From: Holophagales bacterium
GTDB lineage: Bacteria; Acidobacteriota; Thermoanaerobaculia; Multivoradales; Multivoraceae
Reading direction: 5' to 3'
Assembly (NCBI GenBank): GCA_009837085.1
Contig: VXUF01000070.1
Coordinates: 1 to 50,039, forward strand
DNA length: 50,039 nucleotides
Below, piece by piece: positions 1 through 50,039 of the stretch (position 1 is its first letter; each line of letters opens with the position of its first letter). The position numbers and the translations under genes were made by a program. The notes under the pieces are model-generated. The model did no database searches, was not told where the DNA came from, and worked only from the letters and a program-made list of their open reading frames with translations.

Positions 1-1
1 C

Positions 2-805
2 GAACTCCTCTGCGACCTCGAGGCCGGCGTCGCCACCGTGACGCTGAACAAGCCGGAGAAGCGGAACGCCCTGGGCGACATCCTGACGCCGGCGCTCCGG
101 AGCATCCTGCTGGCTCTCGAAGCGGACGAGCGCTGCGGCGCGATCCTGCTGACCGGCGCGGGCCGGGCGTTCTGCGCCGGCGGCGACGTTTCGGGCATGG
201 GGTCGAACCGGGGGAAGGGCGATGAAGCGCCGAAGGCGTCGCCAACGGTCGACGAAGCCGTGGCTTCTCTGATCGAGAAGCAGGAGTCGCTGACGTTGCG
301 GATGGCGGAGCTGGACAAGCCGATCGTCGCCGCTCTGCCAGGACCGGCAGCCGGCGCCGGCCTCTCCATCGCGCTCGCCGCGGACCTCCGCGTCATGGCC
401 GACGACACCTTCGTCACGACCGCCTTTCGGCGCATCGGGCTGTCCGGCGACTACGGATCGAGCTGGTTTCTGACCCGCCTCGTGGGTCCCGCCGTAGCGA
501 AGGAACTCCTGATGACCGGCCGCCGCATCACCGCCGAGGAGTGCCTGAAGCTCGGAATCGTCAATCGCATCGTGCCCTTCGACGACTTGGCGACCGAGGC
601 TCGGGGCCTCGCGCTGGAGCTGGCCAACGGACCCCGGGCGGCGCTCGGCTACATGAAGCGGAACGTGAACCGGGCCGTGCTCGGGAGTCTGCGGGAGTCG
701 CTCGCCGTCGAGGCCGAGGGGATGGTCCGCTCGGTGCGAACGGCGGACCACAAGGAAGCCGTGCGCGCGTTCATGGAGAAGCGGGAGCCTCAGTTCAACC
801 GGTGA
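2..805 (+). CDS. Enoyl-CoA hydratase/isomerase family protein (5' end outside window)
   Basis: Crotonase-fold enzyme, expected to hydrate or isomerise a 2-enoyl-CoA in the cytoplasm during fatty-acid or aromatic acyl-CoA breakdown. The reading frame is open from base 2, and residues before the GTG at 38 (ELLCDLEAGVATV) already match the family's first strand, so the real start lies left of the window. The family's CoA-binding and oxyanion segment reads GRAFCAGGDVSGM, and a second oxyanion-hole segment is PGPAAGAGLSIALAAD. The C-terminal GPRAALGYMKRNVNRA helix is also typical. About 267 residues are visible, close to the usual 260. The exact substrate cannot be read from the sequence. The gene converges on the deacylase gene, with a palindromic repeat between them. 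Confidence 0.9.
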   Translation, partial: ELLCDLEAGVATVTLNKPEKRNALGDILTPALRSILLALEADERCGAILLTGAGRAFCAGGDVSGMGSNRGKGDEAPKASPTVDEAVASLIEKQESLTLRMAELDKPIVAALPGPAAGAGLSIALAADLRVMADDTFVTTAFRRIGLSGDYGSSWFLTRLVGPAVAKELLMTGRRITAEECLKLGIVNRIVPFDDLATEARGLALELANGPRAALGYMKRNVNRAVLGSLRESLAVEAEGMVRSVRTADHKEAVRAFMEKREPQFNR

Positions 806-819
806 CTCCCCGGCCCAAG

Positions 820-923
820 CCGGATGCCGGCGAGAACCCGTGTGGCGCGATCCCGCGCCACACGCGTCACAGTCCGTGCGCCCGTCATCGGGCGCACGGA
901 TGACACGCCGGCGCACCCAGTCT
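820..923 (-). repeat. Dispersed palindromic intergenic element, copy 1
   Basis: The element lies between convergent genes ending at 805 and 938. It has a 12-bp perfect stem with a 4-base loop (873-884 / 889-900, arm TCCGTGCGCCCG) and a 10-bp perfect stem with a 4-base loop (840-849 / 854-863, arm GTGTGGCGCG). The element ends (GCCGGCG and CGCCGGC) also pair with each other, so the whole could fold as a closed three-way junction. Read on the minus strand it aligns almost end to end with the copy at 45515-45614, and its ends match the short copy at 36630-36662. There is no T-run, so it is not a classical intrinsic terminator. It may still end transcription from both sides (inference). Confidence 0.8.
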
Positions 924-937
924 GTAGCGACGCCAAG

Positions 938-2398
938 TCAGTCCGGGTCGACGACGCCGGAACGGATTCCACGGCCCGGCAGAGCATCCTCGACCAGCTC
1001 CCCGTCACAGACCACGAACACACCGTCCACCAGCACATGCGGGATACCCGCCGAAGGCAAGGCGGGTTCGGCGAAGGTCGCCCGGTCGATCACGGTCTCC
1101 GGGTCGAAGACCGTGATGTCGGCGTCGGCGCCGACGCTCAGGCGGCCCTTCGTACGCATCGCCGGCGCCACGTCCTCGAGCCGGCGGGCCGGCGCCAGCG
1201 TCATCTTGCGGATCGCCTCCATCAGGCTGAGCCGACCCTCGTCGCGCGAGTAGCGGCCGAGCACGCGGGCGAACGTCCCGGCGCCGCGGGGATGGGCCCG
1301 GCCGTCGACGTAGCCGACGCCGTCGCTGGCGATCATCACGGCGGGGTGCGCGATCGCGTCGGCGAGTTCCCGCTCCGGAATGATGTGCGCGATGATGGTC
1401 GCCTGCTCGGACGCGGGAAGGGCCCGCCGCTCCTTGAAACCGGCCTCGTCCAGACGCTCACCAGTGGCGACCCACTCGATGTCGTCGAAGTCCGCGGCCA
1501 GCCGCTCCCGCCAGCCCGGATCGAAGATCGCGGCCCGGATGTCGGTCGAGGCCGCCGTGTAGGGATAGACCTCGGTCGTCACGTCGACGCCCCCGGCGGC
1601 CGCCCTGTCGATCATCTCGATGACGGTCGGCATCTGTGCCAGTCCGCTCGAACCGATGTGGACGATGTGGACGGAGGCCCCCGAGCCGGCCGCGTCGGCG
1701 ATCATCTCCTGGACCGCGGCGATCGAACTCTCCGGCTCCACCACGCCCGCGTAGCGGATGTGGGAGAAGACGGTCACCCCCGCCTCGGCCGCGGTCTGGA
1801 ACATGCGGAAGATCTCGGACCTCGAGGCGCCCGGCTGGTACTGGAGCGGCAGGCCGATGCCCAGTGCGCCGTCGGCCAGGCCGTCCCTGAGAGTCTCCTG
1901 GATCGCCTCGACCTGCTCCGCGCTCGCCGCTTCATAGGTCGCCCCGCGCTCGTCCTCGCCGAAGGCCAGCACCCGGGCGGCCCCGTAGGCGGCCGTGGCG
2001 CCGAAGTGGATACGCCAGGACCCTTCCCGTTCCTGGTACCACTCGTCGACCGGGTAGGCACCGCCCTCGAGCTCGAATGCCGCGGTCACTCCGTCTCGCA
2101 CCTGGAGGTCGCGGCTGAACGGGTCCTGGCCGTGCGCGTGGAGGTCGACGAACCCCGGCGCCACGACGTGGCCCGAGACGTCGACGACTTCCGTCCCCTC
2201 GAGACTCTCGGCCGAGATCGCCTGCACCGTGCCGCCGGAGATGCCGACGTCCATCACGGCGTCCAGACCCGTCTCCGGGTCCATCACGCGGCCGCCGGCG
2301 AGGACGAGGTCGTAGCTGGCGGGCTGGGCAGCGCATGCGAGGCCGAGAGCGGCCACGGCGAGGATCGCGGCGATCCTGGTCGTGCGAGCGGCGGACAT
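938..2398 (-). CDS. N-acyl-D-amino-acid deacylase (D-aminoacylase) family amidohydrolase, exported
   Basis: Metal-dependent amidohydrolase of the D-aminoacylase type, 486 residues, expected to split N-acyl-D-amino acids into a fatty or acetic acid and a D-amino acid. It begins with a hydrophobic export signal that ends LGLACAAQ. The Cys suggests a lipoprotein, but the lipobox is imperfect. Family features are the DLVLAGGRVMDPETG start, the metal-binding PGFVDLHAHG strand, the later His segments VFSHIRYAG and VHIVHIG, and the MIASDG Asp strand near the C terminus. The start codon is 1 base after the stop of the RND pump gene, so it is the last gene of the efflux operon. The true substrate could be another acylated amino acid or peptide. 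Confidence 0.85.
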   Translation of the reverse strand: MSAARTTRIAAILAVAALGLACAAQPASYDLVLAGGRVMDPETGLDAVMDVGISGGTVQAISAESLEGTEVVDVSGHVVAPGFVDLHAHGQDPFSRDLQVRDGVTAAFELEGGAYPVDEWYQEREGSWRIHFGATAAYGAARVLAFGEDERGATYEAASAEQVEAIQETLRDGLADGALGIGLPLQYQPGASRSEIFRMFQTAAEAGVTVFSHIRYAGVVEPESSIAAVQEMIADAAGSGASVHIVHIGSSGLAQMPTVIEMIDRAAAGGVDVTTEVYPYTAASTDIRAAIFDPGWRERLAADFDDIEWVATGERLDEAGFKERRALPASEQATIIAHIIPERELADAIAHPAVMIASDGVGYVDGRAHPRGAGTFARVLGRYSRDEGRLSLMEAIRKMTLAPARRLEDVAPAMRTKGRLSVGADADITVFDPETVIDRATFAEPALPSAGIPHVLVDGVFVVCDGELVEDALPGRGIRSGVVDPD

Positions 2399-2399
2399 G

Positions 2400-5300
2400 T
2401 CAGGCTCCTACAGCAGGCTCGGCGCCCGCGGGTGGGGCCGCCGGAGGCTTCGCACCGTGGATCGCCAGTTGGGAACGGAAGTCGTTCAGGATGGCGTACA
2501 GCGACGGCACGAGCAACAGCGTGATCGCGGTCGCAAACAGGACCCCGAAGGCGAGCGACACCGCCATCGGGACCAGGAACTGGGCCTGGAAACTCCGCTC
2601 CAGCAGCAGGGGCAGCAGGCCCACGAACGTGGTCAGCGAGGTCAGCACGATCGGCCGGAAGCGAGCTGCGCCGGCATCGTGGATCGCCTGGTGGACCGGC
2701 ATGCCGATCTGGAGCCGCCGGTTGATGAAGTCGACCATGACCAGGGAGTCGTTGACGACGACGCCGGTCAGCGCGATCAGTCCGAGCAGCGACAGCATCG
2801 TCAGGTTGATGCCGATCAGCCGGTGGCCGATCACGGCGCCGATCAGCCCAAAGGGGATCGCGCTCATCACGATCAGCGGTTGCAGGTAGGACTTGAAGGG
2901 AATCGCGAGCAGTGCGTAGATCACGATCAGCGCCAGGCCGAGGGCCCGGAAGAGGCCCTCGAAGGTCTGACGCTGCTCCTCCTGCTCACCGGCGAACGAG
3001 AAGTCGACGCCGGGATAGCCGGACAGGATCGCGGGCAGCACGTTGGCCTCGAGGTCGCCGACGACCTCGTTCGCGGTCACGACGGCCGGGTCCACATCCG
3101 CCGTGATGTTCAGAACCCGCCTGCGGTCGATCCGCTGGATCGTCGCGAAGCCGCGGCCGAACTCGGCGCGGCCCGCGAAGGAGAACGGAACCTCGGCTCC
3201 GGCCGGCGTCCGGATCCGCATGTCCTCGAGCGACGCCAGGGTCTCGCGCTCGTCGGCCGGATAGCGCACCATGACCCGTACGTCGTCGCGACCGCGCTGG
3301 ATCCGTTGCGCCTCGGCGCCGTAGAAGCCCTGTCGCACCTGGCGGCCCAGATCCTCGAGACTGAGGCCCAGCGCTTCCGCCCGCTGGTCGATCTCCAGGC
3401 GGATCTCCCGCTTGCCGGCGCGGAAAGAGTCCGAGATGTCAAACACGCCCGGATAGTCGGCGAGACGCGCCTTTATCTCCTCGCCCACCGCGCGCAGATG
3501 GTCGAGGTTCCGGCCGGTGAGCTGGACGTCGACGGCCGAGCCGAAACTGACCAGGCTGGCCGTGTACTCGACTCTGACCGCGTCGGCGACCGGGCCCACC
3601 TTGTCGCGCCAGCGACGGGCGACCTCCGTGGCTCGAATCGTACGCTCCTGGGAGGACGCGAGTTCGATGTTCACTTCGCCCTGGTGCGGCGCCGCGACCG
3701 CCACCTCGAAGCCGGCGGTCGGTCCGCTCGCCTGCTGAAGCGCCGCGTAGGGCTGCGACCCGACCGTCGCCATCACGTGACGAAACAGGTCGGCGTGCCC
3801 CTCGGCCTCCAGTTCGGCTTCCAACTCGAACGCGGCCGCTTCGATGCGGCGCACGGCGGCCAGGGTGGTGGAGGCCGGCGTCCCCTGCGGCATGGTCAGC
3901 AGGACGACCGCGTTGTCGGCCTCCACGTCCGGAAAGAACTCGAACTTCATCCGACCCGAGAACACGTAGCCCGCGGTGATGAACAGGACCGCCAGACCGA
4001 TCGCAACCGTGGAGTATCGCCACTCGATCGCCCGCTCGATCAGCGGCCGGTAGCCGCGCTCGATCACCCACTTCATCCGTTTGGCGAAGAAACCCTGGAA
4101 GAGCGCCCAGCCCCAGAGAGACCGTCCGCCCTGTCCCTCTTCGTGCCGGTGGGTCAGGTGGGAGAGGTGGTTCGGCAGCACCAGCATGGACTCGATCAAT
4201 GAGAACGCCAGGCAACCGATGACGACGAGAGGGATCGTCCTCGCGATCGCTCCCGACGGGCCTTCGACGGAGTTGATCAGCGGTGAGAACGCTGCCAGCG
4301 TGGTGAGGATCGAGAAAGTGACGGGAGTCGCCACCTGGCGCGCGCCGTCGATCGCGGCACGCGGACCGGACTTGCCCATCTCGAAGTGGCGGTAGATGTT
4401 CTCGCCGACCACGATCGCGTCGTCGACGACGATGCCGAGTACGAGGATGAACGCGAACAGGGACATCACGTTGATCGAGACGTCGACCAGCGGCAGCAGG
4501 CCGAGGGCGCCCATGAACGACACCGCGATGCCCACGGACACCCAGAGGGCCAGCCGGAACTTCAGGAACAGCGCCAGCACCAGGAACACGAGCAGCAGAC
4601 CAAGCCGACCGCTTTCGATCAACACCCGCAGCCGGTCCTGCAGCGGCACCGTGTCATCGAGCCAGGTCGTCATCGAGAGGCCGGGCGGCAACGCCGCCTG
4701 GCGTTCCGCGACGAAGCCCTTGACCTGGCGCGCGAGCCGCAGGGCACTCTGGTCGCCGACCCGGTAGACCTGAACCAGAGCGACCGGCTGGCCGTCGAAC
4801 CGCGACGTGACGTCGGTCTCGGCAAAGCCGTCCCTCACCTCCGCTATGTCGCCGAGAACCAGGCGACTGCCGTCGGGCCGGGCTCGCAGCACGATGTCGC
4901 TGAACTCGGCGCCGCGGTACGCCTGGCCCATCGTCCGAAGCAGGATCTCCCCGCCCCGCGCCCTGACCGCGCCCCCCGGGAGGTCGACCGACGAGCGCCG
5001 GACCGCCAGCACGACTTCGTCGAAGGTCAGGCCGTACTGCCGCAGGGTGTCCTCGGAGACCTCGATCGAGATCTCGTACGGCCGCACCGCGTCGAGTTCG
5101 ACCTGGGTGATGTCCGGCAGGTCGGAGAGCCCTTCCCGGACCTCCTCCGCGACCGCCTTGAGCGCCCTCTCCTCCACGTCGCCGTAGATGGCGACGGTGA
5201 TCACGCGCCGGCGGATCAGCGCCTCCTGGATGATCGGCTTCTCGGTCTCCACGGGAAACGTCGTGATCGCGTCGATCCGCGACTTGACCTCGTCCAGCAC

Positions 5301-5612
5301 CTCGCGTGTGTCCGCGTCCGTCTCCAGCTCGATGACGACCGTGCCCGAACCTTCGGCGGCCGTCGACCGGATCGTGTCGACTCCCTCCAGGTCCTGCACC
5401 GCCTCCTCGATCCGGAGGCACACGCCCTGCTCGACCTCCTCGGGCGCCGCGCCCAGGTAGGGGACGTTCACCGTGATGCTCTGGGTCTCCATGCTCGGGA
5501 AGACCTCGATCGGGATTCCAGTGAGGGCGAGCACGCCCCAGGCCACGATCAGGACCATCAGCAGGTTCGCCGCTACCCCGTTGCGGGCGAACCAGGCGAT
5601 CATCCCGCTCAT
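2400..5612 (-). CDS. RND-family multidrug efflux pump, inner-membrane subunit (AcrB-like)
   Basis: Proton-driven export pump of the AcrB/MexB superfamily, 1070 residues, the usual size. It captures hydrophobic compounds in the periplasm or outer leaflet and passes them to the outer-membrane channel. It begins with MSGMIAWFARNGVAANLLMV, the first membrane helix. The fourth-helix proton-relay pair is present in LGIVVDDAIVVGENIYRH, and the symmetrical second half has LTGVVVNDSLVMVDFINRR. The start was chosen because ATG at 5612 overlaps the adaptor stop as ATGA; an open extension further upstream only shadows the adaptor gene. It is coupled to the adaptor before it and the deacylase after it. 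The drug or metabolite exported is unknown. Confidence 0.95.
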   Translation of the reverse strand: MSGMIAWFARNGVAANLLMVLIVAWGVLALTGIPIEVFPSMETQSITVNVPYLGAAPEEVEQGVCLRIEEAVQDLEGVDTIRSTAAEGSGTVVIELETDADTREVLDEVKSRIDAITTFPVETEKPIIQEALIRRRVITVAIYGDVEERALKAVAEEVREGLSDLPDITQVELDAVRPYEISIEVSEDTLRQYGLTFDEVVLAVRRSSVDLPGGAVRARGGEILLRTMGQAYRGAEFSDIVLRARPDGSRLVLGDIAEVRDGFAETDVTSRFDGQPVALVQVYRVGDQSALRLARQVKGFVAERQAALPPGLSMTTWLDDTVPLQDRLRVLIESGRLGLLLVFLVLALFLKFRLALWVSVGIAVSFMGALGLLPLVDVSINVMSLFAFILVLGIVVDDAIVVGENIYRHFEMGKSGPRAAIDGARQVATPVTFSILTTLAAFSPLINSVEGPSGAIARTIPLVVIGCLAFSLIESMLVLPNHLSHLTHRHEEGQGGRSLWGWALFQGFFAKRMKWVIERGYRPLIERAIEWRYSTVAIGLAVLFITAGYVFSGRMKFEFFPDVEADNAVVLLTMPQGTPASTTLAAVRRIEAAAFELEAELEAEGHADLFRHVMATVGSQPYAALQQASGPTAGFEVAVAAPHQGEVNIELASSQERTIRATEVARRWRDKVGPVADAVRVEYTASLVSFGSAVDVQLTGRNLDHLRAVGEEIKARLADYPGVFDISDSFRAGKREIRLEIDQRAEALGLSLEDLGRQVRQGFYGAEAQRIQRGRDDVRVMVRYPADERETLASLEDMRIRTPAGAEVPFSFAGRAEFGRGFATIQRIDRRRVLNITADVDPAVVTANEVVGDLEANVLPAILSGYPGVDFSFAGEQEEQRQTFEGLFRALGLALIVIYALLAIPFKSYLQPLIVMSAIPFGLIGAVIGHRLIGINLTMLSLLGLIALTGVVVNDSLVMVDFINRRLQIGMPVHQAIHDAGAARFRPIVLTSLTTFVGLLPLLLERSFQAQFLVPMAVSLAFGVLFATAITLLLVPSLYAILNDFRSQLAIHGAKPPAAPPAGAEPAVGA

Positions 5613-6778
5613 CGCGCCCTCCCGCGGGTACCGGTGGCCTCGGGCTCCGGTTGCGGCGTCACCCGCATGCCGTCGACCGCACTCTCGAGAATCGTGAGAC
5701 TGATCCGGTCTCCTGCCATCAGGCCGTCGGAGACGATGACGACCTCCGGGTCCGCGCGCAGGATCCCGACCTGACGCAGGACCAGCCTGCCGTCCTCCAC
5801 CAGCCACACCCGGTCCGCACCCACCAACGCCCCACGCGGCACCTGAAACACGGATTCCACCGATCGACCGACCACCTCCGCGTCGACGAACAGGCCCACC
5901 GAAAGCGGCGGCCGGCCGCCGGACGCCTGGTACGGATCGTCCACCCGCGCGATCAGGTTCACCATTCGGGTCGCCGGGTCGATCTCGCCGCCGACGCGCA
6001 CGATCCGGCCCACCCACTCGTGCCGGCCGCCGGCGAACTGCGCTCGCAGCAGCACCCGGGGCCCGGAGTCGCCCAGCTCGCTGCCCAGCGGCAGGTCGAG
6101 GAAAGCGAGCTCCGAGTCGGGCACCGGCAGGACGACCTCGGCGGCGTCCACTGCGTAGATCGTGGCCAGCGGCACGCCGCGGTTCACGAACTCGCCGCGG
6201 TCGACCCTCTTGGCGCGCAGCCTGCCGGCAAAGGGCGCCCGGATGGCCGTCCGCTCCAGATCCAGTTCGGCGCGCCTCTTGTTGGCGAGGGCCGCTTCCA
6301 CCTGCGCCCTCGCCTCGGCCAACTGCGGCTGGCGTAGCACCAGGGGCCCCGGCTCACCGTCGGCTCCCAGTTCCTCCCACTCTTCGCGGGCGATATCGGC
6401 CTCCGCCTGCTCCCGAGCCAGCCCGACTCCCGCCTGCGCGAGCGCGGCCCGGGCGCTCGCCAGCGCCAGTTCGTAGTCGCGCCGGTCAAGCCGCAGCAGG
6501 ATCTCGCCGGGATCGAAGAAGCCGCCGACCTCGAAGCTCTCCGCCGTCCAGACGATCGTGCCCGCGACCTCCGAGACCAGGTCCGCCTCGGTCACCGGAA
6601 TGACCGACCCCTGGGACCGAACGCCCAGGTCGACTTCAGTCGGCGTCACCGCCAGCACGCGGACCGGCGGCGGCGCGATCTCCCTCGGCGCCGTCTCGAC
6701 CACAGGCCTGGACCGGACCAGACCGACCACCACCAGAGCGGCCACCGCCAGAATCGCGGCCGGCAGGGTCCACTTCAT
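5609..6778 (-). CDS. RND efflux periplasmic adaptor (membrane fusion protein, HlyD/AcrA family)
   Basis: Periplasmic adaptor that links the RND pump to the outer-membrane channel, about 389 residues. One N-terminal membrane anchor (AAILAVAALVVVGLV) is followed by the lipoyl half-motif (SEVAGTIVWTAESFEVGGFFDPGEILLRLD). Next comes an alpha-helical hairpin rich in Ala, Glu and Arg, then the second lipoyl half (ERTAIRAPFAGRLRAKRVD) and beta-barrel domains. ATG at 6778 is preferred; an in-frame GTG at 6781 is possible. The start lies 5 bases after the outer-membrane gene's stop, and the stop overlaps the pump start by ATGA, so all three subunits should be made in step. Confidence 0.93.
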   Translation of the reverse strand: MKWTLPAAILAVAALVVVGLVRSRPVVETAPREIAPPPVRVLAVTPTEVDLGVRSQGSVIPVTEADLVSEVAGTIVWTAESFEVGGFFDPGEILLRLDRRDYELALASARAALAQAGVGLAREQAEADIAREEWEELGADGEPGPLVLRQPQLAEARAQVEAALANKRRAELDLERTAIRAPFAGRLRAKRVDRGEFVNRGVPLATIYAVDAAEVVLPVPDSELAFLDLPLGSELGDSGPRVLLRAQFAGGRHEWVGRIVRVGGEIDPATRMVNLIARVDDPYQASGGRPPLSVGLFVDAEVVGRSVESVFQVPRGALVGADRVWLVEDGRLVLRQVGILRADPEVVIVSDGLMAGDRISLTILESAVDGMRVTPQPEPEATGTRGRAR

Positions 6779-6783
6779 CACGA

Positions 6784-8292
6784 TCAGGGCCCCCCGCTCG
6801 CGGCCGGCGCGGCCGGTTCCGCGTAGACGCCGCCGCCCAGCGCCAGGATCAGGTCCGTCCGCGACTCCAGCTGCTGGCGTCGGGCCGCGAGCAACTGGCT
6901 CTCCGACTGAAACGACGTCCGCTGGCTGTCGAGTACCTGCAGGTAGCCGACGAGTCCCTCCCGGTAGCGGCCTTCCGCCAGACGCTCCGCTTCCCGGCTC
7001 TCCATCGCGGCTCGCTCGAGCGCGGCCGTTCGGGTCTCGAGCATCCGTTCGGCCGCGAGGCCCGACTCCACCTCAGAGAAGGCCTGGAGCGCCGTCTGCA
7101 ACCAGCTTGCTTCCGCCGCGCCCAGTCCGGCTTCCACCAGGTCGCGGCCGGCGCGCAGGCGGCCTCCGGACAGCAGCGGCTGGAGCAGGCCGGCGGCGAG
7201 ACTCCAGACCGAGAAGTCTCCGTCCAGCAGGTCCCGGAGCTCGCCACTCGACGTGCCCGCCGACCCGTTCAGCGTGAAGCTCGGATAGAGCGCCCGGTGG
7301 GCGGCGCGGAGCCGCTCCGAGGCGGCGACCGCCCGGTACTCCGCCGCCCGCAGATCGGGCCGCCGCCCCAGCAGGGCGGCCGGGACTCCGGTTTTCGGCA
7401 GGGGCGGAAGCTCGGGCAACCCCGCGGCCGCCTCGATCTCACCGGAGGGATAGCGGCCGAGCAGCACCTCCATCTGCCGGCGCAGTCCGTCGAGGGTCTG
7501 CCGCTGCGCCGCCAGCGAGGCCTCCACGGTCGCGACCTGGGTTCGCGCCTGCCGTACCTCGAGCGCCGTCGCGACACCGCGCCGGTAGCGGGCCTCGACG
7601 CGATCGCGCGTCCGTTCGCGGCTGGCCAGGGTTCGCTCGGCCAGTTCCACCTGCTGCACCGCCTCGACCGTGCCGAAGTACACCTTCGCGAGCTGGCCGG
7701 CGATCGAAAGCCGGGCGCCATCGAGGTCGGCGGAGGAAGCGGCCGCCTCGGCCAGGGAGGCCGCGGTCAGTGCGCCGAGTCGGTCCCACAGGTCGACCTC
7801 CCAACGGACGTTGAGCGCCAGACCGTAGGACGTGAAGGCGAAACTCCGCACGCCGCCGGGCTCGAAGCCGGGAATGGGAATCGGGATCGCTTCCGTGAGT
7901 CCGCTCTGCGCCGTGTTCTGCTTGCGCCGCCCGGGGTCGAGCGCCGCTTCGATCTCGGGGTTGCGCGCGGCGCCGTCGAGCCGGGCCTGAGCGAGCGCGA
8001 CATCGACGTTCAGAGCCGCGGCGCGGAGGCTGGAGTTGTGCTCCAGCCCCTCGACGATCAACCTGGACAGCAGGGGATCGCCGAACTCCGTCCACCACTC
8101 CGCGTCGACGGGACCAGCCTCGACCCGTGGTTCCGGAGCGCGCGCATCATCGCCGTAGCCGGCCGGCGCCGGCGCCTCGAGTTCCGGCGTCCGAACCCCG
8201 CTACAGCCCAGCAGCGCCAGGGCGCCGACCATGAGCGCCCACCAGGCGCGGTTCTGGCCAGGCGCGGCCCTGGAGAGTCGGGGAACGCTCAT
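6784..8292 (-). CDS. Outer-membrane efflux lipoprotein (OprM/NodT/TolC family)
   Basis: Outer-membrane channel subunit of the tripartite pump, 502 residues, about the size of OprM. The signal peptide ends in a lipobox-like ALALLGC, so the mature protein probably carries an N-terminal lipid. Two repeats of the outer-membrane efflux domain are visible: long Ala/Arg/Glu helices with LAEAAASSADLDGARLSI and RYRRGVATALEVRQART in the first, and RLAEGRYREGLVGYLQVLD in the second. The start at 8292 gives an ordinary signal peptide; longer in-frame versions run over the divergent amidase gene. It is the first gene of the efflux operon, and its promoter should lie in 8293-8373. Confidence 0.92.
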   Translation of the reverse strand: MSVPRLSRAAPGQNRAWWALMVGALALLGCSGVRTPELEAPAPAGYGDDARAPEPRVEAGPVDAEWWTEFGDPLLSRLIVEGLEHNSSLRAAALNVDVALAQARLDGAARNPEIEAALDPGRRKQNTAQSGLTEAIPIPIPGFEPGGVRSFAFTSYGLALNVRWEVDLWDRLGALTAASLAEAAASSADLDGARLSIAGQLAKVYFGTVEAVQQVELAERTLASRERTRDRVEARYRRGVATALEVRQARTQVATVEASLAAQRQTLDGLRRQMEVLLGRYPSGEIEAAAGLPELPPLPKTGVPAALLGRRPDLRAAEYRAVAASERLRAAHRALYPSFTLNGSAGTSSGELRDLLDGDFSVWSLAAGLLQPLLSGGRLRAGRDLVEAGLGAAEASWLQTALQAFSEVESGLAAERMLETRTAALERAAMESREAERLAEGRYREGLVGYLQVLDSQRTSFQSESQLLAARRQQLESRTDLILALGGGVYAEPAAPAASGGP

Positions 8293-8373
8293 CGCATAAC
8301 ACCAGTTCGCGAGACTACTTGAGGCGCTGGAGCCTGAGGCACTGGCCGGGGACCGATCATGTAGCGTCGATCC
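8293..8373. promoter_or_regulatory. Divergent promoter region between the efflux operon and the amidase gene
   Basis: This 81-base gap separates two gene sets reading away from each other, so promoters for both must lie here or extend into the coding starts. No convincing -35/-10 pair or operator palindrome can be read by eye, and no regulator gene sits next to it. The call rests on gene order only. Confidence 0.35.
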
Positions 8374-9369
8374 ATGTCCGACCGGCGCTTCAAACGCGGC
8401 CTGATCGAGGCCGCTGTGCGCGACAACGAGACCCACGGCCCCACGCCGCTCAGGTCGCGCGACGAACCGGACGCCGGGCCGGTTCGCCGGTCGCGCAGGG
8501 TCTCGCCATGGAGCCTCCTGCTGCTGCCCATCGCTGCTGCCGCCGCCCTCGCCTACCTGGAGCTGAACCGCCCGGCGCCGGACCTTCCGCCCACGGCGGA
8601 GGTGGATGGGCCCGTACAGCCGCCCGAGATCCTCTTCACCGGCCCACCGGAGGCCGTCGACGTGAGCGTCTTCCCGCTTCCCGTCGAGCGAATCGTCCTC
8701 GACCCCGGCCACGGCGGCTCCTCTCCCGGCACGGCCGCCGGTGGCCTGACCGAAAAGGCCCTCGCCCTCGACATCGCCTACCGGCTGCGCAACCTGCTGG
8801 ACGATCGCTACCGGGTCGCGATGACTCGGGAAGCCGACATGAACGTCGCCCTCGACCACCGCACTCTGATCGCCAACCGGGCCGGCGCCGACGTGTTCGT
8901 TTCGATTCACGTGAACTGGTTGCCGGCGAACAGGGCCTGCGGCGTCGAGACCTACTATCTCGGCCCCACGGATGATCCCGAGCTTTCCGCGCTCGCCGAG
9001 CGCGAGAACTCGGAAGCTCAGGGATACTCCCTCGGCGACCTTCGCCGGCTCCTCGACGGCGTGTACGCCCAGGCTCGGCAGGACGACAGCCGGGCCCTGG
9101 CGACCGCGATTCAGGCGGCACTCTTCGTCCGCCTGGGGGCCGAGAACCCCGAGCTCCGGAACCGCGGCGTCAAGTCCGCGCCCTTCGTGGTCCTGATCGG
9201 GGCGGAGATGCCAGCCGTACTGGCCGAGGTTTCCTGCCTCTCCGACGCGAAAGAGGTCGAGCGGTTGCGGAACGAGAGCTACCTTCAGTCAATCGCCGAA
9301 GCCCTGGACGCGGGTATCCGGGACTACGCCGAGTCTCTACTGCCCAAAGCTAAGCTCTCCGGCGCCTGA
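8374..9369 (+). CDS. N-acetylmuramoyl-L-alanine amidase (AmiC type, Amidase_3), membrane-anchored
   Basis: Zinc amidase that cuts the bond between N-acetylmuramic acid and the peptide stem of peptidoglycan, normally in cell separation or wall remodelling. It has 331 residues. An N-terminal arginine-rich cytoplasmic stretch is followed by one membrane helix (SLLLLPIAAAAALAYL, residues about 47-62) and a linker. The catalytic domain follows: IVLDPGHGG (first zinc His), GLTEKALALDIAYRL (zinc Glu), the TREAD segment, FVSIHVNW (second His) and a C-terminal VLAEVSCLSDAKE strand with the catalytic Glu. The anchor places the enzyme on the outer face of the inner membrane. Only 9 bases separate it from the actin-like gene downstream, so the two are likely co-transcribed. 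Confidence 0.9.
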   Translation: MSDRRFKRGLIEAAVRDNETHGPTPLRSRDEPDAGPVRRSRRVSPWSLLLLPIAAAAALAYLELNRPAPDLPPTAEVDGPVQPPEILFTGPPEAVDVSVFPLPVERIVLDPGHGGSSPGTAAGGLTEKALALDIAYRLRNLLDDRYRVAMTREADMNVALDHRTLIANRAGADVFVSIHVNWLPANRACGVETYYLGPTDDPELSALAERENSEAQGYSLGDLRRLLDGVYAQARQDDSRALATAIQAALFVRLGAENPELRNRGVKSAPFVVLIGAEMPAVLAEVSCLSDAKEVERLRNESYLQSIAEALDAGIRDYAESLLPKAKLSGA

Positions 9370-9378
9370 GGCCGAACG

Positions 9379-10437
9379 ATGACCACGCAGACCACCGCCC
9401 CGCCCAAGCCGCCGGTGCTCAAGGTGGGCATCGACCTGGGGACGTCGCGCAGTTCGATCTCCGCCGCGAATGGCGAGCGCCACATGGTAAGGAGCTACGT
9501 TGGCTGGCCTCGGGACATGGTCGCCCGAAAGGTTCTCAAACGTGACGTGCTCGTGGGCATCGAAGCCCTGGAGAAACGACCGATGCTGGACCTGCGCCGG
9601 CCACTCGAGCGGGGCCTGATCAAGGAAGGATCGGCCCGTGACGAGCAGGCTGTGCGCGAGATCGTCCGGCGGCTCCTCGAACTGGCGGTGCCCGAGGGAC
9701 GGAACCCGAGGTCAGCGATTCACGCCGTCGTCGGTGTGCCGGCCGAGACGCTCCGCGTGAACCGCCAGAACCTGCGGCGCATCCTCGACGGCCAGGTCGC
9801 CAGCACGATGATCGTCTCGGAACCGTTCGCCGTCGCCTACGGTCTGGATGCCCTGGTCCATACGATGGTCGTGGACATCGGCGCGGGCACGACGGACTTG
9901 TGCGTCCTCATGGGCCGCTTTCCGACCGAGAACGACCAGCGGACCCTGACCGTCGCGGGTGACGCCGTCGACCTCAACCTGCACGCGCGCATCGAGGAAC
10001 GCTTCCCCGACGCATCGGTATCGATCCACATGGCGCGCGCGTGGAAGGAAAAGTACTCCTTCGTGGGCGGAGGCGGTCCGGTCATCGTCGATGCGCCCGT
10101 AAACGGCAGACCGACCCGAATCGACATCACGGAGCCGATGCGCACCGCCTGCGAGAGTCTCCTGGAACCGCTACGTGAGACGATGCTCGATCTGATCGCG
10201 AGGGTCGAACCAGAGTACCAGGCCCAGGTCCGGAACAACGTGATTCTGACTGGCGGATCCGGGCTCATCCGGGGCCTTGGCGCCGCCCTGCAGAGCGCGC
10301 TCGGCGAACTGGGCGGCGGACGCGTACGCGTGGTCAAGGATCCGGTCTTCGTCGGCTCCGACGGCGGCCTGACCCTGGCCAACGACGTCCGGGACGAGGA
10401 CTGGCTGCGACTGGCCGGACCCCGCGGCGATCAGTAA
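9379..10437 (+). CDS. MamK/MreB-like bacterial actin
   Basis: Actin-fold ATPase of 352 residues, expected to form filaments in the cytoplasm. Nucleotide-binding signatures are present: phosphate-1 GIDLGTSRSS (residues 17-26), phosphate-2 VVDIGAGTTDLC (164-175) and the adenosine motif ILTGGSGLIRG near 290. Compared from memory with known families, it fits magnetosome MamK better than MreB. The segment SEPFAVAYGLDALV, the stretch KEKYSFVGG, the C-terminal EPEYQAQVRNN and the spacing between them all follow MamK. MamK positions magnetosomes, but no other mam gene is in this window. The partner here is a peptidoglycan amidase, which suggests a wall- or shape-related role (inference). The stop overlaps the convergent methyltransferase gene by 7 bases. 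Confidence 0.8.
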   Translation: MTTQTTAPPKPPVLKVGIDLGTSRSSISAANGERHMVRSYVGWPRDMVARKVLKRDVLVGIEALEKRPMLDLRRPLERGLIKEGSARDEQAVREIVRRLLELAVPEGRNPRSAIHAVVGVPAETLRVNRQNLRRILDGQVASTMIVSEPFAVAYGLDALVHTMVVDIGAGTTDLCVLMGRFPTENDQRTLTVAGDAVDLNLHARIEERFPDASVSIHMARAWKEKYSFVGGGGPVIVDAPVNGRPTRIDITEPMRTACESLLEPLRETMLDLIARVEPEYQAQVRNNVILTGGSGLIRGLGAALQSALGELGGGRVRVVKDPVFVGSDGGLTLANDVRDEDWLRLAGPRGDQ

Positions 10438-11255
10438 CGCGCCACCAGGTAGACGACCCAACTGCCCTCGTTCGCCATCCGCGTGCGGCGCCGGAAGATG
10501 CCGTCCCCTTCTCCGGTGTCGCCATCCCAGCCCTCGCCGTACACCTCGACATCGTCGAACCCGGCCTCGGCCAGCAACTCCCTGATCTCGGGCAGGGTCC
10601 ACATGCGCCACGCGTAGCGGAAGACGTTGCTCACCTTCTCCCCGCCCTCCGGCGTGAAGTGCATCGCGCAGCGCATCCAGTGGTCGACGGCGTTGAAGGC
10701 GAGTTGGTCCCAACTGTAGGTGAAGGCCGGCAGGGCGACTCCGTCGACGCCTACCGAGGCCTCGATCTCCGTGTGCTCGGTCGTCGCCTGAAAGGAGTCC
10801 GTGCCGCCGAAGGCGTCCAGAACGAACAGGCCTCCGGGCTCGAGCGAGCGCTTGGCCGCCCGAAAGTAGTCCAGCATCTCTCCGCGCCCCGGGAACAGGA
10901 AGAAGGAGAAGTTGAAGGCGACCTGCACGTCGACCGCAGGGCCGGCCGCCCGGCGGACGTCGCGGCACTCGAGCTCCACGCTGTCCTCGACGCACCTCGC
11001 CTCGACCCGATTGCGCCAACCCCAGTCCAGCGTCGGGCGGTGAAGATCGACACCCCAGGCGAGGTTCCCGGGCCTGCGAGCTGCGAACGCGCTCGCCAGC
11101 GAGGCAGTGCCGCAGAAGTCCTCCCGCAGGGATCCGGGAAGCCGTCCGTTGAGGCGACGATAGACCCGCTCGACGAAGTCGATGTCCACCTCCACGTTCT
11201 GGACGGCCGCCTCGTAGAACCGATGGCGGTGCCGGCGAACCTCCGCGCGCCTCAC
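10431..11255 (-). CDS. Class I SAM-dependent methyltransferase
   Basis: Predicted S-adenosylmethionine-dependent methyltransferase of 274 residues. The core begins with LREDFCGTASLASAFAARRP and WGVDLHRPTLDWG, the SAM-binding strand-loop and acidic strand, followed by VDVQVAFNFSFFLFPGRGEM and LEPGGLFVLDAFGG. The C-terminal LPEIRELLAEAGFDDVEVYGE is the usual final helix and strand. GTG at 11255 was chosen because it overlaps the upstream HAD stop as GTGA; a longer open extension to 11378 only reads the HAD gene in another frame. The methyl acceptor is unknown. Confidence 0.82.
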   Translation of the reverse strand: MRRAEVRRHRHRFYEAAVQNVEVDIDFVERVYRRLNGRLPGSLREDFCGTASLASAFAARRPGNLAWGVDLHRPTLDWGWRNRVEARCVEDSVELECRDVRRAAGPAVDVQVAFNFSFFLFPGRGEMLDYFRAAKRSLEPGGLFVLDAFGGTDSFQATTEHTEIEASVGVDGVALPAFTYSWDQLAFNAVDHWMRCAMHFTPEGGEKVSNVFRYAWRMWTLPEIRELLAEAGFDDVEVYGEGWDGDTGEGDGIFRRRTRMANEGSWVVYLVARY

Positions 11256-11998
11256 TCGCGCCCCGGAGGCCCCGGCAACAGCGACGCCAGCTCGTCCAGG
11301 TCGGCCACCTTCGGGCAGTCCATCTCCGGCCAGTCGGCCCAGGGATCGAGCAGGACGGCGTGAACGCCGGCGGCCCACGCGCCGGCCACGTCGGCGGCGT
11401 ACAGGTCGCCTATGTGCACCGTTCGTCCCGGACGCGCGCCGACCAGATCGAGCGCGACCTCGAAGATCCTGGGGTCCGGCTTCTCGAAGCCGACAACCGT
11501 CGAGTCGACCAGGCCGTCGAAGAGATGGTCCATGCCAATCCGGGTGAGGGTCCGCGCCATGCTGCCGTCCGAGTTGCTGACCACCACCATGCGGTAGCCG
11601 AGCGCGCGAATCCGCTCGAGCGCTTCCCTCCGGCCCGGCATCCTGCGGTTCCAGAGCCGGTCGTTGCGGCCGGGCGAGAACAGCCGCTCTGCGATCCCGG
11701 AGACGACGGCCTCCAGCTCGACGTCATCCCGGCTGGACGCCGGCAGCCGCTCTAGAGTCGCTCGCAGGCAGAAGCGGAAGGCCCCGCCTCCCTCGGTCGT
11801 CCTCCGCTCGGCCAGGGCCGCGGAGAGCACCGGCCGCGCCGCCGCCTCCGCGCGTTCCAGCTGCCGTCCCGAGCACTCGACGCCGAGGCCGGCCGCAACG
11901 GCGGCGACCCGGTCGAAGTCCATCGACAGAAACGTGTTGCCGGCGTCGAAGAAGATCGTGTCGAGTTCCGCCCAGGGAACCGTTCGCGCCCTCGCCAT
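11252..11998 (-). CDS. HAD-superfamily hydrolase (phosphatase-like)
   Basis: Haloacid dehalogenase-superfamily protein, 248 residues, probably a small-molecule phosphatase. Motif I reads FFDAGNTF: the nucleophile Asp is present, but the usual acid/base Asp two residues on is Gly, a pattern seen in a recognised part of the family. Motif II is VVVSNSDGS, motif III Lys is in GFEKPDPRIF, and motif IV is HIGDLYAADVAGA. A helical cap lies between motifs I and II. The gene is coupled by GTGA to the downstream methyltransferase, suggesting the two act in one process. The substrate cannot be inferred. Confidence 0.85.
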   Translation of the reverse strand: MARARTVPWAELDTIFFDAGNTFLSMDFDRVAAVAAGLGVECSGRQLERAEAAARPVLSAALAERRTTEGGGAFRFCLRATLERLPASSRDDVELEAVVSGIAERLFSPGRNDRLWNRRMPGRREALERIRALGYRMVVVSNSDGSMARTLTRIGMDHLFDGLVDSTVVGFEKPDPRIFEVALDLVGARPGRTVHIGDLYAADVAGAWAAGVHAVLLDPWADWPEMDCPKVADLDELASLLPGPPGRE

Positions 11999-12056
11999 GG
12001 CGGCTTAGTGTGCCACTGATCGGATCGTTTATTCTCGACACCAACGGAGGACGACG

Positions 12057-13190
12057 ATGAAGCGAAGAAACGTGATCGGTCCGGCGGCGCTCGCCATGAC
12101 AACCGCTCTCCTGTTCGGCGCCGCGACCGCCGCCCAAGAAGAACCGTCACCGGCGCTGCAACAGCTGGGCAACGACCTGTTCGCCGAGCTCCTGTTCAAC
12201 AACCAGGGAACGGGCTTCGCGATCGCCTGCTCCGTGTGCCACGCCATCGGCGAGTCGGTGCCCGGCAAGTCGGAGCGCTACTACGCCGACTACACGCCGA
12301 CCAGCCTGACCGCGAACCGCGAGACGACCGAACGGAACGCACAGACCCTGGCCGACGCTTCGCGCGCCGAGGTGTTCGGCTGGGACGGCGCGTATGACTC
12401 GATGGAGGACATGGTCCTCGACAAGCTGGTCGGCAAGCAGTACGGCTGGAACGACGAGGACCGTGACGCAGGGATGGACAACGCGGCCTACGTGCTGCTC
12501 AACGAGGGCCACAACGCGATCTCGGGCGTGCCATACCTCGATCAGTTCCAGGAGGTCTACGGCCTGGATCTGGAGTCCCTGCCGCGGCCCGAGGTGGCCG
12601 CCGCCGCCGCCCGCGCCCTGGCCGACTACACCCGCACCCTGAGCTACACGATGACCGCGCGCTGGGACGCCTTCGCCGAGCAGAACCGGTTCCGCAAGCA
12701 GCCGAACGACGACGAGGACATGCTGAACTACGCGGCGAGCATCGAGAGCCGGATCTTCAACCAGGAAGGCCGGAACCTGATCCGGCGGCCGGAAGGGTTC
12801 ACCGAGACGGCGTACGAGGGCTTCAAGACCTTCTTCCGCGCCTTCGACGTGGAGTCCGTCGGCAACTGCGTCCGCTGCCACGTGCCGCCGACCTTCAGCG
12901 ACTACGCGCTCCACGGCACCGGCGCGGGCGACTTCAAGACGCCGCCGCTCCGGAACCTGTCCCGCACCGACCCGTACCTGCACGACGGCAGCGCCGCCAC
13001 CCTCGAGGACGCGATCCGGACCCACATGGCGCTGGCGGAAGCGGCCGACAGCGAACAGGAAGGCGTCGACCCGCTGTTCGGCGAGATCAACATCTCGGAC
13101 GCGGACATCGAGCCGCTGGTCCTGTTCCTGCAGATGCTGGACGAGGTGGGGCCCGAGAACTTCCGCCACTACCTGATCAACTTCGAGTGA
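12057..13190 (+). CDS. Exported di-heme cytochrome c peroxidase/MauG-family protein
   Basis: Periplasmic c-type cytochrome, 377 residues. A Sec signal peptide (MKRRNVIGPAALAMTTALLF, cleavage near AAA-TAAQEE) is followed by two heme-attachment motifs, CSVCH at residues 58-62 and CVRCH at 271-275. The domain order, and the late segment PPLRNLSRTDPYLHDGSAATLEDA, are those of bacterial cytochrome c peroxidases and MauG relatives. These reduce hydrogen peroxide with electrons from small cytochromes, or oxidise protein side chains. Which of the two applies is not visible. A strong ribosome-binding site (GGAGG, 12046-12050) lies 6 bases before the ATG. The stop overlaps the next gene's GTG. Confidence 0.88.
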   Translation: MKRRNVIGPAALAMTTALLFGAATAAQEEPSPALQQLGNDLFAELLFNNQGTGFAIACSVCHAIGESVPGKSERYYADYTPTSLTANRETTERNAQTLADASRAEVFGWDGAYDSMEDMVLDKLVGKQYGWNDEDRDAGMDNAAYVLLNEGHNAISGVPYLDQFQEVYGLDLESLPRPEVAAAAARALADYTRTLSYTMTARWDAFAEQNRFRKQPNDDEDMLNYAASIESRIFNQEGRNLIRRPEGFTETAYEGFKTFFRAFDVESVGNCVRCHVPPTFSDYALHGTGAGDFKTPPLRNLSRTDPYLHDGSAATLEDAIRTHMALAEAADSEQEGVDPLFGEINISDADIEPLVLFLQMLDEVGPENFRHYLINFE

Positions 13191-13849
13191 GGAGCGCTGG
13201 TCTCCCGCTCGTTGGGCCACTGCTCGCCGCGCTGCTGCTCGCGGCGCCGCTTGCCGCCGATCCTTCGCTCGAGCGCACGGCGGAGTTGCCTCCGGATCTG
13301 CCGGACTGGCTGTCGCCGCTGCTCGATCCGGGCGGCTACAGGGTCGTCCGCGACGAGGGCCAGCCGATCGAGTTCTGGTTCCCGCCCGCGCTGCCCATGC
13401 AGGACCCCTCAGCGGAACTCGGGGTCGAGTATCCGACCCTGCCTCCCGGCGGTCTGGTCGGCCTGATGCGCACGACGGACGACTGGAGCACCTACAAGAA
13501 GCAGATCGTGCCGGCCGGCACCTACACCCTCCGCTACGCCGTGCAGCCGGCGGACGGCGACCACACCGGGCAGACCTGGTTCCGCGACTTCCTGGTCCTC
13601 ATTCCGGTCGCTCTCGACACGTTCGATCCCTACGGCTTCCCGGAACAGGAGCCCCTGGTCGAAGCCAGCATCACGATCATCGAGGGCGCCACCCACCCGA
13701 TGACGATGGCCCTGTTTCAGAACTACGACGGCACGGAGAGCGCCACCATGTTCTGGAACGACCTCGATCAGCCCACACTGGCTGTGCCCCTCGGCGGCGT
13801 GACCCTTGGACTGGTCATCGAAGGTGAGGGCGAGGAAGTGCCGTTGTAG
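13187..13849 (+). CDS. Exported protein of unknown function, coupled to the di-heme cytochrome
   Basis: Not recognised. A protein of 220 residues starting at a GTG that overlaps the cytochrome stop (GTGA). Residues 1-24 form a Sec-type signal peptide (hydrophobic GPLLAALLLAAPLAAD). The mature part is rich in Pro, Asp and aromatic residues, with a beta-like segment VPAGTYTLRYAVQPADGDHTGQ that recalls exported DUF2911-like beta-sandwich proteins, but I cannot confirm that. There is no Cys after the signal, so it does not itself bind heme c. Coupling to the peroxidase suggests a partner or maturation role (inference). Confidence 0.75.
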   Translation: MRSAGLPLVGPLLAALLLAAPLAADPSLERTAELPPDLPDWLSPLLDPGGYRVVRDEGQPIEFWFPPALPMQDPSAELGVEYPTLPPGGLVGLMRTTDDWSTYKKQIVPAGTYTLRYAVQPADGDHTGQTWFRDFLVLIPVALDTFDPYGFPEQEPLVEASITIIEGATHPMTMALFQNYDGTESATMFWNDLDQPTLAVPLGGVTLGLVIEGEGEEVPL

Positions 13850-13855
13850 ACGCCG

Positions 13856-14656
13856 CTAGCGACTTCGCGTCAGCGGCACGAAGCGCACTGGAATGACGCG
13901 GGTCCGCGCCACCGACCCGTCCGCCTGCTTCTCCAGCACCTGAAGCTCCTGGCGGCCGCCATCGGGCCCGACCGGCAGCACCAGCCGGCCGCCGGCGGCC
14001 AACTGATCGACCAGGGGCTGCGGCACGTGGTCCGGCGCCGCCGTGACGACGATCGCGTCGAAGGGCGCCTCTTCGGGCCACCCCGCGTAGCCGTCGCCGA
14101 TCCGTGTGGTCACGTTCTCGTAGCCGGCCGCGTCAAGCGCCGCCGCCGCCCGCAGCCCGAGGGGCTCCACGATCTCGATCGTGAACACCTGATCGACGAT
14201 CTCCGCCAGCACCGCGGCCTGGTAGCCCGAGCCGGTGCCGATCTCGAGCACCTTGTCCTCCGGGTCGGGCTCCGCGAGCTCGGTCATCAGCGCCACGATG
14301 TAGGGCTGGGAGATCGTCTGCCGCCAGCCGATCCCGAGAGGCGAGTCCCGGTAGGCCCACTCGCGGATGTCCTCCGGCACGAAGAGGTGGCGTTCGACCT
14401 TCTCCATCGCGTCGATGACGCGCACATCGAGCACCGGCGGCCGGCCGTCGCGGGGCTCGGAGATCGTGTCGCGCACCATGCGCCGCCTCAACTCCGCGAA
14501 GTCGACCGCCTCCTGGGCCGACGCCGTACAGCCCGCGAGGCCGACGGCCGCCGCGGCGGCTACGCCCAGGATGCCGGGCCTCGACCGGTGCCCCAGGCCC
14601 GCGTATAGCCTTCGCAGGCTCTTCCCGATTCCGCCGCCAACCGAGATCCGCGTCAT
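13856..14656 (-). CDS. Protein-L-isoaspartate O-methyltransferase family protein with lipoprotein signal
   Basis: Pcm-family enzyme, 266 residues, which would methylate isoaspartyl residues in damaged proteins using S-adenosylmethionine. The catalytic domain is standard: RDSPLGIGWRQTISQPYIV, the SAM loop VLEIGTGSGYQAAVLAEIV, then APFDAIVVTAA and GGRLVLPVG. The unusual part is the N terminus: a basic start, a hydrophobic stretch (GILGVAAAAAVGLAGC) and a good lipobox LAGC with Cys 43. This predicts a lipoprotein outside the cytoplasm, where SAM is not expected. ATG at 14656 is chosen; longer versions run into the divergent transporter gene. Confidence 0.85.
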   Translation of the reverse strand: MTRISVGGGIGKSLRRLYAGLGHRSRPGILGVAAAAAVGLAGCTASAQEAVDFAELRRRMVRDTISEPRDGRPPVLDVRVIDAMEKVERHLFVPEDIREWAYRDSPLGIGWRQTISQPYIVALMTELAEPDPEDKVLEIGTGSGYQAAVLAEIVDQVFTIEIVEPLGLRAAAALDAAGYENVTTRIGDGYAGWPEEAPFDAIVVTAAPDHVPQPLVDQLAAGGRLVLPVGPDGGRQELQVLEKQADGSVARTRVIPVRFVPLTRSR

Positions 14657-14714
14657 CGTCTCTCCCGCCACCCCTGCCGTCAACCTGTGGCGCCGACCGG
14701 GCCTCCTAGCGTAC

Positions 14715-15878
14715 ATGGGGTCGTGGGCCTGCTCGAGCGCCGGCCTCGCGATGCAACAGCTCCTGCTCGTCTGGCTGCTCGCCGGCGTCCTCGCTCTGCC
14801 AGCCGACCGGGTCGGGCCGCTGCAGGCGGCAATCGGCCTGCCCGGCGTGATCATCATGCTCTGGGGCGGCGCCAACGCGGACCGCACGGACGCCAGGGCG
14901 ATCCTGACCCGCGTGTTCGGCGCCGCGGCGCTCGTCCCCTTCGGTCTGGTCCTGGCGCTGGAGCTCGGCGGACTCAACGTGTGGACGGTCACCGCCTGGG
15001 GACTCGGCCTCAGCGCCGCCCTCTCGTTCTCCAGTCCGGCGCAGCAGGCGGTGCTGAACAGGATCGCGGGGCGCGATCTGCAGCGCGGAGTGACCGCGGC
15101 CACCGCGATCAGCATGTTCACCTACATGATCGGACTCCGGGTCGCCGGACAACTCGATTCCTTCGGGCTACGCCAGGTCCTGCTGGCCCAGAGCCTATGC
15201 CTGGCGGCGGCGGCCCTCTGGATCCGCCGGATCGGATCGCAGCCCGCGAACGACCGGGAGTCCGGCGCGCCCGCCTGGCGCCGCATAGTCGAAGGCTTCC
15301 GGGCCTCCTACCGCCAGCGGGCCGTGTTCGACGCGATGACCGTGAACTTCGTCTCCAGCATCTTCAATGCCGGCGCCTTCTTCACCGTTCTCCCCTTTGT
15401 CGTCCTGCGGGTCTACGACGGCGACGCGGAACTTCTGTCCTGGCTGATGATCCTCTTCTTCGCCGGCGCCGTCGTCTCCAACCTGATCATGCTCCGGTTC
15501 ATGCCGTTTCAGCAGCCCGGACGCTGGTTCGTCGTGCTGCAACTCTCGCGGATCCTCGTCCTGTTCCTGATCTGGATCGAACCTGCCTGGTGGCTGGTCG
15601 TCACGGCGAGCGTCGCGTGGGGCCTCAACATGGGCGTGACGACCACCCTGGCCCGGGCCATCGTCCAGGAAGCCGCCGAGCCGCAGACCCGCGGCCGCGT
15701 CATGTCCGTCTTCGGCCTCGGCCTGCTCGGCGCTCCGCTGATCGGCGCCATCATTCTCGGCTGGATCGTCGAAGAGTACGGCGCCCTGGCCGGCCTGGTC
15801 CCGGGCATGGCGGCGTCGGTGCTGCTGTTTGTCTACAGCATGGCCGCCACGGGGCTGTGGCGGTATCGCTCGACTTGA
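14715..15878 (+). CDS. Major facilitator superfamily (MFS) transporter
   Basis: Integral membrane transporter of about 388 residues from ATG 14715. It has many hydrophobic helices, the loop-2/3 type motif WGGANADRTDAR, and a loop of about 30 charged residues near the middle (QPANDRESGAPAWRRIVEGF) separating two six-helix halves. The layout resembles MFS_3-type exporters such as the enterobactin exporter, so export of a small molecule is likely. The start is uncertain: the first helix seems to begin just before this ATG, and no in-frame ATG or GTG lies between it and the divergent Pcm start. A CTG at 14685 is possible. Confidence 0.82.
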   Translation: MGSWACSSAGLAMQQLLLVWLLAGVLALPADRVGPLQAAIGLPGVIIMLWGGANADRTDARAILTRVFGAAALVPFGLVLALELGGLNVWTVTAWGLGLSAALSFSSPAQQAVLNRIAGRDLQRGVTAATAISMFTYMIGLRVAGQLDSFGLRQVLLAQSLCLAAAALWIRRIGSQPANDRESGAPAWRRIVEGFRASYRQRAVFDAMTVNFVSSIFNAGAFFTVLPFVVLRVYDGDAELLSWLMILFFAGAVVSNLIMLRFMPFQQPGRWFVVLQLSRILVLFLIWIEPAWWLVVTASVAWGLNMGVTTTLARAIVQEAAEPQTRGRVMSVFGLGLLGAPLIGAIILGWIVEEYGALAGLVPGMAASVLLFVYSMAATGLWRYRST

Positions 15879-15893
15879 CGCCCTGAGCGCCGA

Positions 15894-16895
15894 TCAGGGA
15901 CGGAATCGGCCCTCGCCTAGCGCACAGTACCCATCGTACGTATCCCGGTCGATGTTCGACCCGCAGAGGATCAGCCCCACACGCGCGCCCGAGAGCTCCC
16001 CGGCGAGACCCGGCAAGGAAGCCGTGGTGGCGGCGCAGGCTGGCTCCACGGCGAGCTTCAATTCCCGGAAGATGAGCCCCATGGCCTGAGCCAACTCGCG
16101 ATCGGTAACCAGGGCGAGCCGATCCACGTTGCTTCTGCAGAGCGTGAAGGGCAGCCATTCGGTCATGGGCGGCGCCAGACTGTCCGCGATGGTGTCCACG
16201 CCTTCGAGGCGCTCCGGCCTGCCGGACCTGAAGCTCCTGTGCATGGCGTCGGCGCCCACGGGTTCCACGCCGACGACGAGGCAATCGGGGTTCAGCCGCT
16301 TCGTGATCGCCGACACGCCCCCGGCCAGACCGCCGCCGCCGATGGCGACGATGAGCGCGTCGAGGTCTCCAAGCTGCCGGTGCATTTCAAGACCGAGCGT
16401 CGCCGCGCCGAGGGCCGTCGCCACGCCGTCGAACGGATGGATCGTCGCCCGGCCCTCCTCGGCCGCGATCCCGGCCACCATCTCGAATCCGCTCGGGCCA
16501 TCCTCCGCCATCAGGATCTCGGCGCCAAGCGCCCTGGCCAGCTCGACACGCGCCGGATTGGCCGATCGCTGCATGACGACCTTCGCGCTGGTCCCCGCGG
16601 CCTTCGCCGCATACGCCACGGCGATCGCGTGATTGCCCGCGCTCATGGCCGTCACACCGGCCCGCAGTTGGTCGGCGCCCAATCGCAGGACGTTCGACAG
16701 CGCGCCCCGCGCCTTGAACGTACCGGAGCGCTGAAAGAGCTCCAGCTTGGCGTGGACACGGCTGTTCTCCGCCAGGATCGCCCGCATCTCGGGGCCCGAC
16801 CACTCGACGACCGGCGTTTCGACGATGTGAGGAGCGATCAGCGCGAGCGTCTCTTCGACTGCCTCCAGCGTGATGCCATGGTCGGCGTCGCTCAC
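15894..16895 (-). CDS. PLP-dependent threonine dehydratase-like enzyme (fold type II)
   Basis: Pyridoxal-phosphate enzyme of the threonine/serine dehydratase and racemase family, 333 residues. The PLP lysine sits in RSGTFKARGALSN, the substrate loop is TAMSAGNHAIAVAYAAK, the phosphate-binding glycine loop is AIGGGGLAGGVSA, and LILCGSNID ends the core. It lacks the C-terminal ACT regulatory domain of biosynthetic IlvA, so a catabolic or racemase-type role on serine, threonine or a hydroxy-amino acid is more likely. GTG at 16895 lies 5 bases after the permease stop, making it the last gene of the ABC transporter operon. A GTG at 16934 would overlap the permease. Confidence 0.87.
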   Translation of the reverse strand: MSDADHGITLEAVEETLALIAPHIVETPVVEWSGPEMRAILAENSRVHAKLELFQRSGTFKARGALSNVLRLGADQLRAGVTAMSAGNHAIAVAYAAKAAGTSAKVVMQRSANPARVELARALGAEILMAEDGPSGFEMVAGIAAEEGRATIHPFDGVATALGAATLGLEMHRQLGDLDALIVAIGGGGLAGGVSAITKRLNPDCLVVGVEPVGADAMHRSFRSGRPERLEGVDTIADSLAPPMTEWLPFTLCRSNVDRLALVTDRELAQAMGLIFRELKLAVEPACAATTASLPGLAGELSGARVGLILCGSNIDRDTYDGYCALGEGRFRP

Positions 16896-16900
16896 AGAAG

Positions 16901-17737
16901 TCAGGCCCGAGCCGAGCCCCTTCGCCGCAACCACTCCACCGTGCTCAACGCCAGCAGCGCGAAGACGATTAGGAAGGTGGCGACGGCCAGGATCGTCGGA
17001 CTGATCTCCTCACGGATGCCGGACCACATCTGGCGCGGCAGGGTGCGCTGCTCCAGGCCCCCCATGAACAGGACGATGACGAGTTCGTCGAAGGAGGCCG
17101 CGAAGGCGAACAGGGAGCCGGAGATGACGCCGGGGAGGATGAGCGGCAATTGCACCCGGCGAAACGCGACGAGGGGGTTCGCGCCCAGGTTGGCGGCCGC
17201 GCGCATGACGGTCCAGTCGAAGCCGGCAAGCGTCGCGCTGACCGTGATCACGACAAAGGGCGCGCCGAAGACGGCGTGGGCGAGGATGATCCCGATGTGG
17301 GTCTGCGCCAGCCCCAGGTTCGAGTAGAAGAAGAACATGCCGACGCCGGCGATGATGACCGGCGTGATCATCGGCGAGATGAGGAGCGCCGTGACGATCT
17401 TGCGGCCCGGCATCGCCGGGTGGGCGAGGCCCAGTGCCGCGGCGGCCCCCAGCACGGTGGCGACGACGGTCGCCGAGATGCCGATGATCAGGCTGTTGGC
17501 GAGCGGCCGCGTCCACTCGTCGCCGTCGAAGATGCTCCGGTACCAGCGGAGAGAGTACGCCTCCGGGTCGAACCGCAGCATGCCCTCCGTGAACGTGAAG
17601 TAGGGCTCCGCGTTGAAGCTGAGCGGAACCAGCACGAGGATCGGCGCGATCAGGAAGACGAAGGCTGCGACGCAGAAGGCGAGGTAGCCCCAGCGGGCGA
17701 CCCGGTAGCCGGGACTGACTGCCGTAGCCGCCATCAT
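16901..17737 (-). CDS. ABC transporter permease, spermidine/putrescine type (PotC-like)
   Basis: Inner-membrane permease of 278 residues with six predicted helices. The cytoplasmic coupling segment that contacts the ATPase is visible: AAANLGANPLVAFRRVQLPLILPG (the EAA-type loop). Helices before it include IVTALLISPMITPVIIAGVGM. It follows PotC in size and order. ATG at 17737 overlaps the first permease's stop (ATGA). It should pair with the upstream PotB-like subunit and the ATPase to import the ligand caught by the binding proteins. Confidence 0.9.
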   Translation of the reverse strand: MMAATAVSPGYRVARWGYLAFCVAAFVFLIAPILVLVPLSFNAEPYFTFTEGMLRFDPEAYSLRWYRSIFDGDEWTRPLANSLIIGISATVVATVLGAAAALGLAHPAMPGRKIVTALLISPMITPVIIAGVGMFFFYSNLGLAQTHIGIILAHAVFGAPFVVITVSATLAGFDWTVMRAAANLGANPLVAFRRVQLPLILPGVISGSLFAFAASFDELVIVLFMGGLEQRTLPRQMWSGIREEISPTILAVATFLIVFALLALSTVEWLRRRGSARA

Positions 17738-19011
17738 CCGAGCCCGATCCGGTCGATGCCGACCAGGCGGTCGTACACCACGTAGAGCAGCGTCACACCG
17801 CCCAGCAGCAGGGCCGCAAGCGCCGCCGCCAGACCCCAGTTGAGCGAGGTCTGGACGTGGTAGGCGATCATGTTCGAGATCAACTGACCACTCTGGCCGC
17901 CAACCAGGGCCGGAGTGATGTAGTAGCCGATCGCCAGAATGAAGGTGAGCAGACAGCCGGCGCCGACACCCGGCAGCGTCTGCGGCCAGTACACCCGGCG
18001 CAACGCCTGAAACGGGGTTGCCCCCAGCGACACGGCCGCGTTCATGTAGGCCGGCGGGATGGCCCGCATCACGGAGTAGAGCGGCAGCACCAGGAACGGC
18101 AGCAGCACGTGGGTCATCGCGATGAAGGTGCCGGTCATGTTGTAGATCATCGCGATCCGGCCGTCGTCGCCGATCAGTCCGATCGCGACCAGGAAGTCGT
18201 TCACGATGCCCTGGTTCTGGAGCAGCACGATCCACGACGTGGTACGCACGAGAAGCGAGGTCCAGAACGGCAGCAGAACCAGCAGCAGCAGGACGTTGGC
18301 GCGCTTCGGTGGCGAGTTGGCGATCATGTGCGCCACCGGATAGCCGATGACCAGGCACAGCAGGGTGACCCCCAGACTGACCAGGAACGTGCGCCAGAAC
18401 AGGGGCACGTAGATGCGCCACACCTCCGGTGCACGCACGTAGCCGCCGTCGGGACCACGCTCGAAGTCGAGGGCCTTGAGGTAGTGGCGTGCCGTCAACC
18501 GCTGGCCGGCCGCTTCGAGCGCGCGCCACGGCTCCGGGCCGCCCCAGCGGGAGTCGATGCTGATCATCGTCTCCCGCCAGAACGCGCCGTCCGTCGCCGC
18601 GCCGGCCGCTTCGGCGGCGGCCCCGGCCTCGACCATCTCTCGCGAGCTGCCCATGATCACGCTGCGCATGCCGCTCGCGACCCGGTTGACGCGGTTCGCC
18701 GTCCGTCCGAGGGTCCGCTCCGTCCGCGCCGCGACGAACTCGCGGGCGACGGCCGCGAATGCCTCGTCCGACGGAGTGCCCTGACCGTCCCAGTCGCGCA
18801 AGGCAGCCATCGTCCCGGGCAGCGCGTCGGCGACCTCGGGATCGTAGAAGCTCTTCGTCAGCAGACTGAGCATGGGGCCGAGGAAGGTCACGCTGACGAA
18901 CGCGACGAGCGGCAGAGCGAGACCGGCCGCCCGCAGCCGAGGCCCGAGAGCCCGGCGCCACAGCGGCCGGGGAACCGGCTGGCTGACTCTTGGGGATTCC
19001 CGGGACGTCAC
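17734..19011 (-). CDS. ABC transporter permease (PotB-like) with long periplasmic insertion
   Basis: Inner-membrane permease, 425 residues from GTG 19011; a TTG at 19026 is an alternative start just after the binding-protein stop. The first helix (GLALPLVAFVSVTFLGPMLSLL) is followed by about 150 hydrophilic, mostly Ala/Arg/Glu residues before the second helix (YVPLFWRTFLVSLGVTLLCLV). PotB itself is about 275 residues and lacks this insert. The EAA coupling loop is AAVSLGATPFQALRRVYWPQTLPG. The extra domain probably lies in the periplasm near the binding protein (inference). It forms one channel with the PotC-like subunit. Confidence 0.9.
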   Translation of the reverse strand: MTSRESPRVSQPVPRPLWRRALGPRLRAAGLALPLVAFVSVTFLGPMLSLLTKSFYDPEVADALPGTMAALRDWDGQGTPSDEAFAAVAREFVAARTERTLGRTANRVNRVASGMRSVIMGSSREMVEAGAAAEAAGAATDGAFWRETMISIDSRWGGPEPWRALEAAGQRLTARHYLKALDFERGPDGGYVRAPEVWRIYVPLFWRTFLVSLGVTLLCLVIGYPVAHMIANSPPKRANVLLLLVLLPFWTSLLVRTTSWIVLLQNQGIVNDFLVAIGLIGDDGRIAMIYNMTGTFIAMTHVLLPFLVLPLYSVMRAIPPAYMNAAVSLGATPFQALRRVYWPQTLPGVGAGCLLTFILAIGYYITPALVGGQSGQLISNMIAYHVQTSLNWGLAAALAALLLGGVTLLYVVYDRLVGIDRIGLG

Positions 19012-19028
19012 GGCTCGACCCCTCAACC

Positions 19029-20147
19029 TCAGCGCGCCAGCCAGGCGGTGAAACGTTCAAGCATCTCGTCGCCGTGGTCCGCCCACCACCGCCAGTCGGT
19101 CATCAGGTAGTTCTTCATGTTCGCCGGGTTCGTCGGCATGTGCGGCCACATCTCCGTCCCCGTCTCGAAGTGCCGGTCGATCAGCCTCTCCGCCGAGTAG
19201 CGCGCCGGACTGTAGGCGATGTAGCGGCCGACTCCCGCCATCGACTCGGCACGGGCCGCATGCTGGACGAATCGCATCGCGTCCTCGAGTCGCGGCGTAC
19301 CTGCGACCACCGCAAGCTGGCCGCGGTTCAGGACCTGGCCGTCCCACACGATGACGAAGGGCTGCCCCTCCAGTACCTGGGCATTGAAGATGCGCCCGTT
19401 CGCGGCCATCGTCATCAGCACCTCGCCGTCCGCCAGCAACTGCGGCGCCTGGGCGGAGGTGTCCCACCACACGACCTGGTCCTTGATCGTGTCCAGCTTC
19501 CGGAACACGCGCTCGAGACCCTCGGGCGTGCTCAGCACGTCGTACAGACGGTCCTTGGGGACCCCGTCCGCCATCAGCGCCATCTCCAGAATCGCCTCCG
19601 GCGACCGCCTCACGCCACGCCGCCCGGGGAACCGTTCCAGGTCGAAGAAGTCGGCGAGCCGGGTCGGAGGCGGTCCCGTCAGGACCTCCCGGTTGTACGC
19701 GAAGATCGAGGAGAACAGCAGGTTGCCCACGCCGCACTCCGTGTTCATCTCGGGCAGAAAGTCATCCTCCGGGAGCTCGCCGCCCGGACCCGCCGGCAGG
19801 ATCGAGGGATCGATCAACTCCAGGACGCCCTCGTCGCAACCGCTGACCGCCTCGGCCACGGAGACATCGACGACATCCCAGTGGACCGCGCCCGCTTCCA
19901 CCTGCGCCCGGACCTGGGCCAGTCCACCCTGGAAGTCGGCGAGGTCGACCCGAACGCCGGTCGCTTCCGTGAAGGACTCGTGGTACCCCCTCACGACGGC
20001 GCGGGCGTAGGAGCCCCCATAGGAAACGGCAGTGATCGAGCGCCCGTCCGCGTCACTGCCCGACGCCGAACCCGGAGGCGGGTCCGCGGCCAGCCGGCAG
20101 CCGGCGACCAGCACGACACACAGGACGATGGCGCCCGAACTCCTCAT
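19029..20147 (-). CDS. ABC transporter substrate-binding lipoprotein, paralog 1
   Basis: Periplasmic solute-binding protein of the polyamine/amino-acid type (PotD-like), 372 residues. The signal peptide ends in a lipobox VLVAGC. The mature protein opens with ITAVSYGGSYARA, typical of this group, and contains DFFDLERFPGRRG and the C-terminal MPTNPANMKNYLM. By eye it is about three quarters identical to the preceding binding protein (20144-21259), so the pair is a tandem duplication. ATG at 20147 overlaps that gene's stop (ATGA). The ligand is not known; differences between the two copies may shift specificity. Confidence 0.9.
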   Translation of the reverse strand: MRSSGAIVLCVVLVAGCRLAADPPPGSASGSDADGRSITAVSYGGSYARAVVRGYHESFTEATGVRVDLADFQGGLAQVRAQVEAGAVHWDVVDVSVAEAVSGCDEGVLELIDPSILPAGPGGELPEDDFLPEMNTECGVGNLLFSSIFAYNREVLTGPPPTRLADFFDLERFPGRRGVRRSPEAILEMALMADGVPKDRLYDVLSTPEGLERVFRKLDTIKDQVVWWDTSAQAPQLLADGEVLMTMAANGRIFNAQVLEGQPFVIVWDGQVLNRGQLAVVAGTPRLEDAMRFVQHAARAESMAGVGRYIAYSPARYSAERLIDRHFETGTEMWPHMPTNPANMKNYLMTDWRWWADHGDEMLERFTAWLAR

Positions 20148-21255
20148 CGCGCCAGCCAGGCGGCGAACCGCTCCTGCATCTCGTCCCTGTGGTCGGCCCA
20201 CCACTCCCAGTCGGCCATCAGGAAGTTCTTCATGTTCGCGGGGTTCGTCGGCATGTGCGGCCACATGTCCACACCGGTCTCCGCGTGCCGGTCGATCAGC
20301 GCCTGCCCGGAACGGCGCGCGGGGCTGTAGGCGATGTACTTGCCGACGCCCGCCATCGACTCGGAGCGGGCGGCGTGGCGCATGAAGCGCAGGGCGCCTT
20401 CAAGGTGCGGAGTGCCGGCCACGACCACGAGCTGGCCCCGGTCCATGATCTGCCCGTCCCAGACAATGACGAACGGCTGGTCCTCAAGGACCTGGGCGTT
20501 GAAGATCCGTCCGTTCCAGGCGGTGCTCATGATGACCTCGCCGTCGGCGAGGAGTTGCGGCGGCTGCGCGCCGGCCTCCCACCACACGACCTCGTCCTTG
20601 ATCGTGTCCAGCTTCCGGAACGCGCGATCGAGGCCCTCCGGCGTGCCGAGCAACTCGTAGATCCGTTCCTTCGGCACGCCGTCGGCCATCAGAGCGAACT
20701 CCAGGTTCGCCTCCGGCTTCCGCTGCATTCCCCGCCGCCCGGGGAAGCGCTCCAGGTCGAAGAAGTCGGCGAGCGTGGTCGGCGCGGAACCCGGCAGGGT
20801 CTCCGGATTGTAGGCGTAGATTGTGGAGTAGAGCAGTGTGCCCACGCCGCACTCCGTGTTCGTCTCCGGCAGGAAGTCGTTCGCCGGCGCCTCGCCGTTC
20901 GGACCCGGCGGCAGCAGCTCGGGACCGATCAGCTCCAGGACGCCCTCGTCGCAACCGGTCACGGTGTCGGCGACGCCGAGATCGACGACATCCCAGTGCA
21001 CTGCGCCGGCCTCGACCTGGGCCCGGATCTGCGCGAGGCCGCCGTTGAAGTCCTCCAGGTTCACCTGGATGCCGGTCTCGGCGGTGAAGGACTCGTGGTA
21101 GCCGAGAACGCAAGCGCGGGCGTAGGAACCGCCGTAGGAGACGACGGTGATCGATTCTTCGTTCGCCTCGGGAGCCGAAGAGCCAGGCTCCGTCCCATCT
21201 CCCGCCTGCTGCGCGCAGCCGGCCAGCATCGCGGCGACCGCGACGGCGGCCGCCC

Positions 21256-21259
<4 letters not shown>
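20144..21259 (-). CDS. ABC transporter substrate-binding lipoprotein, paralog 2
   Basis: Periplasmic solute-binding protein of 371 residues, paralog of the next gene in the operon. GTG at 21259 overlaps the ATPase stop (GTGA). The short signal ends in the lipobox AMLAGC. The mature region starts ITVVSYGGSYARAC. The stretches CDEGVLELIGP, RIFNAQVLEDQPFVIVWDG and MPTNPANMKNFLM are nearly the same in both copies, while the signal and linker regions differ. It would deliver a small cationic or amino-acid-like ligand to the permeases. Earlier in-frame codons up to 21553 only shadow the ATPase gene. Confidence 0.9.
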
Positions 21260-22398
<1,139 letters not shown>

Positions 22399-22447
22399 GA
22401 GCGGTGACTATACTCACCAACCGGAACAAGGCTCCCCTACCAACCAG
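22399..22447. promoter_or_regulatory. Short divergent region between the ABC operon and boxC
   Basis: A 49-base gap between oppositely directed operons. A TATACT hexamer at 22409-22414 on the plus strand is one base off the consensus -10 box and lies 34 bases before the boxC ATG. No good -35 box can be seen at the expected spacing, so the promoter call is tentative. Confidence 0.3.
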
Positions 22448-24160
22448 ATGTCCAAGCAGGCCACCGCGGACGGACCTTCCGGGCACAAGGCCGCCGGAAC
22501 CGTCGGCGAAGAGCCGCTCGACTTCCGCACTCATCCCGACCGCTACCGGCACTGGCGGCTCAGGATCGAGCCGCCGCTCGCCTTCCTGACCCTGGAGGTC
22601 GACGAGCAGGCGGGGCTCCGGCCCGGCTACCGGCTCAAGCAGAACTCCTACGACCTGGGCGTCGACTTCGAGCTCTACGACGCCACCCAGCGACTACGGT
22701 TCGAGCATCCGGAGGTCCACGCCGTCGTGCTCCGCTCCGACCGCGACCGGATCTTCTGCGCCGGCGCCAACATCGGCATGCTCGGCTCCTCCTCGCACCA
22801 GTTGAAGGTGAACTTCTGCAAGTTCACGAACGAGACGCGGCTGGCGATCGAGGACGCTTGTCAGCACTCCGGCCAGCGTTACCTCTGCGCCGTCCGCGGC
22901 ACGGCGGCCGGGGGCGGCTACGAGCTGGCGCTCGCCTGCGACCGCATCCTGCTCGCCGACGACGGCAGTTCGGCCGTCTCGCTCCCCGAGGTGCCGCTCC
23001 TGGGAGTGCTTCCCGGCACCGGCGGGTTGACGAGACTCCTCGACAAGCGGCGTGTCCGCCGTGACCGAGCCGACCTGTTCTGCACCCTGGAGGAGGGCGT
23101 CAAGGGCCGGCGCGCCGTGGACTGGAACCTGGTCGACGAATTGCTGCCGCGATCGTCCTTCGACGATGGCGCGAAGGCGCGGGCGCTGGAACTGGCCGGC
23201 TTGAGCGACCGGCCGGCCGAGCCCGGCGGAGCCGTCTGGCCCGAGGTCGAACCGAAGCCCGAACCGGACTCGATCCGCTACTCGACGCTCCGCATCGAGT
23301 TCGACCGCGCGCTCGGCGCCGCCCGTCTGACCGTGCTCGGCCCGACCGAACCGCCGCCAGGCGACGCGCCGGAAGCACTGGTCGGGAGCGCCGCCTTCTG
23401 GCCTCTCGTCCTCGCTCGGGAACTCGACGACGCCCTGCTCCACCTCCGCCTGAACGAGACGCGAATCGGGCAGCTCGTCCTCGAGTCCGAAGGCGACCTG
23501 GACGCGGTGGCTGCGTTCGACGCGTTCCTCTACCGCGAGCGCGAACACTGGTTCGCGCGCGAGGTGCTGCTGTACTGGAAACGGGTGCTCAAGCGCCTCG
23601 ACCTGACCGCGCGCAGCGTGTTCACGCTGATCGCACCGGGGAGCTGCTTCGCCGGCCTGCTGCTCGAACTCGCGCTGGCCTCGGACCGCGCCTACATGTT
23701 CGAGGGCGAGAGCGAAGACGGCGCGCCCGCGCCCTCCATCGAACTCGGCGAACTGAACTTCGGCGTGTTCCCCACGCCGAACGGGCTCTCCCGCCTGGAG
23801 ACCCGGTTCCTCCGCGAGGAGGATGCGACGGCGCGGCTCCGTCAACTCGTCGGCGTTCCTCTCGAAGCCGAAGGCGCCGAAGCAGCCGGCCTGATCACCG
23901 AAGTGCTGGAAGACCTGGACTGGGACGACGAGATCCGCATCGCCCTCGAAGAGCGGGCGAGCTTCTCGCCCGACGCGCTGACCGCGATGGAGGCCAACCT
24001 CCGCTTCCCCGGTCCCGAAACCCTCGAAAGCAAGATCTTCGGGCGGCTCAGCGCCTGGCAGAACTGGATCTTCCAGCGGCCCAACGCGGTCGGGGAGGAA
24101 GGGGCGCTCCGCCTCTACGGCACCGGCCGGCGTCCCCGTTTCGACCGCGAACGCATCTAG
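22448..24160 (+). CDS. boxC: Benzoyl-CoA-dihydrodiol lyase / 2,3-epoxybenzoyl-CoA dihydrolase (BoxC)
   Basis: Ring-cleaving enzyme of the aerobic benzoyl-CoA (box) pathway: it converts 2,3-epoxybenzoyl-CoA and water to 3,4-dehydroadipyl-CoA semialdehyde and formate. It has 570 residues, close to known BoxC proteins. The protein holds two crotonase-like modules. The first has DRIFCAGANIGMLGSSSH and the catalytic-side GTAAGGGYELALACD; the second has APGSCFAGLLLELALASDRA and ELGELNFGVFPTPNG. The N-terminal HPDRYRHWRLRIEPPLAFLTL is also typical. ATG at 22448 avoids overlap with the divergent ATPase gene. The boxB gene follows 9 bases later. The gene order boxC-boxB fits the known pathway. Confidence 0.93.
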   Translation: MSKQATADGPSGHKAAGTVGEEPLDFRTHPDRYRHWRLRIEPPLAFLTLEVDEQAGLRPGYRLKQNSYDLGVDFELYDATQRLRFEHPEVHAVVLRSDRDRIFCAGANIGMLGSSSHQLKVNFCKFTNETRLAIEDACQHSGQRYLCAVRGTAAGGGYELALACDRILLADDGSSAVSLPEVPLLGVLPGTGGLTRLLDKRRVRRDRADLFCTLEEGVKGRRAVDWNLVDELLPRSSFDDGAKARALELAGLSDRPAEPGGAVWPEVEPKPEPDSIRYSTLRIEFDRALGAARLTVLGPTEPPPGDAPEALVGSAAFWPLVLARELDDALLHLRLNETRIGQLVLESEGDLDAVAAFDAFLYREREHWFAREVLLYWKRVLKRLDLTARSVFTLIAPGSCFAGLLLELALASDRAYMFEGESEDGAPAPSIELGELNFGVFPTPNGLSRLETRFLREEDATARLRQLVGVPLEAEGAEAAGLITEVLEDLDWDDEIRIALEERASFSPDALTAMEANLRFPGPETLESKIFGRLSAWQNWIFQRPNAVGEEGALRLYGTGRRPRFDRERI

Positions 24161-24169
24161 GAACAACCG

Positions 24170-25648
24170 ATGACCACGCTAGACAGCACCGTCGACTACG
24201 ACGTCCTGATCCCCAACAACGTCTCGCTCGCCAGCGATGCCCGGGTCCGGCGCGGTCTCGAACGCTGGCACCCCGGCTACATCGACTGGTGGATGGACAT
24301 GGGCCCCGACGGCTTCCAGACCTCGGACGTCTACCTCCGCACCGCGGTCCGGGTCGAATCGAAGGGCGCTGACAAGTGGGCCGTGTTCGACTACGTGAAG
24401 ATGCCCGACTATCGCTGGGGCATCCTCCTCGCGCCGCAGGCGGAGGACCGGAAGATCCCGTTCGGCCGCCACGTCGGCGAACCCGCCTGGCAGGAGGTGC
24501 CGGGCGAGTACCGGGCGATGCTCCGGCGCCTGATCGTGATCCAGGGCGACACCGAGCCGGCGTCGGTCGAACAGCAGCGCTTCCTGGGCAAGACCGCGCC
24601 GTCGCTCTACGACATGCGCAACCTCTTCCAGGTCAACGTCGAGGAAGGGCGGCATCTCTGGGCGATGGTCTACTTGCTGCAGAAGTACTTCGGCCGCGAT
24701 GGGCGGGAAGAGGCCGGCGAGCTGCTGCGGCGCCGTTCCGGCTCCGACGACGCCCCGCGCATGCTCGGCGCGTTCAACGAGGAGACGCCGGACTGGCTCT
24801 CGTTCTTCCTGTTCACCTTCTTCACCGACCGCGACGGCAAGATGCAGCTCGAGTCGCTGGCCCAGTCCGGCTTCGACCCGCTGTCGCGCACCTGCCGCTT
24901 CATGCTGACGGAAGAGGCCTTCCACATGTTCGTCGGCGAGAGCGGCGTGACCCGCATCGTCCAGCGTACCTGCGAGGCGATGGCGGCGGCCGGCATGGAC
25001 GACCCCGCCGATGTCGAGGCCGTGCGAGCGCTCGGCGTGATCGACCTGCCGACGATCCAGAAGAAGGTCAACCTCCACTACTCGCTCACCCTCGACCTGT
25101 TCGGTTCCGAACTGTCGACGAACTCGGCGAACTTCTTCAACGCCGGGCTGAAGGGGCGCTTCCGCGAGCACCGGCTGGACGACGACCACCGCCTGCTCGA
25201 CGACACCTACGGCATCCCGGAACCCGCTGACGCCCGCTCGGGCAACGGCGCCTGGCACATCGTCCAGCACCCGGCGCTCAACGCCCTGAACGCCCGCCTG
25301 CGCGACGACTTCACGGACGACTGCAACCTCGGCGTCGGCCGCTGGAACAAGACGATCCGGCAGACCGGAGTGGACTTCGAGATCACCCTGCCCCACGTCG
25401 CCTTCCACCGGCAGATCGGCGTCTACCGCGATCTGCACGCGACGCCGGCGGGCGAGATCGTCCCGGAAGACGAATGGACCCGGCGCCGGCACGAGTGGCT
25501 GCCGGACGACAGCGACCGCGCCTTCATCGAGTCGCTGATGAAGCCGGAGTTCCGGCCCGGCCACTACGCCTCCTGGATCGCCGAACCGAGAATCCGGATC
25601 AACCACAAGCCGGGCGACTTCGAGTGGGTCAAACTGGCTGAGGCGTAG
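24170..25648 (+). CDS. boxB: Benzoyl-CoA 2,3-epoxidase, diiron oxygenase subunit (BoxB)
   Basis: Oxygenase component that, with the reductase BoxA, adds one oxygen atom of O2 to benzoyl-CoA to give 2,3-epoxybenzoyl-CoA. It has 492 residues, slightly longer than known BoxB. The six diiron ligands known from BoxB (recalled as E120, E150, H153, D211, E240, H243) all appear here shifted by nine: E129, E159, H162, D220, E249 and H252, within GDTEP, EEGRHLW, FFTD and EEAFHMF. The enzyme therefore looks complete. BoxA is not in the window and must be encoded elsewhere or replaced by another reductase. It forms an operon with boxC and probably with the following membrane protein. Confidence 0.95.
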   Translation: MTTLDSTVDYDVLIPNNVSLASDARVRRGLERWHPGYIDWWMDMGPDGFQTSDVYLRTAVRVESKGADKWAVFDYVKMPDYRWGILLAPQAEDRKIPFGRHVGEPAWQEVPGEYRAMLRRLIVIQGDTEPASVEQQRFLGKTAPSLYDMRNLFQVNVEEGRHLWAMVYLLQKYFGRDGREEAGELLRRRSGSDDAPRMLGAFNEETPDWLSFFLFTFFTDRDGKMQLESLAQSGFDPLSRTCRFMLTEEAFHMFVGESGVTRIVQRTCEAMAAAGMDDPADVEAVRALGVIDLPTIQKKVNLHYSLTLDLFGSELSTNSANFFNAGLKGRFREHRLDDDHRLLDDTYGIPEPADARSGNGAWHIVQHPALNALNARLRDDFTDDCNLGVGRWNKTIRQTGVDFEITLPHVAFHRQIGVYRDLHATPAGEIVPEDEWTRRRHEWLPDDSDRAFIESLMKPEFRPGHYASWIAEPRIRINHKPGDFEWVKLAEA

Positions 25649-25670
25649 GGCACCGGAGCCCCGCGAGCAC

Positions 25671-26756
25671 ATGGCCGGATATCTCCCGGGCTTCTTCGCG
25701 CCCTGGCTAGCCTCGGCCCTGGTGCTGGCGCTGAGCGCCCTGCTGCCCGCCCGTCGCGTGACGGGCTACGTCCGTGACGAACGGACCCGGCAGCTTCTCC
25801 GCTACCGCTTGAACGGCTCGCTCGTCTTCGCCGTCGCGATCGGCCTGTGGCTCATTGCCGGCTACAGCGGCGCCATGCCCTGGGACTGGCTCTGGACCCA
25901 CCGCTGGAGCGGCGCCGCGGGGGCTCTGGCGCTCGGCATCGTCGCCTCGGCCGCGGTCGTGCGGACGGCGCCGAGTCGCGGCGAGTCGCTCCTGAAGGAG
26001 TTCTTTCTCGGCAGGCGCGCCAACCCGCGCATGTTCGCCGGCCGCGTGGACGCGAAGATGTTCCTCTACGTGTTCGGCGCCACCTACCTGGAACTGAACC
26101 TGCTCTCGTTCGCGGCCCATCACTTCCTGACCTTCCCCGAAGACGCGTCGCCCGGGGTCGTCCTCTACGTCGCGCTCTTCACCTGGTTCGTCTGCGACTA
26201 CCTTCTGTTCGAGCGGGTGCACCTCTACACCTACGACCTGTTCGCCGAGCGGGTTGGCTTCAAGCTCGTCTGGGGCTGCCTCTTCTTCTATCCGACCTTT
26301 TACGGAGTGGGACTCTGGGCGGCAGCGGACCTGCCCAACCCGCATGCGCCGATCTGGCTACTCGCTCTGGCCGCGCTCGTCTTCTTCGCCGGCTGGTCGC
26401 TGGCGCGCGGCGCGAACATGCAGAAGTTCCACTTCAAGCTCGACCCGGAACGGACGTTCCTGGGCCGGTTCCGCCCCGAAGCCATCTCGGATGGCGAGCT
26501 GCGCGTGCTGTGCAGCGGCTTCTGGGGCGTGTCGCGCCACGTCAACTATCTCGGCGAGATCCTGATGGCGACCGGCCTGGCGCTCAGCCTCGGCCAGCCC
26601 GCGCTCGTCGGTCCCTGGCTCTACCCGCTCTACTACATCCTGCTGCTGGTGCCACGCGAGCGAGACGACGACCGCCGCTGCGCGGCGAAGTACGGCCGGC
26701 TTTGGGACGAGTACCGGCGGCGGGTGCCTTGGCGCATCGTGCCGCGGGTCTACTGA
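25671..26756 (+). CDS. ERG4/ERG24-family sterol reductase-like membrane protein
   Basis: Polytopic membrane protein of 361 residues, with roughly nine to ten hydrophobic helices. It matches the eukaryotic delta-14 and delta-24(28) sterol reductases and the solved bacterial relative MaSR1. The first signature is EFFLGRRANPRMFAGRVDAK. The C-terminal signature, which binds NADPH and the substrate pocket, runs from RERDDDRRCAAKYG through LWDEYRRRVPWRIVP to VY at the end. It would use NADPH to reduce a double bond in a sterol- or steroid-like ring. It begins 22 bases after boxB, so it may share that transcript. No other sterol gene is seen nearby. Confidence 0.85.
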   Translation: MAGYLPGFFAPWLASALVLALSALLPARRVTGYVRDERTRQLLRYRLNGSLVFAVAIGLWLIAGYSGAMPWDWLWTHRWSGAAGALALGIVASAAVVRTAPSRGESLLKEFFLGRRANPRMFAGRVDAKMFLYVFGATYLELNLLSFAAHHFLTFPEDASPGVVLYVALFTWFVCDYLLFERVHLYTYDLFAERVGFKLVWGCLFFYPTFYGVGLWAAADLPNPHAPIWLLALAALVFFAGWSLARGANMQKFHFKLDPERTFLGRFRPEAISDGELRVLCSGFWGVSRHVNYLGEILMATGLALSLGQPALVGPWLYPLYYILLLVPRERDDDRRCAAKYGRLWDEYRRRVPWRIVPRVY

Positions 26757-26772
26757 GAGCCGCGCCAGTACC

Positions 26773-27354
26773 TCAGGGGTACAGCAGGCCCGACCGCCAC
26801 GAGTCACCGTCCCGCTCGTAGAACGTCCGGTCGTGAAGCCGGTGCTCCCGCGCCACCCAGAACTCGAAGCGCCGGGGCACGACCCGCAGCCCCGTCCAGT
26901 GCGGAGGGCGCGGCACGTCGCCGCCCGCGAAGCGTTCGGTCACGTTCTCGAAGTCGGCGAGCAGTTGCTCGCGGCTTGCGAGCGGCCGGCTCTGCTGCGA
27001 GGCCCAGGCGCCGAGCTGGCTGTTCCGGTCACGGGTCGCGAAGTAGGCGTCGGCCTCGGCGTCGCTGACCCGTTCGGCACGACCGAAGATGCACACCTGC
27101 TCCTTCGGTTCGCGCCAGAAGAAGTTCAGGCTCACGTCCGGTCGCGCCAGGATCTCCCTGCCCTTGCGGCTCTCGAGGTTCGTGTAGAAGACGAAGCCGC
27201 TCCGGTCGAAGTGCTTCAACAGCACCACCCGGGACGACGGGCGTCCCTCCTCGTCGGCGCTCGACACGACCAACGCGTTCGGCTCGGTGAGACCGGTGGC
27301 CGAAGCGCGATCGAAGAGGTCGCGGAAACGAGCGAAGGGATCGGTGACGGCCAC
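26773..27354 (-). CDS. pdxH: Pyridoxamine/pyridoxine 5'-phosphate oxidase
   Basis: FMN enzyme that oxidises pyridoxine or pyridoxamine 5'-phosphate to pyridoxal 5'-phosphate, the vitamin B6 cofactor. It has 193 residues with a GTG start, slightly short of E. coli PdxH (218) because the N-terminal arm is reduced. Diagnostic parts are SSRVVLLKHFDRSGFVFYTN (FMN binding), SRKGREI, NFFWREPKEQVCIFGRAE, DRNSQLGAWASQQSRPL and the C-terminal FWVAREHRLHDR with the substrate-binding Arg and His. It sits right after the LLM oxidoreductase gene with no gap and is likely co-transcribed with it. It converges on the sterol-reductase-like gene. Confidence 0.95.
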   Translation of the reverse strand: MAVTDPFARFRDLFDRASATGLTEPNALVVSSADEEGRPSSRVVLLKHFDRSGFVFYTNLESRKGREILARPDVSLNFFWREPKEQVCIFGRAERVSDAEADAYFATRDRNSQLGAWASQQSRPLASREQLLADFENVTERFAGGDVPRPPHWTGLRVVPRRFEFWVAREHRLHDRTFYERDGDSWRSGLLYP

Positions 27355-28389
27355 TCAAATCCGAGGCAGAACCTCGTCCGTGAAGAGCACGAAGGAGCCG
27401 TGACTGAGCGGCGCGCACAGCAGGTAGTCGAGGAACATCTCCTCCTTCAGCCGCGCGATCTCGTCGACCAGCTCGTCCGGGGTGCCGTAAAGGATGACGC
27501 CATCGAGATACCGGGCGACCGCGGACTCCTCGTCGCCGGCCTGACTGAAGGGTCGAGCGGCCAGCTCGGGTCGCTCGAGGTTGCGCCGCGTATCGGTCGC
27601 GACCGCCCGGGTGCCCTTCTGCCTGTGGGACCTGACCGTCCACAGCGCGCCGCGCCTGGCGATCTCCTCCGCTTCCGCCCGGGTCGGCGCGCAGGCGATG
27701 AGGCGCGCCATCGGGATCTCCCGGCCATCGATCGAATGGCCGTGCTGCTCCAGGATCTCCCGGTACAGCTCGCGCTTCTCGGCGATCCGGCCATGCGCCG
27801 AGTGCGGGTCGAGCATGATCGAGAAGCCGTTCCGGGCCGCCCACGTCATCGACTCCGGCGACGACGAAGCGAGCCACACCGGCGGATGCGGCTTCTGTGC
27901 CGGCTTGGGCAGCACTTCCACGTCCCTGCATCGGAAGTGCTCTCCCTCGAAGGTGAGCTGCTCGTTCGTCCAGGCGCCGACCACTGCCTGGACGTGCTCC
28001 CGGAAGACCGGGTAGCTGTGGCGCGGGTCGACGCCGAAAGCCCTGAACTCCCCCTCCGCGAAACCGCGGCCGACCCCCCAGTTGACCCGGCCGCCCGACA
28101 GCACGTCGAGCAGCGCCACCTCCTCCGCCAAGCGCAGCGGGTTGTAGAAGGGGGCCAGGGACACACCCGTGCCGATCCTCAGGTTCTTCGTGCGCGCGGC
28201 GACCTCGGTCCCCATCATGTGGATCGACGGGCAGATGCTGAAGGAGCTGAAGTGGTGCTCCGCCAACCACACGGCGTCGTACCCGTTCTGATCCATGATG
28301 TCGATGCGCTGAAACGCCCGCCGGTAGACCTCTTCCAGCGGAATCCGGCGGTCAGGCCACGAGAAGAACTGGAGCACCGCGGACTTCAT
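27355..28389 (-). CDS. LLM-class flavin-dependent oxidoreductase (luciferase-like monooxygenase)
   Basis: Bacterial luciferase-like protein, 344 residues, expected to use FMNH2 or F420H2 as a TIM-barrel oxidoreductase. The segments GYDAVWLAEHHFSSFSICPS, GTGVSLAPFYNPLRLAEEVALLD and SGGRVNWGVGRGFAEGEF are the family's flavin-binding core, followed by PPVWLASSSPESMTWAARNG. The reading frame is complete and of normal length. The operon position, between an HTH-like small gene and pdxH, does not reveal the substrate. Whether FMN or F420 is used cannot be told; the pdxH neighbour hints at FMN only weakly. Confidence 0.88.
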   Translation of the reverse strand: MKSAVLQFFSWPDRRIPLEEVYRRAFQRIDIMDQNGYDAVWLAEHHFSSFSICPSIHMMGTEVAARTKNLRIGTGVSLAPFYNPLRLAEEVALLDVLSGGRVNWGVGRGFAEGEFRAFGVDPRHSYPVFREHVQAVVGAWTNEQLTFEGEHFRCRDVEVLPKPAQKPHPPVWLASSSPESMTWAARNGFSIMLDPHSAHGRIAEKRELYREILEQHGHSIDGREIPMARLIACAPTRAEAEEIARRGALWTVRSHRQKGTRAVATDTRRNLERPELAARPFSQAGDEESAVARYLDGVILYGTPDELVDEIARLKEEMFLDYLLCAPLSHGSFVLFTDEVLPRI

Positions 28390-28404
28390 CGGCGCGCTAC
28401 TTTC

Positions 28405-28719
28405 TCACACGTCGCGGCGGTCCTTGAAGACGTAGGAGAGGCCCTCTTCGGCGAAGGCGCGGCAAGCCTTGTCCTTGAACTCGACCGCCTTGTCCCACTC
28501 CTCGATGTCGTAGTAGTCGCGCTCGGCGACGACCCGGATCTCCCGCACCGTGCGTTCGTCGAGGTCGAGGCGTTCGGCGATTTCGCGGTCCGACAGCCCG
28601 CGGCGCCGCTTCTCGCCCGGCAGGTGCTCGTGGATGTCGACCTGGATCGAGTTCGACAGTTCCAGGATCTCCTCGCGATGGCGGCGGTAGGTCTCGGGAT
28701 CGACAAAGAAGAAAGCCAT
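28405..28719 (-). CDS. Small HTH-like protein of unknown function
   Basis: Not a recognised family. A 104-residue charged protein. A middle segment LSDREIAERLDLDERTVREI reads like a helix-turn-helix of the sigma-70 region 4 or LuxR type, so DNA binding is possible. The N-terminal part (FVDPETYRRHREEILELS) and the C-terminal part (SYVFKDRRDV) are helical and have no known motif. ATG at 28719 is preferred, with a GAGG ribosome site 10-12 bases upstream; a GTG at 28725 is an alternative. It lies 15 bases after the iron-sulfur gene and 15 before the LLM oxidoreductase gene, so it could regulate or assist this operon. Confidence 0.7.
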   Translation of the reverse strand: MAFFFVDPETYRRHREEILELSNSIQVDIHEHLPGEKRRRGLSDREIAERLDLDERTVREIRVVAERDYYDIEEWDKAVEFKDKACRAFAEEGLSYVFKDRRDV

Positions 28720-28734
28720 CGTCACACCTCGCGT

Positions 28735-29616
28735 CTACGCCTTGTCCCTGAACTCCGCGCCCACCGGACAGACCCGCATGCACTCCCAGCACTGACCCTG
28801 GCTCTGCGCCGCATAGGTCATCGACCAGAGCGTCTTCGTGAAGTGGCTCGAGTAGAGCACCATCTTGCGCGCCTCCGCGTCGTCCTGGTCGAGGGCGAGT
28901 TCCAGCCCCTTCTGGAAGCCGGGAATCCAGTGCGTGTAGACGCGGGACGTGCAACGCGCCGCGTCGTACCGGCGCTCCACCAGCCGGCCGTCCTCGATCC
29001 GCCCGTCGAGGCAACCGCCGTCGCCGAGCGGGCAGACCCTGGTGCAGGGCGTCTCGCCCTCGGCCTCCCACATCTCGACGCAGGCGGGCGCCGGGCAGGC
29101 GGGTTCGGCGAGCGGCGGCGTGACCGGGAACGGGTAGGTCGTGATGATCGCCGAGTAGAAGAGCAGGCCGTACTCGGGATGCAGCACCGGCCCGGCCAGG
29201 CTGCGCGAGCCGCAGCCCGCGAGTTCCGCTGCCAGGGCGACGCTCAGGAAGGGCCGGTTGCCGCGACGGACGCCCGGCGGCACGAATAGCGCGTAGTAGC
29301 CGAACTCGGCCTCGATGAACTTCGCGGTCTTGAGGCCCAGGGAGTTGATCCGGTCGCTGGTGCCCATCGTTTCCAGGTGCTCGTGGACGGGGCTCGCCCA
29401 GTCCGCAGCCCGAGGCGGACTCCCGCCTACGACGACGACCCGGCGCGCGCCCGGCAGCAGATCGCCGGGCCGGAAGCCCTCCGGCGCTTCGTCGAAGGCG
29501 TCGGCGTCGGCGACGCCCCAGGCCAGCGCCCCGCCGCGCTCCATCATCGCGGCCAGCCGGCCGCGGGCTGCCGCGGCCTCTTCCGCGGTCGGAGCCGCCG
29601 CCGCGGACGCGATCAC
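28735..29616 (-). CDS. 4Fe-4S protein related to epoxyqueuosine reductase/dehalogenase ferredoxin domains, paralog A
   Basis: Iron-sulfur protein, 293 residues, with no signal peptide. Its cysteines lie late in the sequence: CPAPAC, CTRVCP, DGGC, ARCTSR and the ferredoxin-type CWECMRVCPVG at the C-terminal end. These suit two 4Fe-4S clusters. The overall fold cues (FRPGDLLPGARRVVVVGGS, then LAAELAGCGSRSLAGPVLHPEYGLLF) recall the QueG and reductive-dehalogenase group, but there is no cobalamin motif I recognise and the protein is shorter than QueG. GTG at 29616 overlaps paralog B's stop (GTGA). The electron partner and substrate are unknown. Confidence 0.75.
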   Translation of the reverse strand: MIASAAAAPTAEEAAAARGRLAAMMERGGALAWGVADADAFDEAPEGFRPGDLLPGARRVVVVGGSPPRAADWASPVHEHLETMGTSDRINSLGLKTAKFIEAEFGYYALFVPPGVRRGNRPFLSVALAAELAGCGSRSLAGPVLHPEYGLLFYSAIITTYPFPVTPPLAEPACPAPACVEMWEAEGETPCTRVCPLGDGGCLDGRIEDGRLVERRYDAARCTSRVYTHWIPGFQKGLELALDQDDAEARKMVLYSSHFTKTLWSMTYAAQSQGQCWECMRVCPVGAEFRDKA

Positions 29617-30476
29617 TGGAGGCGCCTCTCGTGCATGCCGACCGGACACACTCGCATGCACTCGAAGCACTGCGCGACGCTCTCCTTGTAGTAGCTGAGC
29701 GACGACAGCGACTGGCTGAAGAAGTCGGAGTAGATCATCGACCGCCGCTGATCGCGGTCCTCCTCCGTGGTGATCTGGACAAGGGACTTCTGGATGGAAC
29801 CGATACCGAAGTTCATCGACCGCGACGTGCAGCGCTCGCGGTCGTAGTACGAGTAGCTGATCCTGCCGTCCTCGTCGAGCGCGCCGTCGAGGCAGCCGCC
29901 CTCGTCCTTCGGGCAGGAGGCGAGGCACGGCGTGGTTCCCAGCTTCTCGTACATCTGGATGCAGGGCTTCGAAGGGCAGACATCCTCTTCGAGCGGGTGG
30001 TCCGGTTCGAGCTCGAGCGTGGTAACCAGGGCCGCGTAGTACAGCAGGCCGTACCGAGGATGCAGGATGATGTTCGCTGCCAGCGACCTCGTGCCCAGCC
30101 CCGCGAGCACCGCCGCCAGCATCATGCTCATCGGCGGATTGTGCCCGGCTGTGGGGAGAGACGGCCCCTGCAGCGCTCGATGGCCATGCTCGCGCTCGAT
30201 GTAGTCGCACATGACGTGGACCGCGACGTTCTCGCGGAAGTCGTAGCCGGTGATCTCCATCACCCGGTGATCGGGACTGCGCCAGGCGCCCGCCGTGGGC
30301 CCCTGGTTACCCGCGACGACAACGCTCTTCGCGCCCGGCAGCACGTCCTCCGGCCGATGACCTTCCGGCACGAACTCGTTGAACGCACTGGCGGCAGCGA
30401 CGCCGACCACGAGAGCCCCGGCGCCGGCGCCGACGTCGCGCACTGCCGCCGTTCGCTGCTGTCGGGCGTCCGCCAT
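29613..30476 (-). CDS. 4Fe-4S protein related to epoxyqueuosine reductase/dehalogenase ferredoxin domains, paralog B
   Basis: Paralog of the next gene, 287 residues, with the same cysteine pattern: CPSKPC, CLASCP, EGGC, ERCTSR and CFECMRVCPVG. Shared segments include RPEDVLPGAKSVVVAGNQ and LGTRSLAANIILHPRYGLLYY. The two copies share the cluster region but differ in surface helices, which fits a heterodimer or two enzymes with different substrates. ATG at 30476 is used; upstream open frame up to 31655 shadows the pheS region and YIP1 gene on the other strand. It is the first gene of this leftward operon, 27 bases from the divergent YIP1-like gene. Confidence 0.75.
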   Translation of the reverse strand: MADARQQRTAAVRDVGAGAGALVVGVAAASAFNEFVPEGHRPEDVLPGAKSVVVAGNQGPTAGAWRSPDHRVMEITGYDFRENVAVHVMCDYIEREHGHRALQGPSLPTAGHNPPMSMMLAAVLAGLGTRSLAANIILHPRYGLLYYAALVTTLELEPDHPLEEDVCPSKPCIQMYEKLGTTPCLASCPKDEGGCLDGALDEDGRISYSYYDRERCTSRSMNFGIGSIQKSLVQITTEEDRDQRRSMIYSDFFSQSLSSLSYYKESVAQCFECMRVCPVGMHERRLQ

Positions 30477-30503
30477 CAGGATCGCTCCGGTAAGGTGCTC
30501 CGC

Positions 30504-31223
30504 GTGAACTCCGGGGACGATAACACCGGCGCCGAAGCAAGCGTCGAGGTCGTCAATCCGTGGGAGGAGCGGAAGGACCGGGGCAGGTTCTCCGCCCTCG
30601 TCGCCTCTCTGGTCCTCCTGGCCACCGCTCCGAGGAAGTTCTTCGAGGGGACCCGGCCTGACGCGGGCATCTGGGGCCCCCTCTTGTTCGCGGGCCTGGT
30701 CACACTTATCTACATGGTCCTGGGAAGCGTGGTCTTCACGGTCCTCATCCTGACCCTTCCGGACCAGGCACTGGAGTTCGTCTACCAAACGGTGTGGCGG
30801 ATGGACCCATCTCAGTTCCCCACTGCGGAGGAACTGCCCTTCGGAACCACCCTGTTCGTTCTCTTCGCGTTCCAGGTCCTCCTCCTTGCCCTTCCCGCCC
30901 TCTTCGCCCTCACGCTGGTCGCGACGTTGATCGTGGGCTCGCTCGTCCACCTTCTGCTGGTCGTAACCCGCACGTCGAGGCCACACGGCTTCCGCGGTAC
31001 CTGGGTTGCGATCTGCTACGCGAACGGCGCCACCGTTCTGGGCATCGTTCCCATCGCTGGCGAAATCCTGGCGACATTCTGCGGCGCAGTGCTGTTCGGG
31101 ATCGGTCTCCACGTCGTTCAGCGAGTCGGAGTCCTCCGAGCCACGGTTCTGGCCTCCATCCTGCCGCTCTTGACGGTCCTGGCGCTGCTGCTCCCCCGCC
31201 TGCTGGAGAGCGCAACCTCCTAG
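30504..31223 (+). CDS. YIP1-family membrane protein
   Basis: Integral membrane protein of 239 residues with a GTG start at 30504 (an in-frame GTG at 30495 is an alternative). A short hydrophilic N terminus with NPWEERKD is followed by TAPRKFF and five hydrophobic segments, among them WGPLLFAGLVTLIYMVLGSV and LFVLFAFQVLLLALPALFAL. The NPWE-to-APRKFF spacing and the five-helix plan follow the bacterial YIP1/DUF1282 group. Function in bacteria is not known. It lies 61 bases before pheS in the same direction and may share a transcript. Confidence 0.7.
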   Translation: MNSGDDNTGAEASVEVVNPWEERKDRGRFSALVASLVLLATAPRKFFEGTRPDAGIWGPLLFAGLVTLIYMVLGSVVFTVLILTLPDQALEFVYQTVWRMDPSQFPTAEELPFGTTLFVLFAFQVLLLALPALFALTLVATLIVGSLVHLLLVVTRTSRPHGFRGTWVAICYANGATVLGIVPIAGEILATFCGAVLFGIGLHVVQRVGVLRATVLASILPLLTVLALLLPRLLESATS

Positions 31224-31227
31224 TAGA

Positions 31228-31281
31228 GTCAGGCGCCGCGCCGGGGCCCGCGAAAGGGCGCCGAACGAAGAGCCGCCTGAC
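31228..31281. repeat. Inverted repeat immediately before pheS
   Basis: A perfect 8-bp inverted repeat, GTCAGGCG (31228-31235) and CGCCTGAC (31274-31281), spans 54 bases. The right arm ends 3 bases before the pheS ATG at 31285, so in RNA it would fold over the ribosome site region. The loop also holds GC-rich sequence that could form a competing hairpin. Phenylalanyl-tRNA synthetase genes are often attenuated, but no Phe-rich leader peptide or T-box can be seen here. Confidence 0.35.
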
Positions 31282-31284
31282 GCC

Positions 31285-32322
31285 ATGATCGACCAGCTCG
31301 ACGACATCGAAGCGCGGGTCTCCGCTGCTCTGGACGCCACGGCCGATCTCGACGAACTCGAGGAGTGGCGCCGGGCGACGATCGGCCGCAAGGGTGAGGT
31401 CCAGCTCCTGACCCGCCGCATGGGCGAGATCGAACCCGCCGACCGTCCAGCGTTCGGCAAGCGGATCAACGAGATCAAGACCTCACTCCAGGCGGCATTC
31501 GAAGCGCGCCAGGAAGCTCTGAAGCAATCGGCGCACACAGCCGCCGACGCCGCCGACAGCCTCGACGTCACCCTGCCAGGCCGCCGCCCGGCGCTCGGCG
31601 GGCTGCACCCGTCGACCCTCGTCATGCGCCGCATCGAGCGCATCTTCGGCGACATGGGCTTCCAGACCTACCGCAGCCCGGACGTGGTGACCGACCAGTT
31701 GAACTTCGGCGACCTGAACATGCCGCCCGACCACCCCGCGCGCGACATGCAGGACACGTTCTACACGACGGATCCGAGCGTCGTGCTGCGCACCCACACC
31801 AGCGGCGGGCAGATCCTGGCGATGCGGGAGCAGCACCCGGCGCCGGTGCGCGTCATCCTGCCCGGCATGTGCTACCGCAACGAGCAGATCACCTCCCGCA
31901 GCGAGATCCAATTCCACCAGATCGAGGGGCTGGCGGTGGGCCCGGCGATCACGTTCGCCGATCTCAAAGGCACGCTGACCGAGTTCGCTCGGCGCCTGTT
32001 CGGCGAGGGCCGTGGCGCCCGCTTCCGGGCCAGCTACTTCCCGTTCACGGAACCGAGCGCGGAGATGGACATCGCCTGCTTCCTGTGCGACGGCAAGGGC
32101 TGCCAGTTGTGCAAGGAGACCGGCTGGCTCGAGATCCTCGGCTGCGGCATGGTCCACCCCACCGTGCTCGGAAACGGCGGCTACGACCCGGACGAGTGGA
32201 GCGGTTTCGCCTTCGGCATGGGGCCGGAGCGGATCGCCATGCTGCGGCACGGCATCCGCGACATCCGCTGTTTCTGGTCGAACGACCTGCGCTTTCTGCG
32301 CCAGTTCCAGCGGTTCGTCTGA
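31285..32322 (+). CDS. pheS: Phenylalanine--tRNA ligase alpha subunit
   Basis: Catalytic alpha subunit of the alpha2-beta2 phenylalanyl-tRNA synthetase, 345 residues. An N-terminal coiled-coil arm (residues about 1-90) binds tRNA. The class II catalytic core follows: LGGLHPSTLVMRRIERIF (motif 1), CYRNEQITSRSEIQFHQIEG (motif 2) and FAFGMGPERIAMLRHGIRDIR (motif 3). The conserved CFLCDGKGCQLCKETGWLEI stretch is also standard. The stop and the pheT start overlap as TGATG, so the two subunits are made together. Confidence 0.97.
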   Translation: MIDQLDDIEARVSAALDATADLDELEEWRRATIGRKGEVQLLTRRMGEIEPADRPAFGKRINEIKTSLQAAFEARQEALKQSAHTAADAADSLDVTLPGRRPALGGLHPSTLVMRRIERIFGDMGFQTYRSPDVVTDQLNFGDLNMPPDHPARDMQDTFYTTDPSVVLRTHTSGGQILAMREQHPAPVRVILPGMCYRNEQITSRSEIQFHQIEGLAVGPAITFADLKGTLTEFARRLFGEGRGARFRASYFPFTEPSAEMDIACFLCDGKGCQLCKETGWLEILGCGMVHPTVLGNGGYDPDEWSGFAFGMGPERIAMLRHGIRDIRCFWSNDLRFLRQFQRFV

Positions 32323-34868
32323 TGCGCGTTCCACTCAACTGGCTCGGCGACTTCGTCGAGCTCGACGGCTCTCCCGACGACCTCGCCGAGCTGCTCACCA
32401 ATGCCGGCCTGGAGGTCAAGGCGATCGAGCGCTTCGGCGGCGACGGCGCCGAGCTGCCGTGGCCGGCCGATCTGGTCATGGCGGCGAAGGTCCTGCGCGT
32501 CGACCCGGTTCCGGACGCCGACCGCCTGGTGCTGGCGACCGTCGACTACGGCGCCGACTCCACCCGGCAGGTGATCACCGGAGCGCCCAACCTGTTCCCG
32601 TATCTTGGCGACGACCTGGACGATGCCGACATCTGGGGCGCGCTGCTGCTCGCCGGGGCCAGCTACCGCAACCCCTACCGTGACCTGAAGATCACCCGGC
32701 TCAAGCCGAAGAAGCTGCGCGGCATCACCAGCGACGCGATGCTGTGCTCGGCCGCGGAGCTCGGGCTCGGCGAGGACCACGAGGGGATCATCCTGTTCGA
32801 ACCGGCCGACGAACTGCCCGAACTCCAGCCCGGGCGGCCCCTGGCCGAAGTGCTCGGCGACGTCGTGCTCGACATCGACGTGATCCCCAACATCGCCCGC
32901 TGCGCCTCGATCCTGGGGGTCGCTCGCGAGGTCGCGGCGCTCACGGAAGCCGGGTTCCGGCCGCCGGCGGTCCCGCTCACCATGGACGGACCGCCGATCG
33001 CGGGCCGGGTCGAGATCGCCACAGAGAACCCGGAACTCAATCCGCGGTTCGTCGCCCTGCTGATCGAGGGCATCGAGCAGGGTGCATCGCCCTACTGGAT
33101 GCAGCACCGCCTGCAGCTCGCCGGGCAACGGCCGATCAGCAACGTGGTCGACATCAGCAACTACGTGATGCTCGAGGTCGGCCAGCCGAACCACACCTTC
33201 GACTACGACCTGCTGCGGCAGCGGGCCGACAGCTATGCGGACGGCGGCCCGGTGCGGATCGTCACGCGACTGGCCCACGAGGGTGAACGTCTGACGACGC
33301 TCGACGGTGCCGAGCAGAAGCTGCGGACCAACCAGATCATGGTCACCGACCCGGCCGGCTCGCTGAGCGTCGGCGGCGTGATGGGAGGCCGTGACAGCGA
33401 GATCGGTCCGGAAACCCGGAACGTGTTGCTGGAGGCGGCCGCCTGGGAGCCGAGGAGTATCCGGCGAACGCAGCGCCAGCTCGGAGTCCACACCGAGGCC
33501 GGGTTCCGCTTCAGCCGCGGCGTCCATCCGAGCCAGGCCCTGCTCGGCGCCCGGCGGGCCGCGGAACTGCTCCGGCTTCACGCCGGTGGCACGATCGCGG
33601 AAGGGATCGTCGATCACTATCCGCAACCGGCGACGAGCGTCACCGTCGACTTCGATCTCGGCTACTTGCGCCGCCTCAGCGGTCTCGATCTCGACGCCGA
33701 AGAGACGGCGAGCCTGCTGCGACGCCTCCAGTTCGAGGTCGAGGTCCAGGCCGACTCTGCCAATCTGCATGTCACCGTTCCCGATCACCGCCTCGACATC
33801 GAAGGCCAGCACGACCTGGTCGAGGAGGTGTGCCGCATCTACGGCTACGACCGCATCCCCTCGACCGTGCTCAGCGACGTGCTGCCGCCCCAGCGCGGCA
33901 ACCAACAGCAGTCCTTCGAGGATCGGGTCAAGGACACCTTTGCCGATCTGGGACTGCAGGAAGTTGTCAGCTACCGGCTGACGACGCCCGAAGCGGAAGC
34001 GAGGCTGCAACCCGAAGACAACGAGCCGCCGCCCTACGTCCGGCTCGCCAACCCCTCGACCCTCGACCGCGTCGTCATGCGCCGCAGCCTGCTCGCGTCG
34101 GTACTGGAAGCCGCGGCGTCGAACAGCCGCTTCACGGACCGGCTCGCCCTGTTCGAGGTCGGCCGCGCGTTCCCGGTCAACGAAGGCGATTCACTGCCCG
34201 AGGAGCGGGAGTGGGCCGCCGTCGTGCTGACCGGTCCGCGCCGGGCAGACCACTGGCAGGCGGCTGCCGCCAACGACGACTGTTTCGACTTCTTCGACGT
34301 CAAGGGCGTGGTCGAAACGGTCCTGGACCGGCTCAGCCTGGCGGTCGAGTTCACGGCGCTGGAGGCGAACGCGACGCCACCGTCCTTCCGCCCAGGACGT
34401 TCCGCGGCGATCGAGATCGGTGCGGCCGCGAAGCCCATCGGCTGGCTGGGTGAAGTCCATCCGGCGGTGACCGCGCGCTTCGATCTGGAGCCAGACGACC
34501 GTCACCCCGTGCTTGCCGCCGAACTCGACCTCGACCGCATCCTCGAGCACGTCCCCGATTCCCTCCAGGTCGAGCCCGTGCCCGTCTATCCGGAAGTGCG
34601 CGAGGACCTGGCCCTGATCGTCGACGAGGCGACACCGGCCGCGGCCGTCGAGGCCGCCCTGCTCGCTTCCGGCAAGCCCCTGCTGTGCGCCGTCGAACTG
34701 TTCGACGTGTTCCGCGGCGAGGCGATCGGCGAAGGCTCGAAGAGCCTCGCCTACCACCTCACCTTCCGGGCCCCGAACCGCACCCTCCGCGACCGCGACG
34801 TGAAGAAGCTCCGCCGGCGCATCCTGGGACAGGTTGAGAGGTCCGTCGGCGCGAAGCTCCGCGAGTAG
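32322..34868 (+). CDS. pheT: Phenylalanine--tRNA ligase beta subunit
   Basis: Beta subunit, 848 residues. It begins MRVPLNWLGDFVEL. An EMAP-II-like tRNA-binding domain follows (about residues 45-155, with VLRVDPVPDADRLVLATVDYG), then the B3/B4 editing region around HRLQLAGQRPISNVVDISNYV, the B5 domain with the metal-coordinating DLVEEVCRIYGYDRIPST, the catalytic-like fold and the C-terminal ferredoxin-fold anticodon-binding domain (PVYPEVREDLALIVDE). It is slightly longer than the usual 800 residues owing to extra loops in the N-terminal third. It assembles with PheS to charge tRNA-Phe and edits mischarged Tyr-tRNA. It converges on rsmE 28 bases later. Confidence 0.97.
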   Translation: MRVPLNWLGDFVELDGSPDDLAELLTNAGLEVKAIERFGGDGAELPWPADLVMAAKVLRVDPVPDADRLVLATVDYGADSTRQVITGAPNLFPYLGDDLDDADIWGALLLAGASYRNPYRDLKITRLKPKKLRGITSDAMLCSAAELGLGEDHEGIILFEPADELPELQPGRPLAEVLGDVVLDIDVIPNIARCASILGVAREVAALTEAGFRPPAVPLTMDGPPIAGRVEIATENPELNPRFVALLIEGIEQGASPYWMQHRLQLAGQRPISNVVDISNYVMLEVGQPNHTFDYDLLRQRADSYADGGPVRIVTRLAHEGERLTTLDGAEQKLRTNQIMVTDPAGSLSVGGVMGGRDSEIGPETRNVLLEAAAWEPRSIRRTQRQLGVHTEAGFRFSRGVHPSQALLGARRAAELLRLHAGGTIAEGIVDHYPQPATSVTVDFDLGYLRRLSGLDLDAEETASLLRRLQFEVEVQADSANLHVTVPDHRLDIEGQHDLVEEVCRIYGYDRIPSTVLSDVLPPQRGNQQQSFEDRVKDTFADLGLQEVVSYRLTTPEAEARLQPEDNEPPPYVRLANPSTLDRVVMRRSLLASVLEAAASNSRFTDRLALFEVGRAFPVNEGDSLPEEREWAAVVLTGPRRADHWQAAAANDDCFDFFDVKGVVETVLDRLSLAVEFTALEANATPPSFRPGRSAAIEIGAAAKPIGWLGEVHPAVTARFDLEPDDRHPVLAAELDLDRILEHVPDSLQVEPVPVYPEVREDLALIVDEATPAAAVEAALLASGKPLLCAVELFDVFRGEAIGEGSKSLAYHLTFRAPNRTLRDRDVKKLRRRILGQVERSVGAKLRE

Positions 34869-34896
34869 GACCCAGGAGCCCGCGCCTCCCGCGTGC

Positions 34897-35622
34897 TCAG
34901 GAGGCGAGGCGCGACAGCAGGGCCACGACGGCGTGCTCGACTCGCAGCGCCCGCCGGCCGAGACTCACGACTGTGGCGCCGGCGTGTCCCCACGAGGCAA
35001 GCTCCTCGTCCAGTAGGCCGCCTTCGGGACCGACCAGCAGCGCCGTCGGGCCATCGACCCCCAGCGGACACGGCTCGTCACCGGCGGCATCGGCCACCAG
35101 GACCTGCTCGTGGTCCTGAACCAGGCCGGGCAGCGCCTCGGTCAGGTCCCGCGGCCCTCCCAGGCACTCGATCTCCGGCAGCACCGTGTCCCGTGCCTGC
35201 GCCAGACCGAGCATCAGGTGACGTCGGAGCGACGCCGGCTTCAGCACCGAGCTGTTCCAGTAACTCTTCTCCACCCGGGCCGTGTGGATGAGCAGGATCC
35301 GCTTGACGCCCATTGCCGCCGATGCCTGCAGGATCCGGCCCACGAACTTGGGCCGCGGCAACGCCAGTACCAAAGTCACTCGCAGCGCCGGCGGCGGCTC
35401 CAGGTCGAGCGGACCCAGCTCCAGCACGACCCGCTCGCGGCTCAACTCGACGATCCGCCCGCGGCCAACGCCACCGCTCAAGCGACCTACTTCGAGCCTG
35501 TCGCCGACCTCCGCCCGCAGAACCTTGCGGACGTGCTTCAGGCGCTCCCCGGACACGACCACGCGCGCACCTGAGCCGGCCGTCTGATCGAAGTCCGTGT
35601 CCTCCAACAGAAGCAGGTTCAT
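34897..35622 (-). CDS. rsmE: 16S rRNA (uracil(1498)-N(3))-methyltransferase RsmE
   Basis: SPOUT-class methyltransferase that methylates N3 of U1498 in 16S rRNA, 241 residues. An N-terminal PUA-like domain (HVRKVLRAEVGDRLEV) precedes the knotted SAM-binding domain, whose hallmarks are TLVLALPRPKFVGRILQASAAMGVK, ALLVGPEGGL and the knot segment VSLGRRALRVEHAVVALL. The first residues are MNLLLLED. The usual Ile-Leu-Arg-x-Glu-Thr of the knot reads Ala-Leu-Arg-Val-Glu-His here, a mild change. The gene diverges from the MaoC pair to its right. Confidence 0.93.
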   Translation of the reverse strand: MNLLLLEDTDFDQTAGSGARVVVSGERLKHVRKVLRAEVGDRLEVGRLSGGVGRGRIVELSRERVVLELGPLDLEPPPALRVTLVLALPRPKFVGRILQASAAMGVKRILLIHTARVEKSYWNSSVLKPASLRRHLMLGLAQARDTVLPEIECLGGPRDLTEALPGLVQDHEQVLVADAAGDEPCPLGVDGPTALLVGPEGGLLDEELASWGHAGATVVSLGRRALRVEHAVVALLSRLAS

Positions 35623-35696
35623 GCTGTTACAGTCACGCGCTCAAACGACGCAGAATTGCGCTTCAGAGACCACTCGAAGAGGAGGACGGAACCGGA

Positions 35697-36188
35697 ATGG
35701 CAGCAAAGAAGTTCCCGGTCGAGGCAGGCCACATCATGATGTTCGCCCGCGCGGTCGGCGACCCGAACCCCATCTATCACGACGCCGAGGCGGCGGCGGA
35801 CACCGAACCCGGCAAGACGATCGCGCCGCCCACCTTCTACCAGGCCTCGGCCCAGTTCGACCCCGACTACTTCCTGCGCCCCAAGATCGGCGAACCGTGG
35901 TTCGGCTCCGGCAAGGAGCCGACCGGCGTGCCGCCCACGCGGACCGGCGGCGACGGCGGCACGGGGCTCCACGCCGAGCAGCGCTTCGAGTACTTCCGGC
36001 ACGTGAGCCCGGGCGAGACGCTGACCCTGAAGACCCGGCCCGGCAAGAGCTGGGAACGGCAGGGCAAGCGCGGCGGCAACCTGAAGTTCAGCGAGAACAT
36101 CACCGAGTACTACGACGAATCCGGCGAACTCGTCGTGCGCGCCACCGGCGTCGGCGTGCGCACCGAGAAGGTCGTCGAGAGCGACTGA
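35697..36188 (+). CDS. MaoC-like hydratase, N-terminal-type subunit (FAS1-like/HadA-type)
   Basis: Hot-dog-fold subunit of 163 residues of the MaoC N-terminal dehydratase group. It carries the family's start (KKFPVEAGHIMMFARAVGDPNPIYHD) and the IAPPTFYQAS segment. The catalytic Asp/His pair lies in the next gene's product, as in HadA/HadB-type heterodimers of mycobacteria. ATG at 35697 follows a purine-rich ribosome site (AGAGGAGGA). Eleven bases separate it from the next gene. The pair would dehydrate (3R)-hydroxyacyl-ACP/CoA or hydrate enoyl thioesters; the chain length is not evident. Confidence 0.87.
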   Translation: MAAKKFPVEAGHIMMFARAVGDPNPIYHDAEAAADTEPGKTIAPPTFYQASAQFDPDYFLRPKIGEPWFGSGKEPTGVPPTRTGGDGGTGLHAEQRFEYFRHVSPGETLTLKTRPGKSWERQGKRGGNLKFSENITEYYDESGELVVRATGVGVRTEKVVESD

Positions 36189-36199
36189 GGAGAGAACGA

Positions 36200-36622
36200 A
36201 TGGCACTTCAGGCAAGCAAGGTCCAGGTCGGCGACACCTACACCCAGAAGCTCACCGACGACCTCTCCCGCACCCAGATCGTCCAGTACGCGGGCGCCTC
36301 GGGCGACTACAACCCGCTCCATTCCGACGAGATCTTCACCACCAAGGTGGCGAAGTACCCGACCGTCTTCGCCCACGGCATGCTCACGATGGGCATGACC
36401 GGCCGGATGGTCACCGACTTCGTCGGCGACGGCCGGCTGACCGCCTACAGTGTCCGCTTCACGCGCCAGGTGTGGCCCGGCGACGCGCTGACCGCGACGG
36501 CAAAGGTCGACGCGGTGCGCGAGGAGGACGGTCAGGGCCTCGTCGACCTGTCGGTGACGACGGTGAACCAGGATGGGGATGTCGTCGTGATGGGCAAGGC
36601 CACCGCGAAGATCGATCCGTAG
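36200..36622 (+). CDS. MaoC-family dehydratase, catalytic subunit (HadB-type)
   Basis: Hot-dog-fold enzyme of 140 residues. The hydratase-2 motif is clear: ASGDYNPLHSDEIFTTKVAK, with the catalytic Asp and His, then VFAHGMLTMGMTGRMV. A good ribosome site (GAGGAGA) lies 6 bases before the ATG. It is co-transcribed with the preceding HadA-type subunit, with which it should form a heterodimer. Likely reactions are dehydration of (3R)-3-hydroxyacyl thioesters or the reverse. A related single-subunit MaoC protein is encoded at 45877-46341. Confidence 0.88.
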   Translation: MALQASKVQVGDTYTQKLTDDLSRTQIVQYAGASGDYNPLHSDEIFTTKVAKYPTVFAHGMLTMGMTGRMVTDFVGDGRLTAYSVRFTRQVWPGDALTATAKVDAVREEDGQGLVDLSVTTVNQDGDVVVMGKATAKIDP

Positions 36623-36629
36623 CCACAAC

Positions 36630-36662
36630 ACTGGGTGCGCCGGCGTCCCCGCCGGCATCCGG
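36630..36662 (+). repeat. Dispersed palindromic element, copy 3 (internally deleted)
   Basis: Short copy of the element at 820-923 and 45515-45614, in the convergent gap between the MaoC gene and aroC. It contains only the two element ends, joined as CTGGGTGCGCCGGCG and CCGCCGGCATCCGG, and lacks both internal hairpins. The joined ends form their own hairpin (GCCGGCG / CGCCGGC). Next to it, 36665-36684 holds another GC hairpin with GGCCGC / GCGGCC arms. Confidence 0.65.
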
Positions 36663-36685
36663 GCGCGGCCGCGAAGCGGCCCGCG

Positions 36686-37780
36686 CTAGTCCAACACGCC
36701 CTGAACCGCGAGCTGGCGCAGGCCGTGGTCGGCCAGCACCAGCGCGATCATCGCCTCGCCCATCGGCACGAACCTCGGTAGCAAACAGGGGTCGTGACGG
36801 CCCTTGGTCGCGATCGTCGTCGGCTCACCGGCCCGGGTTACCGTGTCCTGGGGTTGCGGAAGGCTGCTGGTCGGCTTGACCGCGCAGCGCAGCACGATCG
36901 GCTGGCCTGACGAAATGCCGCCGAGCATGCCGCCGTGGCGGTTGCCGCGAGTGGCGACGCGCCCTTTCCGCATCTCGAACGGGTCGTTGTTCTCGCTGCC
37001 ACGCGCGCGGGCAACCCCGAACCCGGCGCCGTACTCGACGCCGAGCACCGCCGGCAGGCTGAAGAGCGCTTTCCCCAGGTCCGCCTTCAGCTTGTCGAAC
37101 ACCGGTTCGCCCCAGCCCGGCGGCACGCCCGTGGCGACCAGCTCAGAGACGCCGCCAACGGAGTCACGTTCCGACCTCATCCGTTCGATCAGCTCCGCCA
37201 TCCGCACCGCGGCCTCCTGGTCCGGGCAGCGCACCGGGTTCGCCTCGACCTGCTCCAGGGTCACCGCGGCCGGATCGTCGATCCGGCCCTCGATGTCGCC
37301 GATGCTCTTCACGTAGCCGACGATCCCGACGCCCCAGCGCTCCCGCAGGAGCTTCTTCGCCACGGCCGCGGCCGCCACCCGCACCGAGGTCTCGCGGGCG
37401 CTCGAGCGGCCGCCGCCCCGGTAGTCGCGGAAGCCGTACTTGGCGTCGAAGGTGTAGTCGGCGTGTCCGGGCCTGTACTTGTCCTTGATCTCGCTGTAGT
37501 CCTTCGGCCGCTGATCGCGGTTCTCGATCAGGAAGGCGATCGGCGTGCCCGTCGTCCTGCCCTCGAACACGCCGGACAGGATGCGCGCCTCGTCCGGCTC
37601 CATGCGCTGCGTGGTCAGCTTCGACTGCCCCGGTCGGCGCCGGTCGAGATCGGGCTGCAGGTCCGCCTCGGACAGTTCCAGGCCCGGCGGCACTCCGTCG
37701 AGGATGCCGACGTAGCCCGGTCCGTGGCTCTCGCCGGCCGTGGTCAGCCGCAGCGCAGTTCCGAACGTGTTCCCAGCCAT
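36686..37780 (-). CDS. aroC: Chorismate synthase
   Basis: Last enzyme of the shikimate pathway: it turns 5-enolpyruvylshikimate 3-phosphate into chorismate with reduced FMN. It has 364 residues. It begins MAGNTFGTALRLTTAGESHG; further signatures are DRRRPGQSKLTTQRMEPDE, the GRSSARET loop and the GNRHGGMLGGISSGQPI segment near the C-terminal third. All three chorismate synthase signature regions are present. ATG at 37780 is the natural start; open frame further upstream is a shadow of deoC. It is transcribed away from deoC with a 57-base gap. Confidence 0.96.
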   Translation of the reverse strand: MAGNTFGTALRLTTAGESHGPGYVGILDGVPPGLELSEADLQPDLDRRRPGQSKLTTQRMEPDEARILSGVFEGRTTGTPIAFLIENRDQRPKDYSEIKDKYRPGHADYTFDAKYGFRDYRGGGRSSARETSVRVAAAAVAKKLLRERWGVGIVGYVKSIGDIEGRIDDPAAVTLEQVEANPVRCPDQEAAVRMAELIERMRSERDSVGGVSELVATGVPPGWGEPVFDKLKADLGKALFSLPAVLGVEYGAGFGVARARGSENNDPFEMRKGRVATRGNRHGGMLGGISSGQPIVLRCAVKPTSSLPQPQDTVTRAGEPTTIATKGRHDPCLLPRFVPMGEAMIALVLADHGLRQLAVQGVLD

Positions 37781-37837
37781 GACACGAGGACTCTGCCACA
37801 GCCCCCCGCAGGCCGAACCGGCGTAGACTGACGGGTG

Positions 37838-38743
37838 ATGCAGATGTCGCCTGCCACCGCCTCGTTCGAGTCGCCGCCAATCGACACCGTCGGCGTCGAA
37901 GAGCGGGTGGCGAGGCTCTGCTCGCGCTCGATCAAGAAGGACGCCAAGCTCCAGGCGCTCCATCTCACCCTCTCGATGATCGACCTGACGACGCTCGAGG
38001 GCGCCGACTCGGAGGGCAAAGTGCGGCAGCTCTGCGCCAAGGCGCTCCAGCTTCACGCGGCATTGCCCGATCTGCCCCATGTGGCCGCGGTCTGCGTGTA
38101 TCCGGCGCTGGTCGGAGTCGCCAAACGGGCGCTCGAGGGCAGCGGGATCAACGTCGCCTCGGTCGCCACCAGCTTTCCCGCCGGTCAGGCGCCGATCGAG
38201 ATCAAGCTGCTGGAGGTGCGGAAGGCGGTCGAGGCCGGCGCCGACGAGGTGGACATGGTGATCTCGCGCGGCCGCTGCCTGGCCGGCGACTTCGCCTACT
38301 CCGCGGACGAGATCGCCTCGGTCAAGGAAGCCTGCGGCGAGGCCCACCTCAAGGTGATTCTCGAAACCGGCGAGCTCGGCACCCTCGACGCAGTGCGCCG
38401 CGCCTCGGACCTGGCGATGCGCTCCGGCGCCGATTTCATCAAGACCTCGACGGGCAAGATCAAGCCGGCCGCCACGATGCCCGTCGTGCTGGTCATGCTG
38501 GAGGCGATCCGCGATCACTACCTGCGCACCGGCGAGAAGATCGGCATGAAGCCGGCCGGCGGCATCTCCACCGCCAAGGACGCGATCCGGCACCTGGTCA
38601 TGGTGCGCGAGACGCTCGGCCAGGACTGGCTCGACCCCGACCTGTACCGGTTCGGGGCGAGTTCACTCGCGAACGATGTCCTGCGCCAGATCGTCAAGCA
38701 GCGAAGCGGCATCTACCAGTCGTTCGACGACTTCTCGCTCTGA
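37838..38743 (+). CDS. deoC: Deoxyribose-phosphate aldolase
   Basis: Class I aldolase that splits 2-deoxyribose 5-phosphate into glyceraldehyde 3-phosphate and acetaldehyde, in nucleoside salvage. About 301 residues. Key parts are SMIDLTTLEG, AAVCVYPALVGVAK, SVATSFPAGQ and EVDMVISRG. The Schiff-base lysine lies in GADFIKTSTGKI, and the last active-site strand is GMKPAGGIS. ATG at 37838 is used; a GTG one codon earlier and an ATG at 37844 are also possible. Two aldehyde dehydrogenase genes follow, which could oxidise the acetaldehyde product (inference from order). Confidence 0.95.
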   Translation: MQMSPATASFESPPIDTVGVEERVARLCSRSIKKDAKLQALHLTLSMIDLTTLEGADSEGKVRQLCAKALQLHAALPDLPHVAAVCVYPALVGVAKRALEGSGINVASVATSFPAGQAPIEIKLLEVRKAVEAGADEVDMVISRGRCLAGDFAYSADEIASVKEACGEAHLKVILETGELGTLDAVRRASDLAMRSGADFIKTSTGKIKPAATMPVVLVMLEAIRDHYLRTGEKIGMKPAGGISTAKDAIRHLVMVRETLGQDWLDPDLYRFGASSLANDVLRQIVKQRSGIYQSFDDFSL

Positions 38744-38762
38744 GCGTGTGGCGGCCAGAACC

Positions 38763-40280
38763 ATGACGAATTCCACCCCATCGACCGGACTCAAGGCTCC
38801 GAAGCTCCGCCTCGGCATCCGCGACGGTAGCGACGACGGCTGGGGCTACGCGCCGGCGCCGGAGTCGACCGACCACGTCGAACTCCGCGACCGCTACGGC
38901 CTGTTCATCGACGGCGACTTCACCGACGCGGCCGACGGCCGGACCTTCGAGACGGCGAACCCCGCCACCGAGGAGAAGATCGCGGACGTCGCCCTGGCCG
39001 GCGACGCCGACGTCGATCGCGCCGTGGCGGCCGCCCGCCGCGCCTACGACGAGGTCTGGTCACAGCTTGCGCCCAGGGAGCGCGGCAAGTACGTCTACCG
39101 GATCGCCCGGGTACTCCAGGAGCGGGGCCGCGAACTCGCGATCACCGAGTCGCTCGACGGCGGCAAGCCGATCCGCGAGTCGCGGGACGTCGACATTCCG
39201 CTCGCGGCCGCGCACTTCTTCTACTACGCGGGCTGGGCCGACAAGCTGGACTACGCCTTTCCCGGCCGCGGCGCCAGAGCGCTCGGGGTCGCCGGCCAGG
39301 TCATCCCGTGGAACTTCCCGCTGCTGATGGCGGCCTGGAAGATCGCGCCGGCCATCGCGGCCGGCAACACGGTCGTGCTCAAGCCGGCGGAGACGACACC
39401 GCTCACCGCGCTCAAGCTGGCCGAGATCATCCGCGACGCGGGCGTGCCGCCCGGCGTCGTCAACATCGTCACCGGCGCCGGCGAGACCGGCGCGGCAGTC
39501 GTCCAGCACGAGGACGTCGACAAGGTCGCCTTCACCGGCTCCACCGAGGTCGGCAAGCTGATCCGGCGCGCGCTCGCCGGCAGCGACAAGCACTACACCC
39601 TGGAACTCGGCGGCAAGGCGGCGAACCTGGTGTTCGAGGACGCCGCCGTCGACCAGGCTGTGGAGGGCATCGTCAACGGCATCTTCTTCAACCAGGGCCA
39701 CGTCTGCTGCGCCGGCTCCCGCCTGCTGGTCCAGGAATCCGTCGCCGACGAAGTGATCTCCAAGTTGAAGGACCGGATGGAGACCCTGATCGTCGGCGAT
39801 CCGCTCGACAAGAACACGGACATCGGCGCGATCAACTCGCGGGCCCAGCTCGACAAGATCGAGGAGTACCTGGAGATCGGCGAAGCCGAGGGCGCGGAGC
39901 CCTTCCAGACCTCATGCCCGGTGCCCGAGCGCGGCTACTGGTGCCGGCCAACCCTGTTCCTGCAGGCATCCCAGTCGCACCGCGTGGTCCAGGAGGAGAT
40001 CTTCGGCCCGGTGCTCGCGGTCCAGACATTCCGCACGGTGGATGAGGGCATCGCGATGGCGAACAACACGCCCTACGGCCTCTCTGGCGGCGTCTGGAGC
40101 GACAAGGGCGCCAAGGCGTTCCGGGTCACCAGCCGCATCCGGGCCGGCGTGCTGTGGGCGAACACCTACAACAAGTTCGATCCGACCGCTCCGTTCGGCG
40201 GCTACAAGGAGAGCGGCATCGGCCGGGAGGGCGGGCTCGCCGGGCTCCACGCCTACCTGAGACCGGAGGCAGCGGCATGA
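38763..40280 (+). CDS. Aldehyde dehydrogenase family protein
   Basis: NAD(P)-dependent aldehyde dehydrogenase of 505 residues. After an N-terminal extension of about 40 residues comes the usual core: VIPWNFPLLMAAWKIAPA, the NAD-binding FTGSTEVGKLI, the catalytic Glu in ELGGK (E281) and the catalytic Cys in FNQGHVCCAGSR (C315). The C-terminal EEIFGPVLAVQTF and PFGGYKESGIGREGG are also present. It lies 19 bases after deoC and overlaps the next gene (ATGA). Acetaldehyde from DeoC is the likely substrate, but a broader range is possible. Confidence 0.95.
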   Translation: MTNSTPSTGLKAPKLRLGIRDGSDDGWGYAPAPESTDHVELRDRYGLFIDGDFTDAADGRTFETANPATEEKIADVALAGDADVDRAVAAARRAYDEVWSQLAPRERGKYVYRIARVLQERGRELAITESLDGGKPIRESRDVDIPLAAAHFFYYAGWADKLDYAFPGRGARALGVAGQVIPWNFPLLMAAWKIAPAIAAGNTVVLKPAETTPLTALKLAEIIRDAGVPPGVVNIVTGAGETGAAVVQHEDVDKVAFTGSTEVGKLIRRALAGSDKHYTLELGGKAANLVFEDAAVDQAVEGIVNGIFFNQGHVCCAGSRLLVQESVADEVISKLKDRMETLIVGDPLDKNTDIGAINSRAQLDKIEEYLEIGEAEGAEPFQTSCPVPERGYWCRPTLFLQASQSHRVVQEEIFGPVLAVQTFRTVDEGIAMANNTPYGLSGGVWSDKGAKAFRVTSRIRAGVLWANTYNKFDPTAPFGGYKESGIGREGGLAGLHAYLRPEAAA

Positions 40281-41155
40281 GCGAGCAACGACCCGCCGCC
40301 GCGGCCGACCGCCTGCCGGTGCTCAAGACCCACAAGGTCTACGTCGGCGGGAAGTTCCCTCGCTCCGAGTCGGGACGCTTAGACCGGGCGCTGGCGCCCG
40401 ACGGCACGCCGATCGCGAACATCTGCCGCTGTTCGCGCAAGGACGTGCGGGACGCCGTCACCGCGGCCCGCGCCGCACAGGCCGGATGGGCCGCCCGCAC
40501 CGCCTACAACCGGGGCCAGATCCTCTACCGGATCGCCGAGATGCTGGAGGGCCGGAGCGGGCAGTTCGAGGCTCTTCTCGCGGCCGGCGGCACGACTCCG
40601 GACCAAGCCGCAGCCGAAGTCCAGACCGCCACCGACCGGCTCCTCCACTACGCCGGCTGGACCGACAAGTTCCAGCAGGTGTTCTCCAGCGTCAACCCGG
40701 TCGCGACGTCGCATTTCAACTTCTCGATCCTCGAGCCGATGGGCCTCGTCGGCGTGCTCGCCCCCGAGTCGCCGCTGCTGGGCCTTGTTTCCTCCATCGC
40801 CCCCGCGATCGCCGGCGGCAACACGACGGTCGTTCTGGTCACCGGAAGCCAGCCGCTCCCGGCCACGACCTTCGGCGAGGTCCTGAACTCCTCCGACGTA
40901 CCCGGCGGCGTCGTCAACATCCTCACGGGTCGCCGTGACGAGATGCTCGCGCCGCTCGCCGCGCATCGCGACGTCGATGCCCTGCTCCTCTGCTCCCCGG
41001 ACCCGGGGATCGCGAGATCCGCCGAGATCGAAGCGGTCCACAACCTGAAGCGCGTCGCGGTCCGCCCGCACGACGACTGGAAGAACATCCAGAGCCCCTA
41101 CGAGATCACCGACCTCCAGGAAGTGAAGACGACATGGCATCCGATCGGGAGTTGA
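40277..41155 (+). CDS. Half-length aldehyde dehydrogenase-like protein lacking the catalytic domain
   Basis: Aldehyde-dehydrogenase-like protein of 292 residues, about three fifths of normal length. It keeps the N-terminal NAD-binding part (YVGGKFPRSESG, AAQAGWAARTAYNRGQIL, GLVGVLAPESPLLGLVSSIAPAIAGG, VPGGVVNILTG) but the usual FTGS segment has decayed to LLLCSPDPG. The catalytic Glu and Cys domains are absent. The gene is intact, starts with an ATGA overlap with the full-length enzyme and ends cleanly 22 bases inside the next gene. It may be a structural or regulatory partner of the full-length subunit (inference). Confidence 0.85.
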   Translation: MSEQRPAAAADRLPVLKTHKVYVGGKFPRSESGRLDRALAPDGTPIANICRCSRKDVRDAVTAARAAQAGWAARTAYNRGQILYRIAEMLEGRSGQFEALLAAGGTTPDQAAAEVQTATDRLLHYAGWTDKFQQVFSSVNPVATSHFNFSILEPMGLVGVLAPESPLLGLVSSIAPAIAGGNTTVVLVTGSQPLPATTFGEVLNSSDVPGGVVNILTGRRDEMLAPLAAHRDVDALLLCSPDPGIARSAEIEAVHNLKRVAVRPHDDWKNIQSPYEITDLQEVKTTWHPIGS

Positions 41156-41634
41156 CCGGCGACACGGTCGAGGGAGCGCCCGGGCAGCCCCCCGTACCAG
41201 CCGAAACCGGCGAGATGGAACTCCCGCTCCACGCCCGCAACCGGGCCGCCGAGATCGTCCGGTCCCCGGACAAGCTCCGGGAGATGGTCGCCGAAGCAAG
41301 GGAGAAGGCCGACTCCGCAGGCGGGGCCACGAGCCCGCTCAGCGGGGTGATCGACGACCTGAAGACGATGTTCGACCTGCTGCGAGCGGTCGCCCGCGGC
41401 GACTACCGTCTCCGAAAGGAGACCCTGATCCTCATAGCCGGCGCCGTCCTCTACTTCGTCATCCCCATCGACGTCATCCCCGACTTCATCCCGGTCGCCG
41501 GCTTCATCGACGACGCCGCAGTCATCGCCTGGGTGGTCAAGACCTGCAAGACCGAGATCGATCTGTTTCGGGCCGTAACCGCAGGTGACGACACACCGGA
41601 ACCGGATTCCGTCTCTCCCGCCGCAGCACCCTAG
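41134..41634 (+). CDS. DUF1232 (YkvA-like) membrane protein
   Basis: Small membrane protein of 166 residues. A hydrophilic N terminus precedes the DUF1232 core: DYRLRKETLILIAGAVLYFV then PIDVIPDFIPVAGFIDDAAV, the family hallmark (PxDxIPDxIPxxGxxDD). Two hydrophobic segments suggest a hairpin in the inner membrane. The role of YkvA-type proteins is not settled. The start lies within the last codons of the half-length aldehyde dehydrogenase (22-base overlap), so the gene belongs to the deoC operon. Confidence 0.88.
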   Translation: MASDRELTGDTVEGAPGQPPVPAETGEMELPLHARNRAAEIVRSPDKLREMVAEAREKADSAGGATSPLSGVIDDLKTMFDLLRAVARGDYRLRKETLILIAGAVLYFVIPIDVIPDFIPVAGFIDDAAVIAWVVKTCKTEIDLFRAVTAGDDTPEPDSVSPAAAP

Positions 41635-41658
41635 CGGCCAGGAACGGCGCGATCACCT

Positions 41659-42255
41659 TTACGGAAACAGCCTCCGCACTTCAAGGTCAATCTCCACGCC
41701 AGGCGCTCTCAGGCAATCGTCGACATCGTGGACGGAGCGCTCGTCATAGCCGTCCGGTCCGGGCGCGCTGCACGCTTCGACGGTACGACTGCCCAGGTCG
41801 ACCAGCCAGAACTCCCGGATGCCGTGGCGGGCGTAGAGCCGCGCCTTGACCCGGCGGTCGTAGTCTCGGGTCGTGTCCGAGACCTCGATGGCGAGGAGCA
41901 CGTCCTCGGGCCGCGGGAGACTCTGGCTGTACGCGTCGTCGCGCCTGACGAGCACGCAGACGTCGGGCTGCGGCTCCGTGGCGTCATCGAGACGAATCGG
42001 GCTCTGAACCCGGATGGAGGCGCGGCGGTCGACCGCGCCGAAGAGGAACTCGGCGAGGATGTCGACACAGGCCGCGTGGCGACTTCCGACGGGGGACATC
42101 ACGACGATTTCTCCTTCGATGAGCTCGACCCGGTCGTCTTCGCTCAGGATTCCCGCCCGCGCCATCGCGTGGTAGTCGTCCACCGTGAACAACCGTCTGG
42201 CGGGTTCAGTAGCCGGTGTCCCCTCCGCCCTCGTTCTTCGCGCGGCCACCGTCAT
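41659..42255 (-). CDS. Uma2-family (DUF820) restriction-endonuclease-fold protein
   Basis: Protein of 198 residues from ATG 42255 (a GTG at 42315 would add 20 residues). It has the family's FTVDDYHAMARAGILSEDDRVELIEGEIV start, PDVCVLVRRDD, the PD-(D/E)xK-like LLAIEVSDTTRDYDRRVK and the YARHGIREFWLVDL strand. Uma2 proteins are common in some environmental phyla, often in many copies. They look like nucleases, but their biological job is unknown. No methyltransferase or transposase lies beside it. Confidence 0.9.
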   Translation of the reverse strand: MTVAARRTRAEGTPATEPARRLFTVDDYHAMARAGILSEDDRVELIEGEIVVMSPVGSRHAACVDILAEFLFGAVDRRASIRVQSPIRLDDATEPQPDVCVLVRRDDAYSQSLPRPEDVLLAIEVSDTTRDYDRRVKARLYARHGIREFWLVDLGSRTVEACSAPGPDGYDERSVHDVDDCLRAPGVEIDLEVRRLFP

Positions 42256-42334
42256 GCCGTGGATCTTATCCGCGAAGGCGAACCGCTCCGGCGCTGATCG
42301 CGCGGACTCGGCCACATGGCCGCCCGCATTGGAG

Positions 42335-43546
42335 CTACAGCGAAGCCGCGCCGTGGTACGCCCGCGCGACCCAGGCCATGAGCTGGGCGCACAGAAGCCC
42401 CAGCGGCGTGCCGACCAGGTTGCCGAGGACGCCCATCAGCACGCCGACCGCGGCGAGGGCCGGCTGAAACACGCCGGCCACGACCGGGGTCGAGATGACG
42501 CCGCCGACGATGCCCATGCTGCCGGTCGCGAACAGGAAGATCGGCGCGCGCAGGAGGCGCATCGCGAGGAACAGGCAGGCGACGTGGATGCCGATCCAGA
42601 CGACGCCGACGGCCAGCACCAGAGGCGCCTCGGCAATGGCAGCGAGATCGCCGCCCGCGCCCATCGTCGCGACCATCAGGTAGAGGCCGCCGTAGGCAAC
42701 GGGTGTCGCTCCCCGATGTTCGAGACGACGAACCGGCGTGAAGGACAGCGCGAGGCCGACCGCCACGACCAGCAGGATGCCCCAGGTGAAGTGGGACAGC
42801 ACCGAGCCGACCTGGGGCAGCAGCTCTCCGCCGCGCATGCAGAGCCAGCTCGCCACCAGGCCGACGCCGAGCATGGAGGCGAAGGCAGGCAGCGTGATCG
42901 GCCGCGCGTTCTCGGCCTGGACCTGCTGCAGCCGCTGGTTCAGCGCGTCGAGTTCTTCGCGGCGCGCCCGGTTCCAGCGGTCGATCCGGTTCTGGTAGCC
43001 GCTGAGCAGGATGATGATCGACATCCAGCCGTAGCCGACCACCGAGTCGACGATGATCATCGGGGAGAAGACGTCGTCGGGAGCGCCGACGCCTTCCTTG
43101 ATCGCGATCATGTTCGAGAGGCCGCCGATCCAGGAGCCGGAAAGCGCACCCAGGCCCTTCCAGATCTGCGGGTCGTCGAGGAACGGCTGGAAGATGGCCA
43201 GCGCGATCGGTCCACCGATCACGATGCCGACGGACCCCGACAGCAGCATCGCCGCCGCCAGCGGCCCCAGGCGCCTGATCGCCGGCACGTCGGTCGCCAG
43301 CACCAGGAGGAGCAGCGAGCACGGCATCAGGTAGTCCGTGCACCAGTCGTAGAAGGGCGACTCGGCCGGCGTGATGCCGGCGGTGGTGAGCACCACCGGC
43401 AGCAGGTAGATCCAGACGATCGGCGGCAGATACCTGAAGAGCCGGTCGAAGGGCCGCGTCTGCGCCAGCACGAAGATCAGGGCCACGAAGCCGGCGAAGA
43501 AGACGAGCAGCGCGGTCGGATCGTTGATCAGCGCCTGCTCAGCCAT
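42335..43546 (-). CDS. DUF819-family integral membrane protein (YjcL-like)
   Basis: Polytopic membrane protein of 403 residues with about ten helices. Features of the DUF819 family are visible: PFYDWCTDYLMPCSLLLLVL, GALSGSWIGGLSNMIAIKEG and the later GVISTPVVAGVFQPALAAVG and GNLVGTPLGLLCAQLMAWVA. A charged stretch of about 40 residues (NRIDRWNRARREELDALNQR) splits the two halves on the cytoplasmic side. Such proteins are thought to be transporters; the substrate is unknown. It lies upstream of and in line with the Uma2 gene. Confidence 0.88.
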   Translation of the reverse strand: MAEQALINDPTALLVFFAGFVALIFVLAQTRPFDRLFRYLPPIVWIYLLPVVLTTAGITPAESPFYDWCTDYLMPCSLLLLVLATDVPAIRRLGPLAAAMLLSGSVGIVIGGPIALAIFQPFLDDPQIWKGLGALSGSWIGGLSNMIAIKEGVGAPDDVFSPMIIVDSVVGYGWMSIIILLSGYQNRIDRWNRARREELDALNQRLQQVQAENARPITLPAFASMLGVGLVASWLCMRGGELLPQVGSVLSHFTWGILLVVAVGLALSFTPVRRLEHRGATPVAYGGLYLMVATMGAGGDLAAIAEAPLVLAVGVVWIGIHVACLFLAMRLLRAPIFLFATGSMGIVGGVISTPVVAGVFQPALAAVGVLMGVLGNLVGTPLGLLCAQLMAWVARAYHGAASL

Positions 43547-43602
43547 CGTCGGCGAGTGTATGGGCTAGCGTCGCGTCTGGCTGCCGGCTTGGGACCCATG
43601 TG

Positions 43603-43619
43603 CTAATGTCTGTCATTAG
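43603..43619. repeat. Short inverted repeat in the divergent region before the MBL-fold gene
   Basis: CTAATG (43603-43608) and CATTAG (43614-43619) form a perfect 6-bp inverted repeat with a 5-base spacer, AT-rich against a GC-rich background. It lies 53 bases before the ATG of the exported hydrolase, in the 126-base gap shared with the divergent DUF819 gene. It could be an operator or part of a promoter; this is inference from position and base composition. Confidence 0.3.
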
Positions 43620-43672
43620 ACCTGTTCCGGCACCACCCATCCCGGGCCTGACGAGCCAGGAGAGCTTCGCTC

Positions 43673-44716
43673 ATGAAACATCGCACAGCGGCCATCGTGT
43701 CCGCGCTGACGGCGACCTTCCTGCTTCTGAGTTCCGCCGCCGCTGCCCAGTTCGGAAACCTGCCGCCCAACCGGTCGTCACTGCTCGACGACGGCGCGCT
43801 CCACGTCGTCATCTGCGGCAGCGGTTCACCGTTGCCGAGCGCCGAGCGGGCCGGGCCCTGCACGGCGGTGATCGCCGGCGGGCGGATGTTCCTGATCGAC
43901 GTCGGCCCCGGGTCGACCGAGAACCTGCGGCTCTGGGGACTGCCGATGGGAAGTCTCGCCGGCGTTCTGCTGACCCACTTCCACTCCGATCACATCGGAG
44001 AACTCGGCGAGGTCGTCTTCGCGAGCTGGACCGGCGGCAGGGCCGTGCCCCTCGACGTCTACGGTCCGGTGGGCGTCGAGCAGGTCGTCGCCGGCTTCCA
44101 GGCCGCCTATGAGCTCGACGTCTCCTACCGGGTCGCCCACCACGGCGCCGACCTGCTCGCGCCGGACGGCGGCAAGGCGAACGGGCACGCGATCGAACTC
44201 ACCGAGGACGCGCCCTCGCGCGTCTTCTACGACGAAGACGGTCTCCGGATCACGGCGTTCCTGGTCGAGCATGAACCGATCTCGCCGGCGCTCGGGTACC
44301 GCATCGACTACGGCGGCAGATCGGTCGTGGTCAGCGGCGACACGATCCGTTCGGCGAACGTGGAGGCGGCGAGCCAGGGCGTCGACGTCCTGGTCCACGA
44401 GGTCCTGTCCGGCGCTCTGATCGGCGGGGCGGCGCAGGCGCTCGAGAGCGCCGGCAACGAACGGACCGCGAAGCTGCTCCGGGACACGCTCGACTACCAC
44501 ACGTTCCCCGCCGACGTGCATGCCCTCGCCGCCGACGCAAGGGTCAAACTCCTGGTGATGAACCACCTCGTGCCGCCCCTGCCCGCGGCGCAGGCGGAAG
44601 GCGTGTTCATGCGCGGCCGGGCCGAGGACGCGCCGAACGATGCGGTCGTCGCCGCCGACGGCATGCACATCGCGCTGCCCGTCAACAGCGACGAGCGGAC
44701 GATCGAGAACTTCTAG
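43673..44716 (+). CDS. Exported metallo-beta-lactamase-fold hydrolase
   Basis: MBL-fold hydrolase of 347 residues. A signal peptide (KHRTAAIVSALTATFLLLSS, cleavage near AAAQ) targets the periplasm. The metal-binding motif THFHSDHIGEL is complete, followed by GYRIDYGGRSVVVSGDT (Asp ligand) and MNHLVPP near the C terminus. The early CGSGSPLPSAERAGPCTAV recalls RNase Z and arylsulfatase-like members, but export rules out a tRNA-processing role. A phosphodiester, sulfate ester or lactone substrate is possible. A ribosome site (AGGAG, 43658-43662) lies upstream. The next gene starts 9 bases after the stop. Confidence 0.88.
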   Translation: MKHRTAAIVSALTATFLLLSSAAAAQFGNLPPNRSSLLDDGALHVVICGSGSPLPSAERAGPCTAVIAGGRMFLIDVGPGSTENLRLWGLPMGSLAGVLLTHFHSDHIGELGEVVFASWTGGRAVPLDVYGPVGVEQVVAGFQAAYELDVSYRVAHHGADLLAPDGGKANGHAIELTEDAPSRVFYDEDGLRITAFLVEHEPISPALGYRIDYGGRSVVVSGDTIRSANVEAASQGVDVLVHEVLSGALIGGAAQALESAGNERTAKLLRDTLDYHTFPADVHALAADARVKLLVMNHLVPPLPAAQAEGVFMRGRAEDAPNDAVVAADGMHIALPVNSDERTIENF

Positions 44717-44725
44717 GCAGCTACC

Positions 44726-45514
44726 GTGCCCTCGAACTACGCAGCCGAACTCGACTTCGCCGTCGAGACCGCCTGGATCGCCGGCCAGTTGACGCTCGAG
44801 TTCTTCCGGCTCGGCGTCGATCCGGAACTCAAGAGTGACATGACGCCGGTCACCGAAGCGGACCGGGGCGCCGAGGAACTGATCCGTTCACGGATCGCCG
44901 AGGCCTTTCCCGGCGACCTCGTCGTCGGCGAGGAGTTCGGGGCAGGTGGCGGCGAGTCTGCCTCGGAAGCCGCTTCGAAACGCCACTGGTACGTGGATCC
45001 GATCGACGGCACCCGTTCCTTCGTCCGTGGCGTACCGCTCTACGGGATCCTGATCGGCCTGGAGGTCGATGGAAAGGTCGAGGTCGGCGTCGCCCACTTC
45101 CCGGGCATCGGCGAAACAGTGGCGGCCGCCTCCGGCCATGGCTGCACGCTGAACGGCGAGCCGGCACAGGTCTGCGAAACGCCCAGCCTCGCCGACGGCT
45201 ACGTCTCCTTCGGCGACCCGGGGCTCTTCGTCGACGCCCGCCACCGAACGGCCTGGCAGCGGATGATGGGGGGCACGGCCTACCGCGTCGGCTGGTCCGA
45301 CGCCTACGGCCACGCCCTGGTCGCTACGGGCCGGCTGGAACTGATGGTCGACCCGAAGATGAGCGCCTGGGACTGCGGACCCTTCCCCGTCATCCTCCGC
45401 GAGGCCGGCGGCTACTTCGGCGACTGGGACGGCAACGAGACGATCCACGGCAACCGTGCGTTCAGCACCACCCGCCGCCTGCTGCCCGAGGTCCTGGAAC
45501 TGCTCGCCGACTGA
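44726..45514 (+). CDS. Inositol-monophosphatase-family phosphatase (histidinol-phosphatase, HisN-like)
   Basis: Mg2+-dependent phosphatase, 262 residues with a GTG start. Metal-binding motifs are TPVTEADRGAEELIR, the Glu of VVGEEFG, WYVDPIDGTRSFVRGVPLYG and, at the C terminus, SAWDCGPFPVILREAGG. The residues FVRGVP after the DGT motif resemble HisN histidinol phosphatases more than inositol phosphatases. It may therefore serve histidine biosynthesis, although no other his genes are in view. It ends against the palindromic element. Confidence 0.85.
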   Translation: MPSNYAAELDFAVETAWIAGQLTLEFFRLGVDPELKSDMTPVTEADRGAEELIRSRIAEAFPGDLVVGEEFGAGGGESASEAASKRHWYVDPIDGTRSFVRGVPLYGILIGLEVDGKVEVGVAHFPGIGETVAAASGHGCTLNGEPAQVCETPSLADGYVSFGDPGLFVDARHRTAWQRMMGGTAYRVGWSDAYGHALVATGRLELMVDPKMSAWDCGPFPVILREAGGYFGDWDGNETIHGNRAFSTTRRLLPEVLELLAD

Positions 45515-45614
45515 GACTGGGTGCGCCGTGTGCCATCCGTGCGCCCGCTGACGGGCGCACGGACTGGTTCGCGTGTGGCGCGGAACGCGCCACTCGGGTT
45601 CCCGCCGGCATCCG
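45515..45614 (+). repeat. Dispersed palindromic element, copy 2
   Basis: Full-length copy of the element also found at 820-923. It has the same 12-bp perfect stem (45536-45547 / 45552-45563, arm TCCGTGCGCCCG) with a different 4-base loop, and a second stem GTGGCGCG / CGCGCCAC (45575-45582 / 45586-45593). The flanks GACTGGGTGCGCC and GCCGGCATCCG match copy 1 on the other strand and the ends of copy 3. It begins at the first base after the phosphatase stop and lies in a convergent gap. The terminal stem is less perfect than in copy 1. Confidence 0.8.
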
Positions 45615-45628
45615 CGGACGACGGTGCT

Positions 45629-45880
45629 TCAGTCGCTCCGCGGTTCCTCGCCTTCCGCCAACGGACCAGCGACACAGCTCAGCAGTTCCTTCACCTCGTC
45701 CAGCCGGTTGTCCGGCACGCAGAGCTTCACCGGCACCGGTGACTTCCCCATCATCCCCATGCCGAACATGCCGACCCCGGCGCTCTGCACCAGGAACGGA
45801 ATGTCGTACTGGTCCAGGGCGTGGCCGATCGTCTCGGCCTCGAGCCGGGAATCGAAGGTCGCGAGTTCGACGAACTTCAT
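45629..45880 (-). CDS. DUF2007 small protein (putative signal transducing protein)
   Basis: An 83-residue protein of the DUF2007 family, with the start [23 protein letters not shown] and the [19 protein letters not shown] end that define it. These are small ferredoxin-like folds of unknown role, sometimes fused to signalling domains. The middle contains a Gly/Met-rich loop ([11 protein letters not shown]). Its ATG overlaps the stop of the MaoC gene (ATGA), so the two are co-translated. Confidence 0.88.
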
Positions 45881-46341
45881 GAGTCGTCTTCCTCCGCCAG
45901 CTTCAGCATCAGCCCCAGCCGCGTACAGCGGGCGACGAGTTCGTCACGCTGGTTGTAGGCGCGGTGCTCGAAGGTGACGATCCCGGCGTTGGGCCGTGAG
46001 CGGCTCTCCCGCTTGTCCTTCACCTCGGTCTCGAGCCGCAGGGTGTCGCCGTGGAACACGGGCCGCGGGAACACGACGTCGTTCCAGCCCAGGTTCGCGA
46101 TCGTCGTGCCGAGGGTCGTGTCGCCGACCGAGATGCCGACCATCAGGCTCAGGGTGAAGCAACTGTTGACGATCCGCTCGCCGAACTCGCTCTTCTTCAT
46201 CGCCTCGGCGTCGAGGTGGAGCGCCGCCGGGTTGTGGGTCATCGCGGTGAAGAAGACGTTGTCCGCCTCGGTCACCGTGCGGCGGAGCGCATGGTCGAAG
46301 AGTTGGCCGACTTCGAACTGCTCGTAGTAGAGGCCCGCCAT
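45877..46341 (-). CDS. MaoC-family dehydratase
   Basis: Hot-dog-fold enoyl-CoA hydratase or dehydratase of 154 residues. The catalytic region is present in changed form: [24 protein letters not shown], where the usual Asp-x-x-x-x-His pair reads with Asn in the first position and His before LD, as in mesaconyl-CoA hydratase-type members. Then follow [12 protein letters not shown] and [15 protein letters not shown]. It is unlike the HadAB pair at 35.7-36.6 kb. It lies between murA and the DUF2007 gene on the same strand. The substrate is a CoA thioester of unknown acid. Confidence 0.85.
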
Positions 46342-46350
46342 GCGGCAACC

Positions 46351-47688
46351 CTAGCCGAGTGAATCGGCCACGCGCTCGATAGTGGCGCCCAGCGACCGCA
46401 GCCGCTCGTCGATCCGCTCGTAGCCGCGATCGATCTGCTGCACGTTGTCGATCACACTGCGGCCCTCAGCGCACAGCGCGGCGATCAGCATCGCCATTCC
46501 GGCGCGGATGTCCGGGCTCACCATGTCCCGACCATAGAGCTTCGACGGTCCGCTGACGACGACGCGATGCGGGTCGCAGAGCACGATCTGCGCGCCCATC
46601 GCCACCAGCCGGTCGACGAAGAACATGCGGGACTCGAAGAGCTTCTCGTGGATCAGCACCGAGCCCCGGCTCTGGGTCGCGCCCACGACCGCGATCGAGG
46701 TGAGATCGGCGGGGAAACCGGGCCACGGCGCGTCCTCGACCTTTGGGATCGCGCCCTGAAGGTCCGTGCGCACCTGGAGTTCCTGACCGCCCGGCACGAA
46801 CAGGTCGCGACCATCCCCGGACACCCGGAAGTCGATGCCCAGGCGGCCGAAGGCGAGCCGCGTCGCCCTATGCTCCTCCGGCCGCGCGTTGGGAATCCGT
46901 AGTTCGCCGCCAGTCACCGCGGCCAGCGTGATGAGCGACCCCACCTCGATGTAGTCGGGACCGATCTCGAACTCGGCCCCGCCCAGGCGCTCTACGCCCT
47001 GAACGACGAGCAGGTTCGTTCCGACACCTTCGATCGGCACGCCCATGGCCTTCAGCAGGCGGCAGAGGTCCTGCACGTGGGGCTCGCTCGCCGCGTTCAG
47101 GATCCTCGTCTCGCCCTGCGCCAGGGAAGCCGCCATCACCGCGTTCTCGGTCGCCGTGACCGAGGCTTCGTCCAGGAAGATCTCGGCCCCGCGCAGGCGC
47201 TCTCCCGAACCCTCGATCCGACACTGAAGCCCGCCGCGGGGACAGAGTTCGATGCCGGCGCCCAGGCCCTCGAGGGCCAGCAGGTGCGTGTCGAGCCGCC
47301 GCCGGCCGATGACGTCGCCGCCCGGAGCCGGCATGTTCACGCGTCCGCGTCGCGCCAGCAGCGGCCCCGCCAGCAGAATCGAGGCGCGGATCGCCCGGCA
47401 GAGATCGGGGTCCGGATCGTCGTCGCCGAGACCAGCGGCGCGGACGCGCACCGTGTCGCTACCGACGAACGCCACTTCGGCGCCAAGCTGGCGCAACAAG
47501 TCGATCTGTGCCTCGACGTCGCGGATCCGGGGCACGTTCCGGAGCGTGACCTCCTCATCCGTGAGGAGGGCGGCCGCAAGCAGCGGCAGCGCCGCGTTCT
47601 TGTTGCCCCGCGCCCGCAGCGTGCCCGAGATCGGTTGACCGCCCTCGATCACGAACTGGGAGCGAGGCATGTGTGCGGCCGTGTCCAT
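46351..47688 (-). CDS. murA: UDP-N-acetylglucosamine 1-carboxyvinyltransferase (MurA) with Asp in the catalytic loop
   Basis: First committed enzyme of peptidoglycan synthesis: it transfers enolpyruvate from phosphoenolpyruvate to UDP-N-acetylglucosamine. It has 445 residues. [20 protein letters not shown] with its catalytic-site Lys/Asn, [14 protein letters not shown], and late [21 protein letters not shown] are standard. In the mobile loop the usual Pro-Gly-Gly-Cys reads PGGDVIG: residue 125, codon 47314-47316, is Asp where E. coli has Cys115. Cys-to-Asp forms are active and resist fosfomycin. ATG 47688 is chosen; ATG 47670 is an alternative. Confidence 0.95.
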
Positions 47689-47837
47689 CGCGCGGTTAGT
47701 TGACCACAGGAACGCCGTCGCGAGTGCCCGCTCTTCCGATTCGCCCGCTCCTGAAACTCGCGCGACGCCGCGACGTTGTAGAAGGAGAGCGGCCGATGAG
47801 GCCACCTGCCCCTCCCGCACCGGCAAGGAGACCGAAC
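47689..47837. promoter_or_regulatory. Divergent region between murA and the secreted repeat protein
   Basis: A 149-base gap, the largest in the window, between genes reading away from each other. Two ribosome sites face right: AAGGAG at 47782-47787 before an ATG at 47796, and AAGGAG at 47824-47829 before the ATG at 47838. The two ATGs are in one frame. No clear promoter hexamers can be read by eye. Confidence 0.35.
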
Positions 47838-48452
47838 ATGAAAGACCTTCACCGCCATCGCTGGGCGACCCTGGCGTTCGCCCTCCTGATCGCTCTCGTC
47901 CCCGGAGCGCTCCTGGCTCAGGAACATGCCGATCCAGGTCACGACGAGCGCTGGGAAGAACTCGGTCAGCGTTGGGAGGAATGGGGTGAGCGCTTCGGCC
48001 GCAGCTTCGAGGACGCCGACTGGGAGTCCCACGGCAAGAACTGGGAAGAGTTCGGCAGGCGCTGGGAGGAGTGGGGCGAGCAGTTCGCCGCGTCCTTCGA
48101 GCAGGCCTTCGACGAGGAGGAATGGGACGCCTGGGCGGAACAGTTCGAGGACATGGAGAACCCTGACGGCGAGGTCGACTGGGATCGCTTCGAACAGTTC
48201 TGGGAAGAGTTCGGCGAACGCTTCGGCACCTCGCTGGGGGAAGCCATGGAAGGCGCCGACTGGGAGATGTTCGGTGAAGCGCTTGGCGCGCTCGGCGAGC
48301 AGATGGGCGAACTGGCGGAACTGATCGCAGCCAGCGTCGAAGCAGCCGACTGGAGCGGCTTCGCTGATCTCGTCAGCGAAACGGTCGAGCAGGCGGTCGA
48401 GCACGCCGAAGAAGCGACCGAAGCCGCCGAGGAGGCATCCGAGGAGGGCTGA
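47838..48452 (+). CDS. Secreted acidic Trp/Glu-rich repeat protein, function unknown
   Basis: Not recognised. A protein of 204 residues with a clear Sec signal peptide ([18 protein letters not shown]). The mature part is strongly acidic and built from degenerate seven-residue units of the type WEEWGER or [49 protein letters not shown]. Longer modules begin [24 protein letters not shown] and AADWSGFA. The tail is Ala/Glu-rich. There is no cysteine. The pattern predicts amphipathic helices with an aromatic stripe, perhaps for membrane or polymer contact. ATG 47838 gives a normal signal peptide; an in-frame ATG at 47796 with its own ribosome site would add 14 residues. Confidence 0.8.
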
Positions 48453-48494
48453 CGTAGGCTACGCGCTCCCGCTCACGACCCTCGGAGCGCGCAC

Positions 48495-49445
48495 ATGCCA
48501 GTCGATCCTCAGGTACAGGCCTTCCTCGAAGCTCAGGCGCAAGCCGCGATCGAGAACCAGGTCCCGCCCATCACCGAGCAGACCGTCGAGATGGCCCGGG
48601 CCGGCTATCTCGCGGTCGCCGAGATGCTGGGCCAAGGCCCGGACGTGGGCACCGAGGACTCTGCCGTTCCCGGCCCGGCCGGCGACATTCCGGTCCGCAT
48701 CTACCGGCCCCGGGATGCCGGCCACGCCCCGCCGATCCTCGTCTACTACCACGGCGGCGGCTGGGTGATCGGCGACCTCGACACCCACGACTACGCCTGC
48801 CGTGAACTCTGCGCCGGCGCCGGATGCCTGGTCGTCTCGGTGGACTACCGTCTGGCCCCGGAGGCGCAGTTCCCGGCCGCGGTCGACGACTCCTGGGCGG
48901 CTCTGCAATGGGTCGCAGCCAACGCCAGGAGCCTCGGCGGCGACCCGGCCCGGATCGCGGTCGGCGGTGACAGCGCCGGCGGCAACCTCTCCGCGGTAAT
49001 GAGCCTGCTCGCCCGGGACGCCGGCGGTCCCAGCCTCGCCTTCCAGCTCCTCGTCTACCCCGCCGTCGACATGGATTTCAGCCGCCCCTCGATCGACGAC
49101 AACGCGGACGGCTACGTCCTGACGAAGGACCACATGATCTGGTTCCGCGGTCACTATCTCCGCTCCGAGGCCGACCGCGCCGACTTCCGCGCCTCGCCAC
49201 TCCTGGCGTCAGACCACAGCGGCCTGCCGCCGGCGCTCGTCATCACCGCCGAGTTCGACCCGCTCCGCGACGAGGGCAGGGACTACGCGGAAACGCTCCA
49301 GGGCGCCGGCGTCGCGACGACGCTCTCGAACTACGAGGGCCAGGTCCACGTGTTCTTCCAGCTCTCCCCGATCCTCAGCGGCGGCCGCAAGGCGGTCGAC
49401 GAAGCCTGCGCCGCGCTGCGCGAGGCGTTCGGCGAGTCGACCTGA
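48495..49445 (+). CDS. Alpha/beta hydrolase, hormone-sensitive-lipase-type esterase
   Basis: Carboxylesterase or lipase of 316 residues, bacterial HSL family (family IV). The oxyanion motif is HGGGW (residues 86-90). The nucleophile elbow GDSAGGN carries Ser160, and the triad is completed by Asp255 in FDPLRDEG and His285 in GQVHVFF. VDYRLAPEAQFPAAVDD is the standard stretch between them. There is no signal peptide, so it is cytoplasmic. Small acyl esters are the usual substrates. It starts 42 bases after the repeat protein gene on the same strand. Confidence 0.92.
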   Translation: MPVDPQVQAFLEAQAQAAIENQVPPITEQTVEMARAGYLAVAEMLGQGPDVGTEDSAVPGPAGDIPVRIYRPRDAGHAPPILVYYHGGGWVIGDLDTHDYACRELCAGAGCLVVSVDYRLAPEAQFPAAVDDSWAALQWVAANARSLGGDPARIAVGGDSAGGNLSAVMSLLARDAGGPSLAFQLLVYPAVDMDFSRPSIDDNADGYVLTKDHMIWFRGHYLRSEADRADFRASPLLASDHSGLPPALVITAEFDPLRDEGRDYAETLQGAGVATTLSNYEGQVHVFFQLSPILSGGRKAVDEACAALREAFGEST

Positions 49446-49460
49446 GCAGCGGCTGTCCGG

Positions 49461-50039
49461 CTACACCGCCGGCAGCAATCGGCTGACGCGATAGCCGTCC
49501 AGGTCCTTCTCGAAGCCGCACGCGTCAAGGATCGCGGTCCACGGAGACTCGCGGGCCGGGCGGCCGTCGATGCGCAGGAGCCTGAGGGTCCGTCGCCGGC
49601 GGCGGCCGGCGAGGTCACGGAGAGCGGCCCAAACGTCCCCGGGTTCCGGGTCGCCGCCCAGGGCGGCGAAGGTCCAGACGCCCTGGCCGCCGGCTTCGAG
49701 AAACAGACCGGGAGAGCCGGACCGGAGGACGACCCAAGCGCCGGGCACGCGGCGTGGGCCACGCTTTCGAGGATCGATCTCGGTTCCGAGCTGGGGCCAG
49801 GGCAGCACCGCACCCCAGGGATTCGCCGGGTCGACGGCGGGCAGGATCCCGATCGGCCCGCGCTTCGCCGGTCCCCGCCGCTCCCGCCGCAGGCGCTCGA
49901 CCGCGGCCGGCAGGGCGAACTGGCGGCCGGCCAGGCCGTGAACGAAGTAGCCGCGGCGGATGTGACCGGCCTCCTCCATCTCGCGCAGCACAGGATAGAG
50001 CGCCTCGCACCCGCCAGGCACGTGCTCGTTGCGGGCCGT
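49461..50039 (-). CDS. Lhr-like ATP-dependent helicase, C-terminal part (continues beyond window)
   Basis: C-terminal 192 residues of a large DEAD/H-box helicase of the Lhr family; the helicase core lies to the right of the window. Visible segments are NEHVPGGCEALYPVLREMEE and GHIRRGYFVHGLAGRQFALP followed by AVERLRRERR, the typical start of the Lhr C-terminal region. Then come PANPWGAVLPWP and LFLEAGGQGVWTF, and the protein ends FEKDLDGYRVSRLLP. The frame is open to base 50039. Lhr proteins unwind DNA or RNA-DNA hybrids and act in DNA repair. Confidence 0.85.
   Translation of the reverse strand, partial: TARNEHVPGGCEALYPVLREMEEAGHIRRGYFVHGLAGRQFALPAAVERLRRERRGPAKRGPIGILPAVDPANPWGAVLPWPQLGTEIDPRKRGPRRVPGAWVVLRSGSPGLFLEAGGQGVWTFAALGGDPEPGDVWAALRDLAGRRRRRTLRLLRIDGRPARESPWTAILDACGFEKDLDGYRVSRLLPAV

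Follow-up and report, generated by a model that had tools for sequence, protein, structure and literature searches.

Among bacterial actins, MreB guides the synthesis of the wall and FtsA guides division. In the FtsN-FtsA and RodZ-MreB systems, a single-pass membrane protein binds the actin homologue through a short cytoplasmic part, and its outer part acts on the wall or close to it. In Escherichia coli, FtsEX together with FtsZ forms a cytoplasmic machine that controls an amidase in the periplasm. MamK-like actins also exist without magnetosomes: BeeR, from Verrucomicrobiota, is a MamK-like actin of non-magnetotactic bacteria whose function is unknown (PMC11929497). A second, non-MreB actin with a dedicated neighbouring partner occurs in filamentous cyanobacteria, where FcmB-FcmC acts on cell shape (PMC12645912). 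The locus described here shares features with each of these systems, and its actin is paired with a wall amidase.

The window, by which we mean the whole stretch of 50,039 nucleotides that was analyzed (contig VXUF01000070.1), comes from a Holophagales bacterium of the Acidobacteriota whose genome is 4.3 Mb and 97% complete. An earlier reading of the letters alone (the sequence-only reading) had reported an amidase gene and, 9 bases beyond it, an actin gene, and we found both open reading frames at the same positions, encoding proteins of 331 and 352 aa on the same + strand with 9 bases from stop to start. The flanking genes on both sides read the opposite way when inspected by eye, and the pair therefore stands alone. 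Divergent from it, at 2400-8290 on the - strand, are open reading frames that by eye resemble an RND efflux pump, an adaptor and an outer-membrane channel. The features of the pair are listed below with the evidence for each.

8374..9369, + strand: membrane-anchored N-acetylmuramoyl-L-alanine amidase (Amidase_3), partner of the actin; PF01520, E 7e-44, and ortholog co-occurrence
8401..8427, + strand: conserved cytoplasmic tail motif LIEAAVRDN, residues 10-18, candidate actin docking site; alignment and pattern count
8509..8565, + strand: predicted single transmembrane helix, about residues 46-64, after an Arg-rich stretch; hydrophobic 19-mer with mean Kyte-Doolittle 1.78, and helix 46-64 in the model
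8692..9321, + strand: predicted periplasmic zinc amidase domain with invariant His113, Glu127, His179 and Glu285; Pfam range and alignment
9379..10437, + strand: MamK-like actin of the amidase-linked clade; profile, solved-structure, model-fold and tree comparisons

The sequence-only reading had called the actin MamK-like, and this description held up by both sequence and predicted fold. Among solved structures compared by sequence, MamK (5jyg) scored 264 bits, BeeR (8r2n) 135 bits and MreB 39 bits. Identity to MamK is about 41% over the full length, the nucleotide-site motifs are kept, and the three segments originally singled out as MamK-type do align with MamK, as SEPF.V.YGLD, KE.(Y/F)SFVG and (Q/E)PEYQA.V..N. 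The predicted structure had a mean pLDDT of 90, and a fold search with it returned the MamK filament 5ljv as the best match (Z 42.8, rmsd 1.8, 324 residues aligned), ahead of BeeR (Z 39.7) and, after it, eukaryotic actin (Z 34.7 or less). The resemblance to BeeR is more distant: identity is about 30%, the NCBIfam BeeR profile NF053558, whose cut-off is 530, gives 196 bits, and about 13 residues stand ahead of the first strand where BeeR has an N-terminal extension of 30-50 residues. The NCBIfam MreB profile gave 56 bits, and the MamK profile NF040964 gave 350 bits, below its cut-off of 400. No plasmid-borne relatives were found among 72,556 plasmids.

We examined how consistently the two genes occur together. 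The actin was present in 41 of 41 genomes in a first search of relatives, and within the window's class it is carried by 88 of 111 genomes. The same 88 have an ortholog of the amidase (E 1e-48 or better), split in one of them (G051), and it adjoins the actin in 86, as judged by matching the contigs of two search tables by eye; only in G016 (L093) and G066 do the two genes lie on different contigs. With 86 of 88 actin-bearing genomes having the amidase alongside, the pairing in the class is far beyond chance. The ortholog is absent from all 23 class genomes that lack the actin, a co-absence that partly reflects one event per lineage since neighbours can vanish in one deletion or one assembly gap. 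The only amidase retained by those 23 genomes is of another kind, encoded by an open frame about 500-600 residues long. Outside the class the actin is rare in the phylum, with 3 carriers among 297 genomes sampled, and all 3 also have the amidase. Distances among the actins and among the amidases correlate closely (Mantel r 0.91 for 88 pairs, and 0.88 when the window's genus is left out).

A wider scan that took one genome per species and used MamK as the lead sequence yielded 80 loci of two kinds: MamK-type actins, none of which had an amidase match at the locus, and window-like actins with an amidase directly upstream (25 of 25). The amidase-linked actins came from Nitrospirota, Desulfobulbaceae, Desulfobacteraceae, Pseudomonadota, Aminicenantes and Acidobacteria. 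In a sample of 197 Nitrospirota genomes, 15 carried an amidase-linked actin, each with the amidase upstream, and none of 32 genomes tested had both actin types. Among 64 measurable pairs, most of the genes overlap or stand within 30 bases of each other. The sequence-only reading had been prepared to give way if the pairing were missing from all relatives; we found it to be near-universal. Two Latescibacterota loci (L160:3924-5591 and L177:1876-3635) hold a MamK-like actin followed by a coiled-coil protein; they were among the MamK-type loci with no amidase match, and they had no MamB match over the cut-off.

The partner amidase carries a Pfam Amidase_3 domain at residues 107-316. Its first 45 or so residues lead into a basic stretch and a single hydrophobic helix, after which come a variable linker and the zinc domain. 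The N-terminal tail is predicted to lie inside and the enzyme domain outside, by the positive-inside rule applied to the Arg-rich stretch that precedes the helix. Its structure model had a mean pLDDT of 68, too weak for a fold search and of use for little beyond hints on the helix and topology. H113, E127, H179 and E285, the zinc-site positions of the Amidase_3 family, do not vary in the alignment of partner amidases. The domain, the predicted helix and the conserved pairing together bear out the earlier description of a membrane-anchored wall amidase tied to the actin. The catalytic domain is also that of E. coli AmiA, AmiB and AmiC, which work with the LytM activators EnvC and NlpD and with FtsEX. 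The partner amidase differs from these in being itself membrane-anchored, in its conserved cytoplasmic tail and its actin neighbour, and in scoring only 67-80 bits against NCBIfam AmiA/AmiB/AmiC cut-offs of 400-700. Class genomes bear a further amidase, of the signal-peptide type, for general use.

Within the predicted cytoplasmic tail is a short motif, which reads ILRGVYEENLRI in Nitrospirota, ILRGVYDENLRI or ILQGVHEENK in Desulfobacterota, MLRGVYEENLRL in Pseudomonadota, MLQDIFEENL in Aminicenantes and LLREAVEENLDT-like in the Acidobacteriota class, with LIEAAVRDNE in the window. Its Asn (Asn18 in the window) is invariant in a 23-sequence alignment of partner amidases, and the periplasmic linker, unlike the motif, shows no conservation. 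Of 85 partner amidases, 82 have the tail pattern, placed 14-29 residues ahead of the helix, and the expected number for shuffled tails is 0.15; this comparison overstates independence because the pattern was written from the family itself and the sequences are related. It was found in none of 13 other class amidases, all of the second, signal-peptide type. The window genus has a weak version of the motif: a profile built from the other phyla fails to recognize it, and the looser aligned pattern holds.

We did not find a third gene common to all carriers; the neighbours are lineage-specific, which leaves the amidase as the sole constant partner of the actin. The gene after the actin in nine Nitrospirota loci encodes a related protein with receiver, membrane and SPOR segments, and the SPOR domain scored E 4e-14 and 3e-15 in the two such proteins that were scanned. 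This gene was seen in Nitrospirota only. Two of the loci are given here.

L172:7018-8244, Nitrospirota: protein with receiver, membrane segment and C-terminal SPOR domain, downstream of the actin
L165:7030-8181, Nitrospirota: protein of the same build, downstream of the actin

SPOR domains bind amidase-processed peptidoglycan, and Sinorhizobium depends on a SPOR protein and on AmiC to select the new pole reliably as its growth zone (PMC7822825). The presence of a SPOR protein as third gene in Nitrospirota thus favours division or pole formation as the process involved.

We propose that the amidase and actin genes encode one module. The actin, of the MamK/BeeR type and not MreB, would use ATP to assemble a filament beneath the inner membrane. 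The amidase would be a single-pass membrane protein with its enzyme domain in the periplasm and its N-terminal 45 residues in the cytoplasm, where the short amphipathic tail motif (residues 10-18 in the window) would bind the filament. The filament would then place, cluster or switch the amidase and so set where septal or new-pole peptidoglycan is split. The reading we favour, with moderate confidence, is that the filament attaches to the tail of the amidase and either positions or gates the cutting of peptidoglycan; the site of cutting is probably that of division, which we hold less firmly. The sequence-only reading had suggested that a filament determines where wall hydrolysis occurs or controls it, and its suggestion stands as something we infer from the conserved amidase tail and the Nitrospirota SPOR gene; docking, polymerization and a division role are likewise proposals. 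The tail motif could instead bind lipid or a divisome protein.

The relation between the two proteins might also run the other way, with the amidase serving the filament as a membrane anchor that ties actin to wall. The main job of the pair would then be shape, curvature or polarity, and hydrolysis would be only a local opening. The same anatomy of cytoplasmic tail, one membrane helix and wall-acting enzyme fits an anchor as well, and so does the presence of this actin alongside a distinct MreB, whose gene in the window's genome is on contig C101. However, the zinc-site residues are invariant, which indicates that catalysis is under selection and which a pure anchor would not need, and we regard this account as unlikely. 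It is also conceivable, and in our judgement likewise unlikely, that both proteins have a part in division or growth and share a transcript for the sake of dosage, with no contact between them. Tight spacing and stop-start overlaps would account for the coupling without any binding, but they leave unexplained why an otherwise periplasmic enzyme has a conserved cytoplasmic motif, and why the pair is lost jointly while the other amidase stays. A filament that docks on the tail and directs wall cutting is still the account we prefer.

Because the nearest solved structure is MamK, we also considered whether the actin could be a magnetosome MamK whose gene cluster lies elsewhere or is missing from the assembly. 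A profile search of the window's genome for MamB (NF033616) gave no match, nor did a search for magnetochrome (PF18509), which had no positive control. The MamB model was run over 43 genomes as a control. It passed its cut-off of 350 bits only among MamK carriers, where known magnetotactic genomes exceed it, with 385-473 bits in 9 of 16, and reached at most 177 bits in 11 Acidobacteriota genomes and 14 other carriers of the pair. The absence of any mam gene, noted at first for the vicinity of the pair, can thus be extended to the whole genome for MamB, with working positive controls, and for magnetochrome. Given a score under the MamK cut-off and a genome without MamB, the window actin is, on these profile searches, not a magnetosome MamK; its placement in a separate clade (see below) argues the same way, and we judge a hidden or lost magnetosome cluster to be very improbable.

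The MamK profile itself requires some care. Several amidase-linked relatives, from Nitrospirota, Desulfobulbaceae and others, score 415-436 bits and so exceed the cut-off of 400, which means that NF040964 does not separate them from MamK. The following are amidase-linked actins in this range, from genomes without a MamB match over the cut-off.

L172:5965-6993: amidase-linked actin over the MamK cut-off
L155:5980-6993: amidase-linked actin over the MamK cut-off
L154:6001-7005: amidase-linked actin over the MamK cut-off
L174:5968-6990: amidase-linked actin over the MamK cut-off

Amidase-linked actins of Nitrospirota, Desulfobulbaceae and Pseudomonadota will consequently be annotated as MamK though they do not adjoin magnetosome genes. 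At eleven other Nitrospirota loci (L246-L256) we observed MamK-type actins in genomes with at least two MamB-like transporters, mostly within about 10 kb. These transporters score 210-330 bits, and the cut-off of 350 for NF033616 would therefore miss Nitrospirota magnetosome genes. In Desulfobulbaceae and other deltaproteobacterial genomes, we observed an actin, a small membrane coiled-coil protein and a second actin in a row (L142:4289-7011, L124:5971-8706 and L123:4265-7014). These double-actin loci branch within the MamK group, the genomes tested had no MamB match above 200 bits, and the loci are possibly another non-magnetosome relative of MamK.

In a tree of 91 proteins, the amidase-linked actins formed one clade (96/97) and MamK another (94/97), with eight MreB entries splitting off at 100/100. 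A divergent MreB for rod shape, suggested by MreB_Mbl being the top Pfam match (E 8e-17), is extremely improbable, since the genome has its own MreB and the trees, which were named beforehand as the place where membership of MreB would appear, keep the window actin and MreB apart with full support. We enlarged the tree with the eleven Nitrospirota MamK-type actins described above. The amidase-linked clade became firmer (bootstrap/SH-aLRT 100/98), and the added Nitrospirota MamK lay closer to it than to the remaining MamK. The first trees had suggested that MamK is simply the sister of the amidase-linked clade, a placement that we withdrew after this addition. Placing all magnetosome MamK together, with the amidase-linked clade excluded, was not rejected (AU p = 0.418), nor was the opposite arrangement. 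Removal of BeeR leaves the relation of the amidase-linked clade to magnetosome MamK unsettled, and the root is unsure because the long BeeR branch meets the MreB outgroup. That the amidase-linked actins form one distinct clade is a solid result of these sequence trees, in which MamK proteins are the closest relatives of the window actin outside its own clade. The further idea that the window actin is ancestral to MamK is one of three placements, with sister and derived, that are all compatible with the constraint test.

Literature searches, mostly outside subscription papers and preprints, returned no description of an amidase-actin pair, and for no MamK-like actin did they reveal a partner hydrolase of its own that bears a conserved tail in the cytoplasm. 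FcmB-FcmC differs from the present pair in deriving from plasmid-partitioning actins and in having a ParR-like partner (PMC12645912). The outer parts of the proteins in FtsN-FtsA and RodZ-MreB are not hydrolases, whereas that of the partner amidase is a wall-cutting enzyme. In its fullest form, the proposal would describe a new cytoskeletal class, in which a cytoplasmic actin filament directly holds and gates a membrane-anchored amidase through a tail motif, with wall control coming first and the alignment of magnetosomes by MamK as a later use; we put this forward as a doubtful possibility. If the module does work as proposed, a dedicated actin with a wall hydrolase across several phyla would be a new cytoplasmic route to the control of wall cutting. 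The nearest relatives of MamK include actins of non-magnetic cells with a partner in the envelope, and the origin of magnetosome alignment thereby becomes testable.
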